Below, one piece after another: positions 1-64,000 of a DNA stretch of 64,000 nucleotides (position 1 is its first letter; the number at the start of each line of letters is the position of its first letter). The stretch is from Paractinoplanes tereljensis (lineage in GTDB: Bacteria > Actinomycetota > Actinomycetes > Mycobacteriales > Micromonosporaceae): contig NZ_BOMY01000028.1 of assembly GCF_016862435.1 (NCBI RefSeq), positions 62,001-126,000 of the forward strand, in the 5' to 3' direction. The position numbers and the translations under genes are program-made. The notes under the pieces were generated by a model. It was not told where the DNA came from. It did not search any database and saw only the letters and a program-made list of their open reading frames with translations.

Positions 1-2555
1 GCGGACGCCTCGCGGGCGTAGTGCAGGACCTTGCCGAGTTCCGCCTTCGTGATCGGCTTCTCGTCCTCCGGCAGGGCCGGCTTCCCCGGGTACGCCCAGG
101 CCAGCAATTCGCCGGTGAGGTTGTCGAAGGCCTCCTTCAACGTCCCGCCGCGCGGGTCGCCGATGAGCAACCCTTCGTCGAGTGTGTGCAGGACCCCGAC
201 GTTGTCCTCCTCGACGTCGGCGGACTGCGGTTTGGCCGCGCCGTACGCCTGCTTGAGGGCGGTGAGCAGGCTGCCTCGCAGCTGGGTCTGGCGTTGCTGC
301 AGGTAGATGCGGCCCTGCTGCCGGTCGGCGAGGGGCCAGTCGGCGGCGAGGGCGTTCAACCGGTCGCCGGTGCCGCCCAGCAGATAGTTGACCTTCGCCA
401 GCTGGGCCACCCGGCCCATCAGCTCGTCGGTCAGGTAGAACGGCAACCAGAAGACGGTGTGCGACCCGCGCGGCAGGCCGGTTATCCGGGCCCGGTCCGA
501 GTTGCGCGGATAGCCCTGTGGGTCGAACGGGTAGTCGATGATGATGCGCCACGCGTCCCCGGTGGCGATCAGTGCCGCATCCGGCATCGTGTCCTGGTCG
601 CGGACGTTGCCGAACTTGACCTGGAGGAGGTGCCGCCGGCCGCGCCAGTCACGCGGTTGCTGCAACTCGCCGAGCTGCCCCTCGGCGCCGGTCAGGCCCA
701 TCTCGCTGGTGATCAGCTCGCGCAGCAATTGCTGCCGGGCGCCGGTCGTGGTGGTCTCCTGATCGGACACCAGGTCGAGCAGCTTGTCGTAGTCGACGGT
801 GTTCAGCTTGAGGGTGACCACCGGGTCGGGCCCGTCGCTGAGATGCAGCTCGCCGGCGTCGTTGGCCACCTTGTTGAGCCGGTTCAGCACGATCTGGTTC
901 TCGTAGCCGGGAATCGGCGAGGTGATCGTCCCGAAGTTCAGCGCATGCAGTTTGGCCGCGGTCAGGTTGTGCAGGGCCGGCACCTCGGGCACCAGCGCGC
1001 CCAGCAGCACCGTTTTGATCAGCTTGTCGTCGAGCTGGAACTGGACGTGCCCGGCCGTCTGGTCGTCGGCGATCCCGTTGAGTCGCAGCAGAAGGGGGCG
1101 CAACTTCTGCCGGTACAGACTGCGGGCGGCCTGGAACTGCTGCTTGAGCTTGGGCCGGTCGGGCAACTCGCCGTTGAGGACCAGCGGTTCGAACAGGGCC
1201 GCGACGCCGATCAGGTCGTTGACCCGCAGCGTCGCACGGCGATCGACGAGGAGCTCGGTCATCACCTTCAGCGCCGTCCGCTCCCGCTGCAACGCCTGCG
1301 ACAGTGCCACCAGGGTCGCCACCAGCGCCGGAGAGAACGGGTAGAGCTTGCGGAAGGCATCCGCGTCGCTGCCGATGCCGGCGTCGCCGTACTGAGCGCC
1401 GAGCAGCAGTGTGTCCCACACCTGCCGGTTGCCGCGCACCGCGGCGAAGGCATTGTCGATGGTCGCGCGGGCCTGCGCGTCGATCGGCCGCAACAGTCGC
1501 TTCTCGGTGATCTCCGGAAGGTTGGTGTCGGCCAGCGCGATCTCGCCCAGCCGGCCCTGCACGCTGCGCATGACGTGCGCGAGCGCCTCGCGCTCGGTGC
1601 CGCCGACCTGTGGCCCGAGGAAATCTTCCAAGTTGCGCTGCCGGGCGACGAACGACACCAGCGGCAGCGGCCGGGACGCATCGGCCGACTCGACCAGCTT
1701 GTTCAGCTTCGCACCCTCGGTGTTGACGAACGTGTGGTCACTGATCCGCCCGGAGAGCCACAGGATCAACTCGTCCAGGAAGAGCACGATGGCGTCGTAG
1801 CCGAGAGCCTTGGCATGCCGGGTGATGACGGCCAGGCCGGTGTCGAGGTCGAGGTACTCGCCGCTGCGGACCGCACCGGTGAAGAAAGCCGTGGTGAGGG
1901 CCGTGACCAGAGCGTCGCGGTTCGGGGTGCCGGGCGGCGCTGCGGCGGCCTCGGCGTACGTCTGTGGTGTCCAGCCCTGGCGCTGGGCCCGCTGCACCGA
2001 CAGGCCCGCGCCGGCGCCCGGCGCGGCCGGGCCGCCGAGCGCGGCGAAGAACGCCGCATCACCCATCCGGTCGCGCAGCCGGGCCGCGTCTTCCAGCAGA
2101 GCGTCAGAGCGGTGTACGGCCGGGGCCGGCTCGCCGGGGTGCCGGGCGGTGATCTGGGTGAGGTAGCCCTCGAGGATCGCCTGCTCGACCGAACGGGCGT
2201 CGAGCATGTGGAAGGTGAGCGTCAGGATGTTGCGGTCACGCAGCCACGGATCGGCGGCGATGATCGGTTCGGCGAGGCCGCGGATCCCCCGAGCCTCCGG
2301 ATTGTGTCGCAGAATCTCCCGCAGCACCGCCATGAAGTGCGACTTGCCGGATCCGAACGAGCCGTGCAGGAAGGCGGCCTGCGACCGGCCGGTCGTCACG
2401 GCGTGCCCGATCCGGCGCAGCGCATCCGTGAAGTTCTCGCGCAGCTGGTCGGTGACGACGTAGTGGCCGAGGTCGGCTCCCTCAGCGGCCTTGACGACGA
2501 AGTCACCGTCGCCCACCGAGGTCGGGATGTCGATCAGATCCCGCAACAGCGTCAT
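1..2555 (-). CDS. pglY: PglY-like ATPase of type 2 BREX (3' end outside window)
   Basis: This is the large P-loop ATPase of the Pgl/BREX type 2 phage-defence system; PglY family members are about 1,200-1,300 residues and 851 are visible here, so the C-terminal third lies beyond the left edge. Residues 65-74 read GSFGSGKSHF, a Walker A loop, and about residues 255-266 read AIVLFLDELILW, a Walker B strand. The ATG is preceded by a GGGGGA ribosome site. No membrane segment is seen. pglW and pglX lie to the right on the same strand, which supports the assignment; pglZ would normally follow. The role in defence is known for the family, and the exact reaction is not. A generic BrxC-type ATPase is the alternative name, but the company of PglW and PglX favours PglY. 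Confidence 0.85.
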   Translation of the reverse strand, partial: MTLLRDLIDIPTSVGDGDFVVKAAEGADLGHYVVTDQLRENFTDALRRIGHAVTTGRSQAAFLHGSFGSGKSHFMAVLREILRHNPEARGIRGLAEPIIAADPWLRDRNILTLTFHMLDARSVEQAILEGYLTQITARHPGEPAPAVHRSDALLEDAARLRDRMGDAAFFAALGGPAAPGAGAGLSVQRAQRQGWTPQTYAEAAAAPPGTPNRDALVTALTTAFFTGAVRSGEYLDLDTGLAVITRHAKALGYDAIVLFLDELILWLSGRISDHTFVNTEGAKLNKLVESADASRPLPLVSFVARQRNLEDFLGPQVGGTEREALAHVMRSVQGRLGEIALADTNLPEITEKRLLRPIDAQARATIDNAFAAVRGNRQVWDTLLLGAQYGDAGIGSDADAFRKLYPFSPALVATLVALSQALQRERTALKVMTELLVDRRATLRVNDLIGVAALFEPLVLNGELPDRPKLKQQFQAARSLYRQKLRPLLLRLNGIADDQTAGHVQFQLDDKLIKTVLLGALVPEVPALHNLTAAKLHALNFGTITSPIPGYENQIVLNRLNKVANDAGELHLSDGPDPVVTLKLNTVDYDKLLDLVSDQETTTTGARQQLLRELITSEMGLTGAEGQLGELQQPRDWRGRRHLLQVKFGNVRDQDTMPDAALIATGDAWRIIIDYPFDPQGYPRNSDRARITGLPRGSHTVFWLPFYLTDELMGRVAQLAKVNYLLGGTGDRLNALAADWPLADRQQGRIYLQQRQTQLRGSLLTALKQAYGAAKPQSADVEEDNVGVLHTLDEGLLIGDPRGGTLKEAFDNLTGELLAWAYPGKPALPEDEKPITKAELGKVLHYAREAS

Positions 2556-2781
2556 CAGTAATCCCCCAGGCTGTCGTCGGCGCGCCCGCCGGCCACCGAT
2601 CCTATGCTCCGCCAACGAGACTGGGCTGCGGCCACCACGGCCCGCAAGCGTGATTCGGTTCGGTGTGGTGACCCGGAACGGCAAAAGCGAAACCCCGGCG
2701 GCATACCCACAAGGGGTAGGGGCGACCGGGGTCTTCGCTCGCTAGCATAGCGCGGTCATGCAGTCACCGTGAGGCGGATCA

Positions 2782-3444
2782 ATGATTATGGGGCCGGCCG
2801 AGCTGGCGCAGGTGGAACAGAAGCTGTCGGTCGAGCGGCTGGCGCCGTACCGGACAGCGGCGAGCGGAGACCTCTCACTCGCCGTCCGGCTGTACGAGTG
2901 GAACACCGAGATCTCGGCCGCGTTGGGCAGCACGCTCGGGCATCTGGAGGTGCTCCTGCGCAACACCCTGAGCGACACCCTCACCACCTGGTCCGCCGCC
3001 CGGTTCGGCGAACCACGGTGGTATGTGGACCCGGGGGCGCTGCTGAACTATCAGGCCGGTCGCGATATCGACACCGCCCGGCGGCGCGCCACCCGCGGCG
3101 GACGCGCCGAGACCACCGGCCGGGTGACCGCGGAGCTGACCTTCGGCTTCTGGCGTTACCTGCTGACCGGCCACTACGAACGTACGTTGTGGCTGGGCTG
3201 CCTGCGGCCGGCGTTCCCCGGCCTCTACCGGCAGGGAATGCGCCGGGACGTCGACGCCGCGGTCAGCGAGCTGCACCAGGCCCGCAACCGCATGGCCCAC
3301 CTGGAGCCGATGTTTAACCGGCCGATCGGCACACTGCAGACCACCGCACTGAGGGTGGCCGGCTGGATCTGCCCGACCAGCCGCGACTGGATGGACGCCC
3401 AGTGCCGCGTGCCACAGCTACTCGCCAGACGCCCACTACCCTGA
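2782..3444 (+). CDS. Abi-like protein with HEPN RNase motif
   Basis: This 220-residue protein resembles the abortive-infection (Abi_2-like) family. It has the family's N-terminal helix LGHLEVLLRNTL, the central FWRYLLTGHYERTLW, and near residues 168-173 RNRMAH, an Rx4H motif typical of HEPN ribonucleases. Related proteins are thought to cleave RNA during phage infection; cleavage by this one is inference. The start ATG sits seven bases after GAGG, with a second in-frame ATG six bases on. It is transcribed away from pglY with 226 bases between the two starts, so both may share a control region. No antitoxin-like partner is encoded beside it on the same strand. Confidence 0.75.
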   Translation: MIMGPAELAQVEQKLSVERLAPYRTAASGDLSLAVRLYEWNTEISAALGSTLGHLEVLLRNTLSDTLTTWSAARFGEPRWYVDPGALLNYQAGRDIDTARRRATRGGRAETTGRVTAELTFGFWRYLLTGHYERTLWLGCLRPAFPGLYRQGMRRDVDAAVSELHQARNRMAHLEPMFNRPIGTLQTTALRVAGWICPTSRDWMDAQCRVPQLLARRPLP

Positions 3445-3500
3445 CTTTCGCCCGATGGTGCCTATAGCTCGAACTCACCCGCCCTTCACCGACGTTGCAG

Positions 3501-3904
3501 CTAGACGAGAAACGCAAGTCCTGGGAAGCCTTCGAAGTGCCGCCGGTTGTGGGTCAGTAGGGGAGCGTTGTGGTAGATCGAGGTTGCGCAGATCCACAAA
3601 TCATTTGTCTGGCTGTTATGTCCCAGTGGATGACCTGCGCTCTGTGCCTGACTCTTTAGTCGACCCCACAGCCGGGCAAGATCATCGTCGTAGGGGCGAC
3701 GACGTAGCGCCGAACCGCCTGATCGAGTTGATCAATGCGTCGTTGGCCCCAGCCAGCTTTGGCCGCACCAAAATGAACCTCGGCGACTGTGGTGAAGCTG
3801 ATCACCGGGACCGCGCCGATGAGATGCTGAGCGAAAGAGCTGGCCGCAACCGTATTCGTCCACAGATGTGAGAAGGCATCCGTGTCCACAACCACATACT
3901 TCAT
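3501..3904 (-). pseudogene. PIN-domain (VapC-like) toxin split by a single-base frameshift
   Basis: The first frame starts MKYVVVDTDAF, the usual PIN opening with the first metal-binding Asp, and runs to residue 82. Near base 3690 homology jumps to the next frame, which continues YDDDLARLWGRLK and then NDLWICATSIYHNAPLLTHN and ends RRHFEGFPGLAFLV, all classic VapC features. Adding one C to the run GCCCCTACGACGAT restores one reading frame of about 133 residues, the normal size for a PIN toxin. The ATG is 9 bases after the stop of the upstream antitoxin-like gene. Either the toxin has been inactivated, or the base is a sequencing error, or there is frameshifting. The downstream half is otherwise intact, so any loss is recent. 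Confidence 0.85.
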
Positions 3905-3913
3905 CGATATCAG

Positions 3914-4831
3914 TCACCCACGTGCCGAACGAATGGCGGTCATGAAGTCCTCAAGGTCGCCGATCTGTTCTCCGCCGAGTTCATCGACGGATCTCAAGGG
4001 CTGAACCTCTTGTTGACGCGCCAGGGTATCCAAGGACTCCGGCCGCGCGCTGGCCAGCCTCCCCAACCCGGTCAGGTGGAGCAGATGAATCGACGCGCCG
4101 TTGGGGTCGATCTCACCTATACCTTCGGCCATCACCATCTCGTCCATCGCGTCCAGGACCGCGTCGCGCAGATCTGGCCCGAAATCGCACAGCACGCTGC
4201 CCGCGTAGGTGTCGACACGGCAGCGCAGGGCGGCAGGGGAAAAGTCGCCCATATGTAGCCGGCCCACCACGGTTGCCATCTGTTGAACCGGCGTCGCGCC
4301 GATCGAGCGGATCGCGGACTGCAGCGCCGCGTCGACCGTGAATCGCGTTGTGCCACCACGGGCGAACTCAATGCGGGTGATCCCATCGGGACTGATGCCG
4401 CCGGTCAGATCACGAATACCGTTGATCACGGGTGAGGTGAAATGCGCCGGGAGAGTCGACGGATCGCGAAGAAGCGAGAGAATGCCCTCTTCCAGTGCGT
4501 CGAGTGTCCTGCCCAGAAGATCGTCCAAGCCAAGCTGACCGGTGCGCTCGACGTGGAGAATCGCCGACCCGGTTTGGAAACCAACGATGTCGAGACGGAC
4601 CGCGTCCACGATCTCGCGAGGTCGCCGCCCGGGCCTGGCGGTGCCTCCGCTGAGGCTCAGCGCGATCCGTTCCAGCGATGCCTGCAACCCGGAGGCCAGG
4701 CGAGCAAGTTCGGCAAGGGGTAGGCGGCCGCCCTCGGTCGAGGGACCCACCGCCTTGATCACGAGATCGAGGTCGCCGTCCGGCGCGTGCTGTGGCTGGC
4801 TCACCGATCTCACCTCCAACTGATCATTCAC
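3914..4831 (-). CDS. Uncharacterised protein upstream of PIN toxin (possible antitoxin)
   Basis: This 305-residue protein is not one I can name. The GTG start is chosen because GAGG lies just upstream in the minus strand. It is mixed alpha/beta with no signal peptide or membrane segment. A central stretch VVGRLHMGDFSPAALRCRVD followed by a CDFGP turn looks like the small beta domain seen in several large proteins that accompany PIN toxins, and the C-terminus (SVDELGGEQIGDLEDF) resembles an antitoxin tail. Only nine bases separate it from the broken PIN gene, so the two were probably a toxin-antitoxin operon. The antitoxin role is inferred from this arrangement. It remains intact although the toxin reading frame is broken. 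Confidence 0.55.
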   Translation of the reverse strand: MNDQLEVRSVSQPQHAPDGDLDLVIKAVGPSTEGGRLPLAELARLASGLQASLERIALSLSGGTARPGRRPREIVDAVRLDIVGFQTGSAILHVERTGQLGLDDLLGRTLDALEEGILSLLRDPSTLPAHFTSPVINGIRDLTGGISPDGITRIEFARGGTTRFTVDAALQSAIRSIGATPVQQMATVVGRLHMGDFSPAALRCRVDTYAGSVLCDFGPDLRDAVLDAMDEMVMAEGIGEIDPNGASIHLLHLTGLGRLASARPESLDTLARQQEVQPLRSVDELGGEQIGDLEDFMTAIRSARG

Positions 4832-5184
4832 GGTTCCTCGCCTCCCGCCCCTGCCGGCGATCTTCGCGTCGGCCACCGCGGGCGGGAGGAGCCGCATCTG
4901 CCATCATGCCCGACCGTTGCGAGAAACCATGGACCCGTCAGCAGGGTGCACCCAACCGGTCCGTGCCATTTCCGTCAGGTGGGTCCTTCTCGTCGCTGCG
5001 CCGGCCACTGGCCCCGACGCCTGTGGGACGCCGGGGCCGAGCTGCCTGCGGGGGCCTTCCCGCGGATCCGGACCTTGTCCGGTCCGATGAGTACAACCTA
5101 CTCGACCCGTCTACCCCTGTCTACATACGTACGTGTGCGTTGATGCCGGGAGGTGTACGTAACCGGTCGCCTACTGTCCGATCT
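4832..5184 (+). other. 353-bp divergent intergenic region with near-palindrome
   Basis: No gene is seen between the antitoxin-like gene (leftward) and the mini-GntR gene (rightward). Bases 5123-5136 form a near-perfect 14-bp palindrome, ACATACGTACGTGT, containing the 8-bp palindrome ACGTACGT. A related GTGTACGTAAC lies at about 5153-5163, and a GTCTAC pair repeats just upstream. These are plausible binding sites for the neighbouring GntR-type protein; that is inference. No convincing -10/-35 pair could be fixed. Confidence 0.5.
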
Positions 5185-5433
5185 ATGAGCGATGATCCGC
5201 TAGAGCAGTACCGTCACCGGACGCCACGCCCGGTCTACGTGATGATCGCGGACGAACTCGCTACCGAGATTGCCAAGGCGCCGGTTGACTCGCCCATCGC
5301 CAGTGAGAAGGACATTCAGCAGCGGTGGGGAGTTGCCCGCGCGACCGCCCGGCACGCGATAGCCGAGCTACGAGACCGTGGCCTCGTCTACACGGTGCCC
5401 GGGCGAGGCTCCTTCGTCAGTCCACACTCGTAG
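5185..5433 (+). CDS. Stand-alone GntR-type winged-helix regulator
   Basis: At 82 residues this is only the GntR DNA-binding domain, with no effector domain. It shows YVMIADELATEIAKAPVDS, then the recognition region KDIQQRWGVARATARHAIAE and the wing RDRGLVYTVPGRGSFV. The typical family length is about 240 residues, so it is either a natural mini-regulator or a remnant, though it ends cleanly. The ATG at the start of MSDDPLEQY was preferred to upstream in-frame starts because the upstream extension is low in recognisable sequence. No strong ribosome site is visible. It converges on pglX with 51 bases between stops. It may control the neighbouring defence genes; there is no direct evidence for that. 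Confidence 0.75.
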   Translation: MSDDPLEQYRHRTPRPVYVMIADELATEIAKAPVDSPIASEKDIQQRWGVARATARHAIAELRDRGLVYTVPGRGSFVSPHS

Positions 5434-5484
5434 CGACTGGCAGCGATCTTTCAAGGCTCGGTCTGTGAGCAAAAGGGGCTGGCA

Positions 5485-8400
5485 TTACTGCTCGGGCACT
5501 CCGCGCAACAGGGCCAGCGCTGACCGGTCCGAGCTGAGCGCGCTCAGCTCGGCGTTGATGAAGTCGGTGAAGAATTGCGCGGGCGAGCCCGGAAACTCGG
5601 GTCGCTCCTCGGCGTACCACTGGTGTAGCCACGGCTCCAGCTCGACCAGACCGGCCAGGAACGGCAGCAGCAGGTCAGCCGGCCACGATTCCTGCGTCTT
5701 GCGGTCCAGGTAGACGGTGGCCAGCGCCTGCGCCTGCTGCAGGTGATCCCACCCAGCCCAGCCGAGCAACTCGCTGCCGTCGGTGGCCCGGCTCGCCTTC
5801 GGGTACGAGATGAACCGCTCCTTCGGCACGTCGAGCTTGCCGCGTGCCCGCCAGAACGAGGCCCGCAGGAAGTCCGCGGAGGTGTACTTCGGCGGCACGT
5901 CGATCTCGACCGACTCGCCGTCGTCCTCGCGGCGCTGCAACGCCCAGGTGCGCTCCCAAAAGCCCCGTTTGCGCAGCCCGGACGGTTTGTAACGCTGGGC
6001 CGGGAGGTACGGCACGTGCTCGTCACCGAGCAGCTGCCACAGAGCTTTGGTGAGGTCGTAGTCGTCGTGCCCCATCCACAGTTCGAGCACATGCCGGAAG
6101 TCGGCATCACCGCCGAGCCGGTCGGCGAGCTGCGCCACGGACAGCGGCAACGGCTGGCCGGCCCACAGCTCGGGAGCCTCCATCCGGTCGAGCAGCCAGT
6201 CCCGCAGGGCTTCGGCCTGCATCTTGTCCCAGCCCTCGGTGGCCCAGCGCCGCTTGCACTCAGGCCGCTCGATCAGCGCGAGGTGACGATTCTCCGCGAT
6301 GACTTTGATCCGCCGCTCGACCAACTCACGGTATTCAGCCGGCCAGTCCGAATTCACCTCGGCCTGAGGCGTCGACCCATGCCGGTTGAACCACTCAGTC
6401 TTTACGTCGTTGCGCGCCATGGCGATCTCGAACGCCCGATCGCCAAGCCTGATCCCAGGCGGATCAGGATGAGTAAGGTCATCGTCGATCAACCCATAAA
6501 GGCGATAAACCTCAAAATCCAATTCCTCCTGTACGGCGATCATGCGAGCCCGAATCAGCTCGTACTCGCCCCGAGCCGCCACCAGTCGCTCCCGTGTCGG
6601 CGCCGCCGAACCGGCAACCGAAGCGGGTGTCAATTGCGTCAGCCGCTGCGCAAGCCCGTCCAGCAGGCGAGCCCGATCAACTGGAAGGCTCGCAGGAAGG
6701 GGGAACTCCTCAAGTTTGGTGCCGGTGAACTCCCACCGGTCCATCCAGGGTTCTGGCTGGATTCCCCTCCCGATTCCGCTACCAGCCTTGCTTTGGCTGA
6801 CCTGCTTGAGCCAGAAGCAGGCGGTGGAACTGTTGAGCACCCCAAGCAGCCGGAGATGGTCCTCTTCCGTCGCGGCCTCCGGCAGTTTGATCACAGGTGC
6901 TGAACGATTGAAGAGCCGTCCTCGTCTGTCTAGCACAAAATGATTATGTGTAGCGACGAAAGCAAACGCTATTGTTGTTGGAGTGCGAATCTTTTCGCGG
7001 TAGAGTTCACGTATTTCATACCAAGAAAGATTCGGAATATCCTTGATTGATATGCCAAATCTCCGTCGATTTTCAAGAACCGTTCGGGAGGGCCACAGGT
7101 AGTCTATGATTTGAGGGATTTTACTTGGCTGTAGTGGCTCTAAGTGGTCGTCATATGGGAACACACATACCAGGCCAGTCTCGATAAGGTGGTCGCGGAC
7201 CCCTTCGCCAAGTACTGCTTCCCTGGCCGGCTCAATGGCCTTCCGGCTCGCTGCCCGATTGTTTAGTAAGTAGGCGTCGTCATCGCCCGTAATGACCGCA
7301 AATCCTGGTTTTGCGAAATCAGCCAACTTGCGCGAGGTCATCTTAATCTTCTTAAGAAGATCGACAGCTCCGCCACCCGACAAACTCCACGGATGCCGTT
7401 GAAGGTTGTCTCGACCGAGGGCGATGGTGCTTACCCATGGCGACTCTGATTCGCCTTCGTTGAGTTGGCGTACGATGGCATTCCATACAACGCCGTCAGC
7501 TGGAATTTCGGGCGTCGTGGGCTCACCCTGAATGCCTAGGACGGCGATGACGGTTGCAGAGCGTCGACGAAAATTTGAACGACCAATAAGAATAACCGTT
7601 GGTGTGCCGTGACCGGGAATGTAGGCACCCGATGTGTCGATTACTTCCGTCAGTTCTACCTCGTGGGCGAAGTAGTCCTCGATCAGTTTCTTGCCGAATT
7701 CGCGTTTCATGAACGCGTTTCCGGTGATCTGGCCGACGTGGCCGGCGCCGTCGCCGTGTTCGTCGGAGCGTTTTGCCAGGTCGAAGAAGCGCTTCGCAAA
7801 CGGGACCGTCAGGGCGTACTGCCGGTAGCACACCGTTGGGTACAGCTCCCGGTATTTCTTGTTCAGAGCCGAGTCCGCCACCGTGATGTAGGGCGGGTTG
7901 CCGACCACGACCGTGTATTGGCCCGGCCGTAGGTATTCGGTGAGCAGGTCGTCGTCCTCGCTCGCGTACGCGAAAGGCTTGTCGGTCTGCCAGCGCAGCA
8001 GGTCGGTCTGCTCGACCGACTTGCCGGACCCCCAGGGCAGCAGCGAGTCGCCGGTCGCGACCCGGATCGGCCAGGCGGGTGTGCGTTCGAGTTTAGTCAG
8101 CCCGCACACCTTCATGGCTGCCACCAGAAGGCGGAACCGGGCGATGGCTACCGCGAACGGGTTGATGTCGACACCAGTTACCTGGCTCAGGGCCTTTTCG
8201 GTGTGCAGGCGGATGTCACCGGCCGGTTCCCGGGCCTGCCATTGACGGACCAAGCGGTCGAAGGCGCCGAGCAGGAAGTGGCCGGAGCCGCAGGTCGGGT
8301 CGATCACTGACGTCTCGGAGAGGCCGAACTCTTTCACGGCGGGCTTGAACGTCCGGTCGAGGATGAACTTTTCGACGAACTCCGGGGTCTGCAGCAGCGC

Positions 8401-8982
8401 GTACGTCTTCTTGGCGTGCGCACTCAGGTCCTGGTAGAGGTCGCCCAGGAAGCGGGTGTCCAGTTCGTCGCTGCGTAGCGAGCCACGGCCGGCACCCTTG
8501 CGGAAGAAGTCGCTGAGGCTTTCGGCGGCGGGGCCGGAGATGTCGTATCGCCAGATCGGGTTGTGGTTGTCGAAGATTTTGCCGGTGGCCCGCAGGCGGG
8601 CCAGATAGCGGAACGCTTCGCGCAGCCATTCCCGGTCGTTCTCGCGCGGATTGGCGATGATGTAGGCCTGCCGCCCCTGCACCGCGTCGTCGGAGCGGGC
8701 TGCGGGCTCGTCACCGCCGATCCACAGACCGTCGACCAGGCGATTGTCCTCGCAGAACCGGACGAAGACGCAACCCAGTACCCAGGCCACCGCGGCCTGG
8801 TCGAGCTGGTCGTCCAACCAGGCCTCGAAACCGCTGGCCGTACGCTCGGCCTGCCTGGCGCCGTCATGCTCCGCGCGCAGTTCCGAGCGCAGGCCGGGCG
8901 ACTGCGCGAGCTGATCTCGGAGATCCTCCACGAGGAACCGGACCTGCCCCTGCAGGGCCTTGCGGGTGGCTTCGTCAATCAC
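5485..8982 (-). CDS. pglX: PglX adenine-specific DNA methyltransferase (type 2 BREX)
   Basis: PglX marks host DNA and is required for phage exclusion in BREX. The 1,165-residue length is normal. Residues about 227-236 (IDPTCGSGHF) form the SAM-binding motif I, and residues 362-365 are the catalytic NPPY of N6-adenine methylases. The central part, about residues 435-700, is the likely target-recognition region, with family-like pieces such as WYEIRELYREK, NHFVLD and GVLNSSTACFWLK. That part of the gene is far richer in A+T than either end. The start is GTG with a weak ribosome site, 28 bases after the DUF262 gene, so it is probably the last gene of the pglW operon. No long G-tract of the kind that phase-varies pglX in Streptomyces coelicolor was seen. 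Confidence 0.92.
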   Translation of the reverse strand: MIDEATRKALQGQVRFLVEDLRDQLAQSPGLRSELRAEHDGARQAERTASGFEAWLDDQLDQAAVAWVLGCVFVRFCEDNRLVDGLWIGGDEPAARSDDAVQGRQAYIIANPRENDREWLREAFRYLARLRATGKIFDNHNPIWRYDISGPAAESLSDFFRKGAGRGSLRSDELDTRFLGDLYQDLSAHAKKTYALLQTPEFVEKFILDRTFKPAVKEFGLSETSVIDPTCGSGHFLLGAFDRLVRQWQAREPAGDIRLHTEKALSQVTGVDINPFAVAIARFRLLVAAMKVCGLTKLERTPAWPIRVATGDSLLPWGSGKSVEQTDLLRWQTDKPFAYASEDDDLLTEYLRPGQYTVVVGNPPYITVADSALNKKYRELYPTVCYRQYALTVPFAKRFFDLAKRSDEHGDGAGHVGQITGNAFMKREFGKKLIEDYFAHEVELTEVIDTSGAYIPGHGTPTVILIGRSNFRRRSATVIAVLGIQGEPTTPEIPADGVVWNAIVRQLNEGESESPWVSTIALGRDNLQRHPWSLSGGGAVDLLKKIKMTSRKLADFAKPGFAVITGDDDAYLLNNRAASRKAIEPAREAVLGEGVRDHLIETGLVCVFPYDDHLEPLQPSKIPQIIDYLWPSRTVLENRRRFGISIKDIPNLSWYEIRELYREKIRTPTTIAFAFVATHNHFVLDRRGRLFNRSAPVIKLPEAATEEDHLRLLGVLNSSTACFWLKQVSQSKAGSGIGRGIQPEPWMDRWEFTGTKLEEFPLPASLPVDRARLLDGLAQRLTQLTPASVAGSAAPTRERLVAARGEYELIRARMIAVQEELDFEVYRLYGLIDDDLTHPDPPGIRLGDRAFEIAMARNDVKTEWFNRHGSTPQAEVNSDWPAEYRELVERRIKVIAENRHLALIERPECKRRWATEGWDKMQAEALRDWLLDRMEAPELWAGQPLPLSVAQLADRLGGDADFRHVLELWMGHDDYDLTKALWQLLGDEHVPYLPAQRYKPSGLRKRGFWERTWALQRREDDGESVEIDVPPKYTSADFLRASFWRARGKLDVPKERFISYPKASRATDGSELLGWAGWDHLQQAQALATVYLDRKTQESWPADLLLPFLAGLVELEPWLHQWYAEERPEFPGSPAQFFTDFINAELSALSSDRSALALLRGVPEQ

Positions 8983-9010
8983 AGGCAGATCTTACGGCCG
9001 AGACGGTGAG

Positions 9011-10699
9011 CTATTCGTGCTCCGTGTCGTCGTCGGCCACTCCGATGAGATCGCGGGTGAGTTCCACCCCGATGTCACCGGCAAACGCACGCAGCTTCTC
9101 GCCGAGGAAGCGGGCCCGGTAGTCCAGGAACAGTTCCTCGTCTCCGTCCAGCATGCGTTGCCAGGCGATCTCCGGAATGCCGTGGCTCTCCAGGATCTCC
9201 GAGGCCCGGCCCCACAGGTCGTCCCGCAGGGACCGTAGTGCCGTTTCCAGCCGGAGCCCGGGCGGCGTGGGCAGGACCAGGCGGTTGGCTGGCCTGGGGT
9301 CGCGCGGGTAGACGGGCCGGTATGCCTGGGCGGCGCCGGCCGCCAGCCGCTGCAGGACATCGAATTTTTGACCGAGCGAATCGAGGCGATGGCGGAATTC
9401 GCCTGCCTCCCAGGCCACATAGGCGAGGGTTCGCGCGCTGTTGAGGTTGAACTGGTCGGGCACCGGCTGTACGGCCGCGACGTCGAGTGCCAGCCTGGTG
9501 ATTCGTCCGTCGGCGAAATCGCGCATCTCCTGCAATGCCCGGCGGAGGGTCGTCGAGGTGGCTCCGGCGTAGGAACCGGCCCACGAGGTGACCCAGAACC
9601 ACCGGCGCAACTCGTAGCGCTCATTGCCGGTCGGGGGTGCCCCGCGCTCGTTGCAACGGTGGAAGAAACCGGTCAAGATCACCAGCTGATGGGCGTACGG
9701 CAGCAGCGAAGCAAGCGGCAGCCCGGCCCATTGCAGAAACTCGACCGCGGCATGGATGGCTTCGGTAGCCTTCGGTACGGCGGTGGCCATGCTCTTCTGC
9801 ATCCGGTCGGCCACCAGTTCCCACCGCGGGCTCATCACGTCGACCTCGCCCGCGACGGCCAGGATGGACCGGAAGACCGCGGTGCGTGGCAGCTCGCCGA
9901 ATTCGGTGTTGGCCACCGCCTCGACGATGGTTTCGATGTGCTCGGCCATGGTGGGCTGGTCGGAACGGTGGGTCAGCGCCGAGACGACCTGGTCGGCCTC
10001 CATCCGCACGCCGCGCCGGTTGAGCCTCGTGTAGACCTCCACGGCCTCATTGAGGCTTCCGCCGCGGAGTTTGATCACCGCAAGTTTGTAACTGCGGAGC
10101 CGGCTGGCGACCTGGTCGGCCTCATTGATCAGGCGTTCGAGCCGCTTCCCGTCGCCGATCTGGAGTTCGAGATTGCGGGAGAACCGAAGAAAGTCGATGG
10201 TGCCGGCGACGGCCCGCACCGGCATCAGCGTTTCCGGCACCCGAGCCGGCGACGATCCCTCGGCCCGGAAGTGCCGGTAACGGTCCCGGCTCGGATGCTC
10301 CTTCAGGTCCAGGTCGCGGTAGATCCGCCATTTCCACTCCCGCTGGTCGTCGAAGCGGGGCGTCCGCCCGAGCCGGCGCAGCACCCCGAAGAGGGTGGAC
10401 AGGCGTTGATGACCGTCGAGCACGTAGGACGCGGGCCGGTCGAGCGGCGGCGGTGGCACCTCGACCTCGCCGACGCTGCTCAGCGAAAGGACGTTCTCGG
10501 TGGTCTCCCACAGCAGGATGCTGCCGATCGGGTAGCCGCGCTCGATGCTGTCGAACAGGTCGAGCATCTGCTCGGGCCGCCAGACGAACGGTCGCTGGAA
10601 CTTGGGCACCCGGATCAGCCCGCGAGCGATGTCCTCGAGGATGTCGCTCAGCAGTTCAACGGACGGGGCAAGCCGGCTGTCGGCGTCGTCGCTGAGCAT
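9011..10699 (-). CDS. DUF262 (GmrSD N-terminal-like) protein in Pgl operon
   Basis: The first 110 residues carry the DUF262 signature: VPKFQRPFVW at 31-40 and DGHQRLSTL from residue 95, a variant of the ParB-like DGQQR nucleotide-binding motif. In GmrS/GmrSD and BrxU enzymes this domain uses NTP and is followed by a DUF1524 HNH nuclease. Here, in 562 residues, no HNH-type His motif could be found in the C-terminal half, so it may be a sensor or a partner needing a separate nuclease. It lies 12 bases after the TOPRIM-like gene and 28 before pglX, on the same strand, so it is surely co-transcribed. A defence role is inferred from family and position. Confidence 0.85.
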   Translation of the reverse strand: MLSDDADSRLAPSVELLSDILEDIARGLIRVPKFQRPFVWRPEQMLDLFDSIERGYPIGSILLWETTENVLSLSSVGEVEVPPPPLDRPASYVLDGHQRLSTLFGVLRRLGRTPRFDDQREWKWRIYRDLDLKEHPSRDRYRHFRAEGSSPARVPETLMPVRAVAGTIDFLRFSRNLELQIGDGKRLERLINEADQVASRLRSYKLAVIKLRGGSLNEAVEVYTRLNRRGVRMEADQVVSALTHRSDQPTMAEHIETIVEAVANTEFGELPRTAVFRSILAVAGEVDVMSPRWELVADRMQKSMATAVPKATEAIHAAVEFLQWAGLPLASLLPYAHQLVILTGFFHRCNERGAPPTGNERYELRRWFWVTSWAGSYAGATSTTLRRALQEMRDFADGRITRLALDVAAVQPVPDQFNLNSARTLAYVAWEAGEFRHRLDSLGQKFDVLQRLAAGAAQAYRPVYPRDPRPANRLVLPTPPGLRLETALRSLRDDLWGRASEILESHGIPEIAWQRMLDGDEELFLDYRARFLGEKLRAFAGDIGVELTRDLIGVADDDTEHE

Positions 10700-10711
10700 G
10701 CCGCCAGTCTC

Positions 10712-11557
10712 CTACAAAATCTCGCGGATCATGTTGAGCACGCGGCGCAGTTCATCGACGGCTCCCGGTCCAAGCTCGTCGAAGTCGTCCTCGGTGACCG
10801 ACACCTGGTGCGGGATGAGCGGGTGAATTTTTCCCAGCCGGTCGCGGATCTTCAGCTTTCCCCGCTGTTCGGGCGCCATCGCGCGGACAGCCGACAGCTC
10901 CCGGAGGCGGTGCTGATCGGTGGACAGGTGAAACTCCCACACCGGGAACGGTACGTAGTTCTCCACGCTGCGCCAGTTCCACACGTGCACCCGCGCTCGC
11001 CCGTCGGCCCGGATCTCGTCCGCCTGCTTGTTGCTCTCCGAGCCGGCTCCGCCGTCACTGTCCAGCAGCGCAGCCACTCGGGCGTGCCGCCGGAACAGCT
11101 TGCACTCCTCGAACACCAGCCAGGCCATCTGGGAGTTTCCACCGCCGTGCTGGATCCGCAACCAGCCTCGTGTGATCGCGTCGCCGATCCGGCTGCCGTC
11201 GAGCACGGCTGCCAGCCGCTGGAGGAATCCGCCGTCCGCCCGCTTGTTCTCGACCACCAGGACCGCCGGGTGGGCGAGGTCGTTGGCCATCTCGGTCAGG
11301 TTCGACACGCTGACGCTGATCGGTGCGGCCGCACCCTTCGTCGGGTACGCGGACTCCTTGACCGCCTCCCGCGCCCACTCGGCGAGCGCCGGAACACCGA
11401 TCACCGTCGTTACCCGGCCGACGAATCGCTCCGCCTTGATGGCCTCTGGCGGCTTCGGGCGCCAGTCGTGCCGGTGTTCCGCGACCATCCGGAGAATGTC
11501 CAGGGCGAGACCGTTGTCGTCGACCTCGAAAATAGCGACGTCGATGTCAAGAAGCAC
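10712..11557 (-). CDS. TOPRIM-like nuclease partner of upstream ATPase
   Basis: This 281-residue protein has the pattern of a TOPRIM fold: an acidic strand VLVVENKRAD near residue 104, then HGGGNSQM, then a DxD strand ALLDSDGG, and WRSVENYVP near the end, as in OLD-type and DUF4435 nucleases. Its first 100 residues are not recognised. The GTG start overlaps the end of the ATPase gene by 11 bases, which indicates translational coupling. ATPase plus TOPRIM pairs occur in OLD, Gabija and PARIS defences, where the ATPase senses infection and the TOPRIM protein cuts nucleic acid; the same is inferred here. It does not match Gabija (no helicase gene) and its long N-terminal part is unlike AriB of PARIS. 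Confidence 0.65.
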   Translation of the reverse strand: MLLDIDVAIFEVDDNGLALDILRMVAEHRHDWRPKPPEAIKAERFVGRVTTVIGVPALAEWAREAVKESAYPTKGAAAPISVSVSNLTEMANDLAHPAVLVVENKRADGGFLQRLAAVLDGSRIGDAITRGWLRIQHGGGNSQMAWLVFEECKLFRRHARVAALLDSDGGAGSESNKQADEIRADGRARVHVWNWRSVENYVPFPVWEFHLSTDQHRLRELSAVRAMAPEQRGKLKIRDRLGKIHPLIPHQVSVTEDDFDELGPGAVDELRRVLNMIREIL

Positions 11558-12851
11558 GGTCGCTCCGGTCGGCCTGGGCGGCAGCCAGCGCCCGCACCTC
11601 GTGGTAGTCCTGCGAGAAATAGCCCTCCGGCCAGCTCTCGTCCAGGTTGCCCAGATCGTCGAGCCCCACCCGGCGGACGGTCGACACACCGTCGACCTGC
11701 TCGACCACGTAGATGGCGACCGTGTTGGGACCGTAGTCGTTGTCGACCTCGGCGATCCGGCGGCGCAGCCGCAGCAGCAGGGTCTCGCTGTGGGTCTCGA
11801 TCAGGAACCGGGTGCCGGTGTCCCGTGCCGTGGCGAGGTAGAGGTCGGCCAGCTCGGCGTGGGCGGCCGGGTGCAGATGCAACTCCGGCTCCTCGACGAT
11901 CTGCAGGGGGGTCCACCATGTCTCACCGTTCATCTCGTCCAACGCGCACTGAGCGAGGATCGGTAGCACCTGCGCGAGACCACTGCCTGCGTCGGCGAGG
12001 TTGACCTGCACCTTGCTGCCGGCCCGGGTCAGCACCGTCGAGCGCAACGGCCCGGCCGGCACCTCGTCGATCTGCCAGCCCGGCACGATCGCCGCCAGCC
12101 GTCGATTCATCAACCGGAGCAGCTCACCGTCGCCGCGGTCCCGGTCGTGCGCCAGCAGCGCCGGCAGCCCCTGCCCGCGATTGCCGATCCCGACGGGATC
12201 GCCGTGCGGTTTTCGGTGTTGGCGGCCGACCACCTCGCGGTACGGCCCGAGGTATCGGATGGGTCCGGGGTTGAGGTCCGGTACGGTGAGATGCGGGATG
12301 AGCCCGGAGAAGCCGACTTCCCCCGTGCGCGGCTTCGCCTCGTGTTCCGTCCGGATCTCGTACTCGCCGGGGTGATCTGGGTGGAAGGGGCCGAAGGACG
12401 GCCGTTCGGCGATGCCGTCGATGTCGGGCGTTGCGGCCTCCGCGGCGGCCAGCCCGGATGACACGAGATCGAGCCAGCCCCTGTCCCGGTCCCGGTTCAG
12501 GTGCAGCCGGGTCACGACCGCCTGGCGGGTCGCGTCGTCGTAGGTCAACTCGGCGTTGAGCCGGAACGATTGCGGAGCGTCGACGGACAGCCCCAGCTCC
12601 AACGGACGCAGGGTGTTGTTCTCGAACAACAGCTCCCGGAAGTCGTCCACCGCATCCGCACCAAGACGGTCGAGGTCGAGTGGCGCTGGCGACCGGGTGC
12701 CGAAGCCGGTGGCCAGCAGCAGCGGGAGCCGGGTCAGCGCGCTCTTGCCGGAGTTGTTCTTGCCCAGGATGACGGTAACCGGGGCCAGCTCGATCTCGTG
12801 CCGATCCCGGAAACTGCGGTAGTTACCCAGGACTAGGCTGCGGATTGCCAT
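11547..12851 (-). CDS. AAA/ABC-type ATPase (OLD/SMC-like, DUF3696-like C-terminus)
   Basis: This is a 434-residue ATPase of the AAA_15/AAA_21 kind. It begins MAIRSLVLGNYRSF, with Walker A GKNNSGKS at residues 30-37, an ABC-like signature DAGSGLAQVLPIL, Walker B VEEPELHLHP and the switch His in FLIETHSETLLLRL. The C-terminal WPEGYFSQDYHEVRAL resembles DUF3696. The ATG is 14 bases after the pglW stop; longer in-frame starts would run into pglW. It overlaps the TOPRIM-like gene, so the two are probably a functional pair inside the Pgl operon. Such ATPases usually hold a nuclease inactive until phage is sensed; that is family knowledge, not shown here. Confidence 0.85.
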   Translation of the reverse strand: MAIRSLVLGNYRSFRDRHEIELAPVTVILGKNNSGKSALTRLPLLLATGFGTRSPAPLDLDRLGADAVDDFRELLFENNTLRPLELGLSVDAPQSFRLNAELTYDDATRQAVVTRLHLNRDRDRGWLDLVSSGLAAAEAATPDIDGIAERPSFGPFHPDHPGEYEIRTEHEAKPRTGEVGFSGLIPHLTVPDLNPGPIRYLGPYREVVGRQHRKPHGDPVGIGNRGQGLPALLAHDRDRGDGELLRLMNRRLAAIVPGWQIDEVPAGPLRSTVLTRAGSKVQVNLADAGSGLAQVLPILAQCALDEMNGETWWTPLQIVEEPELHLHPAAHAELADLYLATARDTGTRFLIETHSETLLLRLRRRIAEVDNDYGPNTVAIYVVEQVDGVSTVRRVGLDDLGNLDESWPEGYFSQDYHEVRALAAAQADRSDRAS

Positions 12852-12865
12852 AGTGGACAGTTCTA

Positions 12866-15800
12866 TCAGACGGTTGCCTTCAGCCACCCGTCCGGAACCC
12901 ACAGCAACTGGCTTGCCGGAGAGGTGAGCGGCACCGGCACACCGTCCAAAAGGGCTGGTTCCGGTCGCCAGGCCGGGACGAGCAGCAGACGGGCCGCCGG
13001 ACGTGGCCGGGTCGGGTCGGCCAGCTCCTGCAGCAGCTGCATCTGCCCGTAACGAGCCAGTGGGGCGGCCTCGGTGATCAGGAGCGGTGACTCGGCCGAC
13101 AGGGCCTCGCGGATGGCCGGCACCACGTCGTGCTGCACCAGCTCCACGAGACTGCGGAAGTCGGGGTCGGTGGCCGACCCGTTGTCGGCCTTGACGATCG
13201 TTTCCCAGGGGTAGCCGAGGCCGCGCAACCGGTCCAGCAGGAGCGCGGTGACGTCCACCTCGACGAGGTCCAGGCGGTCCAGCAGTGCCCGCCGCACGGC
13301 CGTGAGTCGCCGCAGCGACGTCAGCACCGCCAGGAAAGCGTGCCGGTCGATCACTGTGGACAACCGGGCCGCGACCTCGTCCGGCTGGGCGGTGCCGATC
13401 AGCGTGCCGCCGGTGATGCCGGTGCGGGACCCGGTCATCCCGGTCAGCTGCGACGGCTGTTCCGGGGGGCCGTAGAGACGCTCGTTGGCGTTCCAGGTCA
13501 GCGGCACCGCGCAGCGGCGCAGCAGATCGGTGAGGCCGGGCCGTAGTGGCAGTGGCTCGGCGCGCGGGAATCGGGCCCGGACCCGGTCGCGGACCTCCTC
13601 GGCATTGAGTCGCTGGCCGATCAGGCTGCCGGCAGTCAGCCGCAGTGCCCGGTCTGCCGCCATCCGGTCGGGGTAGAGCTGGCCCTGCGCGTTGACGTCG
13701 ACGCGCCCGTTGCTGCCGGCCGCCGCCAGCTGCAGCAACCGCAGGTCGGTGACGGCCGGCATGCCGGCCGGCCCCGGCAGGGTTCGCAGATCCTCGACGG
13801 CCCGCTGGCGTGACGGCAGCGGGTCGGCGGCAGCCAGTACGGCCGATCGGTCACCGAGTGCGACAACGTAGCCCAGCAGGTCGGCCGCGGTGGTCTCGGC
13901 GGCCGGATCGTCCGGCTCCCGACCTACCAGGACCGTGTCGGACTGCCGGAACCGCTGGATGGCCACCCGCGCGTCGCCGCCGAGGGACAGCTCCACCTCT
14001 ACCGCGGCGCGGACGAGGCCGATGGCCTGCGTGGTGCGTTTCGGCTCGGGGGTGTATGAGCCGCGGGTCGCGACCAGCGCCTCGCCGATCTCGACGGCTG
14101 ACATCACCGAGCCACGGGCGTCCAGCAGGCCGACGATCTCATCGCGGACGGCGGACAACCCGGCGTCCTCCGTCCACGGCGTGATCTGTTTACGCAGCAG
14201 AACCGACACCTGCGGCTGGGTCTGGCCGGTGAAGCGGGCCACCTCCGACTGGGTGGGCCAGTGCAGCAGCGTGTCGCCGCCGCCGGAGGACTGGCCGAGC
14301 AGGACGGCCAGGGTGGTCCGGGTCTTGCGGTTGCGGGATGTCTCAGCCGGGAGCAGCGCGGCGCACAGGGTCTCGATGGCCTGCGACCCGGAGTCGTCCT
14401 GGGCGGCCGGTGCCGCCGCCGGAGTGGCCACGGCGGCCCGCAGGGCGCGGGCCTGCGCCAGGATCTCCTTCCGGGTGGCGTCCGGGATGTTGCGGGCCCG
14501 GGTCAGCTCGGACTGCGGGGCGTCCAGCAGATCGCCCACCGTGACGAAGCCGAGCCTCTCCAGCGCCGAACGCGCCCGAGCGGTCAGGTCCGTGACAGCC
14601 AGCGGCGACATGCGGGTGATCGGTGCCGCGGCACCCGGTTCGGCCGGGGTGGCCCCCGCGGGCGGAACCGCGCGGAAGATCGCCCGCCAGGTGTCGAGCA
14701 TCTCGTCGACGGTGTGGAAGCGGTCGCCGGCCTCCCGGGCCAGTGCGCGACCGAAGAAGTCGACCATCCGGTCGGCGACCGCCTGGTCGAACATCGCCGG
14801 GTCGAGCGTCACCTCACCGCTGACCGAGGCCGGGTTGGCGCCGCCCCACTCCGGCAGGGTGCCGGTGGCCATCTCGAACAACGTCACCGCGGCGGTGAAT
14901 CGCTCGGCGGCGGCGTCGTAGCGGGGCCGGCGAGGATCGCCGAGGAAAGGATCGATATAGCCGGTGGTGCCGGCCTGGTACTGATCGGCCGGAGTGGAGG
15001 AAAGCGAGAAGTCGAAGACGCAGAGGTGCCGCTGTTTGTCCTTCGGCCTCGGTCGGGCGGCCAGGTTGGCCGGTTTCAGGTCCCGGTGCCACACGCCCTC
15101 GCCGTCCAGGTAGGCGACGATTTCCAGCAGATCGCGGCCGTAGCGTCCCAGCAGGTCGAGGGCGAGGCGGCCGTCGCGCAGATCCTGGGCCAGGGTCTTG
15201 GGGCCGGCCGACTCCATCAGCAGCGAGGTTCGGCCGCCGACCTCGATCGGTTCTTTGACCAGGGCGACCACCTGTGGGTGGCGAAGCTGCCGGAGGGTTT
15301 CGGCCTCGGCGATCAGGCGATCGTGGTGCCGTTCGTCGCGGGCCACCTTGAGTACCAGCTCGCGTGCCGGCTCACCCTCCGCGGCATCCTCCTTCACCAG
15401 CAGCGCCACCGCCGTCGCCCCGGCGCCCAGCCGGCTGACCACGGTCAGACCCATGTCGAGCCGGTCGCCCCGGTGCGCGGTCAACGGGTCCACGACCGGT
15501 TCGGGCTCTGGAGCGGTCAGTTCCTCCCAGACCCGATCCAATCGGCTGCGGAAGGCCGCCACGCTGCCCAGACGTTGAGCCGGGTCGCCACGGGTCGCGT
15601 CGTACAGGGCGTCCACGAGCGCACTGGGCATGCCGTCGACCGCAGCCGCCAGATTTACCCCACTGTCGCGCACCGCGGTGGCGAGTTCCTCCGCCGAACT
15701 GGCCGGCGGGCTACCCGCAAAGATCCGGTGCGCGATCGTGCCCAGGGAGAAGACGTCCAGTTGGTGGCCGTGCGGGCGGGTGGCGGTCGCCACCTCCGGG

Positions 15801-16999
15801 GCCTGATACCGCCTTACCTCGTCGTCGAAGAACAGCTCCAGACCGGACGGGTCGCTGACGGAGCTGGTGCGGGTCATCCTGGTCCCCGCCGGCAGGCGAC
15901 CGCCGGTTTGCCAGTTCGTCACCACCAGACGGGGCCGGGAGGCATCGGGGTCACACACGTACACAGCAGCGGGGTGCAACGCCCGGTGTGCCAGGCGCCG
16001 GGAGTGCGCGTAATCGATGATTTCCGCGAGATCGCCGATCAGGTGCAACCGCTGGGCCATGGTCAGCCGATCGCCGCGCTGCACCAGCCAATGGTCGAGG
16101 CGAACCCAGTCCTTCTCGTGGTCGAAGACCACAGCCGGGCCCCAGGCGTGCTCCACCAGGTCGTGTGCCCCAGCGATGCCAGGGTGGTGGATGCCCTGCA
16201 GGAGCCGGAACTCGCGCTCGGCGGCGCTGCGGATCGCCGGCACGTCCTCCTCGGCGGCCCGGCTGGTCAGATAGAACCTGACCCGTCGCAGCAGCCCGGT
16301 GTCCAGCATGTGAGCGGCGAGGAAGTCCTGCCAATCCGGCCCCTCGGCCATCGGCCGGGCATGGATGATGAGCTGCCCGACCTTGCGATTCGCCACTGAC
16401 GGCCGGATCTTGGCGCCCTTGACCAGCTCGACGATCTCGCGGCCGCGGTCCAGATCAATCCGGTGTTTCGGGTTGAGCGGCTGCGCCAGAAGCATCTCTC
16501 GCAAGCTCGGCAGTCCGGACTCGGCACGGCCGTGCAATCCGTAGACGTGCTGCCGGCCGATCGCGTCCAGATCGGCGGTCAGATTCTTCGCGTGCAGGAA
16601 CACCGCCGCTGCTACGTACGGGCTGGCTGCGGCCCGGCCCTGCCGCCGGGCGTAATGGCTGATCAGGCTGGCCAGCCGCTTCGCCTTTCGGTTGGCCAGA
16701 ACGTACGGGTTGTCCTCGGGGATCAGCCGGGAGTTGGGCGCACGGCGCACCCACTGGCTGCCGTCCCCACGCAACTCTCCCTGCCAGTGCTTGAGCTCCA
16801 ACACGTACAGGCCGCTCGGGGTGAGAACCAGGGCGTCGATCTCGTTGATCGACCCGTCACCGGCGACGAACTCGACGTTCGCCCACACGTGGTACGGATC
16901 GGAGTCCGGCAGGTATGACGCCAGCTCGCGCAGACCGTCCTGCTCGTGGAGGTAGGCACTCGCGTTGATCTGCTCCCACCGCGGCGAATCCTCACGCAT
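12866..16999 (-). CDS. pglW: PglW: NERD domain plus tandem kinase domains (type 2 BREX)
   Basis: PglW is the serine/threonine kinase of the Pgl system. The 1,377 residues begin with a NERD nuclease-like domain (about 1-190) with NEIDALVL and LYVLELKHW supplying the D and ExK residues. A first kinase-like domain (about 240-470) has HRALHP at about 337 where HRD is expected and looks inactive. A second (about 510-770) keeps VLKVARDE for the Lys, HRDLKPAN near 637 and a DFS in place of DFG, and looks active. About residues 790-840 resemble the helix-hairpin domain of RNA polymerase alpha. The ATG start faces the reductase gene across a 177-base divergent region, so this is the first gene of the operon. 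Confidence 0.9.
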   Translation of the reverse strand: MREDSPRWEQINASAYLHEQDGLRELASYLPDSDPYHVWANVEFVAGDGSINEIDALVLTPSGLYVLELKHWQGELRGDGSQWVRRAPNSRLIPEDNPYVLANRKAKRLASLISHYARRQGRAAASPYVAAAVFLHAKNLTADLDAIGRQHVYGLHGRAESGLPSLREMLLAQPLNPKHRIDLDRGREIVELVKGAKIRPSVANRKVGQLIIHARPMAEGPDWQDFLAAHMLDTGLLRRVRFYLTSRAAEEDVPAIRSAAEREFRLLQGIHHPGIAGAHDLVEHAWGPAVVFDHEKDWVRLDHWLVQRGDRLTMAQRLHLIGDLAEIIDYAHSRRLAHRALHPAAVYVCDPDASRPRLVVTNWQTGGRLPAGTRMTRTSSVSDPSGLELFFDDEVRRYQAPEVATATRPHGHQLDVFSLGTIAHRIFAGSPPASSAEELATAVRDSGVNLAAAVDGMPSALVDALYDATRGDPAQRLGSVAAFRSRLDRVWEELTAPEPEPVVDPLTAHRGDRLDMGLTVVSRLGAGATAVALLVKEDAAEGEPARELVLKVARDERHHDRLIAEAETLRQLRHPQVVALVKEPIEVGGRTSLLMESAGPKTLAQDLRDGRLALDLLGRYGRDLLEIVAYLDGEGVWHRDLKPANLAARPRPKDKQRHLCVFDFSLSSTPADQYQAGTTGYIDPFLGDPRRPRYDAAAERFTAAVTLFEMATGTLPEWGGANPASVSGEVTLDPAMFDQAVADRMVDFFGRALAREAGDRFHTVDEMLDTWRAIFRAVPPAGATPAEPGAAAPITRMSPLAVTDLTARARSALERLGFVTVGDLLDAPQSELTRARNIPDATRKEILAQARALRAAVATPAAAPAAQDDSGSQAIETLCAALLPAETSRNRKTRTTLAVLLGQSSGGGDTLLHWPTQSEVARFTGQTQPQVSVLLRKQITPWTEDAGLSAVRDEIVGLLDARGSVMSAVEIGEALVATRGSYTPEPKRTTQAIGLVRAAVEVELSLGGDARVAIQRFRQSDTVLVGREPDDPAAETTAADLLGYVVALGDRSAVLAAADPLPSRQRAVEDLRTLPGPAGMPAVTDLRLLQLAAAGSNGRVDVNAQGQLYPDRMAADRALRLTAGSLIGQRLNAEEVRDRVRARFPRAEPLPLRPGLTDLLRRCAVPLTWNANERLYGPPEQPSQLTGMTGSRTGITGGTLIGTAQPDEVAARLSTVIDRHAFLAVLTSLRRLTAVRRALLDRLDLVEVDVTALLLDRLRGLGYPWETIVKADNGSATDPDFRSLVELVQHDVVPAIREALSAESPLLITEAAPLARYGQMQLLQELADPTRPRPAARLLLVPAWRPEPALLDGVPVPLTSPASQLLWVPDGWLKATV

Positions 17000-17176
17000 C
17001 GGCCAAGACCTTCCACCGCACGGTTGTCAGACCAACACTCTAGACGGCCGGCCCAGCGGCGCCCCCGGCGCGACGTGGGGGATTGGCAGCGTGCGGCGCG
17101 GAACTGTCACATGCTGGTGGCATGCTCGGGGAGTAGGTCCGCTCAGCGGCCGGCGGGCGGCGGGAAGGAGCAGGTC

Positions 17177-17764
17177 ATGACCAAGGTGATCGCCGAGATC
17201 ACGGTGTCGCTGGACGGGTTCGTGGCCGGGACGGGTGCCGGGCCCGAACGCGGGCTCGGGGTCGGCGGGGACTCGCTGCACAACTGGGCCCTCAAGCCGG
17301 ACGCGATCGACCGGGCGGTGCTCGAGGAGTCCGTCGCGGCGACCGGCGTGGTCATCATGGGGCGGCGGCTGTTCGACATCGTCGACGCGCCGACCGGGTG
17401 GAACGACAAGATGGGCTACGGCGCCGACCTGGCCGCCGAGCCGCCGGTGCTGGTGGTCACCCACACCCCGCCCGACGAGGTGCGGCTGGCCGACCGGATG
17501 ACCTTCGTGGTCGACGGCATCGCCAGCGCGGTGGCCAAGGGCATCACCATGGCCGAGGACCGCGACGTCGTGATCATGGGCGGCGGCGAGACGATCCGCC
17601 GGGCGATCGAGGCCGACGTGGTCGACGAGCTGCGGTTGCACGTCGCGCCGCTGCTGCTGGGGGCGGGCCGGCCGCTCTTCGCCGGCGCCACCCCGCGCAC
17701 GCTGCGGCAGATCCACGTGCGCCCCTCCGGCCAGGCCACCCACGTGACCTACCGCCTGAACTGA
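17177..17764 (+). CDS. Dihydrofolate reductase-family / RibD C-terminal-like protein
   Basis: The 195 residues have the RibD-C/DHFR-like fold signature: MTKVIAEITVSLDGFVAG at the N-terminus, VVIMGRRLFD in the middle, DVVIMGGGETIRRAIEADVV for the NADPH-binding loop, and a C-terminal strand in LLLGAGRPLF. Such proteins (YwjB/YyaP type) are single-domain oxidoreductases of unknown substrate, probably using NADPH; most are not true folate enzymes. The ATG follows AAGGAG at good spacing. Its stop is two bases from that of the convergent LacI gene. No link with either the defence island or the sugar cluster is evident. Confidence 0.85.
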   Translation: MTKVIAEITVSLDGFVAGTGAGPERGLGVGGDSLHNWALKPDAIDRAVLEESVAATGVVIMGRRLFDIVDAPTGWNDKMGYGADLAAEPPVLVVTHTPPDEVRLADRMTFVVDGIASAVAKGITMAEDRDVVIMGGGETIRRAIEADVVDELRLHVAPLLLGAGRPLFAGATPRTLRQIHVRPSGQATHVTYRLN

Positions 17765-17766
17765 GG

Positions 17767-18798
17767 TCAGGCCGAGGCTCGCCAGACGATCGGGGAGGGG
17801 AGCAGGAGGCCCTGCTGGGGGATCTGCTCGCCGCGCAGGCGCCGCAGGACCATGTCGGCGGCGTGGGCGCCGATGTCGTCGGCCGGCTGGTGGACGGTGG
17901 AGAGGTTCGGGCGGGTGCGGGTGGCCCACGAGCTGTCGTCGAAGCCGACGATGCCCACGTCGTCGGGGACGCTGCGGCCCGCCTCGCGAAGCGCTTCGAT
18001 GGCGCCGGCCGCCACCGCGTCGGACGCCGCGAAGACGCCGTCGATGGTGGGGTCGCGCTCCAGGAGCGTACGCATCCCTTTGGCGCCGCAGGCGAAGTCG
18101 TACAGCGGGACCTCGGCCACCAGGCTCTCGTCGAACAGCGGGCCGAGGGCCTGCCGGAAGCCGGTCAGGCGGTCGGCGCCGGAGTCGCGGTCGACGGCCG
18201 CGGCGATCATGCCGACCCGGCGGCGGCCGGTCGACAGCAGGCGGCGGGTGATCTCCTCGGCCGAGGCGAGATTGTCTATTCCGACGTAGGGAATGTCGGG
18301 GTGCAGGTCGCGCGGGTGGCCGACGAACGCGGCCGGCAGGTTGAGGCTGCCGACCACCTGGATGATCGGGTCGTGGCTCTTGGCCGAGACGATGATCGCG
18401 CCGTCGACGAAGCCACCAGAGAGGTATCGGGTGATCCGGGCCGTGTCGCGTTCGGAGTCGACCACCAGATTGACCATCTGGTAATCGGCGGCGGACAGCG
18501 TGGAGTTGGCACCCAGCATGATGCCGCCGATGTTGGGGTCCTCCAGGAACAGTGAGTGCGGCTCCAGCACGATGAAACCCACGGCCTGGGAACGCTGCAT
18601 CACGAGGTTGCGCGCCGCGGTGTTCGGCACGTAACCGACCTCGCGGATGGCGCGCTCGATGGCGGCCCGGGCCGTCGCCGACACGTAGCCGCCGTTGAGC
18701 ACACGGCTCACCGTGCCCCGGGAAACCCCGGCGGCGGCGGCGATGTCGTGCACGGTGGCCCTTTTGCCGGTCTTGTTCGGCAGTCCTGGCGAACTCAC
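17767..18798 (-). CDS. LacI-family repressor of the galactoside cluster
   Basis: The 343-residue protein begins with the LacI helix-turn-helix (VHDIAAAAGVSRGTVSRVLN) and the hinge region YVPNTAARNLVMQRSQAVGF, followed by a periplasmic-binding-protein-like sensor ending in a normal C-terminus. The GTG start is the only one that keeps the full DNA-binding domain; the ATG just upstream is in a frame that stops at once. It is divergent from the GH42 gene across 131 bases that hold two 14-bp palindromes of the TGTGnACGTnCACA type, as expected for LacI-family targets. It most likely represses both itself and the galactosidase operon until a galactoside enters. Confidence 0.93.
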   Translation of the reverse strand: MSSPGLPNKTGKRATVHDIAAAAGVSRGTVSRVLNGGYVSATARAAIERAIREVGYVPNTAARNLVMQRSQAVGFIVLEPHSLFLEDPNIGGIMLGANSTLSAADYQMVNLVVDSERDTARITRYLSGGFVDGAIIVSAKSHDPIIQVVGSLNLPAAFVGHPRDLHPDIPYVGIDNLASAEEITRRLLSTGRRRVGMIAAAVDRDSGADRLTGFRQALGPLFDESLVAEVPLYDFACGAKGMRTLLERDPTIDGVFAASDAVAAGAIEALREAGRSVPDDVGIVGFDDSSWATRTRPNLSTVHQPADDIGAHAADMVLRRLRGEQIPQQGLLLPSPIVWRASA

Positions 18799-18822
18799 GT
18801 CATGACTTTATCTTTTTGCGTC

Positions 18823-18851
18823 TTGACGCTGGTCAGCGGCAATCCTACTGT
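18823..18851 (+). promoter_or_regulatory. Sigma-70-like promoter of the galactosidase operon
   Basis: TTGACG and TACTGT hexamers are separated by exactly 17 bases. The first LacI operator begins on the last bases of the -10 element, so a bound repressor would block RNA polymerase. The assignment rests on sequence match and position. Confidence 0.75.
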
Positions 18852-18865
18852 GTGCACGTTCACAC
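18850..18865. promoter_or_regulatory. LacI-family operator 1
   Basis: GTGTGCACGTTCACAC is a 16-bp palindrome with one mismatched pair and the central ACGT typical of LacI-family sites. It overlaps the -10 element and the expected transcription start of the galactosidase operon. Confidence 0.85.
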
Positions 18866-18897
18866 ATCTGACCTGCGGAATTTTCCGGCCGGAAATG

Positions 18898-18911
18898 TGT
18901 GCACGTGCACA
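18898..18911. promoter_or_regulatory. LacI-family operator 2
   Basis: TGTGCACGTGCACA is a perfect 14-bp palindrome. Its centre is 47 bases from that of operator 1, and it ends just before the AAAGGAGAG ribosome site of the GH42 gene. Two sites this far apart on a promoter suggest cooperative repression, which is inference. Confidence 0.85.
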
Positions 18912-18929
18912 GGTAAAGGAGAGACGCCC

Positions 18930-20894
18930 GTGATCACCCTGGGCTGCGATTACAACCCGGAGCAGTGGCCGGCCGAGGTCTGGGCCGAGGACGTCGCTTT
19001 GATGCGGGCCGCCGGAATCAACCTGGTGGCCATCAATATCTTCGGCTGGTCGGACCTCGAGCCGCGCGCCGGTGAGTACGACTTCAAGCAGCTCGACCGC
19101 ATCATCGAACTACTGCACCAGAACGGCATCCGGATCAACCTGGGCACCGCCACCGCGTCCCCGCCGCCGTGGCTGGCCAGCCGCCACCCGGAGATCCTGC
19201 CGATGGCGGCCGACGGCACCCGGCGTTACCCGGGCGGCCGGCAGGCCTGGTGCCCGAGCTCGCCGGTCTTCCGCGAGCGGGCCTTCGCCCTGGTCGAGCA
19301 GGTGGCCCAGCGGTACGGCCAGCACCCGGCCGTGGCCCTCTGGCACGTCTCGAACGAACTCGGCTGTCACAATGCGCTCTGCTACTGCGACGCCAGCGCC
19401 GAGCGTTTCCGTGAGTGGCTCACCGACCGCTACCAGACGGTCGAGGCCCTCAACGCCGCGTGGGGCACCTCGTTCTGGAGCCAGCGGTACGGCGCGTGGG
19501 ACGAGGTGCTGCCGCCGCGGGCCGCGCTGTCGCTGCGCAACCCGGCCCAGATGCTCGACTTCCAGCGCTTCTCCTCGGACGAGTTGCTCGGCTATTACGA
19601 GGCCGAGGCCGCCATCATCAAAAAGCAGAGCTCTATACCAGTCACCACGAACTTCATGGTCACCGCGCACATCCGCAACATGGACTACTGGCGCTGGGCG
19701 CCGCGGATGGACGTCATCGCCAACGACCACTACCTCGACCACCGCCTCGGGCACCCGGCCACCGAGCTGAGCTTCGCCGCCGACCTGACCCGCGGCCTGG
19801 CCGGCGGGAAGCCGTGGATGCTGATGGAGCAGTCCACCGGCGCGGTCAACTGGCAACCGGTCAACCTGACCAAGGCGCCGGGCGAGATGCTCCGCAACAC
19901 GCTCACCCACGTGGCCCGGGGTGCCGACTCGATCTGCTTCTTCCAGTGGCGGGCCTCGGCCCAGGGCAGCGAGAAGTTCCACTCGGCGATGCTGCCGCAC
20001 GCGGGCACCGAGACAGAGCAGTGGCGCGAGGTCCTCGACCTGTCGTACTCGTTGCGCCGGCTGGCCGAGGTGGCCGGTTCCACCGTCGAGACCGACACCG
20101 CGGTCATCTTCAGCTGGGAATCCTGGTGGGCGGTCGAGCAGGAGGGCCGTCCGTCGTCGGCGGTGAACTACCTGGAGCAGGTGCACTCGGCGTACCGGGG
20201 GCTGCGCGAACTGGGCGTGACCGCCGACGTGATCAGCCCGGACGGTGACCTCAGCAAGTACCGCTTCGTGGTCATCCCCTGCCTCTACCTGGTCTCCGAT
20301 GCGCAAGCCAAGGCGATCAAGGACTTCGTCGACAACGGCGGCCACGTGCTGGTCACCTTCTTCAGCGGAATCGCCGACGGCGACGACCGGATTCGGCTCG
20401 GCGGTTACCCCGGTGCGTTCCGCGACCTGCTCGGCGTGAGCGTCGAGGAGTTCGCGCCGCTCTCCCCGGACACCACGGTGACGCTCGACAACGGCGGAGA
20501 GGCCGGCCTGTGGGCGGAGCGGCTGCGCACGACCACCGCCGAGGTCTGGGCCAGTTACATCGACGGCCCGCTGCCCGGCGTCCCGGCCATCACCCGCAAC
20601 GGCAACGCCTGGTACGTGGCGACCGCGCTGGACCGGCCGGCGATGCGCGCGGTGCTGCGCGAGGCCACGCAAAAGGCCGGCGTGCAAAACCAGGGCCCGG
20701 AGAACGACGGGTCCATCGAGGTGGTCCGACGAAGGACCACCGACCAGACGTACGCCTTCGTGATCAACCACGGGGCGAGCGAGATCGAGTACGCGGTCGC
20801 GGGCAGCGACCTGATCAGCGGCGAGAACGTGCGTGGCCGGCTCCGGGTGCCGCCCGGTGGCGTACGCGTCGTCCGTGAGGAGGTCCAGCCGTGA
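18930..20894 (+). CDS. GH42 beta-galactosidase
   Basis: This cytoplasmic enzyme hydrolyses beta-galactosides. The 654 residues are a full-length GH42: ITLGCDYNPEQWP at the start of the TIM barrel, the acid/base Glu143 in WHVSNELG, the nucleophile Glu300 in MLMEQSTGAVNWQP, then the trimerisation and small C-terminal domains. There is no signal peptide, so the substrate must be imported first. The GTG start is fixed by AAAGGAGAG nine bases upstream. The stop overlaps the first permease by four bases (GTGA), so enzyme and transporter are made together under LacI control. Lactose, galacto-oligosaccharides and arabinogalactan fragments are all possible substrates. Confidence 0.95.
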   Translation: MITLGCDYNPEQWPAEVWAEDVALMRAAGINLVAINIFGWSDLEPRAGEYDFKQLDRIIELLHQNGIRINLGTATASPPPWLASRHPEILPMAADGTRRYPGGRQAWCPSSPVFRERAFALVEQVAQRYGQHPAVALWHVSNELGCHNALCYCDASAERFREWLTDRYQTVEALNAAWGTSFWSQRYGAWDEVLPPRAALSLRNPAQMLDFQRFSSDELLGYYEAEAAIIKKQSSIPVTTNFMVTAHIRNMDYWRWAPRMDVIANDHYLDHRLGHPATELSFAADLTRGLAGGKPWMLMEQSTGAVNWQPVNLTKAPGEMLRNTLTHVARGADSICFFQWRASAQGSEKFHSAMLPHAGTETEQWREVLDLSYSLRRLAEVAGSTVETDTAVIFSWESWWAVEQEGRPSSAVNYLEQVHSAYRGLRELGVTADVISPDGDLSKYRFVVIPCLYLVSDAQAKAIKDFVDNGGHVLVTFFSGIADGDDRIRLGGYPGAFRDLLGVSVEEFAPLSPDTTVTLDNGGEAGLWAERLRTTTAEVWASYIDGPLPGVPAITRNGNAWYVATALDRPAMRAVLREATQKAGVQNQGPENDGSIEVVRRRTTDQTYAFVINHGASEIEYAVAGSDLISGENVRGRLRVPPGGVRVVREEVQP

Positions 20895-21754
20895 AGCGCC
20901 ATGCCAGCGCGATTTTCTTCTTCGTCACGCCGTTCGGCGTACTGTTCGCGCTCTTCTATCTGATTCCGATCTTCTACGCCGTGTGGCAGTCGCTCTACAC
21001 GGTGAAGCGCACCGGAACGTTCGGCCCGGCCACCGATGTCTTCGGCGGTTTCGTGCAGTACCGCGAGGTCTTCACCAACGGGCCGTTCTGGGAGTCCATC
21101 GAGCGGGTGTTCCTGTTCGGCATCGTGCAGGTGCCGGTCATGCTCGGGCTGGCGCTGTTCCTGGCGCTGCTGCTCGACTCCGGCCTGGTGAAGGGCAAGG
21201 GCTTCTTCCGGCTCGCGTTCTTCCTGCCGTACGCGGTGCCCGGGGTGGTCGCCGCGATCATGTGGGGCTACCTGTACTCGCCCAACCTGTCGCCGTTCAC
21301 CGCGGTGACCGCCAGCGCCGATCTGCTCTCCCCGAGCTTCGTGCTCTGGGCCATGGCGAACGTCGTGACCTGGGTCTACATCGGCTACAACATGCTGATC
21401 ATCTACTCGGCGCTGCTCGCGGTGCCGACCGAGATCTACGAGGCCGCCAAGATCGACGGCGCCGGGGTCTTCCGGACCGCGTGGTCCATCAAGATCCCGA
21501 TGGTGCTGCCGGCGATCGTGCTGACCACGGTGTTCTCCATCATCGGCACGCTCCAGTTGCTCGCCGAGCCGCAGGTCTTCCGCAGCTTCAGCTCCGCGGT
21601 GTCCAGCACGTACACGCCGAACCTGACCGTGCTGTCCACCTCGGCCGTGCCCAACTTCCACCTGGCCGCCGCGTTCTCGGTGGTCCTGGCGCTGGCCACG
21701 TTCATCCTCTCGTTCGCGTTCCTCAAGTTCACCCAGCGCAAGGGAGTGCAGTGA
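20891..21754 (+). CDS. Carbohydrate ABC transporter permease (MalF type)
   Basis: The 287-residue protein has six predicted membrane helices and the EAA loop EIYEAAKIDGAGVFRTAW that docks on the ATPase. It is the first of two permeases for the galactoside importer. The GTG start overlaps the GH42 stop and its own stop overlaps the next ATG. No ATPase gene follows, so a shared MsiK-like ATPase encoded elsewhere must drive it, as is usual in actinomycetes. Confidence 0.93.
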   Translation: MKRHASAIFFFVTPFGVLFALFYLIPIFYAVWQSLYTVKRTGTFGPATDVFGGFVQYREVFTNGPFWESIERVFLFGIVQVPVMLGLALFLALLLDSGLVKGKGFFRLAFFLPYAVPGVVAAIMWGYLYSPNLSPFTAVTASADLLSPSFVLWAMANVVTWVYIGYNMLIIYSALLAVPTEIYEAAKIDGAGVFRTAWSIKIPMVLPAIVLTTVFSIIGTLQLLAEPQVFRSFSSAVSSTYTPNLTVLSTSAVPNFHLAAAFSVVLALATFILSFAFLKFTQRKGVQ

Positions 21755-22593
21755 TGGCTGCCTTCAAGCTGCCGAAGTACGGCGCCATGCTCGTGATGGC
21801 CGTCTTCACGCTCTACTTCCTGACCCCGCTGTGGTGGCTGTTCGTCGCCTCCGGCAAGAAGGACGGGCAGGTCACCGAGGGAAGCCCGCTGTTGCCGGAC
21901 CACTTCTCGCTCGGCGAGAACCTGTCCCAGCTGTTCCGCTACAACGACGGGATCTTCCTGCGCTGGATGGCGAACTCGATCGCCTACACCGTCGGGGCGG
22001 CGCTGCTCGGCACCCTGCTGGCCGGCATGTGCGGCTACGCCCTGGCCAAGTACGTGTTCCGCGGCCGGGAACTGATCTTCAACATCGTGCTCGGCGGCGT
22101 GCTGGTGCCGGCGACCGCGCTGGCCCTGCCGCTGTTCCTGATGTTCAGCAAGGTCGAGCTGGCCAACACCTTCTGGGCGGTCTTCCTGCCCAGCCTGGTG
22201 AACCCGTTCGGCGTGTACCTCGGCCGGATCTACGCCGCGGCCAGCGTTCCCGACGAATTGCTGGAAGCGGCCCGGATCGACGGCTCCGGCGAGGTTCGGA
22301 CCTTCTTCACCCTGTCCACGCGTCTCATGGCGCCCGCCTTCGTGACGATCTTCCTGTTCCATTTCGTCGCGGTGTGGAACAACTTCATGCTCCCGCTGAT
22401 CATGCTCGGCAATGAGCGGTTGTTCCCGGTGACTCTCGGTCTCTATTCCTGGAACACCCAGGTCAACCAGCATCCGGAGCTGCGCGCCCTGGTTCTTGTC
22501 GGAGCGTTTGTGTCAATCGTTCCGATGGTTATCGCATTTCTCTCACTACAGCGCTTCTGGCGCAGCGGCCTTGGTGCCGGATCCATCAAGTAA
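21754..22593 (+). CDS. Carbohydrate ABC transporter permease (MalG type)
   Basis: This second permease of the galactoside importer has 279 residues, six predicted membrane helices, and the EAA loop ELLEAARIDGSGEVRTFF. Its ATG lies inside TGATG with the stop of the partner permease, a sign of coupled translation. The binding-protein gene follows 27 bases later. The order permease-permease-binding protein is less common than binding protein first. Confidence 0.93.
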   Translation: MAAFKLPKYGAMLVMAVFTLYFLTPLWWLFVASGKKDGQVTEGSPLLPDHFSLGENLSQLFRYNDGIFLRWMANSIAYTVGAALLGTLLAGMCGYALAKYVFRGRELIFNIVLGGVLVPATALALPLFLMFSKVELANTFWAVFLPSLVNPFGVYLGRIYAAASVPDELLEAARIDGSGEVRTFFTLSTRLMAPAFVTIFLFHFVAVWNNFMLPLIMLGNERLFPVTLGLYSWNTQVNQHPELRALVLVGAFVSIVPMVIAFLSLQRFWRSGLGAGSIK

Positions 22594-22620
22594 AAAAGTA
22601 ATGAAATCCCGGGAGGGAAA

Positions 22621-23952
22621 ATGCGCTTTCGCGCTCGCTCCATCGCGATTCTGCTTCTGTCCACTCTTTCGATAACCGCCTGTTCCTCCGGCGGGGACGA
22701 CGATGCCGCTACCACCACCGGTACGGCCTCCTGCGCTCCCTCCAGCGGCCCGGTCACGCTGACCTACACGACCTGGATCCCGAACATCGAGAAGGTCGTC
22801 GACGTCTGGAACAAGGCGAACCCCGACATCCAGGTCAAGGTGCAGACCGGCCCGAACGGCAACGGCGGCACCTACGCCAACTTCTTCAACCAGCTCAAGG
22901 CCGGCAACGCGCCCGACCTCGGCCACATCGAGTACGACGCGCTGCCCAGCTTCCGGGTGCAGGACGGCCTGACCGACCTCGGCAGCTGCGACATCGTCGC
23001 CCAGTCGCAGAGCAAGTTCATCGACTGGACCTGGAACCAGGTCAGCTTCGGCGAGCAGGGCCACGTGTACGGCATCCCGCAGGACGCCGGCCCGATGGCG
23101 CTGTTCTACCGCAAGGACCTGTTCGAGAAGAACAACATCCCGGTCCCGACGACCTGGGACGAGTACGCGGCGGCGGCCGAGAAGGTGAAGGCCGCGGGCG
23201 GTTACATCACCAACTTCTCGCAGAGCGACATCAACCAGTTCGCCGGCCTGGCCTGGCAGGCGGGCGCCCACTGGTTCGGCAACGACGGCACCAACTGGAC
23301 CGTCAGCATGACCGACGACGCCACCAAGAAGGTCGCCGACTACTGGCAGGGCCTGATCGACAAGAAGCTGGTCTCCTCGGTCCCGCCGTGGACCCCGGAG
23401 TGGGACAACGCCTACAACTCCAGCAGCGCGTGGACCTGGGTCTCCGCGGTGTGGGGCGCCAACTCGATCGCCAGCGGCGCGCCGAAGACCTCCGGCAAGT
23501 GGGCGGTTGCCCCGATGCCGCAGTGGACCGCGGGCGACAAGGTCGCCGGTAACTGGGGTGGCTCGTCCACCGCCGTCTTCAAGACCTCGAAGCACCCGTA
23601 CGAGGCCGCGAAGTTCGCGCTCTGGCTGAACACCTCCACCGAGGCGCTTACGCTGCTGAACAAGGAGGCCAACCTGTACCCGGCCACCAAGGAAGGCGCT
23701 TCGCTGCCGGCCCTGAAGGAGGGCGTTGACTTCTACGGCGGCCAGAAGATCTACGACGTCTTCGCGGAGGCCTCCACCGAGGTGAAGGCCGACTTCACCT
23801 GGGGACCGACGATGACCCAGACGTACGCCGACGCCTCGGACGGCTTCAAGAAGGCGGTCACCGGCCAGGGCACGCTCACCCAGGCCCTGACCGACGCCCA
23901 GTCGAAGACCATCTCGACGCTGAAGTCGCAGTCCATCCCGGTCAAGGAATAG
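22621..23952 (+). CDS. Sugar-binding lipoprotein of galactoside ABC importer
   Basis: The 443-residue protein has a lipoprotein signal peptide ending in the lipobox LSITAC (Cys21) and an acidic linker, then a family 1 extracellular solute-binding fold (LTYTTWIPNIEKVVDVWN near the start, IPQDAGPMALFYRKDLFEK in the middle). It should be anchored outside the membrane and deliver oligosaccharides to the two permeases just upstream. GGGAGGG lies directly before the ATG. The substrate is inferred from the flanking beta- and alpha-galactosidase genes; family 1 binding proteins are hard to assign by sequence. A strong hairpin follows. Confidence 0.92.
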   Translation: MRFRARSIAILLLSTLSITACSSGGDDDAATTTGTASCAPSSGPVTLTYTTWIPNIEKVVDVWNKANPDIQVKVQTGPNGNGGTYANFFNQLKAGNAPDLGHIEYDALPSFRVQDGLTDLGSCDIVAQSQSKFIDWTWNQVSFGEQGHVYGIPQDAGPMALFYRKDLFEKNNIPVPTTWDEYAAAAEKVKAAGGYITNFSQSDINQFAGLAWQAGAHWFGNDGTNWTVSMTDDATKKVADYWQGLIDKKLVSSVPPWTPEWDNAYNSSSAWTWVSAVWGANSIASGAPKTSGKWAVAPMPQWTAGDKVAGNWGGSSTAVFKTSKHPYEAAKFALWLNTSTEALTLLNKEANLYPATKEGASLPALKEGVDFYGGQKIYDVFAEASTEVKADFTWGPTMTQTYADASDGFKKAVTGQGTLTQALTDAQSKTISTLKSQSIPVKE

Positions 23953-23959
23953 ATCTAGG

Positions 23960-23985
23960 GGGCCGGCCCGGAACCGGGCCGGCCC
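23960..23985 (+). terminator. GC-rich hairpin between binding-protein and GH36 genes
   Basis: GGGCCGGCCC and its complement form a strong stem around a GGAACC centre, followed by ATTCTT. It probably ends or stabilises the binding-protein message while allowing some read-through into the alpha-galactosidase gene. Confidence 0.7.
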
Positions 23986-24005
23986 ATTCTTACTGGAGTT
24001 CCGTT

Positions 24006-26069
24006 TTGTCGCTCATCGAGTCGTCCCCGGACGGCGTCACCATCGCCCTGCACACCGCGAACACCACCTATGCGGTGCGACTGGACGAGAGAACCGTCCG
24101 CCCGATCCACTGGGGGCCGCGGATCAGTGCCGCCGAGGCCGCCGAGATCCCGGCCTGGGACTCGCCCTACCAGGACACCTTCGAGGGGTGGCTGGACGGG
24201 GCCGAGGACTTCCCGGTGGGCGGCGGCGCCATGTTCGGGCCGGCCGCGTTGTCGTTCGACGGCGGCGACCTGCACGTGGCCGGGCACGAGATCCGCGGGG
24301 ACGAGCTGATCGTCCGGCTCCGCGGTGCCCTGGAGGCCGACCTGCACTACCGGGTGCGACCGGATACCGACGTCATCGAGCGCTGGTCGGTGGTTCGAGC
24401 CGGCCACGAGGTCGTGCTCACCGATCACGCGGCCGCGGTCTGGTGCGTTCCGGTCCGCGACGACTACCGCCTCACCCACGTCACCGGCGGCTGGGTCCGC
24501 GAGGGCAGGTTGCACCGGGTCGAGGTGCCGGAGGCCGAGACCACCCTGATCAGCCGGCGCGGCGTCACCAGCCACGCCACCAACCCGTGGGTGATGCTCG
24601 ACGACGGCACCGCCACCGAGGAGTCCGGCGAGGTCTGGACGGCGGCGCTCGCCTTCAGCGGCTCGTGGCGCATCACGGTGTCCCGTACCTCGGCCGGTCG
24701 TTGTTCGGTCCTCGGCGCCGCCGGCCACGACCGCACCGTCACCCGCCTGCTCCCCGGGGAGCAGGCCGTCTCGCCGATCTTCGCCGCGCTCTACACCGGC
24801 GACGGTTTCGGCGCGGCCAGCCGCGCCTGGCACGACTACCAGGCCAAATACGTCCTGCGGCACGCCGGCGAGCTGCGGCCGGTGCTCTACAACTCGTGGG
24901 AGGCCACCTCCTTCGACGTCTCCGACGAGGGGCAGCGGGCCCTCGCCGAACGCGCCGCCAAGCTGGGCGTCGAACTGTTCGTGGTCGACGACGGCTGGTT
25001 CGGCGCGCGCACCAGCGACCGGGCCGGGCTCGGCGACTGGTTCCCCAACCCGCACCGCTTTCCGGACGGCCTGCGGCCGCTCGCTGATCACATCCGGTCG
25101 CTCGGCATGGACTTCGGACTGTGGGTCGAGCCCGAGATGGTCAACCCGGACAGCGATCTGTACCGCGCGCACCCCGACTGGACCCTGCACCAACCCGGGG
25201 TGCGCGCCACCGAGCTGCGCAACCAGCTGGTCCTCGACTTCACCCGGCCCGACGTCCGGGACTGGGCGTTCGCCACGCTGGACCGGATCATCCGGGAGAC
25301 CGGCCTGTCCTTCCTCAAGTGGGACTTCAACCGGTCCTTCACCCAGGCCCGGCCGCAGTCGGCGATCGGGCACGCGCAAGGCGTCTATGCCGTCATAGAT
25401 CAACTTCGGACAACCCATCCCGGTGTACGGGTGGAAGCCTGCGCCGGCGGCGGGGGTCGCGTCGACCTCGGAATTCTGGCCCGTACCGATCAGGTGTGGA
25501 CCAGCGACAACACCGACGCGGTGGACCGGCTCGGCATCCAGCACGGATACACCCAGGTGTACGCGCCGGGGACGATGGTCGCCTGGGTCACCGACAGTCC
25601 CAACTCGATCACCGGCCGGCGGGTGCCGCTGCCGTTCCGGTTCCACGTCGCGATGGCCGGGGTGCTCGGGCTCGGCGGCGACCTGACCACCTGGACGCCG
25701 GACGAACTGGACCTGGCCGCCGAGATGGTCGCCCGCTATCGGGAGATCCGGCCGATCGTGCAGCACGGAACGCTGTACCGGTTGCTGCCGCCGGAAGGTT
25801 CACTGTCCGCGTCCCAATACATTTTGGACGGCCGGATCGTTGTCTTCGTGTGGCGTGTTTCCGGCGCCGCGAGGACGGTCCGTGTGCGGCTGCGAGGATT
25901 GGATCCGGCAGTGACCTACCAGGGAGTTTCCGGGGCCGCGCTGATGGCGGCCGGCCTGACCGTGGAGCTGCCGCCGGGCGAGGGCCCGGTGAGCGCGCTC
26001 GTTCAGCTGCAGGCCGACCCGTTGACCGCGCAGTTCTCCGGTCCGGCGGAGCCGGAGAGCTTGAAGTGA
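24006..26069 (+). CDS. GH36 alpha-galactosidase
   Basis: This cytoplasmic enzyme of 687 residues removes alpha-linked galactose from melibiose- or raffinose-type sugars. The GH36 marks are clear: ELFVVDDGWFGAR, WVEPEMVN, the nucleophile Asp440 in KWDFNR, and the acid/base Asp501 in TSDNTDAVDRLG. The start is a rare TTG, chosen because GGAG lies just upstream and the first residues fit the family's N-terminal beta domain. It sits after the ABC importer and a hairpin, so it belongs to the same regulon. Together with GH42 it lets the cell strip both beta- and alpha-linked galactose from imported oligosaccharides. Its last 67 bases overlap a convergent gene. Confidence 0.95.
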   Translation: MSLIESSPDGVTIALHTANTTYAVRLDERTVRPIHWGPRISAAEAAEIPAWDSPYQDTFEGWLDGAEDFPVGGGAMFGPAALSFDGGDLHVAGHEIRGDELIVRLRGALEADLHYRVRPDTDVIERWSVVRAGHEVVLTDHAAAVWCVPVRDDYRLTHVTGGWVREGRLHRVEVPEAETTLISRRGVTSHATNPWVMLDDGTATEESGEVWTAALAFSGSWRITVSRTSAGRCSVLGAAGHDRTVTRLLPGEQAVSPIFAALYTGDGFGAASRAWHDYQAKYVLRHAGELRPVLYNSWEATSFDVSDEGQRALAERAAKLGVELFVVDDGWFGARTSDRAGLGDWFPNPHRFPDGLRPLADHIRSLGMDFGLWVEPEMVNPDSDLYRAHPDWTLHQPGVRATELRNQLVLDFTRPDVRDWAFATLDRIIRETGLSFLKWDFNRSFTQARPQSAIGHAQGVYAVIDQLRTTHPGVRVEACAGGGGRVDLGILARTDQVWTSDNTDAVDRLGIQHGYTQVYAPGTMVAWVTDSPNSITGRRVPLPFRFHVAMAGVLGLGGDLTTWTPDELDLAAEMVARYREIRPIVQHGTLYRLLPPEGSLSASQYILDGRIVVFVWRVSGAARTVRVRLRGLDPAVTYQGVSGAALMAAGLTVELPPGEGPVSALVQLQADPLTAQFSGPAEPESLK

Positions 26070-26617
26070 AACCGCAGCGAACCGGTGGATCCGGCGGCCA
26101 GCGGGACCGAGGACGTCCAGGTGTAGGACGTGCCGCGCTGGACCAGGGTGGGCTGGGGGAGCGACTCGAGCCAGGACGTGACGAGGGCGCCCGGGTAGTT
26201 GAGGGTGACCGTCCAGGACCGTCCGGTGCCGGTGTGGTTCCGCAGCAGCACCTCGCCGATGAACGCGTCGGGGTAGGAGTTGAGGATCCGGTAGGTGCCG
26301 CTGACGGTGACGGCGGCGGGGGCGGTGGTCGGTTGCGGGTCGCTCGTGGGGTCACGGGGCGGCACCGTTTTGGTGGTCTTCTCGAGGGTGGGGCTACCGC
26401 TGTCGGTGGGGGTGCTCGGCAGGAGGCTGACCGGGATCTGCGGCCCGGAGGTGACCCCCGGGAGGGTGAAGGCGGGCTCGGGCGAGAGCAGAGTGCTCGG
26501 CTCGGAACGCCCCGGAACGCTGCGCAGGATGAGGATCGCCATGATTCCGATGACTGACAGAGCGACTATCCACGGCAAAAACCCTTTATAGCCCGATTTT
26601 TCGGCCAACTTATTCAC
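26003..26617 (-). CDS. Membrane-anchored CBM2-like protein
   Basis: The 204-residue protein has a short cytoplasmic start, one membrane segment (FLPWIVALSVIGIMAILIL), a Pro/Thr/Ser-rich linker of about 70 residues, and a C-terminal all-beta domain resembling carbohydrate-binding module family 2 (WTVTLNYPGALVTSWLESLP and a terminal NCAVNGSACS). CBM2 modules bind cellulose or chitin; here the domain would be displayed outside the cell. The GTG start is the best in-frame choice before the membrane segment, but its ribosome site is poor. Its 3' end overlaps the GH36 gene on the other strand. Binding to any polysaccharide is inference. Confidence 0.7.
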   Translation of the reverse strand: MNKLAEKSGYKGFLPWIVALSVIGIMAILILRSVPGRSEPSTLLSPEPAFTLPGVTSGPQIPVSLLPSTPTDSGSPTLEKTTKTVPPRDPTSDPQPTTAPAAVTVSGTYRILNSYPDAFIGEVLLRNHTGTGRSWTVTLNYPGALVTSWLESLPQPTLVQRGTSYTWTSSVPLAAGSTGSLRFHFKLSGSAGPENCAVNGSACS

Positions 26618-26712
26618 ATCCCGGTCATAGCCCGCATCACCGGACGTAAGGCTAGCTATTACCGGGGTCGCTGGAAAGCCCCGAATTTCGACCGTGAAAG
26701 CAATTCCGGAAA

Positions 26713-27507
26713 TCAGCGGCTGAGTTCCCAGAATGCGATCGCGGCGGCCGTCGCGACGTTCAGCGAGTCGACCCCGTTCTGCATCGGAATGGCCACCCGC
26801 ACGTCGCTCGCGGCCAGCGCCGACCGGCTCAGCCCCGGTCCCTCGGCGCCGAGCATCAATGCCGGCCGGGCCCGGTCGGCCGCGCTCAGATTCTGCAGTT
26901 CCACCGAATCCGCCCCGGGCGTGAGCGCGAGCAGCCGGAACCCCGCGTCGCGGACCACCTTGAGGGCTTCCGGCCAGGTCTCCGCCTTGGCGTACGGAAT
27001 GGCGAAGACCTCGCCCATGCTCACCCGCACGGCCCGCCGGTACAGCGGGTCGGCGCAGTTCGGTGACAGCACGATCGCATCGATGCCGAGGGCGGCCGCG
27101 CTGCGGAACAACGCCCCCAGATTGGTGTGCGTGTTCAGCCCTTCGAGCACGACCAGCCGCCGGGCCGGGGCCACCAGTTCTTCCAGCGACGGGAGTTCCC
27201 GGCGGTGAAACGAGCCCAGCACGCCACGGTGCACGTGAAAGCCGGTGATCGCTTCGAGAACCGCCGGGGTGCCCGAGTAGACGACCGCGTCGTCCGGTAG
27301 ATCGGCGAACTGATCGATCCGCTTCTCGTCGACCAGAATCGACCGCAGCCGATAGCCGGCCCGTAGGGCGCGCCGGATGACCAGCTCGCCCTCGGCGATG
27401 AACAGCCCGTTCGGCGGTTCCCACCGGGTGCGCAATTCCAGGTCGGTCAGTGCGCGGTAATCGCCGATCCGCGGATCGTCCGCGCCCTCAACCCGAATTA
27501 CGACCAC
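26713..27507 (-). CDS. SpoU/TrmH-family RNA 2'-O-methyltransferase
   Basis: This SAM-dependent enzyme methylates the ribose of rRNA or tRNA. The 264 residues contain an N-terminal substrate-binding part (FIAEGELVIRRALRAGYRL) and the three SPOUT motifs: NTHTNLGALFRSAAALG, LMLGAEGPGLS and IPMQNGVDSLNVATAAAI, which build the knotted SAM site. The GTG start has AAGGGG upstream. The target base cannot be read from sequence. It stands apart from the genes around it. Confidence 0.92.
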   Translation of the reverse strand: MVVIRVEGADDPRIGDYRALTDLELRTRWEPPNGLFIAEGELVIRRALRAGYRLRSILVDEKRIDQFADLPDDAVVYSGTPAVLEAITGFHVHRGVLGSFHRRELPSLEELVAPARRLVVLEGLNTHTNLGALFRSAAALGIDAIVLSPNCADPLYRRAVRVSMGEVFAIPYAKAETWPEALKVVRDAGFRLLALTPGADSVELQNLSAADRARPALMLGAEGPGLSRSALAASDVRVAIPMQNGVDSLNVATAAAIAFWELSR

Positions 27508-27525
27508 GGGCCCCTTCGCTTTCTC

Positions 27526-27720
27526 TCAGCCGCCGCTGCGCCGGTTCCCGAAGGACTTACGTGCCGGCACCGTTCCGCGTCCGTGCGGTTGCCCGCCGGT
27601 CTGGGTGACGCCACTGTCGGAATGCCCGTGCTTCTTGCCCTTGGCGGCCCGCCGAGCGGCCCGATTCATGAACTCCTCGGGTTGCTCGGCTTCTGGTTCC
27701 ACCTGCTCGGAGTCAGCCAT
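27526..27720 (-). CDS. Small conserved actinomycete protein
   Basis: The 64-residue, highly polar protein has an acidic N-terminus (EQVEPEAEQPEEF), then MNRAARRAAKGKKHG and a basic Gly/Arg-rich tail. Short proteins of this pattern, with MNRAxRRAxxGK, are common in Streptomyces and relatives; no function is known. The run of basic residues suggests nucleic acid or ribosome contact, which is inference. No good ribosome site is visible. It is codirectional with the methyltransferase gene. Confidence 0.65.
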   Translation of the reverse strand: MADSEQVEPEAEQPEEFMNRAARRAAKGKKHGHSDSGVTQTGGQPHGRGTVPARKSFGNRRSGG

Positions 27721-27737
27721 GAGGTAAGTATGGCCGA

Positions 27738-28313
27738 TCAGGCGCGCATCGAGGCGAGCAGGCCCAGTTCGGGCTGCAGGGCGCCGTCCTGGCCCAGAGC
27801 GAGGAAGTCCGCCTCCACCTCGGCCAGGTCGAGCGTGCCGTCCCGGACCGCCTCGTAGCGGACGTAGCTCCACAGGAACACGTCCAGGTTGTCGAAGCGA
27901 GTGCCCTCCTCGAGGACCTCCTCCTCGTGGAACCAGATGGCCACCTGGCCGTTGGTCAGCACCACCCAGAGGTTGCCACCGCCGTCGGCGCCGATCGAGT
28001 AGACGTCGTCGTCGCTCAGCCGGGTCTCGTAATCGGAGTCGAGGATCCCGCAGTCGTTGGCGGCGAAGTCGAAACCGTACGACCACTCGGCGACGTCCAG
28101 GAACTCGGGCAACGTGCCGGAGCGGACCAGGCGATCGAAGGCCGCCAGGGCGGCCGCGGCCGGTGCGGGCAGGCGCGCGAGGAACGGTTCGATCGGGCGT
28201 ACGTCGCTCAGGTCCAGGTCGTCGAGGGCGGGACGGTCGGTGAGGAAGCGGGTCAGGTCGGCGTCAAAATCGCGCTCGACGTAGCCGGTGAGATCTTCGA
28301 CGGTGAGGGTCAC
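27738..28313 (-). CDS. SMI1/KNR4 (SUKH)-like protein
   Basis: The 191-residue soluble protein resembles the SUKH fold in its central part, VYSIGADGGGNLWVVLTNGQ followed by VAIWFHEEEVLEEGTRF and LDVFLWSYVRYEAV, the pattern of a small beta sheet with a displayed acidic loop. SUKH proteins include immunity proteins against contact-dependent toxins, but no toxin gene is beside it. The assignment is tentative; it may be a simple conserved hypothetical. The start is GTG and faces the LLM gene over 32 bases. Confidence 0.5.
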   Translation of the reverse strand: MTLTVEDLTGYVERDFDADLTRFLTDRPALDDLDLSDVRPIEPFLARLPAPAAAALAAFDRLVRSGTLPEFLDVAEWSYGFDFAANDCGILDSDYETRLSDDDVYSIGADGGGNLWVVLTNGQVAIWFHEEEVLEEGTRFDNLDVFLWSYVRYEAVRDGTLDLAEVEADFLALGQDGALQPELGLLASMRA

Positions 28314-28345
28314 GCGCGGATCCTAGTGGCCGCTAGGGTTGCGTC

Positions 28346-29236
28346 ATGATCGGGTTACGTGTCGGTTTCATGTTCGAGCGCGACCGTGCTCCGGAGGAGC
28401 TGCCGGCCTGCGCGGCCGCGCTCGAGGAGCTGGGCGCCGACGACCTCTGGGTGGTCGAGGACCTCGGCTGGGCCGGGTCGATCAGTGCCGCCGCCCTTGC
28501 GCTGGCCGCCACCCGCCGGCTGCGGGTGGGCATCGGCATCGCGCCGGTGGCGCTGCGCAACCCGGCCCTGCTGGCGATGGAGGTCGCCAACCTGGCCCGG
28601 GTCCACCCGGGACGGTTGGTGGCCGGGGTGGGGCACGGCGTTCCGGAGTGGATGCGCAAGGTCGGCGCCGAGACCCCGCGCAAGCTCGCCCTTCTGGAGG
28701 AGACGATCGTGGCCGTCCGCGGCCTGGTCGCCGGGGAGACCGTCACCCTGCACGGGCGCGAGGTCACCGTGGACGGGCTGACCCTGGTGCACCCGGCCCG
28801 CGAGGTGCCGCCGATCGTGACCGGCGTGGTGAAGCCGCGGTCGCTCGAACTGTCCGGCCGGGTCGCCGACGGGACCATCCTGGCCGAGGGGGCCGGACCG
28901 GCCGAGCTCATCGCGGCCCGCAAGCACATCGACGCCGGCCGGGCGGCCGGTGACCGGCCGGAGCACGAGCTGATCGTCTTCGCCTACCTGCACGTGTCGG
29001 ACGACCCGGAGCGGGCCGCCGAGGCCACCCGGGAGATGGTCACCGGGCAGGCGGCCTGGCTCGGGGTCCCGCCCGAGGAGCTGTTCACCCTGATCGGGCC
29101 GGCCGCCGACATCCCGGCGCGGGTGGCCGCCCTGCACGAGGCCGGCGCGTCCACGGTGATCCTGCGCCCGCTGGGCGACGATCCGGAGGGACAGGCCCGG
29201 ATCGCGCTGGAGGCGCTCGGCCGCGTCCGGCAATGA
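28346..29236 (+). CDS. LLM-class (probably F420-dependent) oxidoreductase
   Basis: The 296 residues form a luciferase-like TIM barrel: GLRVGFMFERDRAPEELP, the flavin-binding strand LRVGIGIAPVALRNPALLAM and LVAGVGHGVPEW. Enzymes of this class in actinomycetes use coenzyme F420 or FMN to reduce or oxidise small molecules. The substrate cannot be read from the sequence. The start is ATG. It stands alone between a divergent gene and the flavohaemoglobin-like gene. Confidence 0.85.
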   Translation: MIGLRVGFMFERDRAPEELPACAAALEELGADDLWVVEDLGWAGSISAAALALAATRRLRVGIGIAPVALRNPALLAMEVANLARVHPGRLVAGVGHGVPEWMRKVGAETPRKLALLEETIVAVRGLVAGETVTLHGREVTVDGLTLVHPAREVPPIVTGVVKPRSLELSGRVADGTILAEGAGPAELIAARKHIDAGRAAGDRPEHELIVFAYLHVSDDPERAAEATREMVTGQAAWLGVPPEELFTLIGPAADIPARVAALHEAGASTVILRPLGDDPEGQARIALEALGRVRQ

Positions 29237-29341
29237 TCCAGAAAGTTCCGATCCGAGCTGGGATCCTGGGGTGAGGCAGAAGGTCCGGAGCGGCAGTACG
29301 GTTGTACTGTTCGGGTGATCCGTCGAACGGGGGGTGTGACT

Positions 29342-31267
29342 GTGTCGTCCGGATCGGGTTCTGGTTCGGGAGCGGATCAGCACCTTCTGGCCCTGCTGCG
29401 GGCCATTCGGCTGCGGCAGGCCGCGCCGGAGGCGGTGGAGGCGGGTGCCGCCGACACGGCCGCGGCGCTGACCGATATCGCCCGGCGTAAGGCGGCGAGC
29501 GAACCGCCGGCCTCGGCCCCGCAGCGACCGGGCTGGGCCGAGAGCCCGCACGACAGCGAGCCGACCGGCCCAAGTGAGACCGTGGGCGGGCCGGCCGTGG
29601 CCGATGAGCCGGTGCCCGGCGACGGCGACCTGCTGGCCTCGGCGGCGGACTTCTTCGGCCGGAGCGCCGCCGGATCTCCGCCCCGCCCTCCCGAAAGAAC
29701 CGACTTGTCCGGAAAGACACCGAAACCTCCGGTCGGCAGCTCGTTCGCCGAGCGTGGGCCGCTGCTCCGCCCGCCGGGCCTGCCGTCCATCGACCCGTTG
29801 CGGAAGACCCCCGAAGCGGAACCCGAACCGGCCGCGGGCCGCCCCGAGGACCGCCCCGAGGACGGCTACGGGATCGACGGCGAGGACCGGGTCGGCGAGC
29901 CGAGCCGCAACCGATTCGCCGGACTCGGACCGGCCCAGGTGTCGCACGGGCCGGCGAAGGCATCAGGCGAGGCCGTCGTGCCGGCCGCCGACGAGCCCGA
30001 GAGCGCCGTGCCGGGCCGCCCCCGCTGGGCCTCCGGCGACGAGCCGGAACACTCTGCCCGCCCCCGGGTCCCGCACTTCGAGGGCGTCGTGTCGCCGACC
30101 GTGACGGCCCCGGCCCGTACGTCCTCGGTGGACGGCATGGACCCGGCCGACGACGCCCTGCTCCGCCAGACCCAGCGGCTGCTGGCCACCAGCCTCACCT
30201 TCGCCGGTGGCGCCGGCGAGGTGGCGATCCGGCTGCGCGAGGCGCTCTGGCAGGCACACCCGTCGCTGCTCGCGATCCTGCCGGGAGACGCCGACGCGCA
30301 GGCCGACCGCCTCGCCGCCGGCCTGGTCTGGCTCGTGCACCACCTCGACCAGCCGCCGCTGCTGGTGGCCGGCTGCGCCGCTCTCGGTCAGGTCCTCGCC
30401 GAGGCCGGGGTCGAGCAGGACCGCCTGCAATTGGTCGGGGCCGCCCTGGCCGAGGCGATGCGGGCCGGGATGGCGCCGGGGGACTGGCGTCAGGAGTTCG
30501 ACCTGGCCTGGCGGTCCACCTGGCAGCACCTGTACGAGTGGATCCGGCAGGGCGGGGCCACCGCCGCCTACCACCGCACCACCTGGACCGCCGTGGTGGT
30601 GTCGCACGAGCTGCGCCGCCCCGACCTGGCCGTCATCCTGCTGCGGCCGCATCTGCCGCTGCCGTTCCGGCCGGGCCAGTACGCCCGGGTCGAGGTGGCC
30701 GAGCTGCCGGGGATCTGGCGACCGTACTCGCTGACCGGCGCCCCGCGCCGCAACGACCTGATCGAGCTGCACGTGCGGGCCAAAACGCAGAATGGCGTCA
30801 GCGGCACCCTGGTCTACCGCACCAGGGAGGGGGACCGGCTGCAGCTGAGCCGGCCCGAGGGCCAGATGGCGCTGCCGGTCGCCCCCGACCGCAACCTGCT
30901 GATGATCGCGGGCGACACCGGGGTGGCGCCGCTCAAGGCGCTGCTGACCGAGCTCGCGGACACCGGCGACCCGCGCTCGGCGGTCCTGTTCTGGGGCGTC
31001 CGCAACCTCGACGAGCTGTACGACATCGACGACATCGCCGAGATCGCCCGCACCGCGAAACGGGCCACGGTGGTGCCGGTGGTCTCCGAGGGCGACCCCG
31101 GGCCGTACGCGTCGGGCCTGGTCACCGACGCGGTCGCGGCCTACGGCGAGTGGTCGCAGCACGAGGTCTACCTGGCCGGCCCGCCGCTGATGCTGACCAG
31201 CACGACCGTCGCGCTACAGCTGCTGGGCGTCGCGCCCGACCACATCCATCACGACGCGCCCGAGTAG
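29342..31267 (+). CDS. Flavohaemoglobin-like protein with disordered N-terminus and degenerate globin
   Basis: About 641 residues. The first 270 are rich in Pro, Ala, Glu and Gly and look disordered. A globin-like helical domain follows (about 273-400, from LLRQTQRLLATSLTFAG), then an FAD domain with WRPYSLTGAP and an NAD domain with LLMIAGDTGVAPLKALL. In flavohaemoglobins the haem-binding His precedes the helix ending in ExYxxVG; the aligned stretch LAEAGVEQDRLQLVG has no His there, so haem binding is doubtful. It may instead be an NADH-dependent reductase or sensor. The GTG start was chosen for its GGGGGG site; GTG codons at 29336 and 29315 are alternatives. The end overlaps the convergent cupin gene by 19 bases. 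Confidence 0.8.
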   Translation: MSSGSGSGSGADQHLLALLRAIRLRQAAPEAVEAGAADTAAALTDIARRKAASEPPASAPQRPGWAESPHDSEPTGPSETVGGPAVADEPVPGDGDLLASAADFFGRSAAGSPPRPPERTDLSGKTPKPPVGSSFAERGPLLRPPGLPSIDPLRKTPEAEPEPAAGRPEDRPEDGYGIDGEDRVGEPSRNRFAGLGPAQVSHGPAKASGEAVVPAADEPESAVPGRPRWASGDEPEHSARPRVPHFEGVVSPTVTAPARTSSVDGMDPADDALLRQTQRLLATSLTFAGGAGEVAIRLREALWQAHPSLLAILPGDADAQADRLAAGLVWLVHHLDQPPLLVAGCAALGQVLAEAGVEQDRLQLVGAALAEAMRAGMAPGDWRQEFDLAWRSTWQHLYEWIRQGGATAAYHRTTWTAVVVSHELRRPDLAVILLRPHLPLPFRPGQYARVEVAELPGIWRPYSLTGAPRRNDLIELHVRAKTQNGVSGTLVYRTREGDRLQLSRPEGQMALPVAPDRNLLMIAGDTGVAPLKALLTELADTGDPRSAVLFWGVRNLDELYDIDDIAEIARTAKRATVVPVVSEGDPGPYASGLVTDAVAAYGEWSQHEVYLAGPPLMLTSTTVALQLLGVAPDHIHHDAPE

Positions 31268-31617
31268 GGCACCGCGTAACCGGGCACCGACGGCCAGCGG
31301 CAGGTCAGCACCACCGAGTCCTGCTCGGCCAGCCAGGAGTGGTCGTCACCGGCGCCCCACAGCACGTAGTCGCCGGGCTCGGACAGCACCACCGTGCGCT
31401 CCCGGAAGATCATCTGGAACCGGCCGCTGATCAGCACCAGGACGGCCGTGCGGTGCTCGCCGCGGACCCACTCGGCCCGCCGGTCGCCGGCCTCGTGCCG
31501 GCCCCACTTGATCTCGACGTCGGTGCTGTGCCGGGCGTCCCCGGGCGGCAGGAAGTGCCCGACCAACCAACCCCGCTCCTTCGGAGCGTCAAGGTCCGCT
31601 TTGCCGAAATAGATCAC
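31249..31617 (-). CDS. Small cupin-fold protein coupled to murL
   Basis: The 122-residue single-domain protein looks like a cupin: WVRGEHRTAVLVLISGRFQM, then RERTVVLSEPGDYVLWGAGDDHSW with the Gly-Asp-Tyr and His of the second cupin motif. It may bind a metal or a sugar nucleotide. Its GTG overlaps the murL stop by four bases, so it is translated with murL; a role with the epimerase is possible but unknown. The 3' end overlaps the flavohaemoglobin-like gene. Confidence 0.7.
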   Translation of the reverse strand: MIYFGKADLDAPKERGWLVGHFLPPGDARHSTDVEIKWGRHEAGDRRAEWVRGEHRTAVLVLISGRFQMIFRERTVVLSEPGDYVLWGAGDDHSWLAEQDSVVLTCRWPSVPGYAVPYSGAS

Positions 31618-32918
31618 GCGAGGGCCGCGTCCAGGATCTTGGCGTACGCCTCCGGGACGTACGTTTCGCCGCCCGGGGTGAGCACCGCCTCGCGGGACGC
31701 CTCCGCCCAGGCCTGCGCCGGCACCGCGGCCCGCAGCGCGACAAGCACCGGGGCGTCGTCGTCCAGCATCGCCAGCGCGACCAGCGACTCCTCGACCTCG
31801 CCGACGCACTCGAACGGCTTGTGCGCGTCGATGCCGAGCAGCTCCAGGAAGCCGGGCACCTGGGCCGGGTCGGCGAACAGGTCGTGGCCGAAGATGTGGG
31901 TGAGCCGGTCTCGTTCCATTGCCGGGGCCATCGCCAGGAAGACGAACCGGCACTTCGGGCAGTCGCCGCACCAGCGAACGGTCGGATCGTGCAGCTTGAA
32001 CGCCTTGTTGCAGCTGGTCACCACGTCGTCGTAGGCGGTGTGCCGGGCGAACAGCTGGGCGATGTGCAGCTCGGACAGCGACCGCAGCAGGGAGAAGTAG
32101 GGCTCGGTCAGCCCGGCGTGGGCGGTCACCGCGGCCCGCAGCAGGCCCTCGGCGGCCACTCCCTTGGACCACTGGTGGTTGATCTCGTGACCGTTCCAGA
32201 CCAGGTTGGGGTCGGACGCCGAGCGCTCGTTCGACATCACCACCGGGCCGAGGCCGTGCCAGACCGCGGTGGCGATCGCGATCAGCGAGTTGATCGCGGT
32301 GACCGGGATGTGGCCGTTGAGCGCGCCCGCCTTGTTGAGCTCGAACAGGCGCGGGTCGAGCTGCCGGCGGGCGGCCAGCGCGGCCAGGCCGGAGGCGGCG
32401 TTGACCGCCTTGATCACCGGGTTGGGGTTGACCGAGAACGGGACCGGGTCGAGCCCGGCCGCGCGCAGGATCTCCAGCGTGACGATCGAGTCCTTGCCGC
32501 CGCCGACCGCGGAGAGCGGCCGGCCCTGCGAGTTGTCCACCGGCTCGGCCGTGGACGCCACCTCGGGCACCTCGACTGTCAGATCGAGGACATGGGCAAG
32601 TTGGTTGCGATACGCGTACTCGGCCAGGCCGTGGGTGTAGATCGCGGTGAAGAAGTCGCCCACCGCGGCCGGGACCGGCTTGGGCGCGACCACCCGCGGC
32701 GGCGCGCCGACCTTGTAGTAACTGACCCCGGCGACCACGTGGAGCAGGTCCAGGACCCGGTAGAACGCGTCCGGGGCGGTGCGGCCGGAGGGCACCGGGA
32801 AGGTGATCGTCTCGGTGAACTCCAGCGGTTCCGGGCCGTCGAGCACGTAGTCGAACGTCGCGACCCCGGTCTCCGGGTCGAACGCGTACGAGGGGAAGCG
32901 CATGACGTCGAACCGCAC
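31614..32918 (-). CDS. murL: MurL, UDP-MurNAc-L-Ala-L-Glu epimerase
   Basis: MurL converts the terminal L-Glu of UDP-MurNAc-L-Ala-L-Glu to D-Glu in an ATP-dependent reaction, so that glutamate racemase (MurI) is not needed. The 434 residues have the PP-loop-like ATP site LSAVGGGKDSIVTLEIL near 138, SNERSASDPNLVWNGHEINH in the middle and the Cys cluster RWCGDCPKCRFVF. The GTG start has AGGAG at good spacing. It is divergent from murD2, its pathway partner, across 63 bases, the arrangement expected for the pathway first described in Xanthomonas and also found in actinomycetes. Confidence 0.9.
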   Translation of the reverse strand: MRFDVMRFPSYAFDPETGVATFDYVLDGPEPLEFTETITFPVPSGRTAPDAFYRVLDLLHVVAGVSYYKVGAPPRVVAPKPVPAAVGDFFTAIYTHGLAEYAYRNQLAHVLDLTVEVPEVASTAEPVDNSQGRPLSAVGGGKDSIVTLEILRAAGLDPVPFSVNPNPVIKAVNAASGLAALAARRQLDPRLFELNKAGALNGHIPVTAINSLIAIATAVWHGLGPVVMSNERSASDPNLVWNGHEINHQWSKGVAAEGLLRAAVTAHAGLTEPYFSLLRSLSELHIAQLFARHTAYDDVVTSCNKAFKLHDPTVRWCGDCPKCRFVFLAMAPAMERDRLTHIFGHDLFADPAQVPGFLELLGIDAHKPFECVGEVEESLVALAMLDDDAPVLVALRAAVPAQAWAEASREAVLTPGGETYVPEAYAKILDAALA

Positions 32919-32952
32919 CCGGAAACTCCTGTCTTTGAGCCGACCGGCAATA

Positions 32953-32970
32953 CTAGTTCGATTCGACTAG
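32953..32970. promoter_or_regulatory. Inverted repeat in the murL-murD2 divergent region
   Basis: CTAGT and ACTAG arms are separated by TCGATTCG, with the second arm running into the murD2 ribosome site. In a 63-base shared region this may be a common regulator site; nothing identifies the regulator. Confidence 0.4.
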
Positions 32971-32981
32971 GAGGGCTCGAC

Positions 32982-34328
32982 GTGCGTCTGGCAGACCTGA
33001 ACGGCCGGTCAGTGGCGATCTGGGGGACCGGCCGCGAGGGCCGGGCCGCGGTCACCGCGATCGCCAAGCAGAAGCCGTCCCGGCTGATCGCGGTCGACGA
33101 CAGCGCGAACTTCCTCTCCGTGCCCTGGGACGAGTTCGCCGAGACCGCCCCGCTGGCCGGTGGTGACCACGCCTTTCCCGCCCTGGTGACGGCCGACGTG
33201 GTGGTCCGCTCGCCGGGCGTGCCGCAGACGCACCCCTGGATGAAGGAGCTGCGCGAGCGGGGCGTCACGGTCACCGGGGGTAGTGCTCTCTGGATGGCCG
33301 ATAACGCAGCGCGAACCATCGGCGTTACCGGGAGCAAGGGCAAGAGCACCACCTCGAGCCTGATCAGCCACCTGCTGGCCGCGGTCGGCCGGCCCAACAG
33401 CTTCGGCGGCAACATCGGCGTGCCGCTGCTCGACCTGCCGCCGGCCGCGCAGTACGTGCTGGAGCTGTCCAGCTACCAGTGTGCCGACCTCACCGACTCG
33501 CCCCGGGTCGCCGTGGTGACCTCGCTGTTCCCCGAGCATTTGGACGCGCACGGGGGCGAGGAGGAGTACTACCGGGACAAGCTCAACCTGCTCCGGCACG
33601 GTCCCGAGATGATCGTGGTGAACGGCTCCGACCTGCGGCTGCGCGACAAGATCCGGGGCATCAGCGACCTGCACGGCTTCCCGCCGATCCCGGCCGGCGC
33701 CGACGACTCCCGGTTCCGGATCCACGACGAGTGGGTCTACTGCTCCGACGAGCCGCTGTTCCACCGGGAGGCGCTGCACCTCAAGGGCGCGCACAACGGC
33801 CGCAACCTGTGCGTGGCGCTGGCCGTGCTGGACGGCCTCGGGGTCGACGTGCCGGGCTCGAAGGACGAGCTGGAGGCGGCGGTCGAGGCGTTCGAGGGGC
33901 TGCCGCACCGGCTCGCCGAGATTGAGGACCCGTCCGGGCTGACCTTCGTCGACGACACGCTGTCGACAAGCCCCTACTCGGCGATCCACGCGATCGAGGC
34001 GTACGCGTCGCGACCGCTCACCGTGCTGGTCGGCGGCACCGACCGCGGCCTCGACTACGCACCGCTACGCGAGTTCCTCGCCGACCGCGAACTCACCGTG
34101 ATCGGCATTCCCGACTCGGGGCCGCGCATCCTGGAGGCGCTCGCCGGGCTGGCCGGGGTGCGGACCGAAAATGCCGAGGATCTGCCCTCGGCGGTGCGGC
34201 TGGCTCGCAAGCTGACCCCGTCCGGGGGAGTCGTCCTGCTGTCGCCGGCGGCGCCGAGCTACGGCCGGTACCGGAACTTCGAGCACCGCTCCGAGGCCTT
34301 CGCTACCGCCATCCGCGAATCCGCCTGA
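32982..34328 (+). CDS. murD2: MurD2, UDP-MurNAc-L-Ala:L-Glu ligase
   Basis: This 448-residue Mur ligase adds L-Glu (not D-Glu) to UDP-MurNAc-L-Ala, the step before MurL. It has the N-terminal nucleotide-sugar domain, the ATP loop GVTGSKGKSTTSSLIS near residues 113-125, the central ELSSYQCADL, PHRLAEIEDPSGLTFVDDT and a C-terminal domain ending GRYRNFEHRS. Plain MurD is the alternative name; the MurL gene beside it makes MurD2 the better call. The GTG start follows AGGAGGG. A palindromic hairpin ends the transcript. Confidence 0.88.
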   Translation: MRLADLNGRSVAIWGTGREGRAAVTAIAKQKPSRLIAVDDSANFLSVPWDEFAETAPLAGGDHAFPALVTADVVVRSPGVPQTHPWMKELRERGVTVTGGSALWMADNAARTIGVTGSKGKSTTSSLISHLLAAVGRPNSFGGNIGVPLLDLPPAAQYVLELSSYQCADLTDSPRVAVVTSLFPEHLDAHGGEEEYYRDKLNLLRHGPEMIVVNGSDLRLRDKIRGISDLHGFPPIPAGADDSRFRIHDEWVYCSDEPLFHREALHLKGAHNGRNLCVALAVLDGLGVDVPGSKDELEAAVEAFEGLPHRLAEIEDPSGLTFVDDTLSTSPYSAIHAIEAYASRPLTVLVGGTDRGLDYAPLREFLADRELTVIGIPDSGPRILEALAGLAGVRTENAEDLPSAVRLARKLTPSGGVVLLSPAAPSYGRYRNFEHRSEAFATAIRESA

Positions 34329-34345
34329 AGCACCCCGTCGTCGAG

Positions 34346-34368
34346 CCGCCGGTAATCATTACCGGCGG
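34346..34368 (+). terminator. Palindromic hairpin after murD2
   Basis: CCGCCGGTAAT and ATTACCGGCGG are perfect 11-base arms around a single C. As RNA this would fold into a GC-rich stem with an AATCATT loop. There is no U-run, as is common in actinomycetes. Confidence 0.7.
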
Positions 34369-34583
34369 TGACGATGTTTGCTGCCCTGAGCCCGGCCATC
34401 GGGCCCGGCCGGAGGCCGGGTGACCAGCGCAACCACCGCCTGGCCGGTCCCCTCGGCGGGACTTCCTATCTGCGTTTGGGAGCGTTCCCGACGCGTACGG
34501 TAAATTTTTTGATCATGTTTCCGGGGTTGCCTGGATGTTTCGAATCGTTCGTGAAGTCATCCGAACGGCCCAGGTGCTCTCAT

Positions 34584-34627
34584 GCTTTTGTCGTCATGGC
34601 CTCATCTGAAACGGCTATGACAAAAGC
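34584..34627. repeat. Inverted repeat GCTTTTGTC / GACAAAAGC
   Basis: Two perfect 9-base arms (34584-34592 and 34619-34627) are 26 bases apart inside the AT-richer region. It could be a hairpin or the trace of a mobile element end; no duplication around it was seen. Confidence 0.45.
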
Positions 34628-34653
34628 GGGCAATTCCTTTCAGGTGACGCCGG

Positions 34654-34770
34654 TCACTCCGTAAAGAACATTTCCGGATCGATGACCGTCAAGCGGTTGC
34701 CGCGTAACACGCGTTCATCGTCGCTGGTCAGGTAACGGTTTGAAAACTTCGCCCACAGCCTTGACACAGG
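34654..34770 (-). pseudogene. Possible PIN-domain C-terminal remnant
   Basis: Read leftward, the frame ends SRLWAKFSNRYLTSDDERVL then RGNRLTVIDPEMFFTE and a stop. The YLTSDD and VIDPEMF pieces resemble the last strand and helix of VapC-type toxins. No start or N-terminal half with the first Asp is present, as the frame runs into the rpiR control region. It is either a decayed toxin or a chance match. Confidence 0.4.
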
Positions 34771-34794
34771 TGGGTGATTAGTAAGAACTTTTAC
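34761..34794 (+). promoter_or_regulatory. Promoter-like element and palindrome before rpiR
   Basis: TTGACA at 34761-34766 is a perfect -35 hexamer; TAAGAA 15 bases later is the nearest -10 candidate, so spacing is short. GTAAGAACTTTTAC at 34781-34794 has GTAA/TTAC arms and may be an RpiR operator. Confidence 0.5.
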
Positions 34795-34830
34795 CGCGAC
34801 AGTAAACAGTCCTTCCTGAAAGGGTGGCCG

Positions 34831-35781
34831 ATGAGCGAGCCAGAGATGGACGGCGCCGCGCGGACGGCGATCGTCGACTCGCTTGTCGTCGATTCGCGGC
34901 CGTCCGACGGTGTGCTCCTGCGGATTCGGTCGTTGCTGCCGGAATTCACCGGCGCACTACGGCGGGTAGCCGAGCAGGTCCTCACCGACCCGGCGGCGGC
35001 CTCCCGGGCCACCATCGTCGAACTCGCCGAGCGCAGCGGCACCTCGCCGGCCACCGTCACCCGGTTCTGCCGCGCGCTCGGCTTCGACGGTTACGCCGAC
35101 CTGCGGCTCGGCATCGCGGCCGAGACCGGCCGGGCCCGGTCGGCCGGCTGGACGGTCGACATCGGCCGGGAGATCCAGCCCGGCGATCCACTCGCCCGGG
35201 TCCTCGGGCAGATCATGGCGGCCGACACCCGCGCCATGCATGACACCGCCGCGCTGCTCGACCTGGCCGAGGTGGAGCGGGCCGCGGTGGCGATCGCGGC
35301 GGCCCCGCGGGTCAACATCTTCGGCGCCAGCGGAAGCGCGCTGGTCGGCGAGGAGATGCAGTTCAGCCTGCACCGCATCGGCGTGCCGGTGTGGGCCTGG
35401 ACCGACGTGCACAACGGCCTGGCCAGCGCGGCGCTCTCCCGGGCCGGCCACGTCGCGCTCGGCATCTCGCACTCGGGGGAGACCGGCGAGACGATCGAGC
35501 TGCTCGCCGAGGCGAGCAGCCGGGGGGCGACCACCATCGCCCTGACCAGCTTTCCTCGCTCGCCGCTGGCCGAGCTGGCCGACATCGTGCTGCTCACCGC
35601 CACCCAGGCGACGACCTTCCGGCCGGACGCGCTCAGCGCCCGGCACCCGCAGCTGGTCGTTCTCGACCTGCTCTATGTCGCGGTCGCACAGCGGACCCAC
35701 GAACGTTCGCACGCGGCCTTTCAGAAAACCGCACAAGCCGTCCACGGCCACAAGGCCGCAAAAGACGGCACCCCCGTTTAA
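34831..35781 (+). CDS. RpiR-family (HTH-SIS) regulator of sugar importers
   Basis: The 316-residue protein joins an RpiR helix-turn-helix (ATIVELAERSGTSPATVTRF) to a SIS domain (VNIFGASGSALVGEEMQF and LGISHSGETGETIELL) that binds a phosphosugar. Family members respond to hexose or amino-sugar phosphates. The ATG with AAAGGG upstream was preferred to a GTG 57 bases earlier, which would start inside the probable control region. It precedes two ABC importers on the same strand, so it most likely controls them; N-acetylglucosamine 6-phosphate is a sensible signal given ngcEFG downstream, but that is inference. Confidence 0.9.
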   Translation: MSEPEMDGAARTAIVDSLVVDSRPSDGVLLRIRSLLPEFTGALRRVAEQVLTDPAAASRATIVELAERSGTSPATVTRFCRALGFDGYADLRLGIAAETGRARSAGWTVDIGREIQPGDPLARVLGQIMAADTRAMHDTAALLDLAEVERAAVAIAAAPRVNIFGASGSALVGEEMQFSLHRIGVPVWAWTDVHNGLASAALSRAGHVALGISHSGETGETIELLAEASSRGATTIALTSFPRSPLAELADIVLLTATQATTFRPDALSARHPQLVVLDLLYVAVAQRTHERSHAAFQKTAQAVHGHKAAKDGTPV

Positions 35782-35859
35782 ACCACCACCGGCCCCACCA
35801 CCACCTTAATCGGAATAACCCCAAATCCCCTCATATGTGAATTCCTTCAGGAGGAAGCG

Positions 35860-37173
35860 ATGAAGCGCCAACTCGTCGCAGTGGCCGCCCTCGCGGCGAC
35901 GCTGCTCGGGGCCGCGGCCTGCGGCTCCAACGACGACGACTCCCCCACGACGTCCGCTTCCGGCCCGGTCGACGGCAAGGGCAAGACCCTCAAGGTCTGG
36001 CTGATGGTCGACGCGCAGAGCGCCTGGAAGGGTGTCGTCGACGACGCCTCCAAGCGGTTCACCGACGCGACCGGCGCCCAGGTCAACGTGGAATACCAGC
36101 AGTGGGCCAACCACCTCACCAAGCTGGACGCGACGCTGGCCGGCTCGGACGTGCCGGACGTCGTCGAGCTCGGCAACACCGAGTTCCCGAAGTACGTGTT
36201 CAGCTCGGCCTTCGCGGCCATCAACCCGGGTGACTACGAGAACTCGGACACCTGGCTGCAGGGCCTCAAGGGCGCCTGCGACTTCGAGGGCAAGACCTAC
36301 TGCGTGCCCTACTACGCCGGTGCTCGCGTGCTGATCTACCGCACCGACCTGTTCAAGTCGGCCGGCATCGCCGCCGCACCGAAGACGTACGACGAGTTCC
36401 TGGCCGACGCGGACAAGCTGCAGACCGCCAAGAAGTCGGACTCGAAGTTCGGCGCCGTCTACATGCCGGGGCAGTACTGGTACTCGGCGATGTCCTGGGT
36501 CAAGTCGACCGGCGGCGACATCGCGAAGCAGGACGGCGACAAGTGGGTCGGCCAGCTGTCCCAGCCGGCTTCGGTCCAGGGCCTGCAGCGCTGGGTCGAC
36601 ATGGTCAAGAAGTACTCGAAGGCGGACCCGACCAAGAACGAGAACGACCAGGCCGGCATCTTCGCGCAGGGCCAGTCCGGCATGTTCTACGGCAACGCCT
36701 GGGAGCTGGGCGCGGCTGAGCAGATCAAGAAGGACCCGAACGACCCGAACTCCGCGCTTGTCGACACCAAGGTCAAGGGCAAGCTGGCCGCCGCGCCGAT
36801 GCCCGAGGTCCCGTCCTTCCTGGGCGGCTCGAACCTGGGCGTCACCGAGAAGAGCCAGAACAAGGAACTGGCCGCTCAGTGGATCAAGGCGTTCACCGAC
36901 AGCACCTCGATGGCCGGCCTGATCAAGGCCAGCGCGCTGCCGAACGCGACCGCGCTGCTGGACAAGGCCGCCACCGACAACCCGGCCATCGCGCCGGCCG
37001 CGCTCGCCGCCAAGAGCAGCTGGTTCCCGCCGAACGCCGAGAAGTGGGCGGACGTCGAGAAGGGCAACGTCCTGCAGACGATGCTGACCGACATCCTCAC
37101 CGGCAAGAAGTCCGTGGCCGACGGCGCCAAGTGGGCCGACGACCAGATCAACACCACGTTGAACGAGAGCTGA
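35860..37173 (+). CDS. Sugar-binding lipoprotein of first importer downstream of rpiR
   Basis: The 437-residue lipoprotein has a signal peptide with lipobox LLGAAAC, an acidic Ser/Thr linker and a family 1 solute-binding fold (LKVWLMVDAQSAWKGVVDDA, VPDVVELGNTEFPKYV, CVPYYAGARVLIYRTDLFK). It should bind a mono- or oligosaccharide outside the cell for the two permeases that follow. AGGAGG lies before the ATG. A strong hairpin directly after the stop would make this gene's message more abundant than that of the permeases. Amino-sugar or chito-oligosaccharide specificity is suggested only by the neighbours. Confidence 0.9.
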   Translation: MKRQLVAVAALAATLLGAAACGSNDDDSPTTSASGPVDGKGKTLKVWLMVDAQSAWKGVVDDASKRFTDATGAQVNVEYQQWANHLTKLDATLAGSDVPDVVELGNTEFPKYVFSSAFAAINPGDYENSDTWLQGLKGACDFEGKTYCVPYYAGARVLIYRTDLFKSAGIAAAPKTYDEFLADADKLQTAKKSDSKFGAVYMPGQYWYSAMSWVKSTGGDIAKQDGDKWVGQLSQPASVQGLQRWVDMVKKYSKADPTKNENDQAGIFAQGQSGMFYGNAWELGAAEQIKKDPNDPNSALVDTKVKGKLAAAPMPEVPSFLGGSNLGVTEKSQNKELAAQWIKAFTDSTSMAGLIKASALPNATALLDKAATDNPAIAPAALAAKSSWFPPNAEKWADVEKGNVLQTMLTDILTGKKSVADGAKWADDQINTTLNES

Positions 37174-37180
37174 TCCCGTC

Positions 37181-37209
37181 GCCGCCCGCCCCCGTCCGGG
37201 GCGGGCGGC
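37181..37209 (+). terminator. Hairpin between binding-protein and permease genes
   Basis: GCCGCCCGCCCC and GGGGCGGGCGGC form a perfect 12-bp stem with a CGTCC loop eight bases after the stop. Such hairpins partly stop transcription and protect the upstream message, raising binding protein over permease. Confidence 0.8.
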
Positions 37210-37246
37210 ACCGCTCCCGGCTCCCGGCTTCCGGAAGAGGAATCTG

Positions 37247-38227
37247 ATGTCCGTCGTCGAATCACCGGCGACCCGCCCCACGGGCGGGCCCGCACCGCAC
37301 CGGGCACCCGGCCGCGCGTCCCGAGCGCGCCGCCGCCGTCAGGGCGCCAGCACCCCGTGGCTGCTCTCCATCCCCACCCTGATCCTGCTGGCCGGCCTGC
37401 TCGGTTATCCGCTCATCCGGATGGTCGTGCTGTCGTTCCAGAACATGCGGCTGCGCGAGCTGCTCAGCGGTCGCACCCCACCGTGGGTCGGCTTCGACAA
37501 CTACACCAAGGTTCTCGGCGACTCGGTCTTCTGGACGGTCGTGGGCCGTACGGTCCTGTTCACGATCGTCTGCGTCATCATCTCGGTCCTGATCGGACTC
37601 GGCATCGCGCTGCTGATGCGCCGGGTCAACCGCGGCGTGAAGATGCTGATGATCGTCGCGATGATGTTCGTCTGGGCGCTGCCGCAGCTGGTCGCGGCGC
37701 AGATCTTCCGCTGGATCACCGACTCCGACTTCGGTGTCCTCAACTACGTGCTCAACTTCCTGCCCGGCGTGAACTTCGACAACCACAGCTGGTTCGTCAA
37801 CCCGTGGCAGGGCTGGGGGGTCATCACCACCCTGGTGGTCTGGGCCGGCGTGCCGTTCCTCGCGATCACCCTGAACGCCGGGCTCACCCAGGTGCCGAAG
37901 GAACTGGTCGAGGCGGCCACGGTGGACGGCGCGACGCCCTGGCAGGTGCTGCGCAACATCACCCTGCCGATCCTCAAGCCGCTCATCACGATCGTCACCA
38001 CGCTGTCGGTGATCTGGGACTTCGGCCTGTTCACCCAGAACTGGGCGCTGCGCGACGGGCACCCCGAGCCGGTGTACCAGACGCTCGCGACCTACTCGTA
38101 CACGCAGGCGTTCGGCCAATCGCGGTACAGCATCGGCTCGGCCATCTCGGTGATCACCGTGCTGCTGATGCTCGGCGTGATGGCGTTCTACATCCGGCAG
38201 ATGTTCAAGATCGGGGAGGTGGACTGA
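37247..38227 (+). CDS. Carbohydrate ABC transporter permease (first importer)
   Basis: The 326-residue protein has a basic cytoplasmic tail of about 40 residues (RASRARRRRQGAS), six predicted membrane helices and the EAA loop ELVEAATVDGATPWQVLR. It forms the channel with the next permease. AAGAGGA lies before the ATG. Its stop overlaps the next ATG. Confidence 0.92.
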   Translation: MSVVESPATRPTGGPAPHRAPGRASRARRRRQGASTPWLLSIPTLILLAGLLGYPLIRMVVLSFQNMRLRELLSGRTPPWVGFDNYTKVLGDSVFWTVVGRTVLFTIVCVIISVLIGLGIALLMRRVNRGVKMLMIVAMMFVWALPQLVAAQIFRWITDSDFGVLNYVLNFLPGVNFDNHSWFVNPWQGWGVITTLVVWAGVPFLAITLNAGLTQVPKELVEAATVDGATPWQVLRNITLPILKPLITIVTTLSVIWDFGLFTQNWALRDGHPEPVYQTLATYSYTQAFGQSRYSIGSAISVITVLLMLGVMAFYIRQMFKIGEVD

Positions 38228-39081
38228 TGGCCCGGGACGAGGGAGTTGTCACCGTCGGCCGGTCGATGGCCGGCACGATCGCCGCCAACACGATCGGCGT
38301 GATCTTCTCGCTGTTCATGCTGTTCCCGGTCTACTGGGTGCTGAACACCGCGTTCAAGCCGGCCGACGAGGTTCTCGCGCTGACCCCGACGTTCTGGCCC
38401 GAGCACCCGACCTTCGCCAACTTCACGTCGGCGTTCAAGGCGCCGCTGTTCATGCAGGACATGCTGAACGGCCTGATCGTGACGGTGCTGGCGGTGGCCG
38501 GCGCGCTGGTGGTCGGCTTCCTGGCCGCGCTGGCGATCGCCCGGTTCAGCTTCTACGGCCGCAAGGCGATCATCCTGGTCGTCCTGGCGGTCCAGTTGGT
38601 TCCGTTCATCGCGCTGCTCATCCCGCTGTTCCTGATGCTGCAGACGGTGTCCTTGACCAACAGTCTGATCGGTGTGAGTATCACCTACTTGGTCCTGATC
38701 TTGCCGTATACGGTGTGGACACTGCGCGGGTTCATCTCCGGCATCCCGCGCGAGCTCGACGAGGCCGCGCTCATCGACGGCTGCACCCGGGCCCAGGTGT
38801 TCTGGCGCATCATCCTGCCGCTGACCGGCCCCGGCCTGGTCGCGACGAGCGTCTACGGGTTCATCCAGGCCTGGAACGAATTCATCATCATCAACACGCT
38901 CAACAGCCCGGCCAAGCAGAACCTGATGGCCTGGCTGCTGCAGAACCAAACCACCCGCGGTACCGCCTGGGGGCCCCTCATGGCCGGTGCGATCATCACC
39001 TCGATCCCGGTGGTGATCTTCTTCCTGATCATCCAACGCAATATCGCCACCGGTCTCACGGCCGGTGCTGTAAAGGGCTAG
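38227..39081 (+). CDS. Carbohydrate ABC transporter permease (first importer)
   Basis: This is the 284-residue partner permease with six predicted membrane helices and the EAA loop ELDEAALIDGCTRAQVFWRI. Its ATG shares TGATG with the previous stop. It is followed after 16 bases by ngcE, so both importers may lie on one message. No ATPase is present. Confidence 0.92.
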   Translation: MARDEGVVTVGRSMAGTIAANTIGVIFSLFMLFPVYWVLNTAFKPADEVLALTPTFWPEHPTFANFTSAFKAPLFMQDMLNGLIVTVLAVAGALVVGFLAALAIARFSFYGRKAIILVVLAVQLVPFIALLIPLFLMLQTVSLTNSLIGVSITYLVLILPYTVWTLRGFISGIPRELDEAALIDGCTRAQVFWRIILPLTGPGLVATSVYGFIQAWNEFIIINTLNSPAKQNLMAWLLQNQTTRGTAWGPLMAGAIITSIPVVIFFLIIQRNIATGLTAGAVKG

Positions 39082-39097
39082 CACCTGAGGAGATGCT

Positions 39098-40534
39098 GTG
39101 ACCGAGATATTCGCCAAGACCGAGGTCGACCGCCGTACGCTGCTGCGTCGCGCGGCCGCCGTCGGCATGCTGGCCACCCCCGCGGTGGGCCTGCTGAGCG
39201 CCTGCGTCGGCGGCGGTGAGGACGAGCCGACGACCCAGTCGACCGGCACCAAGTCGGCGGACAACCCGCTGGGCATCGACACCAAGGCCGGTGTCGAGAT
39301 CGTCATCTTCAACGGCGGTCTGGGCACGGCGTACGCCACCGACGTGGACACTCCGCTGTTCAACAAGAAGTGGGCCGACGCCAAGATCACGTACTCGGCC
39401 ACCGAGCAGATCTCGACGGTCATCCAGCCCCGGATCAACGCCGGCTCTCCGCCGGACATGATCAACAACTCGGGCTCGAACCTGATGGACTTCGGTGCGA
39501 TCGTCAAGGCCGGCCAGGCCGCCGACCTGACCGATCTCTTTGCCGCGCCGTCCTGGGACGTGGCCGGCAAGACGGTTGCCGAGACCCTGGTGCCGGGTGC
39601 CGTTCAGCAGGGCACGTACGACGGCAAGCCGTTCGCGATGAACTACTCGTACACCGTGTTCGGCCTCTGGTACAACAAGAAGCTGTTCGAGAAGAACAGC
39701 TGGACCATCCCCACCACCTGGGCCGACTTCACCGCGCTGCTCGACAAGATCAAGGCGGCCGGCATCACGCCGTTCGGCTACGCGGGCGCCAACGCGTCGT
39801 ACTACATGGTCCGGGCCCTGCTCACCAGCGCCGCGAAGATCGGCACCGAGCAGTCGCTCAAGGACATCGACAACCTGAAGCCGGGTGCCTGGACCGCCGA
39901 CCCGATCAAGCAGGCCGCGCAGGCCTGGGGCGAGGTCGGCAACAAGTACATCAACAAGACCTTCCTGGGCCTCAAGCACACCGAGGTGCAGCTGCAGCAG
40001 GACCAGGACAAGGTCGCGTTCTACCCGTGTGGTTCCTGGCTGGAGAACGAGCAGGCCAAGGACACCCCGGCCGGCTTCGAGTACGCGGTGGCCGCGTTCC
40101 CGAGCGTCACCGCCGCCGACAAGCTCCCGGCGACCGCCATCAACGCGGCGGCCGGCGAGATCTACTTCGCGGCGGCCAAGGGCAAGAACCCGCAGGGCGG
40201 CAAGGAGTACCTGCGGGCCATGCTCTCCAAGGAGGCGGCGCTGGGCTTCACCAAGCTCACCAAGTCGCTTACGGTGGTGGCGGGCGCGTCCGACGGCCAG
40301 ACCATTTCTCCCGGTCTGACCAGCGCGAACGACATGCTGACCAAGGCCGGCCAGGACGTCTTCGTGGGCTACCTGTTCGACACCTGGTACAAGAAGCTCG
40401 ACGACGAGTCCCGCGGTGCGGTCAACGACCTGATGTTCAAGGGCGGCGACGCGCAGAAGTTCTGCGACCGGATGGAGGCGGCGTCCCAGGCGGTCGCCAA
40501 GGACTCCTCGATCACCAAGTTCACCCGCAGCTGA
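39098..40534 (+). CDS. ngcE: NgcE-like N-acetylglucosamine/chitobiose-binding lipoprotein
   Basis: The 478-residue protein matches the NgcE type: a twin-arginine-like leader VDRRTLLRRAAAVGML with lipobox LLSAC, then GVEIVIFNGGLGTAYATDVD and INAGSPPDMINNSGSNLMDF. NgcE binds N-acetylglucosamine and N,N'-diacetylchitobiose outside the membrane for uptake. The Arg pair suggests Tat export, unlike the two Sec-type binding proteins in this window. The GTG start has GAGGAGA upstream. The following two genes are its permeases. Confidence 0.85.
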   Translation: MTEIFAKTEVDRRTLLRRAAAVGMLATPAVGLLSACVGGGEDEPTTQSTGTKSADNPLGIDTKAGVEIVIFNGGLGTAYATDVDTPLFNKKWADAKITYSATEQISTVIQPRINAGSPPDMINNSGSNLMDFGAIVKAGQAADLTDLFAAPSWDVAGKTVAETLVPGAVQQGTYDGKPFAMNYSYTVFGLWYNKKLFEKNSWTIPTTWADFTALLDKIKAAGITPFGYAGANASYYMVRALLTSAAKIGTEQSLKDIDNLKPGAWTADPIKQAAQAWGEVGNKYINKTFLGLKHTEVQLQQDQDKVAFYPCGSWLENEQAKDTPAGFEYAVAAFPSVTAADKLPATAINAAAGEIYFAAAKGKNPQGGKEYLRAMLSKEAALGFTKLTKSLTVVAGASDGQTISPGLTSANDMLTKAGQDVFVGYLFDTWYKKLDDESRGAVNDLMFKGGDAQKFCDRMEAASQAVAKDSSITKFTRS

Positions 40535-40557
40535 GTTTCTTCGATAGGTAGGACGCC

Positions 40558-41463
40558 ATGCGGCACGGCAAGTACCCCTTCATCATTGGTTTCCTTGTCG
40601 TGCCGGTGGCGCTCTACGCCACCTTCGTGGTGGCGGCGTACATCCAGACGTTCCAGCTGTCGCTGACCAGCTGGTCCGGCCTCGGCAAGATCGATTACAT
40701 CGGCTTCGACAACTTCGTGAAGCTGTGGCACGACGACGTCTTCTGGAAATCGATCAAGCACAACCTGTTCCTGCTGATCCTGCTGCCGATCATCACCATC
40801 GTCATCGCGCTGGTCTTCGCGTTCCTGCTGAACGTCGGCGGCGGGCACAAGGGCGGACAGACCCGGGGCGTGTGGGGCTCCAAGGTCTACCGGATCATCT
40901 TCTTCTTTCCGCAGCTGCTGGCCCTGGCCATCGTCGCGGTGATCTTCGGCCGGGTGTTCGGGCCGGACAAGAGCGGCATGCTCAACGGCCTGTTCCCGGC
41001 GTCCTGGAAGCCGTGGCTGTTCCTGGCCGACGAGCGGTACGCGATGGCCTGCATCCTGATCGTGCTGGTCTGGCAGGCGGTCGGCTTCTACGTCGTGCTG
41101 TTCTCGGCCGGCATGGGCTCGATCTCCACCGACATCTACGAGGCCGCGGCACTCGACGGCGCCACCCGGATCACGCTGTTCTTCCGGATCACCGTCCCGC
41201 TGCTCTGGAGCACCATCCAGGTCGCCTGGGTCTACCTCGGCATCGCCGCGTTCGACGCGTTCGCGCTGGTCAACATCATGACCGTGGACCGAGGCGGGCC
41301 GAACGGCGCGTCCTCGGTGCTCAGCCTCATGATCTATCGCAACGCGTTCGACTTCTCGCAGGCCGGTTACGCCTGCGCGCTCGGTGTCGTGCTCTTCTTC
41401 CTGACCCTGACCTTCGCGGCGCTGACCCTGCGGGTCACCCGGCGCGACTCCGTGGAAGCCTGA
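40558..41463 (+). CDS. ngcF: NgcF-like chitobiose importer permease
   Basis: The 301-residue permease has six predicted membrane helices and an EAA loop DIYEAAALDGATRITLFF. It follows ngcE by 23 bases and precedes ngcG by 11, the order of the Streptomyces ngcEFG operon. It has an extra loop (GGGHKGGQTRGVWGSK) between helices two and three. Specificity is inferred from ngcE. Confidence 0.88.
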   Translation: MRHGKYPFIIGFLVVPVALYATFVVAAYIQTFQLSLTSWSGLGKIDYIGFDNFVKLWHDDVFWKSIKHNLFLLILLPIITIVIALVFAFLLNVGGGHKGGQTRGVWGSKVYRIIFFFPQLLALAIVAVIFGRVFGPDKSGMLNGLFPASWKPWLFLADERYAMACILIVLVWQAVGFYVVLFSAGMGSISTDIYEAAALDGATRITLFFRITVPLLWSTIQVAWVYLGIAAFDAFALVNIMTVDRGGPNGASSVLSLMIYRNAFDFSQAGYACALGVVLFFLTLTFAALTLRVTRRDSVEA

Positions 41464-41474
41464 GGGGGCGCACG

Positions 41475-42374
41475 ATGACTCTGGTTGCCGACAAGCCCGC
41501 CACCAAGAGCGCCGGCGACAAGCCCAGCGCCAAGCGGGACATCAACGCGTTCACCGGGCTCGCGCACATCGCGCTGATCGCCTGGGCCCTGGTCACGGCC
41601 GGTCCGCTGATCTGGGTGGTGCTGGCGTCGTTCAAGAACAACACCGAGATCTTCCTGGGCAAGCCGTTCGCGCTGCCCTCGTCGTTCTCGCTGCAGACCT
41701 ACTTCGACGCCTGGTCCGAGGCGCACATCGGGCGTTATTTCCTGAACTCTGTCATCGTTGTCATCGTCTCGACCGCGGGCACGATGCTGTTCGGGTCGAT
41801 GGCCGCCTACGTGCTGGCCCGCTACCGGTTCCCGGGCAACCGGTTCATCTACTACCTGTTCGTCTCGGGGCTCGCGTTCCCGACGTTCATGGCGCTGGCG
41901 CCGCTGTTCTACATCCTCAAGAACATGGGGCTGCTCGGCTCGTACACCGGCCTGGTCCTGGTTTATATCGCCTACTCGCTGCCGTTCACGGTGTTCTTCC
42001 TGGCCGCGTTCTTCAAATCGCTGCCGTACGAGATCGAGGAGGCCGCGACCGTCGACGGCGCCTCGCACACCCGCAAGTTCTTCCAGATCATGATGCCGAT
42101 GGCCCGCTCCGGCCTGGTCAGCATCACGATCTTCAACATCGTCGGGCAATGGAACCAATATCTGCTGCCGGTGGTGGTGATGACCGGGCCGGGCGCCGAG
42201 TCGAAGTACCTGCTGACCCAGGGCATCGCGAACATCAGCACCTCGGCCGGTTACCACGCGCAGTGGTCGACGCTGTTCGCGGCGCTGACCCTGTCGATCC
42301 TGCCGATGATCGTGGTCTACGCGATCTTCCAGCGGCAGATCCAGGCCGGCCTGACCGCGGGCGCCGTCAAGTAG
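41475..42374 (+). CDS. ngcG: NgcG-like chitobiose importer permease
   Basis: This is the 299-residue second permease of the ngc importer with six predicted membrane helices and the EAA loop EIEEAATVDGASHTRKFF. The first 25 residues are polar. The gene is followed at once by a 15-bp hairpin terminator that closes the rpiR-importer block. As with the other importers, the ATPase must come from elsewhere. Confidence 0.88.
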   Translation: MTLVADKPATKSAGDKPSAKRDINAFTGLAHIALIAWALVTAGPLIWVVLASFKNNTEIFLGKPFALPSSFSLQTYFDAWSEAHIGRYFLNSVIVVIVSTAGTMLFGSMAAYVLARYRFPGNRFIYYLFVSGLAFPTFMALAPLFYILKNMGLLGSYTGLVLVYIAYSLPFTVFFLAAFFKSLPYEIEEAATVDGASHTRKFFQIMMPMARSGLVSITIFNIVGQWNQYLLPVVVMTGPGAESKYLLTQGIANISTSAGYHAQWSTLFAALTLSILPMIVVYAIFQRQIQAGLTAGAVK

Positions 42375-42380
42375 TACCTG

Positions 42381-42418
42381 GGTACCACGGGCGGCCGGCA
42401 AGTGCCGCCCGTGGTACC
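42381..42418 (+). terminator. Strong hairpin terminator after ngcG
   Basis: GGTACCACGGGCGGC and GCCGCCCGTGGTACC are perfect 15-base arms around an 8-base loop. It separates the sugar importers from the ABC exporter genes. Confidence 0.88.
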
Positions 42419-42453
42419 GCTGTTCCGGCCTCGCCGCCCGCCACGATTGACAC

Positions 42454-43350
42454 ATGATCGAGGTACGCGAAGTCACCAAGCGGTACGGGACGAAGACGGT
42501 TGTCGACAAGCTCTCGTTTACCGCCAAGCCGGGCCAGGTCACCGGCTTCCTCGGCCCGAACGGGGCCGGCAAGTCCACCACCATGCGGATGATCGTCGGC
42601 CTGGACGCGCCGACCTCCGGGGATGTGCTGGTCAACGGCCACTCCTACGTGCAGAGCGCCGCCCCGCTGCAGGAGATGGGCGTGCTGCTCGAGGCCAAGG
42701 CCGTACACCCCGGCCGCAGCGCGGTCAGCCACCTGCTCGCGATGGCCCGCACCAACGGCATCCCGCGCTCCCGGGTCGACGAGGTGATCGGCCTGGCCGG
42801 CCTCTCCTCGGTGGCGCACAAGCGGGTCGGCGCCTTCTCCCTCGGCATGGGCCAGCGGCTCGGCATCGCCGCCGCGCTGCTCGGCGACCCGGCCGTGATC
42901 ATGCTCGACGAACCGGTCAACGGCCTCGACCCGGAGGGCGTCCTCTGGGTCCGCAACCTGCTCGCCGGCCTGGCCGCCGAGGGCCGCACGGTGATGCTCT
43001 CCTCGCACCTGATGAGCGAGGTCTCGCTGATCGCCGACCACCTGGTCATCGTCGGCCGGGGCCGGTTGCTGGCCGACACCACGGTCGCCGGGCTGGCCAC
43101 CGCCGAGGGCGTCCGGGTTCTCTCCGGCGACCCGGCCAACCTGCGCAACGTGCTCGGCGGCCCGGGCGTCACGATCACCTCGGGCGGGCCGGAGGAGCTG
43201 TTCGTCGCCGGGCGCACCGCCCGGGAGATCGGGATGGCCGCGGCGCACTACGGCATCCCGCTGTTCGAGCTCACCCCGAAGACCGCCTCGCTCGAAGAGG
43301 CATTCATGGACCTGACCCGCGACGCTGTCGAATACGAGGCTGCCCGATGA
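42454..43350 (+). CDS. ABC exporter ATP-binding protein
   Basis: The 298-residue ATPase is of the drug/antibiotic exporter type. It has Walker A GPNGAGKST, signature FSLGMGQRLGIAAALLGD, Walker B AVIMLDEPVNGLDPEG and the switch His in LSSHLMSEV, and an extra C-terminal part. Its stop overlaps the permease start (ATGA). A two-component pair follows, as is typical for exporters that respond to cell-envelope stress or peptide antibiotics. The cargo is unknown. Confidence 0.92.
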   Translation: MIEVREVTKRYGTKTVVDKLSFTAKPGQVTGFLGPNGAGKSTTMRMIVGLDAPTSGDVLVNGHSYVQSAAPLQEMGVLLEAKAVHPGRSAVSHLLAMARTNGIPRSRVDEVIGLAGLSSVAHKRVGAFSLGMGQRLGIAAALLGDPAVIMLDEPVNGLDPEGVLWVRNLLAGLAAEGRTVMLSSHLMSEVSLIADHLVIVGRGRLLADTTVAGLATAEGVRVLSGDPANLRNVLGGPGVTITSGGPEELFVAGRTAREIGMAAAHYGIPLFELTPKTASLEEAFMDLTRDAVEYEAAR

Positions 43351-44096
43351 AGATCACCCCGGGTGGCGTCGTCGCCGCCGAATGGACCAAGTTCTCCTCA
43401 CTGCGCTCCACCTGGATCACCACCGGCGTCTCGGCCTTCCTGCTGATCGCGTTCGGCATGATCGCCTCGGCCTCCTTCTCCGGGAACGGGATGTCCGCCG
43501 TCGACCTTGCGCTCGGCGGCAGCACCCTCGCGGCGCTCGCCGTCGGCGTGCTCGGCGTGCTGCTGGGCGCGGGGGAGTACACCACCGGCATGATCCGGTC
43601 GACACTCGCCGCGGTGCCGCGCCGGCTCCCGGTGCTGTGGTCGAAGAGTCTCGTTGCCGGACTTGCCGCCTTCGTCGTGATGACGATCGGTGCTTTTGTA
43701 GCCTTCGCGCTCGGCGGGATGGTGCTCAACAGCGCCATCGCCGGCGTGAGCCTGGGCGACGACGGCGTGTTGCGGGCGCTGTTCGGGGCCGGTCTCTACC
43801 TCGGCCTGGTCGCGGTCCTCGGCGTCGCGCTCGGCATCCTGGTGCGATCGAGCGCCGGGGCCATCGCGATCCTGGCCGGCGGGCTGCTGATCCTGCCGGG
43901 GCTGGTCCCGCTGCTGCCGAACGCGATCTCCGACGCGATCAGCCCGTACCTCCCGAGCAGCGCCGGCAGCGCCGTGATGTCGCTCACCCACAGTGACGGA
44001 TCGCTCGGCCCGTGGGCGGGTCTCGCGGTCTTCGCCGGATATGTCGTGGTAACCCTCGGGGCCGCCGCATACCGGCTCAAGAAGACCGACGCCTGA
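43347..44096 (+). CDS. ABC exporter permease (ABC-2 type)
   Basis: The 249-residue membrane protein has about six predicted helices. It starts with a short cytoplasmic stretch (AAEWTKFSSLRSTW) typical of ABC-2 permeases, and the ATG overlaps the ATPase stop. Two copies would be needed per transporter, since only one permease gene is present. It is 12 bases before the sensor kinase. Confidence 0.88.
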   Translation: MKITPGGVVAAEWTKFSSLRSTWITTGVSAFLLIAFGMIASASFSGNGMSAVDLALGGSTLAALAVGVLGVLLGAGEYTTGMIRSTLAAVPRRLPVLWSKSLVAGLAAFVVMTIGAFVAFALGGMVLNSAIAGVSLGDDGVLRALFGAGLYLGLVAVLGVALGILVRSSAGAIAILAGGLLILPGLVPLLPNAISDAISPYLPSSAGSAVMSLTHSDGSLGPWAGLAVFAGYVVVTLGAAAYRLKKTDA

Positions 44097-44108
44097 GAGA
44101 CTCGGATC

Positions 44109-45266
44109 ATGAACGCGCAGGGATGGCTGCTGGACCGGCAGGAGCGGCTGCGGGCCCTCGACCGGCACCGCCCGTGGCTGCTGGACACCCTGGTGGCCAT
44201 CCCGATCCTGCTGTTCAGTCTGCCGAGCCTGGTCGACCGGCCGGTGTCGGCCGGGATCGCGACCGCGGTCCTGCTGCCGGCGCTGTACCGGCGGCGGCGC
44301 TACCCCTTTGCCGCGTTCCTGGTCACCGGGGCCATCCTGGTCATCGAGGGATCGCTGGACGCCGGGGTGGGCGGCGGGGTGGTCATCCTGGTCATGATCT
44401 TCGGGGTGGCCTCCCGCGGCACCTGGCGGTCGATCGCCTGGACCGCCGGGCTGACCGTCGCCGAACTGATCGCCGAGGTCTACCTCTTCGAACCGCGGGT
44501 CGAGCACCAGACCACCACGTTCTTCCTGGTGCTCGGCACGGCAGCCGGCGCGGTGGCGTTCGGTCTGGTGGCCCGCACCCGCCGGGCCTACCTGATCGCC
44601 CTGGAAGACCGGGCCGCCCGGCTGGAGACCGAGCGGGACCAGCAGTCCCGGCTGGCCGTCGCCGACGAGCGGGCCCGGGTGGCCCGGGAGATGCACGACA
44701 TCGTCGGCCACCACGTGTCGGTGATCGTCGGCCTGGCCGACGGCGGTGCCGCGCTCGCGGTTTCCCGGAATGAGCAGACCGCCGAACCCCTCCGGCTGAT
44801 CGGCGAGACCGGCCGGCAGGCGCTCGCCGAGCTGCGCCGGGTGCTGGGCGTGCTGCGCGAGGAGGACGCCGACCCGCAGCTGAGCCCGCAACCCGGCCTG
44901 GACGACCTGGACCGGCTGCTGCCGAGTGTGCGGGCGGCCGGCCTGCCGGTCACCTACTCGACCTCGGGCGATCTGCACGCTTTGGGGCGGGGTGTCCAGC
45001 TCGCCGTCTACCGGATCGTCCAGGAGGCGCTGACCAACACCCTCAAACACGCGGGGCGCGGGGCCACCGCGGAGGTCACGGTCGCTGCGTCGTCCGGAGA
45101 GGTACGGGTACGCGTACGGGACAACGGTGTCGGTATTGCCGCCCCGGCCAACCACGGGCTGGTCGGCATGCGCGAACGCGCGTCGATGTACGGCGGATCG
45201 GTGCTGGCCGGCCCGGCCGAGAACGGCGGCTGGCTGGTCGAAGTCGTCCTCAAGGAGCCCGCGTGA
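44109..45266 (+). CDS. Sensor histidine kinase (NarL/DesK type)
   Basis: The 385 residues contain four to five N-terminal membrane helices, a HisKA_3 dimerisation helix with the phospho-His in [18 protein letters not shown], and an HATPase domain ([39 protein letters not shown]). There is no large sensor domain, so it may sense a membrane signal or the exporter itself. Its stop overlaps the regulator gene. The pair probably controls the exporter genes just upstream. Confidence 0.92.
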
Positions 45267-45922
45267 CCACCGTGCTGATCGCCGACGACCAGCCGCTGCA
45301 GCGCCTGGGTTTCAAGATGCTGCTCGACGGCACACCCGGGATGACCGTGGTGGGCGAGGCGTCGAACGGCGCCGAGGCGGTGCGGATGGCCGGCCAGACC
45401 CGGCCCGACGTGGTGCTGATGGACGTGCGGATGCCCGGCATGGACGGCATCGAGGCGACCCGCCGGATCACCGCCACCGGCGACCGCACCCACGTGCTGA
45501 TCCTGACCACCTTCGACCTCGACGAGTACGTCTACGCCGGCCTGCGCGCCGGGGCCGGCGGCTTCCTGCTCAAGGACGCCCGCCCCGAGGAGTTGATCGC
45601 CGGCATCCGGGCCGTCGCCGGCGGCGACTCGGTGGTGGCGCCGAGCCTGACCCGCAAGCTCATGGACGCGTTCGTCGATCGGCCCGACGTGGTGGTCGAG
45701 GACCCCCGGCTGGGCGCGCTGAGCGAGCGGGAACGGGAGGTGCTGGAGGCGATCGGCCAGGGGGCCACCAACGCCGAGATCGCCGAGCGCTTCACCCTCA
45801 CCGAGTCGACCGTGAAGAAGCACGTCGGCCGGGTCCTGGCCAAGGTCGGGGCCCGCGACCGCATCCAGGCAGTGATCTTCGCGTACGACAACGGCTTGGT
45901 CAGACCAAATACCGGCCGGTAA
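45263..45922 (+). CDS. NarL-family response regulator
   Basis: The 219 residues comprise a receiver domain with the phosphorylated Asp in [13 protein letters not shown] and a LuxR-type helix-turn-helix ([20 protein letters not shown] and [16 protein letters not shown]). The GTG overlaps the kinase stop, so the two are coupled. It probably activates the exporter operon it belongs to. Confidence 0.93.
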
Positions 45923-46002
45923 CTCTTCTCAAGAAGCACGACCTCGCGGCGATAGTCCCATCACCGACGGCCCCACCGGGCCCTACGCGTGAAGGGAGCA
46001 GC

Positions 46003-47556
46003 GTGTTCGGCTCGAAGAACAAGGCAGAATCCGCCCTTTTGAATGCCGACCTCGATGAGGCACGAGCGGACGTCGAGGCGGTGACGGCGATCGTGCGGGC
46101 CATGGAGACGGCCACGTCCCCCGACGAAGCGATCGGCGCCGCCCTCCGGCTGGTTCGCGAGCGGTTCGGCTGGGCGTACTCGTCGTACTGGCAGCTGGAC
46201 TCCTCGGCGCAGGTGCTGCGCTTCGCGCAGGAGAGCGGCGACGCCGGCGAGGAATTCCGCCGGGTGACGCTCGAGGCCGCCTTCGCCGAGGGCGTCGGCC
46301 TCTCCGGCCGCGCCTGGCGGGCCCGGGACCTGGTCTTCGTCAAGAGCCTCGCCGAACTCACCGACTGCTCCCGGGCCCCGGCCGCGACCCGCGCCGGAGT
46401 GCACAGCGGCATCTGCTTCCCGCTGATCGAGGACGACAAGGTCGTCGGCACCATGGACTTCTTCGCCCTGGAGGAGCTGCACCCGTCCGAGGGCCGGCTC
46501 GCCGTCCTGCGCACGGTCGGCCTGCTCGTCTCGAACACCCTGATGCGCCTGCACGAGGGCGTCCGGCAGGAGAAGGCGGCCCAGGACGTCGAGGCCGTCT
46601 CCACCGTGATCCGCCAGATGACCCAGGCCACCAGCCAGGACGACGCGCTGCGGTCCGCGCTGGAGACCATCCGCAAGGACTTCGACTGGCAGTACGGCTC
46701 GTTCTGGCGGCTCGACGAGGAGGGCAACGTGCTGCGCTTCGCCCTCGAATCGGGCGACGCCGGCGCCGAGTTCCGCCAGGTCACGATGACCGCGTCGTTC
46801 GCCAAGGGGGTCGGCCTGTCCGGCCGGGCCTGGGCCCGCGGCGACCTGGTCTTCGTCGAGGATCTCGGTGAGCTGACCGACTGCGTACGCCGGCCGGCTG
46901 CACAGCGCGCAGGGGTTAAGTCGGGCGTCTGCCTGCCGATCAGGGTGGGCGGCAAGATCGTCGGAACGATGGACTTCTTCGCGACCCGGACCCTGATCAT
47001 GTACCCGGGTCGCGAGTCGGCCCTGCGCAACACGGCCTTCCTGGTCGGGCAGGCGCTCGAGCGGTTCACCTCGAAGGAACAACTGCACAGCGCGGGCCGC
47101 ACCCTCCTCGACTCGATCGCCGAGGTGGAGCGGAACGTGAGCTCGGCCGCCACCGTGGCGGCGCAGGGCGAGCGGCTCGCCAACGAGGCGAACGAGCAGG
47201 TGGCGGCACTCGGCCAGGCCAGTGCCGAGATCAACCAGGTGGTTCAGGCCATCCAGTCGATCGCGGCGCAGACCAAGCTGCTCGCCCTGAACGCGACCAT
47301 CGAGGCAGCTCGGGCCGGCGAGTCCGGCAAGGGTTTCGCGGTCGTCGCCGGCGAGGTGAAGGAACTGTCCAGCGAGACCGAGCGGGCCACCGCCGACGTC
47401 AGCGACCGGGTCAACACGATCCAGGCGCGGGTCGACGCGGTCACCGCCTCGCTGGCCGACATCCACACCGCGGTGGAGCAGATCAACGAGACGCAGGAAC
47501 TCATCAGCGGAGTCCTCAAGGAGCAGGTCGCCGTCACCGGCGCCATCCTCAACTGA
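46003..47556 (+). CDS. Soluble chemoreceptor-like protein with two GAF domains
   Basis: The 517 residues hold two similar GAF domains (about 25-170 and 190-340) that share the stretches [19 protein letters not shown] and [19 protein letters not shown], then a short methyl-accepting signalling domain with the conserved tip [20 protein letters not shown] and [12 protein letters not shown]. There is no membrane segment, so it is cytoplasmic. GAF domains bind small ligands or haem. It could signal to a chemotaxis kinase in motile spores or act otherwise. The GTG has GAAGGGA upstream, and the carbonic anhydrase gene follows after 14 bases. Confidence 0.88.
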
Positions 47557-47570
47557 TTCGGGAGAGACAG

Positions 47571-48188
47571 ATGACCAGCACGAATTGGGCTCGCCTGAGC
47601 GAAGGCAACATCAGGTGGGTCGAGGGCCGGAGCCGGGCCGACGGCCAGCGCGGCGCGGTCCGCCGGGCGGAGCTCACCACTTCGCAGAACCCGTTCGCGC
47701 TGGTCCTCGGCTGCGCGGACTCCCGGGTGCCGGCCGAGATCCTGTTCGACCAGGGACTCGGTGACCTGTTCGTGGTCCGCACCGCCGGGCAGACGGTCGA
47801 CTCGGCGGTGCTCGGCTCGATGGAGTACGCGGTCGAGGTGCTCGGCGTCGAACTGCTCGTGGTTCTCGGGCACGAGGGCTGCGGCGCGGTGGCCGCCGCG
47901 GCCCGGGTGATCGACGAGGTGGCGGTGCCGCACGGCTACATCCGCGACGTCGCCGAGAAGATCGCGCCGAACGTGCTGCGGGCCCGGCTGGCCGGGGCGT
48001 CCACTCCGGAGGAGGTCGGCGCGCAGCACGCGGCGTACACCTTGGAGCTGCTGCGGGAACGTTCCTCGGCGCTCGACAACGCCATCCGGCGTGGTGCCCT
48101 GGGCGCGGTCGCGACCCAGTACAGCCTCAAGACCGGCCGGGTGTGCGAGGTTGCTCCGCTGTCCGAGCCGCATCTGCTGGCGGCCTGA
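47571..48188 (+). CDS. Beta-carbonic anhydrase
   Basis: This zinc enzyme interconverts CO2 and bicarbonate. The 205 residues have all the beta-class ligands: Cys48 and Asp50 in GCADSRVP, His101 and Cys104 in GHEGCGAV, with Arg52 pairing to Asp50. No signal peptide is seen, so it is cytoplasmic. GGGAGA lies before the ATG. It probably shares a message with the chemoreceptor-like gene, which raises the idea of CO2/bicarbonate sensing; that is inference. The last 62 bases overlap the convergent LysR gene. Confidence 0.93.
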   Translation: MTSTNWARLSEGNIRWVEGRSRADGQRGAVRRAELTTSQNPFALVLGCADSRVPAEILFDQGLGDLFVVRTAGQTVDSAVLGSMEYAVEVLGVELLVVLGHEGCGAVAAAARVIDEVAVPHGYIRDVAEKIAPNVLRARLAGASTPEEVGAQHAAYTLELLRERSSALDNAIRRGALGAVATQYSLKTGRVCEVAPLSEPHLLAA

Positions 48189-49056
48189 CCATCCGCAGCA
48201 GCGCCTCGCCGGCCGGACCGGGCGGGGCCGCTGCGGGCAGCGCCACCGACACCTGCCAGGCCGCGCTGCCGCCCCCGTGCAGCGCGGCCGCATGCAGCCC
48301 TTTCGCATGCGGCTTGCGGGTGACCGGGGCCGGCACCAGCGCCACGCCGAGGTCCTGGTGGACGAAGTCGAGCAGCGTGTGCACGTCGTTGACCTCGACA
48401 CTCACCCGGCGGACCGCGCCGGCCCGGGCGAAGCTCTGATCGTTGACCTGCCGGGCACCCCAGTCCGCGCTGAAGTCGATGAAGTCCTCGCCGGCCAGGT
48501 CGGCGACGCCGACGGCGTCCTTCTCGGCCAGGCGGTGGCCCGGGTGGCAGAGCAGCATCATCTCCTCGGTGGCCACCGGCAGCAGGCGTACGCCGTCCGG
48601 AGCCGGCCCGGGCAGCGCGACGAAGCCGACGTTGAGCCGGCCCAGCCGGATCTGTTCGACGATCTCGCCGGAACCGGCGTAGGCCAGCCGGATCTCCACG
48701 CCCGGGTGCGCGCGCCGGAACGCGGCAAGCATCGGCGGCAGGTCGATGACGCCGAGGCAGTGCTCGGAGCCGACGGTGAGACTGCCCCGCAGCAGCCCGC
48801 GCACCGCCGCCACCGCGTCCCGGGCGGCGGCCGCCCCGGCCAGGGTGCGCCGGGCCTCGGTGAGCAGGGCCTGGCCGGCGTCGGTCAGCTCGACCCGCCG
48901 GGTGTGCCGCACGAACAGATCGGCGTCCAGCTCTTTCTCCAGCGCCCGGATCGAGGCGGACAGCCCCGACTGGGCCACTCGCATGCGTTCCGCCGCGCGG
49001 GTGAAGTGCCGCTCCTCGGCGACCGCCACGAAGTACTCCAGGTGCCGCAACTCCAT
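48127..49056 (-). CDS. LysR-family transcriptional regulator
   Basis: The 309 residues begin with the LysR helix-turn-helix (MELRHLEYFVAVAEERHFTR, then QSGLSASIRALEKELDADLF) and continue into an effector-binding domain. It is divergent from the first aldo/keto reductase gene across 104 bases and probably controls it, as LysR regulators usually act on their divergent neighbour. Its 3' end overlaps the carbonic anhydrase gene. The effector is unknown. Confidence 0.92.
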   Translation of the reverse strand: MELRHLEYFVAVAEERHFTRAAERMRVAQSGLSASIRALEKELDADLFVRHTRRVELTDAGQALLTEARRTLAGAAAARDAVAAVRGLLRGSLTVGSEHCLGVIDLPPMLAAFRRAHPGVEIRLAYAGSGEIVEQIRLGRLNVGFVALPGPAPDGVRLLPVATEEMMLLCHPGHRLAEKDAVGVADLAGEDFIDFSADWGARQVNDQSFARAGAVRRVSVEVNDVHTLLDFVHQDLGVALVPAPVTRKPHAKGLHAAALHGGGSAAWQVSVALPAAAPPGPAGEALLRMVRPPADAARTAEQPRTPGRS

Positions 49057-49160
49057 GATTGAGCAGTCTAGGTGCTGAATCCGAGCGGTTTCTTCTGTTG
49101 GACGCGCGGTCGGTTGGGTAGGAGGGTGGAGTTCGTACCCGTACCCGAGAGGACCCCCTC

Positions 49161-50006
49161 ATGCAGAGCCGCCGGATCGGCGATGTCCAGGTCAGCGCGA
49201 TCGGCCTCGGTGGCATGCCGATGTCGATCGAGGGCCGCCCGGACGACGAGCGCTCGATCAGCACCATCCACGCCGCGCTCGACGCCGGCATCACCCTGAT
49301 CGACACCGCCGACGCGTACCACCTGCACGCCGACGAGGTCGGCCACAACGAGTCGCTGATCGCGCGGGCGCTCGCCTCCTACGGCGGGGACACCAGCGAG
49401 GTGCTGGTCGCGACCAAGGGCGGCCACCTGCGCCCCGGCGACGGCAGTTGGACGCTGAACGGCTCTCCTTCGTATGTAAAAGAGGCCTGTGACGCGTCGC
49501 TCAAGCGCCTCGGCGTCGAGGCGATCGGCCTCTACCAGTTCCACCGGCCCGACCCGTCCACGCCGTACGCGGAGTCGGTCGGCGCGATCCGCGACCTGCT
49601 CGACGCCGGCAAGATCCGGATGGCCGGCATCTCCAACGCCGACCCGGCCCAGATCGTCGAGGCGAACGAGATCCTCGGCGGCCGGCTGGTCTCGGTGCAA
49701 AACCAGTTCTCGCCCGCGTTCCTCTCCTCCACGGCCGAGTTGGAGCTGTGCGACCAGCTCGGCATCGCCTTCCTGCCCTGGTCACCGCTGGGTGGCATCG
49801 GCCGGGCCGGTGGTCTCGGCGGCGGCTTCGCCGAGGTGGCCGAGCGCTACGGGGTGAGCCCGCAGCGGGTCTGCCTCGCCTGGCACCTGTCCAAGTCGCC
49901 GGTGGTCATCCCGATCCCGGGCGCCAGCCGCCCGGCCACCATCCAGGACTCGGCGGCCGCCTCCGAGCTTGAGCTGGCCGCCTCCGACCTCGCGCTTCTT
50001 CCCTGA
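49161..50006 (+). CDS. Aldo/keto reductase
   Basis: The 281-residue NADPH-dependent TIM-barrel enzyme has the family's Asp and Tyr in DTADAYHLHADEVGHNESLI, Lys in LVATKGGH and His in QFHRPDP, and a cofactor site near the C-terminus (VIPIPGASRP). It lies 104 bases from the divergent LysR gene and 9 bases before a second reductase, so the two are co-transcribed. The substrate is unknown. Confidence 0.92.
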   Translation: MQSRRIGDVQVSAIGLGGMPMSIEGRPDDERSISTIHAALDAGITLIDTADAYHLHADEVGHNESLIARALASYGGDTSEVLVATKGGHLRPGDGSWTLNGSPSYVKEACDASLKRLGVEAIGLYQFHRPDPSTPYAESVGAIRDLLDAGKIRMAGISNADPAQIVEANEILGGRLVSVQNQFSPAFLSSTAELELCDQLGIAFLPWSPLGGIGRAGGLGGGFAEVAERYGVSPQRVCLAWHLSKSPVVIPIPGASRPATIQDSAAASELELAASDLALLP

Positions 50007-50015
50007 GGATCTTTC

Positions 50016-51041
50016 GTGACATTTGCCGCCTCTAATGACCGCTACGACTCCATGGAGTACCGGCGGACCGGGCGCAGCGGCCTGAAGCTGCCCGTCGTCT
50101 CGCTGGGCCTGTGGCACAACTTCGGTGACGACAAGCCGATCGAGACGCAGCGGGCCATCCTGCGCCGCGCCTTCGACCTCGGCATCACCCACTTCGACCT
50201 GGCCAACAACTACGGCCCGCCGTACGGCTCGGCCGAGTCCAACTTCGGCCGGATCCTGGCGCAGGACTTCCTGCCGTACCGCGATGAGCTGGTGATCTCG
50301 ACCAAGGCCGGGTACGACATGTGGCCCGGCCCGTACGGCGATCTGGGTTCCCGGAAGTACCTGACCGCGTCGCTGGACCAGTCGCTGAAGCGGATGGGCC
50401 TCGACTACGTCGACATCTTCTACTCGCACCGGCACGACCCGGACACCCCGCTCGAGGAGACGATGGGCGCGCTGGACGCGGCCGTCCGTTCCGGCAAGGC
50501 GCTGTACGCCGGCATCTCGTCGTACTCCCCAGAAAAGACCGTCGAGGCGGCCGCGATCCTGCGTGACCTGGGCACGCCGCTGCTGATTCACCAGCCGTCC
50601 TACTCGATGCTCAATCGCTGGATCGAGGAGGGACTGCTCGGCGCCCTGGAATCGGTCGGCGCTGGGTGCATCGCGTTCTCCCCGCTCGCGCAGGGCATGC
50701 TCACCGATCGCTATCTGGGCGGAGTCCCTGCGGATTCGCGCGCGAGCCAGGACAAATCGCTCTCGACCGAGTTGCTCAGCGCGGACAATTTGGACAAAAC
50801 TCGTGCGCTGAACGATATCGCCGGGCGGCGGGGTCAATCCCTTGCGCAGATGGCGATCGCCTGGGTGCTGCGCGACCAGCGGATGACCTCGACGGTGCTG
50901 GGCGCCAGCTCGGTGCGTCAGCTGGAGAACAACGTGGCCGCGCTGGCCAACACGTCGTTCAGCGACGACGAGCTGGCCGAGATCGACAAGTACGCCACCG
51001 AGTCCGGCATCAACCTCTGGGCCCGCTCCAGCGACTCCTGA
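50016..51041 (+). CDS. Aldo/keto reductase (YghZ/MgrA-like)
   Basis: The 341 residues resemble L-glyceraldehyde 3-phosphate reductase (YghZ): MEYRRTGRSGLKLPVVSLGL, DLANNYGPPYGSAESNFGRI, ISTKAGYDMWPGPYGDLGSR, YSHRHDPDTPLEETMGAL. The enzyme reduces reactive aldehydes with NADPH. The GTG start gives a 12-residue leader before the usual ATG at 50052, which is an alternative. Same operon as the preceding reductase. True substrate uncertain. Confidence 0.9.
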   Translation: MTFAASNDRYDSMEYRRTGRSGLKLPVVSLGLWHNFGDDKPIETQRAILRRAFDLGITHFDLANNYGPPYGSAESNFGRILAQDFLPYRDELVISTKAGYDMWPGPYGDLGSRKYLTASLDQSLKRMGLDYVDIFYSHRHDPDTPLEETMGALDAAVRSGKALYAGISSYSPEKTVEAAAILRDLGTPLLIHQPSYSMLNRWIEEGLLGALESVGAGCIAFSPLAQGMLTDRYLGGVPADSRASQDKSLSTELLSADNLDKTRALNDIAGRRGQSLAQMAIAWVLRDQRMTSTVLGASSVRQLENNVAALANTSFSDDELAEIDKYATESGINLWARSSDS

Positions 51042-51111
51042 CCAGGCGTCACACGGTTTCGCACACGCCGCGGCGGCACAGTGCTCCCATCCGTTCAAGG
51101 GGGGAGACACT

Positions 51112-51333
51112 GTGCCGCTTATCAATGTCCGGGTCATCGAGGGAGTCTTCGACACGGCCCAGAAGAATCGCATGATCGAGGACCTGACCAACGCGATGGT
51201 CGCGATCGAGGGCGAGAACATGCGCCCGGTGACCTGGGTCGTGGTCGAGGAGGTGGCCAGCGGTGAATGGGGGATCGCCGGCAAGCCGCTGACCACGGCC
51301 GATGTCCGGGCGCTGGCCGCCGGCGTCAGCTGA
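51112..51333 (+). CDS. 4-oxalocrotonate tautomerase-family protein
   Basis: The 73-residue protein starts MPLINVRVIEGVF; the Pro that follows Met is the catalytic N-terminal base once Met is removed. The length and the VEEV segment fit small tautomerases. GGGGGAG lies just before the GTG. It follows the reductase genes and may act on related carbonyl compounds; the substrate is unknown. Confidence 0.88.
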   Translation: MPLINVRVIEGVFDTAQKNRMIEDLTNAMVAIEGENMRPVTWVVVEEVASGEWGIAGKPLTTADVRALAAGVS

Positions 51334-51344
51334 GCGACTGCCGG

Positions 51345-53075
51345 ATGCCGTCGTCCCGTGCAGAATCATCCGACGTGGGGGCGACGATTCAGCTACTCGG
51401 GCGGCCCGGCATTCATCGGCCGGGCGAGCAGGGCCCGCGGCCACGCGGCCGGAAGACCTGGGCCCTGCTCGCCCTGGCCTCGCTCAGCGAGCGCCCGGTG
51501 CCGCGGCACGAGCTGGTGCGGATGCTGTTCCCGGACGCCGGCGACGCTCCGGCCGCCCTGCGCTGGTCCCTCTCCGAGCTGCGCCGGGGCCTGCGCCCCG
51601 ACGCCCGCATCGACGGCGATCCGGTGGCCCTCGACCTGGGCCGCGACACCGTGGTGGACGCCCAGCAGGTGCTGGCCGGCCAGGCCGATCTCGATGCGGG
51701 GGAGCTGCTGGCCGGCATCGACCTGACCGACTGCCCCGAGTTCGACCTGTGGCTGTCCCACCAGCGCGAACGCATGGCCGCCGCGCTGCGCGCGTCGTTG
51801 CGCGCCGCGATCGACACCCGGCTGGCCGGCCATCGCCCGGCCGAAGCGGTGCCACTGGCCCGCCGCCTGGTCCAGCTGGCCCCGTTGGAAGAGCAAAATC
51901 ACGAGCTTCTGGTACGCGCATTGGCCGCAACCGGCGACCGCATCACCGCGCATGCCGCCGCGTCCGCTTGCGCCGCCCTGTTCGCACGCGAGTTGGGCGT
52001 GCGCCCGTCACCCCGGGTCGCCGCCGCCGGTAACGCGGCCTGGGGGCTGACCGTGCTGCCGGACGGGCGGCGGCTGCTGGCTCGGCTCGAGGTGGAGGCG
52101 GGGAAGGCCGCGCTCGCGGCGGGGGCGACCGCCGACGGGCTCGAGCGGCTGCGGTCGGCGGCCGCGATGGCCGGCGAGCTCGGCGACGAGCGCGTGCAGG
52201 GCGAGGCTCAGGCGGCGCTCGGCGCGGCGATGGTGCACTCGGTCGCGCTGACCGAGCCGGCCGGGGTGGCCGCGCTGCGGCGGGCGGCCGAGCTGGCCCG
52301 GAGCACCGGTGACCGGGCGACCGCGGCCACCGCCGGGCGGGAACTGGCCTTCGTGGCGCTCGGCTCGCGGGCCGCCGCCGGTTCGGCGCTGCTGCGGGCG
52401 GCCCGGGAGCTGGCCGGCGACGACGACGGCAAGCTGTCGGCGGTGCTCGGAGTAGAGGCGTTCGCGCTCACCGACAGCGGCCGGGCCGGGCCGGCGGCGG
52501 AACGGTTCCGCCGCTCGATCGAGCTTGCCGACCGGGCCGGCGAGCCGCGCAAGGCGGCCTGGTCGCTGGCGCTGCTGGCCCGGGGCGAGCTGATCGCCGG
52601 CGACCTGGCGGCGGCCCGGGATGATATCGACCGGGCGATGGCACTTGTCACCGCCGAGCGCTGGACCGCCTTCCAGCCGTTCGTGCTGGCCATCGCGGCC
52701 GAGCTCGACCTGCATGAGGGCCGGCTCGACGAGGCCGGTCAGCGGCTGGCCGCCGCCTGGACCACCGCGGTCCGGCTCGGCGACCCGTGCTGGTTGTCAG
52801 TGACCGGGCGCGGGCTCGGCCTGCTCGCCGCCCGGCGCGGCAATCCGGCCGAGGCGATCCGGTGGCTCGACGGCGCCTACCATCGCACCACCGACCGGCC
52901 GCCGCTGATCTGCCGGTGGATGGACGCCGCGACGCTCGACTCGATCTGCGACGTGGCCACCGCCTTCCGGCTGCCCCGCGCCCGGGCGGCGGTCGCCGAA
53001 CTGGCCAGCCTCGGTGCGCGCGCCCGGCTGCCAATCTATGCGGCCCGGGCCCGCGCCTATCAAGCTCTGTCCTGA
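51345..53075 (+). CDS. SARP/BTAD-type regulator with TPR-like C-terminus
   Basis: The 576 residues comprise a winged-helix DNA-binding part (about 10-95, GRKTWALLALASLSERPVPR then ALRWSLSELRRGLRP), a BTAD helical domain (about 100-240, ARRLVQLAPLEEQNHELLVR) and a long series of TPR-like helical pairs to the end. There is no ATPase domain. SARP-like proteins often control specialised metabolism, but no biosynthetic cluster is here. The ATG is 11 bases after the tautomerase stop; a GTG 30 bases later is the alternative. Confidence 0.82.
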   Translation: MPSSRAESSDVGATIQLLGRPGIHRPGEQGPRPRGRKTWALLALASLSERPVPRHELVRMLFPDAGDAPAALRWSLSELRRGLRPDARIDGDPVALDLGRDTVVDAQQVLAGQADLDAGELLAGIDLTDCPEFDLWLSHQRERMAAALRASLRAAIDTRLAGHRPAEAVPLARRLVQLAPLEEQNHELLVRALAATGDRITAHAAASACAALFARELGVRPSPRVAAAGNAAWGLTVLPDGRRLLARLEVEAGKAALAAGATADGLERLRSAAAMAGELGDERVQGEAQAALGAAMVHSVALTEPAGVAALRRAAELARSTGDRATAATAGRELAFVALGSRAAAGSALLRAARELAGDDDGKLSAVLGVEAFALTDSGRAGPAAERFRRSIELADRAGEPRKAAWSLALLARGELIAGDLAAARDDIDRAMALVTAERWTAFQPFVLAIAAELDLHEGRLDEAGQRLAAAWTTAVRLGDPCWLSVTGRGLGLLAARRGNPAEAIRWLDGAYHRTTDRPPLICRWMDAATLDSICDVATAFRLPRARAAVAELASLGARARLPIYAARARAYQALS

Positions 53076-53084
53076 AGGGACGTC

Positions 53085-53480
53085 ATGGAACGACTCGCCA
53101 TCTCCACCGATCAGGCGCCGCCCGCGATCGGCCCGTACAGTCAGGCGATCGTGGCCGGGGGTTTGGTCTTCTGTTCCGGCACCGCCGGGATCGACCCGGC
53201 GACCGGCGAGATCCCGCCCGGCATCGCCGAGCAGACCCGGCTCGCCCTGCGCAACCTCGACGCCGTGCTGACCGCGGCCGGCGCCTCGCTGTCGACGCTG
53301 GTCAAGACCACGATCTACTACCGGCACGTGGCCGACTTCGCGACGATCAACGAGATCTACGCCGAGCACATGCCGGACCCGCCGCCGGCCCGGTCGGCCC
53401 CGTCCGGCATCGACCTGCCGCGCGGCCTGCTGATCTCGATCGAGGCCGTCGCCACCGTGCAGAGATGGGCCGGTTCCTAG
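53085..53480 (+). CDS. ridA: RidA-family imine/enamine deaminase
   Basis: RidA hydrolyses reactive enamine and imine intermediates from PLP enzymes. The 131 residues have the family marks PPAIGPYSQAIVAGGLVFCS, VLTAAGASLSTLVKTTIYY, and near the end PSGIDLPRGLLISIEAVATV, though the usual Arg-containing RSAVEVA-like motif reads RSAPSGI. The gene is nine bases after the SARP-like gene. Its last 20 bases form one arm of a terminator hairpin. Confidence 0.9.
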   Translation: MERLAISTDQAPPAIGPYSQAIVAGGLVFCSGTAGIDPATGEIPPGIAEQTRLALRNLDAVLTAAGASLSTLVKTTIYYRHVADFATINEIYAEHMPDPPPARSAPSGIDLPRGLLISIEAVATVQRWAGS

Positions 53481-53498
53481 AGGAACCGGCCCATCTCT
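53461..53498. terminator. Bidirectional hairpin terminator overlapping ridA end
   Basis: AGAGATGGGCCGGTTCCT and its exact complement form an 18-bp stem with a two-base centre. One arm is coding sequence and includes part of the stop. It lies between convergent genes, so it can end both transcripts. Confidence 0.88.
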
Positions 53499-53505
53499 AT
53501 ATGAG

Positions 53506-53730
53506 TTACCAGCGGCGGCGGCGGTAGTGGCCGTGGTGCCGGTAGTGCCCATGGTGTCGGTAGTGGCCGTGATAGCCGTGCTGCTGCGGCGGGTAGGGGC
53601 TACGACCGTGGCCGTAGCCGTGACGGTGCGTCATGCGCTGGACCTTCGACGCGACCATCGAGAGCAGGAAACGCTTGACGAAGCCGCTCAACCGGGGTGC
53701 CGTCCTTCCGTTGGAAGCTTGGCACTTCAC
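53506..53730 (-). CDS. Small His/Tyr/Gly-rich repeat protein
   Basis: This is a 74-residue basic peptide. The first half (RLSGFVKRFLLSMVASKVQR) is a possible amphipathic helix. The second is HGYHGHYRHHGHYRHHGHYR, three near-identical six-residue repeats encoded by repeated 18-base units. His-rich repeats could bind metal; no function is known. The GTG start gives the longest form; a TTG at 53691 with GGAAGGA upstream is an alternative. It ends next to a bidirectional terminator, which supports its being expressed. Confidence 0.6.
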   Translation of the reverse strand: MKCQASNGRTAPRLSGFVKRFLLSMVASKVQRMTHRHGYGHGRSPYPPQQHGYHGHYRHHGHYRHHGHYRRRRW

Positions 53731-53782
53731 GGTAACGGGCGATGTCGAGTACTCCCTGTGACCGACCTGAGCGGTTCCTGAG

Positions 53783-57424
<3,642 letters not shown>

Positions 57425-57432
57425 ACCGACCA

Positions 57433-57520
57433 CCTCCGTGGTAAACAACGGAGGCGCCCTTGGTCGGAATTCACCGAGCGAGCGTGGCGGGTGTCACCCC
57501 GTTGCAGCGCCTCTCGCTTC
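57433..57520 (-). promoter_or_regulatory. S-adenosylhomocysteine (SAH) riboswitch of metH
   Basis: The metH leader contains GAGGCGCTGCAACGGGG, then CCCGCCACGCTCGC and, after a gap, GGGCGCCTCC, the order of the SAH riboswitch consensus. GCGAG pairs with CTCGC (P1), and GAGGCGC (57507-57513) pairs with GCGCCTC (57451-57457) as the pseudoknot. Next to it CCTCCG (57449-57454) can instead pair with CGGAGG (57433-57438), which holds the ribosome site. SAH binding would favour the pseudoknot and free the site, an ON switch. SAH aptamers before metH are known in other bacteria; the pairing choice is read from this sequence. Confidence 0.85.
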
Positions 57521-57544
57521 GGACCCACAAAGCTACCCCACTTG

Positions 57545-59212
57545 TCACTTGGCATCGGCGTACGCACCAACTACTGAGACGTCCAGCGGAAAGCGCACCG
57601 AGGTCTCCCCGAACAGCAACCGTCCGGCCGCCGCCGCGCACTCGTTGACCGCGGCCACCACGGTTTCGGCCTCCTCGGCCGGGCAATGCACCACCACCTC
57701 GTCGTGCACGAACAGCACCATTTCCGCCTTCATTCCGGTCAGCGCGGTGCGCAGCGTTGCCAGCAGGGTCAGCGCCCACTCGGCCGCGGTCGCCTGGATG
57801 ACGAAGTTGCGGGTGAAGCGGCCGCGGGCCCGGCCGGACGCGCCGCCCTGGGTCTCGCCCGAACCGGTCTCCTCCGGCGGATCGAGGCCTGCCTCGCGCC
57901 CGGCGGCGGCCGGTGGGCAGGTGCGGCCCAGCCAGGATCGGACCAGGCCGCCGGCCTCGCCGGTGCGGGCCGCGGCCTCGACGAACTCGAACGCCTTCGG
58001 GTACTGCTTGCGGAGCACGGCCAGCGCCGGAATCGCGTTGCCGCCGGTCTGACCGTACATCGCGCCGATCAGGGCCACCTTGGCCTTGGCCCGGTCGCCG
58101 TCGAACGAATCGGCGGCCAGCGCCGCGTAGAGGTCACCGGCCGCACCGGCCGCGGCGAACCGCTGGTCCCCGGAGACGGCCGCCAGCATGCGCGGCTCCA
58201 GCTGGCCGGCGTCGGCGACCACGAACCGCCAGCCCGGGTCGGCCACCACCGCGCGGCGCACCACCTTGGGCACCTGCAGAGCGCCGCCGCCCCGGGTCGC
58301 CCAGCGACCGGACACCACGCCACCCGGCACGTATTCCGGGCGGAACCGGCCATCGCGCACCCAGGCCTCGCACCAGGTCCAGCCGTGCGCCGTCCAGATG
58401 CGGTAGAGCTCCTTGTATTCCAGCAGCGGCCGCACCGCCGGGTGGTCGACCTGTTTCAGCACCCACTGCCGGGTGTTGGGGATGGTCACCCCGTTGCGGG
58501 CGAACGCCTTGACCACCTCGGCCGGGGAGTCGGGGTGCAGGCCGTGCATGCCCAACGCCTGGTTGATCTCGGCGGTCAGCTCGGCCAGCCGGCGCGGCGG
58601 CCCGACCGGCTGCGGCGCACCGAGCAACTCGCGCAGCAGCTCGTCGTGCAGGTCGGCCCGCCACGGCAGGCCGGTGTGTCCCATCTCGGCCCCGACCAGG
58701 GCACCCGCCGACTCGGCCGCGACCAGCAGCCGGAATCGCCCGGGGTGCTCGGTGGCAGCGATGCGGGCGTGCTGATCCGCGTACACCTCCTGGACCGCCT
58801 CAAGCACGTCGAAGCCGGCGGCGGCGGGCGGAGCGCTTGTGGTCTCGAAGAGGGCGGCCTGGGCGAAGCCGGGCGGCTCGGCCGCCAGGCGAGGCTTGTC
58901 GGGTGGGACCGGCAGGCCGTGCAACCGGGCCCGGGCCGCCGCCAGCGCCCGCGGCGCACCCCACCGTCCGGCCTGGCCGAGCAGCAGCGCCTCGGTGAGC
59001 TCGAGGTCGTGGCAGCGGGCCACCCGGACGCCCGCGCGCAGCAGCACCGGATAGAGATCGAAGGTGGCCGGCCAGACCCAGCGCGGATGATCGGCCGCCT
59101 CCCGCTCGCCGATCGCCGCCGCCAGGTCGGGCACGTGCCGGGGCGGGCCGAGGGGGGTCCCGTCGGCCCGCAGATCGAGCAGGCGCCCGTCGGGCGCCAC
59201 CGCTACCAGCAC
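57545..59212 (-). CDS. DNA polymerase I-like protein (family A, exonuclease part degenerate)
   Basis: The 555 residues end in a family A polymerase domain: motif A VVADAGQLEPRMLAAVSG (normally DYSQIELR), motif B KAKVALIGAMYGQTGG and motif C LFVHDEVVVHC, with RFTRNFVIQATAAEWA before it. The N-terminal 200 residues match the 3'-5' exonuclease fold in shape but lack its acidic DxE residues. Proteins of this type are widespread in actinomycetes beside the main Pol I and may act in repair. It precedes metH on the same strand with the riboswitch between. The start is GTG. Confidence 0.85.
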   Translation of the reverse strand: MLVAVAPDGRLLDLRADGTPLGPPRHVPDLAAAIGEREAADHPRWVWPATFDLYPVLLRAGVRVARCHDLELTEALLLGQAGRWGAPRALAAARARLHGLPVPPDKPRLAAEPPGFAQAALFETTSAPPAAAGFDVLEAVQEVYADQHARIAATEHPGRFRLLVAAESAGALVGAEMGHTGLPWRADLHDELLRELLGAPQPVGPPRRLAELTAEINQALGMHGLHPDSPAEVVKAFARNGVTIPNTRQWVLKQVDHPAVRPLLEYKELYRIWTAHGWTWCEAWVRDGRFRPEYVPGGVVSGRWATRGGGALQVPKVVRRAVVADPGWRFVVADAGQLEPRMLAAVSGDQRFAAAGAAGDLYAALAADSFDGDRAKAKVALIGAMYGQTGGNAIPALAVLRKQYPKAFEFVEAAARTGEAGGLVRSWLGRTCPPAAAGREAGLDPPEETGSGETQGGASGRARGRFTRNFVIQATAAEWALTLLATLRTALTGMKAEMVLFVHDEVVVHCPAEEAETVVAAVNECAAAAGRLLFGETSVRFPLDVSVVGAYADAK

Positions 59213-59248
59213 CCCGTCATTGTGCGGCCGGGGTACGACAGTTTTGAG

Positions 59249-59614
59249 CTAGAGCCAGACGGTGGCGAGCCAGGCGACCACCGCGGCCAGCACCAGCAGG
59301 ACGGCGTTGAGCCAGAGCACGCTGATCTCGCCGCGGCGCAGGTGCACGATCGCCCCGCCGATCTGGATCAGCACCAGGCCGATCGCGGCGACCAGGGCGA
59401 GGCCCTCAGCGATGCCGGTGAGCGGGGGCAAAATCAGGCCCAGCCCGCCGAGGATCTCCAGCGTGCCGATCAGCCGGACCACCGGCATCGGGATCTGGTC
59501 GACCCAGCCCATCATCGGCCGCAGCTTCTCCTGGCTCTGGCTGACCTTCTGCACGCCGGCGAAAAGGTAGAAGACGGCGAGCAAGCCGCCGGCGATCCAG
59601 TACGCGATTTCCAT
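59249..59614 (-). CDS. DoxX-family membrane protein
   Basis: The 121 residues form four predicted membrane helices (YWIAGGLLAVFYLFAGVQKV, LIGTLEILGGLGLILPPL, GLALVAAIGLVLIQIGGAIV, SVLWLNAVLLVLAAVVAWLA), the DoxX/DoxX-like fold. Relatives work in thiol or quinone redox balance at the membrane. It is divergent from an HxlR regulator with a matching operator between them, so it is probably induced by redox or electrophile stress. Confidence 0.85.
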   Translation of the reverse strand: MEIAYWIAGGLLAVFYLFAGVQKVSQSQEKLRPMMGWVDQIPMPVVRLIGTLEILGGLGLILPPLTGIAEGLALVAAIGLVLIQIGGAIVHLRRGEISVLWLNAVLLVLAAVVAWLATVWL

Positions 59615-59627
59615 GGCAGGCCCCTTG

Positions 59628-59659
59628 GTTACTATCAGGAAGTAACCCCATCATGGGGT
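59628..59659. promoter_or_regulatory. HxlR operator and adjoining palindrome
   Basis: GGTTACT and AGTAACC are perfect 7-base arms seven bases apart (59628-59648), matching TTACT-n7-AGTAA sites of the YodB/HxlR type. CCCCAT-C-ATGGGG (59647-59659) is a second palindrome joined to it. Both lie between the divergent doxX-like and hxlR genes. Confidence 0.75.
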
Positions 59660-59716
59660 ACTCAAGAGGGCCTTACAAAAGGCACATCCGTGTGCCTGAC
59701 GAACGGCGGTGTGGCC

Positions 59717-60085
59717 ATGAAGTACGTGCACAGCTGCATGATCCGCGGCGACGGCGGCCGCACGCTGCGGGCCATCCTCGATCAGATCTGCAACAAATGG
59801 ACCCTGCTGGTGGTGGCCACCCTCGACGGCGGCACGCTGCGCTTCAAGGAGCTGCACCAGCGGATCCCCGGCATCTCCCAGCGGATGCTCACCCTGACCC
59901 TGCGCCACCTGGAACGCGACGGCCTGGTGTCCCGCACGGTGCACGCCGAGGTGCCGCCGCGGGTGGAATACGAGCTGACCGCGACCGGCCGCAGCCTGCT
60001 GGAACCGGCGCTGGCCCTGGCCGGCTGGGCGATCGAGCACGTGCCGCAGATCGAGGCCAGCCGGGAGGCGTACAAAAAGGCCTAG
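59717..60085 (+). CDS. HxlR-family regulator (possible thiol redox sensor)
   Basis: The 122-residue winged-helix protein has the HxlR core ICNKWTLLVVATLDGGTLRF, KELHQRIPGISQRMLTLTLR and the wing VPPRVEYELTATG. Cys7 in MKYVHSCMIRG lies where the sensing Cys of YodB and related regulators is found, and there is a second Cys near 24, so quinone or electrophile sensing is likely but inferred. The first ATG was chosen; an upstream in-frame GTG is possible, as the ribosome site is poor. It overlaps the next convergent gene by four bases. Confidence 0.85.
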   Translation: MKYVHSCMIRGDGGRTLRAILDQICNKWTLLVVATLDGGTLRFKELHQRIPGISQRMLTLTLRHLERDGLVSRTVHAEVPPRVEYELTATGRSLLEPALALAGWAIEHVPQIEASREAYKKA

Positions 60086-60909
60086 GGTGCGTTGTCCGCC
60101 CAGGTGTCGAGCTCGAAGCGGTGCAGCAGGCCCGGCGCGAACATCGCCGCGATCGACACCACCGCGATCGCGGTGAACGCGGTGCGCAGCACGATCGTCT
60201 CGGTCTTGCCGCCCACCCGCACGGCCAGCCCGTTCGGCACACCGATCATCCGCCACATCCGCCGGCCGGTGGGTATCGGCCACAGGATCGGCACGCCGGC
60301 CGAGGTGATGATGTCGCCCATCAAGTGCACGAAACAGCCCACCCCGACCGCGAAGCCGAGCATCGGGTAGCCGCGGTCACCGGGCAGGCTCGCCGCCGTC
60401 AGCCAGGCGATCACGCCCGAGCAGATCGTGACGATCACCCAGCCGGCCTTCTCGGCCCACTCGTCGAACAGGCCGCGCAGCGCCAGGCCGGCCATGAAGA
60501 AGATGATGCCGACCACGGCCCACTTGCCGTAGTGCGTGGCCAGCGCGGTCGTGCCCCAGCCGACCAGGGCCGCGAACGGCAGGGTGTGGGTGAACGTGCG
60601 GTGCCCGTTGTTGCGTCGCGGGTCCCGGCTGAGCCGGGTGGCGGTGTAGATGCCGAGCGAGATCTTCTCGATCACCTCGGCCGCGAACAGCGAGAACACC
60701 CCGAACGTACGGGCTACGGTCGCGCCGCCCTTGTTCCGGGTGACCTTGCCGGACAGATCGAGGTCGGGCAGCAGCGCGCCACCCGCACAGACCGTGGTGC
60801 CCACCGCCACCGCCAGCGGCGACTGGCTGTAACCCGCGAAGTGGTCCAGCGCCCAGCTGCCGGCCAGCCACGCGGCCGCCCCCGAAAGGGCGTGCGACGG
60901 TCCCATCAT
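60082..60909 (-). CDS. YdjM-like membrane-bound metal-dependent hydrolase (DUF457)
   Basis: The 275 residues begin MMGPSHALSGAAAWLAGSWA and include LLPDLDLSG, NGHRTFTHTLPF and VHLMGDIITSAGVPILWPIP, the conserved His and Asp of the YdjM/DUF457 family, spread over several membrane helices. The family is thought to act on membrane lipids, without a proven reaction. GGGGAGGGG lies before the double ATG. Confidence 0.85.
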   Translation of the reverse strand: MMGPSHALSGAAAWLAGSWALDHFAGYSQSPLAVAVGTTVCAGGALLPDLDLSGKVTRNKGGATVARTFGVFSLFAAEVIEKISLGIYTATRLSRDPRRNNGHRTFTHTLPFAALVGWGTTALATHYGKWAVVGIIFFMAGLALRGLFDEWAEKAGWVIVTICSGVIAWLTAASLPGDRGYPMLGFAVGVGCFVHLMGDIITSAGVPILWPIPTGRRMWRMIGVPNGLAVRVGGKTETIVLRTAFTAIAVVSIAAMFAPGLLHRFELDTWADNAP

Positions 60910-60996
60910 GTGCTGTTGTCCCCTCCCCGCAAGCCGCTCACTTTCGCAGAGCGGGGAGGGGCGTTCAACGACCGCCACGTCCACTGTCGATCTTTG

Positions 60997-61458
60997 TTAC
61001 CGCCGCCACTCCGGGCCGTTCCACGGCGCTACCCGGTGCGCGTAGCTGTAGCGCGGTTCGTAATGGCTCCACCGGGCGTGCCGCACCAGCCCCATGACCA
61101 GGAAGACCAGCGGGATGGCGGGCCAGAAGAAGTGAGCGCCGGAGAGCACCCACAGTCCGGTCAGGATCCCGGCGGCGATCATCACGAAACTGGCATGCCG
61201 GCGCAGGGCCCGGCGTGTCGCGAGCCGGAACTCCGGCGCATGCGCCTCGGCCATCGCCCGCCGGCCCCCGTCGGGGAGATCGGCCGTCAGCGGGGCCAGC
61301 TCGTCGCGGTACTTGGTGGCGTACACGGCGGCCAGCCGCTCCTCGCCTTCCTCCAGGGTCAGGCGGCCCTCGGTCATCGCGGCACGCAGGATCTCGGCGA
61401 TCTGCTCCCGCTCGGAGTCGGAGGTCCGCATCCGGGTCGGGCTCTCGTTCGGGTTCAC
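60997..61458 (-). CDS. DUF1707 (SHOCT-like) protein with two membrane helices
   Basis: The 153-residue protein has the DUF1707 N-terminus RTSDSEREQIAEILRAAMTE, GRLTLEEGEERLAAVYATKY, then two membrane segments (SFVMIAAGILTGLWVLSGAH, FFWPAIPLVFLVMGLV). Function unknown. DUF1707 is a common short domain of actinomycete membrane proteins, often near two-component genes. GGAGGACAAC precedes the GTG. It is divergent from the next sensor kinase. Confidence 0.85.
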   Translation of the reverse strand: MNPNESPTRMRTSDSEREQIAEILRAAMTEGRLTLEEGEERLAAVYATKYRDELAPLTADLPDGGRRAMAEAHAPEFRLATRRALRRHASFVMIAAGILTGLWVLSGAHFFWPAIPLVFLVMGLVRHARWSHYEPRYSYAHRVAPWNGPEWRR

Positions 61459-61678
61459 GTTGTCCTCCTCGTGGACGTCGTGCTTCCAGAGTCGGCCTTC
61501 CGCCGCTGCGCGGCGTCGCCCCGTCGGCGCATCTTCCGGGCGGCTTTCCGGCGGTCAGAGCCCATGCGCGTACGACGTGAGTCCCATCCCGTGGTCGTCG
61601 CGTACGACCTGGGTCGTACCCGTGCTTCAGACCCAGCTCCGATGCCCCGGCCGGGTCCGGTGCCGTAGGTTCGGCCGC

Positions 61679-62911
61679 ATGGAGGAAGTGACCCGACAGT
61701 GGGGACCGCCGTGGCGGGAGGACCGCCGCATCGGCCGGTTCCAGCGTCGCCGCTGGGCTCATCCCGGGTCCGGTGTCGTCGCCGGTTTCTTCCACGTGAT
61801 CGGCGCCAACAACGCGGCCGGCGAGGCCGGGGTCTTCCGCCCGCTGACCGGCTGGGTCTACGCCCTGTTGCTGGTGGGCCCGTTCGCGCTGCTGTGGCGC
61901 AAGCGCTTCCCGGTGACCGTCTTCGTGGTCGCGGTGGCCGCCTCGATCGGGTTCGCCACCTTCGCGGCCCCCCGGTGGAGCTATGCGGTGGCTCCCGCGA
62001 TCGCCCTGTTCAACCTGGCCCGGATGGGCCGGCCGTGGCCCGCCGTGATCGGTGCCGGCGCCTCCTACCTGGCCTACTTCGCGATCTGCTGGGCCTTCGC
62101 CGACCACCTCGGCGTGCCCGTCGGGGCCCGGCCCGGCCCGCGCGAGGCGGTGTTCCTGGCGGTCACCCCGATCGTGCTGATCTTCCTCGGCGGCGCCTCC
62201 AAGGTCCGGTCCGAGCACATGGTCGAGATGCTGAAGGTGCGGGCCGAGCGAGAGCGGGCCAAGAAGGAGCAGGAGCGGCGCCAGGCGTCCGAGGAGCGGT
62301 TGCGGATGGCCCGCGAGCTGCACGACGTGCTCGGCCACCACCTGTCGCTGATCAACGTGCAGGCCGGGGTGGGCCTGCACCTGATGGACAAGCAGCCCGA
62401 GCAGGCCCGCGAGGCGCTCACCGCGATCAAGACGGCATCCGCCGAGGCGCTGCGCGAGGTGCGGGCGGTGCTCGACGTGATGCGCGCGGAAAACGAGTCG
62501 GCGCCGCGCCAGCCCGCCCTGGGCCTCAACCGCCTGGAGGAGTTGACCGCCGACGCCGGCCTGCCGATCACCACCAAGGTCACCGGCGACGACCGCCCGC
62601 TGCCGCCCGAGGTCGACCGGGCGGCCTACCGGATCATCCAGGAGGCGCTGACCAACGTGCGCAAGCACGCCGGTCCGGGCGCGACCGCGTCGATCGCCGT
62701 CGACTACCTGCCGACCGCACTGCACCTGGCCATCCGCAACGAGGGACCGGACGCCGCCGAGGCCGGGAGCGACCCCGGCGAGGGCACCGGCATCGCCGGC
62801 ATGCGCGAGCGGGCGCAGAGTCTCGGCGGCTCGGTCGAGGCCGGCCCGGTCGACGGCGGCTTCCTGGTCTCCGTCCTGCTACCCACCCCCGACGACGGGA
62901 GCCTTTCGTGA
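61679..62911 (+). CDS. Sensor histidine kinase (NarL/DesK type)
   Basis: The 410 residues have four to five membrane helices, a charged coiled segment ([20 protein letters not shown]), the phospho-His in [20 protein letters not shown] and an ATPase domain ([30 protein letters not shown]). There is no separate input domain. It overlaps the regulator gene by four bases and is divergent from the DUF1707 gene, which it may control. Confidence 0.92.
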
Positions 62912-63582
62912 TCACCGTGCTGCTGGCCGACGACCAGGCACTGCTGCGGGCCGGCTTCCGGGCGCTGCTCAACGCCGAACCCGACATCAAGGTGGTGGCC
63001 GAGGCCGCCGACGGCCTGGAAGCGGTCCGGCAGGTCCAGCTGACCCACCCCGACGTGGTGCTGATGGACATCCGGATGCCCGGCGTCGACGGCCTCGAGG
63101 CGACCAAGCGGATCGCCGCCGACCCGGCCCTGGCCGAGACCCGGGTGGTCATCCTGACCACGTTCGAGCTGGACGAATACGTGTTCGAGGCACTCCGCGG
63201 CGGCGCCTCCGGCTTCCTGGTCAAGGACACCGAACCGGTCGACCTGCTGCGCGGCATCCGAGCGGTGGCGGCCGGCGACGCGCTGCTGTCGCCGAGCGTG
63301 ACCCGCCGGGTGATCGGCGAGTTCGCCAGCAAACAGGCGCAGACCCGGCCGGTCGCCCCGCCCGCGCTGCTCGACGCGCTGACCGACCGCGAACGCGAGG
63401 TCCTCGTCCTGGTCGCCGAGGGTCTCTCCAACGACGAGATCGCCGCCCGCCTGGTGATCAGCCCGGCCACCGCGAAGACCCACGTGAGCCGCACCATGAT
63501 CAAACTGGCCGCCCGGGACCGCGCCCAGCTGGTCGTCATCGCGTACGAGGCCGGCCTGATCCGCCCCGGCTGGCTCGGCTGA
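62908..63582 (+). CDS. NarL-family response regulator
   Basis: The 224 residues hold a receiver domain with Asp in [13 protein letters not shown] and a LuxR-type helix-turn-helix ([40 protein letters not shown]). The GTG overlaps the kinase stop. Partner of the kinase before it; target genes unknown, but the nearby divergent DUF1707 gene and the YCII gene are candidates. Confidence 0.93.
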
Positions 63583-63665
63583 CCGGGTTTTGTCGAATAA
63601 CGGGCCACCGCGGCGTCATCTTCTTGTGGGCACCGCACGGGTGGCCTCCCGGAAGGGGAAATGAC

Positions 63666-64000
63666 ATGCAGTACGCGCTTCTGATCTACGGCAACGAGAA
63701 GGCCTGGGAGTCCCGGACCGAGCAGGAGATGCAGGAGAACCACGAGCGGCACGGCCGGTTCATGGCGATGCTGCGCGAGCGCGGCGCCCTGATCCCCGGC
63801 GGGCAGGAACTGGCGAGGTCCAGCACGGCCACCACCGTGCGCAACGGCGACCCGGTCTCGGTAACCGACGGGCCGTACGCGGAAACGGCCGAGCAGATCG
63901 GTGGCATCTACCTGATCGACGCACCCGACCTGGACGCGGCGCTGGAGATCGCCCGGCAGTTGCCCGAGCCGATCGTCGAGGTCCGCCCGGTCGTGATGCA
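63666..64000 (+). CDS. YCII-related (DGPF) protein, 3' end outside window
   Basis: The visible 111 residues (MQYALLIYGNEKAWESRTEQ; VTDGPYAETAEQIGGIYLI) match the YCII/DGPF family, small ferredoxin-like domains often cotranscribed with ECF sigma factors in actinomycetes. No sigma gene is visible inside the window, but one could follow beyond the edge. AAGGGGA precedes the ATG; another ATG five bases upstream is out of frame. Function unknown. Confidence 0.85.
   Translation, partial: MQYALLIYGNEKAWESRTEQEMQENHERHGRFMAMLRERGALIPGGQELARSSTATTVRNGDPVSVTDGPYAETAEQIGGIYLIDAPDLDAALEIARQLPEPIVEVRPVVM

What the first reader, a model, noticed from the sequence alone, without database searches (positions are those of the whole stretch)
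9011..12851. ATPase + TOPRIM-like + DUF262 block nested inside a Pgl (type 2 BREX) operon
Between pglW and pglX lie three genes in tight order (gaps of 14, -11, 12 and 28 bases): an OLD/AAA_21-like ATPase, a TOPRIM-like partner with an unrecognised 100-residue N-terminus, and a DUF262 protein without a visible HNH domain. Canonical Pgl loci are pglW, X, Y, Z. The strand and overlaps show they are made with Pgl. I infer that they form a second, co-regulated defence layer, perhaps a fallback when BREX is blocked, or that DUF262 and the TOPRIM protein supply the missing nuclease.
Basis: partly seen in the sequence, partly recalled or inferred. Interest (0 to 1): 0.85.

Follow-up and report, generated by a model that had tools for sequence, protein, structure and literature searches.

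The report
Portable three-gene defence module inside Pgl
Three genes inside a bacterial anti-phage operon form a portable, self-contained unit, already listed as an untested defence candidate, in which a DNA-sensing type of protein has an eroded cutting site and is paired with a separate nuclease and an ATPase.

Summary
An ATPase, a TOPRIM-type nuclease and a DUF262 protein lie between pglW and pglX at the stated coordinates and gaps, inside a complete type 2 BREX/Pgl locus; pglY runs into the window's start and pglZ, brxD and brxHI follow outside it.

The trio is not new as a family: the proteins match PADLOC's untested candidate PDC-M55A/B/C. No AriB (PARIS) or NsnC (Menshen) model matched its TOPRIM proteins. 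It is a conserved, movable unit: 65 of 80 relatives returned by one scan carry it in the same order and strand, and 9 of those 65 show Pgl genes in the flank held. A tree needs three changes between Pgl and non-Pgl; one Pgl group has the opposite orientation. So 'made with Pgl' and 'missing nuclease' are weak.

Added here: the DUF262 protein models like BrxU, but its HNH motif is eroded. The first motif residue is lost in 64 of 64 trio members, the second (catalytic His) in 46; 11 of 14 non-trio relatives keep both. The other three each have an overlapping putAbiC gene. Best reading: a type IV-like sensor that acts through a nuclease in trans.

The parts
12866..16999 (-). pglW (NERD + kinase), upstream Pgl gene
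   Evidence: PADLOC PglW PDLC02512, 1514 bits over residues 4-1375
11547..12851 (-). ATPase, PDC-M55A; Walker A GKNNSGKS, Walker B EEPE, ETHSE switch
   Evidence: PDC-M55A 507 bits, profile 1-420/421; G30, N32, G35, K36, E320, E323, H354 invariant in 63 sequences
10712..11557 (-). TOPRIM nuclease, PDC-M55B (281 aa, GTG start)
   Evidence: PDC-M55B 277-280 bits; model pLDDT 95.2
11288..11557 (-). N-terminal part of the TOPRIM protein, residues 1-90, mainly helical, barely tested by structural matches; H30 in 60 of 65
10715..11287 (-). OLD-type TOPRIM domain, residues 91-281; E103, D166, D168 present in 65 of 65
   Evidence: 6nk8 Z 11.4, 8ux9 (PARIS AriB) Z 9.0, 8u7i (GajA) Z 8.2
9011..10699 (-). 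DUF262 protein, PDC-M55C (562 aa), BrxU-like model
   Evidence: PDC-M55C 761 bits, profile 1-554/554; BrxU 7p9k Z 17.4, 466 aligned, rmsd 16.6
10403..10417 (-). DGHQR nucleotide motif (residues 95-99), intact
   Evidence: D95, G96, Q98, R99 invariant in 64 sequences
9260..9382 (-). eroded HNH region (residues 440-480): R461-P462 where HNH-bearing relatives have His-His; N472 is kept
8980..8994 (-). promoter-like TAAGAT 6 bases before the pglX GTG
   Evidence: pattern defined after looking
5485..8982 (-). pglX, downstream Pgl gene
   Evidence: PADLOC PglX PDLC02529, 1610 bits
1..2684 (-). 5' part of pglY; pglZ, brxD and brxHI follow outside the window (locus L002)

Best explanation
[quoted passage not shown] Shown by sequence, model and comparison: a BrxU/GmrSD-like DUF262 protein with an intact NTP motif and an eroded HNH motif, an OLD-type ABC ATPase, and an OLD/AriB-type TOPRIM protein with its acidic residues intact, kept together in order. 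Inferred: the DUF262 protein senses foreign DNA, most likely modified DNA as BrxU does, and NTP turnover in it licenses the ATPase, which then releases the TOPRIM nuclease on phage DNA or, PARIS-like, on a host target. Placed in Pgl it would cover phages that Pgl cannot restrict. It is a partner of Pgl, not a part of its mechanism.
For: PDC-M55A/B/C matches. 65 of 80 loci hold the trio in the same order and strand; 65/65 TOPRIM and 64/64 DUF262 proteins match the M55 models. TOPRIM fold and E103/D166/D168 in 65/65. BrxU-like DUF262 model, DGHQR residues invariant. HNH motif: first residue lost in 64 of 64, second His lost in 46 of 64 including the window; both kept in 11 of 14 non-trio relatives (the one text match to the motif in a trio member, L051, lies elsewhere in the protein). 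The three non-trio relatives without the motif each have an overlapping upstream putAbiC gene. Mobility: three changes on the tree, a mobilizable plasmid and one viral contig. BrxU itself sits inside a BREX locus and complements it against phages with modified DNA (PMC8565348, passages).
Against: No experiment; the trigger is inferred from fold only. HNH loss is not clean: 18 of 64 trio members keep a His at the second motif position (BrxU H475 by motif), 3 of them in the window's own clade, and N472 is kept in 64 of 64, so a residual metal site in some copies is not excluded. The window's TOPRIM has Arg where 52 of 65 have Lys, and is shorter near its C-terminus. The 80 loci came from patterns of trio DUF262 proteins, and 29 of 109 confirmed hits were not returned, so co-occurrence is biased upward. 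Pgl absence was judged in the flank held, with the window's own Pgl proteins; 16 of the 56 have under 5 kb on one side. Tree counts cannot tell gain from loss.
Confidence: 0.47

Rival explanations
1. PARIS-like fallback: the ATPase senses an anti-restriction protein that blocks Pgl (as AriA senses Ocr) and releases the TOPRIM nuclease to abort infection; DUF262 only regulates.
For: The ATPase matches an AriA model (73 bits) and the TOPRIM model resembles AriB (Z 9.0). PMC12839542 (section 35, part 1 read) argues that PARIS-like modules in BREX loci answer Ocr-type inhibitors. In the order, own genome left out, 5 of 6 genomes with the trio or the ATPase-TOPRIM pair have PglX, against 45 of 390 others (Fisher p 1.5e-4); the genomes are related, so not independent.
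Against: 56 of 65 trios show no Pgl genes in the flank held. PARIS has no DUF262 protein, while here all three genes are kept. No AriB model is among the 5 families that matched 65 TOPRIM proteins at E up to 0.01.
Confidence: 0.25
2. The trio supplies a nuclease to Pgl and works only with it.
For: Same strand, short gaps and constant position just before pglX in the window's clade.
Against: The Pgl locus is complete with PglZ; trios occur without Pgl nearby, on a plasmid, and in opposite orientation.
Confidence: 0.05
3. The pglW-pglX junction tolerates insertions and the trio is a passenger there, functional but unconnected to Pgl.
For: 17 of 45 trio-free PglX loci have 1.7-7.1 kb between the pglW and pglX matches; the fillers look mixed (MgtE, peptidases, integrase, AbiEi and others).
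Against: Three Pgl-linked groups, each kept together on the tree, and the enrichment above.
Confidence: 0.2

Closest known systems
PDC-M55 (PADLOC-DB candidate)
   Same: all three proteins match M55A, M55B, M55C; same gene set
   Different: a library entry only: 0 papers in the library hold the term PDC-M55, and the preprint behind the PDC names was not available to read
Menshen (NsnABC)
   Same: related ATPase (hhalign 99.9%) and DUF262 N-terminal domain (97.3%)
   Different: NsnC shows no detectable relation to the TOPRIM protein (hhalign 0.4%, two NsnC sequences only); order DUF262-ATPase-NsnC in the loci read; NsnC loci lie apart from the trio in the 3 genomes with both. Against this, the review PMC10952713 (passages) says that an OLD-type TOPRIM domain is associated with a Menshen component; I did not resolve that.
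PARIS (AriAB)
   Same: OLD-type ATPase with a separate TOPRIM nuclease
   Different: no DUF262 protein; no AriB match by profile; the OLD chain scores above AriB on the TOPRIM model
BrxU / GmrSD
   Same: DUF262 protein with the same overall fold; BrxU too is found inside a BREX locus
   Different: HNH motif eroded here; a nuclease-type protein is encoded next to it
OLD-ABC + TOPRIM backup effectors in BREX loci (PMC12839542)
   Same: described there as a recurring pattern in BREX and related loci
   Different: the passages I read name no DUF262 third gene; supplementary data not read
GrwAB (PMC12137116, passages)
   Same: DUF262-based modification-dependent defence with two genes
   Different: GrwA keeps an active DUF1524 nuclease; described as GrwA + GrwB, without OLD/TOPRIM genes

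Membership tests
PDC-M55 | M55A, M55B, M55C homologues together | tested here: met
   507, 277 and 761 bits, adjacent genes
PDC-M55 | anti-phage activity | not testable with these tools
   needs experiment
Menshen | NsnA-type DUF262 and NsnB-type ATPase | tested here: inconclusive
   NsnB 122 bits, NsnA 27 bits; hhalign 99.9% and 97.3%: distant relatives
Menshen | NsnC as third protein | tested here: not met
   0 of 65 TOPRIM proteins match the NsnC model at E up to 0.01 (PDLC03879 is NsnC); hhalign 0.4% against two NsnC sequences
PARIS | AriA ATPase | tested here: inconclusive
   AriA 73 bits, far below PDC-M55A 507
PARIS | AriB by sequence profile | tested here: not met
   no AriB model among matches of 65 proteins at E up to 0.01; the fold is related, Z 9.0
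GmrSD/BrxU type IV enzymes | DUF262 with DGQQR-type motif | tested here: met
   GmrSD_N 91 bits; D95, G96, Q98, R99 invariant in 64
GmrSD/BrxU type IV enzymes | C-terminal HNH (DHIYP-type) nuclease motif | tested here: not met
   window has R461-P462; first motif residue lost in 64 of 64, second His in 46 of 64, Asn kept in 64 of 64; no DUF1524 match in the families listed for 64 members (first 25 of 33)
Gabija | GajA fused ATPase-TOPRIM plus GajB helicase | tested here: not met
   ATPase and TOPRIM are separate genes; the third protein is DUF262, not a helicase

The most novel reading that the evidence does not exclude
DUF262 sensors of the GmrSD/BrxU kind form a plug-in platform: branches of them lost the HNH nuclease and swapped it for effectors in trans (OLD-ATPase + TOPRIM in PDC-M55, a putAbiC protein in another branch), so that one type of modified-DNA sensor can drive either restriction or abortive infection.
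Probability: 0.4. Interest if true: 0.72.

Novelty: new member of a known kind. Interest (0 to 1): 0.55.

Why it matters
It gives a catalogued but unexplained candidate a testable mechanism and shows that a supposed part of Pgl is a portable unit. If the sensor/effector swap is real, it would help to explain why several defence systems carry DUF262 proteins without a DUF1524 nuclease domain (PD-T4-2, Menshen and Dazbog in PMC10952713, passages), and says where to look for their effectors.

Tried and rejected
Full-length PARIS, Gabija and Menshen were considered and not accepted (membership table). A profile search of solved structures with the TOPRIM alignment gave one chance hit (E 0.26). Foldseek alone gave no hit under E 0.001 for the TOPRIM model (best 0.028, OLD); the firmer support is from VIA-align 2, which only re-aligns Foldseek's candidates. 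For the DUF262 model SspE also matches (Z 10.2). Pfam at E up to 10 listed no DUF1524 among the first 25 of 33 families for 64 DUF262 proteins. TOPRIM against phage records: no match. I tested whether fillers of the pglW-pglX junction are mostly defence genes: they look mixed (55 ORFs of 150 aa or more from 17 gaps, called by a simple GC rule; tallies show the first 25 of 50 and of 30 families). Neighbours of the 56 trios outside Pgl (102 ORFs) include some defence matches (DrmA, DpdF, type III methyltransferase, type IV enzyme); in the 25 of 99 families shown each has one member. One of the 56 (L066) has a weak BrxHI match (64 bits), taken as a generic helicase.

Rows dropped before counts: L069 from A4; L057 (broken reading frames) and L075 (start not found) from A5; L057, L079 and L103 from A6; so '65', '64' and '63' are the window plus 64, 63 and 62 of the 65 trio loci. 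L062 (TOPRIM tail and DUF262 at a contig end) was counted as non-trio in '65 of 80' and left out of the HNH comparison, which therefore uses 14 of the 15 non-trio loci.

Full report
What is there. On the minus strand the window holds pglW (12866-16999), an ATPase (11547-12851), a TOPRIM-like protein (10712-11557), a DUF262 protein (9011-10699) and pglX (5485-8982), with gaps of 14, -11, 12 and 28 bases. The Pgl locus is complete: the 5' part of pglY lies at the window's start, and pglZ, brxD and brxHI follow on the same contig. Between pglX and pglY lie one minus-strand ORF (3914-4897) and two plus-strand ORFs (2782-3444, 3455-3871).

What the three proteins are. Each matches a PADLOC candidate: PDC-M55A (507 bits), PDC-M55B (277 bits) and PDC-M55C (761 bits). 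PMC12988326 (passages seen) says that PDC names come from a 'guilt-by-embedding' search and cites Payne et al. 2024, a bioRxiv preprint not held here and not read. 0 papers in the library hold the term PDC-M55.

TOPRIM protein. AlphaFold2 with 65 sequences gave pLDDT 95.2. Residues 94-281 match the C-terminal region of OLD (6nk8, Z 11.4, 170 aligned, 3.4 A); PARIS AriB (8ux9, Z 9.0, 153 aligned, 4.1 A) and GajA (8u7i, Z 8.2, 145 aligned, 4.2 A) follow. E103, D166 and D168 are present in 65 of 65, D108 in 63. The first 90 residues are mainly helical, with H30 in 60 of 65, and were barely tested by these matches. The window copy has Arg at 238 where 52 of 65 have Lys; that this Lys is the catalytic one of OLD nucleases is a guess from recall.

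DUF262 protein. Model pLDDT 92.5. BrxU (7p9k) aligns over residues 10-544 (Z 17.4, 466 aligned; the rmsd of 16.6 A suggests that the domains sit at a different angle). The DGHQR residues are intact. I aligned 64 trio members with 14 non-trio relatives. Most relatives have HHI(F/Y)P where BrxU has DHIYP (D474-H475; PMC8565348, passages). The first of these residues is His in 11 of 14 non-trio relatives and in 0 of 64 trio members. The second, catalytic by analogy, is His in 11 of 14 and in 18 of 64; the window has Pro. A nearby Asn (N472) is kept in 64 of 64 and 11 of 14. So the motif is eroded throughout the trio family and clearly lost in the window, but residues of the site survive in some members. 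The 3 non-trio relatives without the motif (L082, L097, L104) each have an overlapping upstream gene with a putAbiC domain; those genes are 34-42% identical to each other. Of the 11 with the motif, L098 has an overlapping upstream ThyX gene and L107 a 129-aa ORF 36 bases upstream without a Pfam match; none of the other 9 has a same-strand ORF of 100 aa or more within 36 bases, though L091 holds only about 350 bases upstream. This fits a sensor that lost its nuclease in cis and gained an effector in trans; the order of events is inferred.

Distribution. One scan of 84,980 species genomes with the DUF262 alignment confirmed 109 relatives and returned the best 80. 65 of 80 have ATPase, TOPRIM and DUF262 in this order on one strand, from Actinomycetota, Myxococcota, Pseudomonadota, Acidobacteriota, Bacteroidota, Cyanobacteriota and others. 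Pgl genes lie near 9 of these 65: L029-L033 between pglW and pglX on the same strand; L051 and L055 between pglX and pglW on the opposite strand; L052 and L053 just after brxHI. Of the other 56, 40 have at least 5 kb on both sides. In a draw of 397 genomes of the window's order, 51 have PglX over the cut-off, and in 6 of these (own included) the trio lies between pglW and pglX; one further genome (G723) has the ATPase-TOPRIM pair, with no DUF262 or Pgl match in the stretch read. In the phylum draw 4 of 396 genomes matched the TOPRIM model, own genome included, two of them weakly. The trio is also on the mobilizable plasmid pYEE5 of Paracoccus yeei, on one viral contig, and in Nonomuraea without Pgl within 14 kb on each side.

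History. On a tree of 71 DUF262 proteins the Pgl-linked rows fall into three groups (7, 3 and 2 rows), each with starred support, and starred branches force three changes (a quick tree, SH-aLRT only; the counts cannot tell gain from loss, but position and orientation differ between the groups). Two close Pgl relatives (L132, L135; PglW 65% identical) have no trio: there the pglW stop and the pglX start overlap as ATGA, so the two genes are probably translationally coupled without the trio. Of 45 trio-free PglX loci, 25 have under 1 kb between the pglW and pglX matches, 17 have 1.7-7.1 kb and 3 have no PglW in the stretch read. In the window's clade the stretch between pglW and the trio varies (14 bases here; a DDE_3 transposase in L020; a SNF2 helicase in L022 and L023), while in the 7 members aligned the trio ends about 30 bases before pglX.

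Expression. In the window and the six clade members aligned with it, TARRAT lies 6 bases before the GTG of pglX. A similar element precedes the ATPase ATG by strict pattern in 3 of those 6 (L029, L033, L022) and not in the window. The pattern occurs once in the window against 0.01 expected, but it was defined after looking. It resembles a leaderless actinobacterial promoter (recalled). So pglX may not depend on read-through from the trio; in the window the trio itself could still be read through from pglW.

How it most likely works. Shown: gene set, conservation, folds, intact TOPRIM and NTP motifs, eroded HNH. Inferred: the DUF262 protein senses modified or foreign DNA, the ATPase relays the signal, the TOPRIM protein cuts. 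In a Pgl strain this would catch phages whose modified DNA escapes Pgl, as BrxU does beside BREX (PMC8565348, passages). The rival is a PARIS-like fallback triggered by anti-restriction proteins.

Known or new. The family is catalogued, and embedding in defence loci is how such candidates were found. PMC12839542 (section 35, part 1, and passages read) already describes OLD-ABC/TOPRIM modules as backup effectors in BREX and related loci; the passages read name no DUF262 third gene. A search for papers holding at least two of DUF262, putAbiC, DUF4435, 'degenerate HNH' and 'lacks DUF1524' found none; a broader one listed 10 papers, of which I then read passages of two. What is added here is the HNH erosion tied to effectors in trans, the three Pgl-linked groups, the trio-free site with overlapping pglW and pglX, and the comparison with Menshen and PARIS. 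On Menshen one point is open: PMC10952713 (passages) places an OLD-type TOPRIM domain in it, while I found no relation between NsnC and this TOPRIM protein.

Noticed in passing
window 2782-3444 (+); L034 7104-7769; L035 7087-7758: An Abi_2-like gene (weak Pfam match, below cut-off) lies between pglY and pglX in the window; homologues (29-32% identical) sit directly upstream of the trio in L034 and L035, the sister group of the window's clade.
   Followed up: partly
L082, L097, L104: DUF262 proteins without the HNH motif, each with an overlapping upstream putAbiC gene: looks like a two-gene system of its own.
   Followed up: partly
L098 8949-9950: An HNH-bearing DUF262 gene overlaps a ThyX (thymidylate synthase) gene.
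   Followed up: no
L021 (G723): ATPase + TOPRIM pair without DUF262, followed by a 205-aa protein and a 1030-aa protein with AAA and HerA-like domains.
   Followed up: partly
L022, L023: A SNF2-family helicase lies between pglW and the trio on the Pgl strand.
   Followed up: partly
L072 4110-6217: Fragments of a second ATPase-TOPRIM-DUF262 set upstream of the intact one.
   Followed up: no
window 10844-10846: Arg codon in the TOPRIM protein (residue 238) where 52 of 65 members have Lys; the protein is also shorter near its C-terminus than many relatives.
   Followed up: partly
window 3914-4897 (-): A 327-aa ORF between pglX and pglY with no family above cut-off.
   Followed up: no
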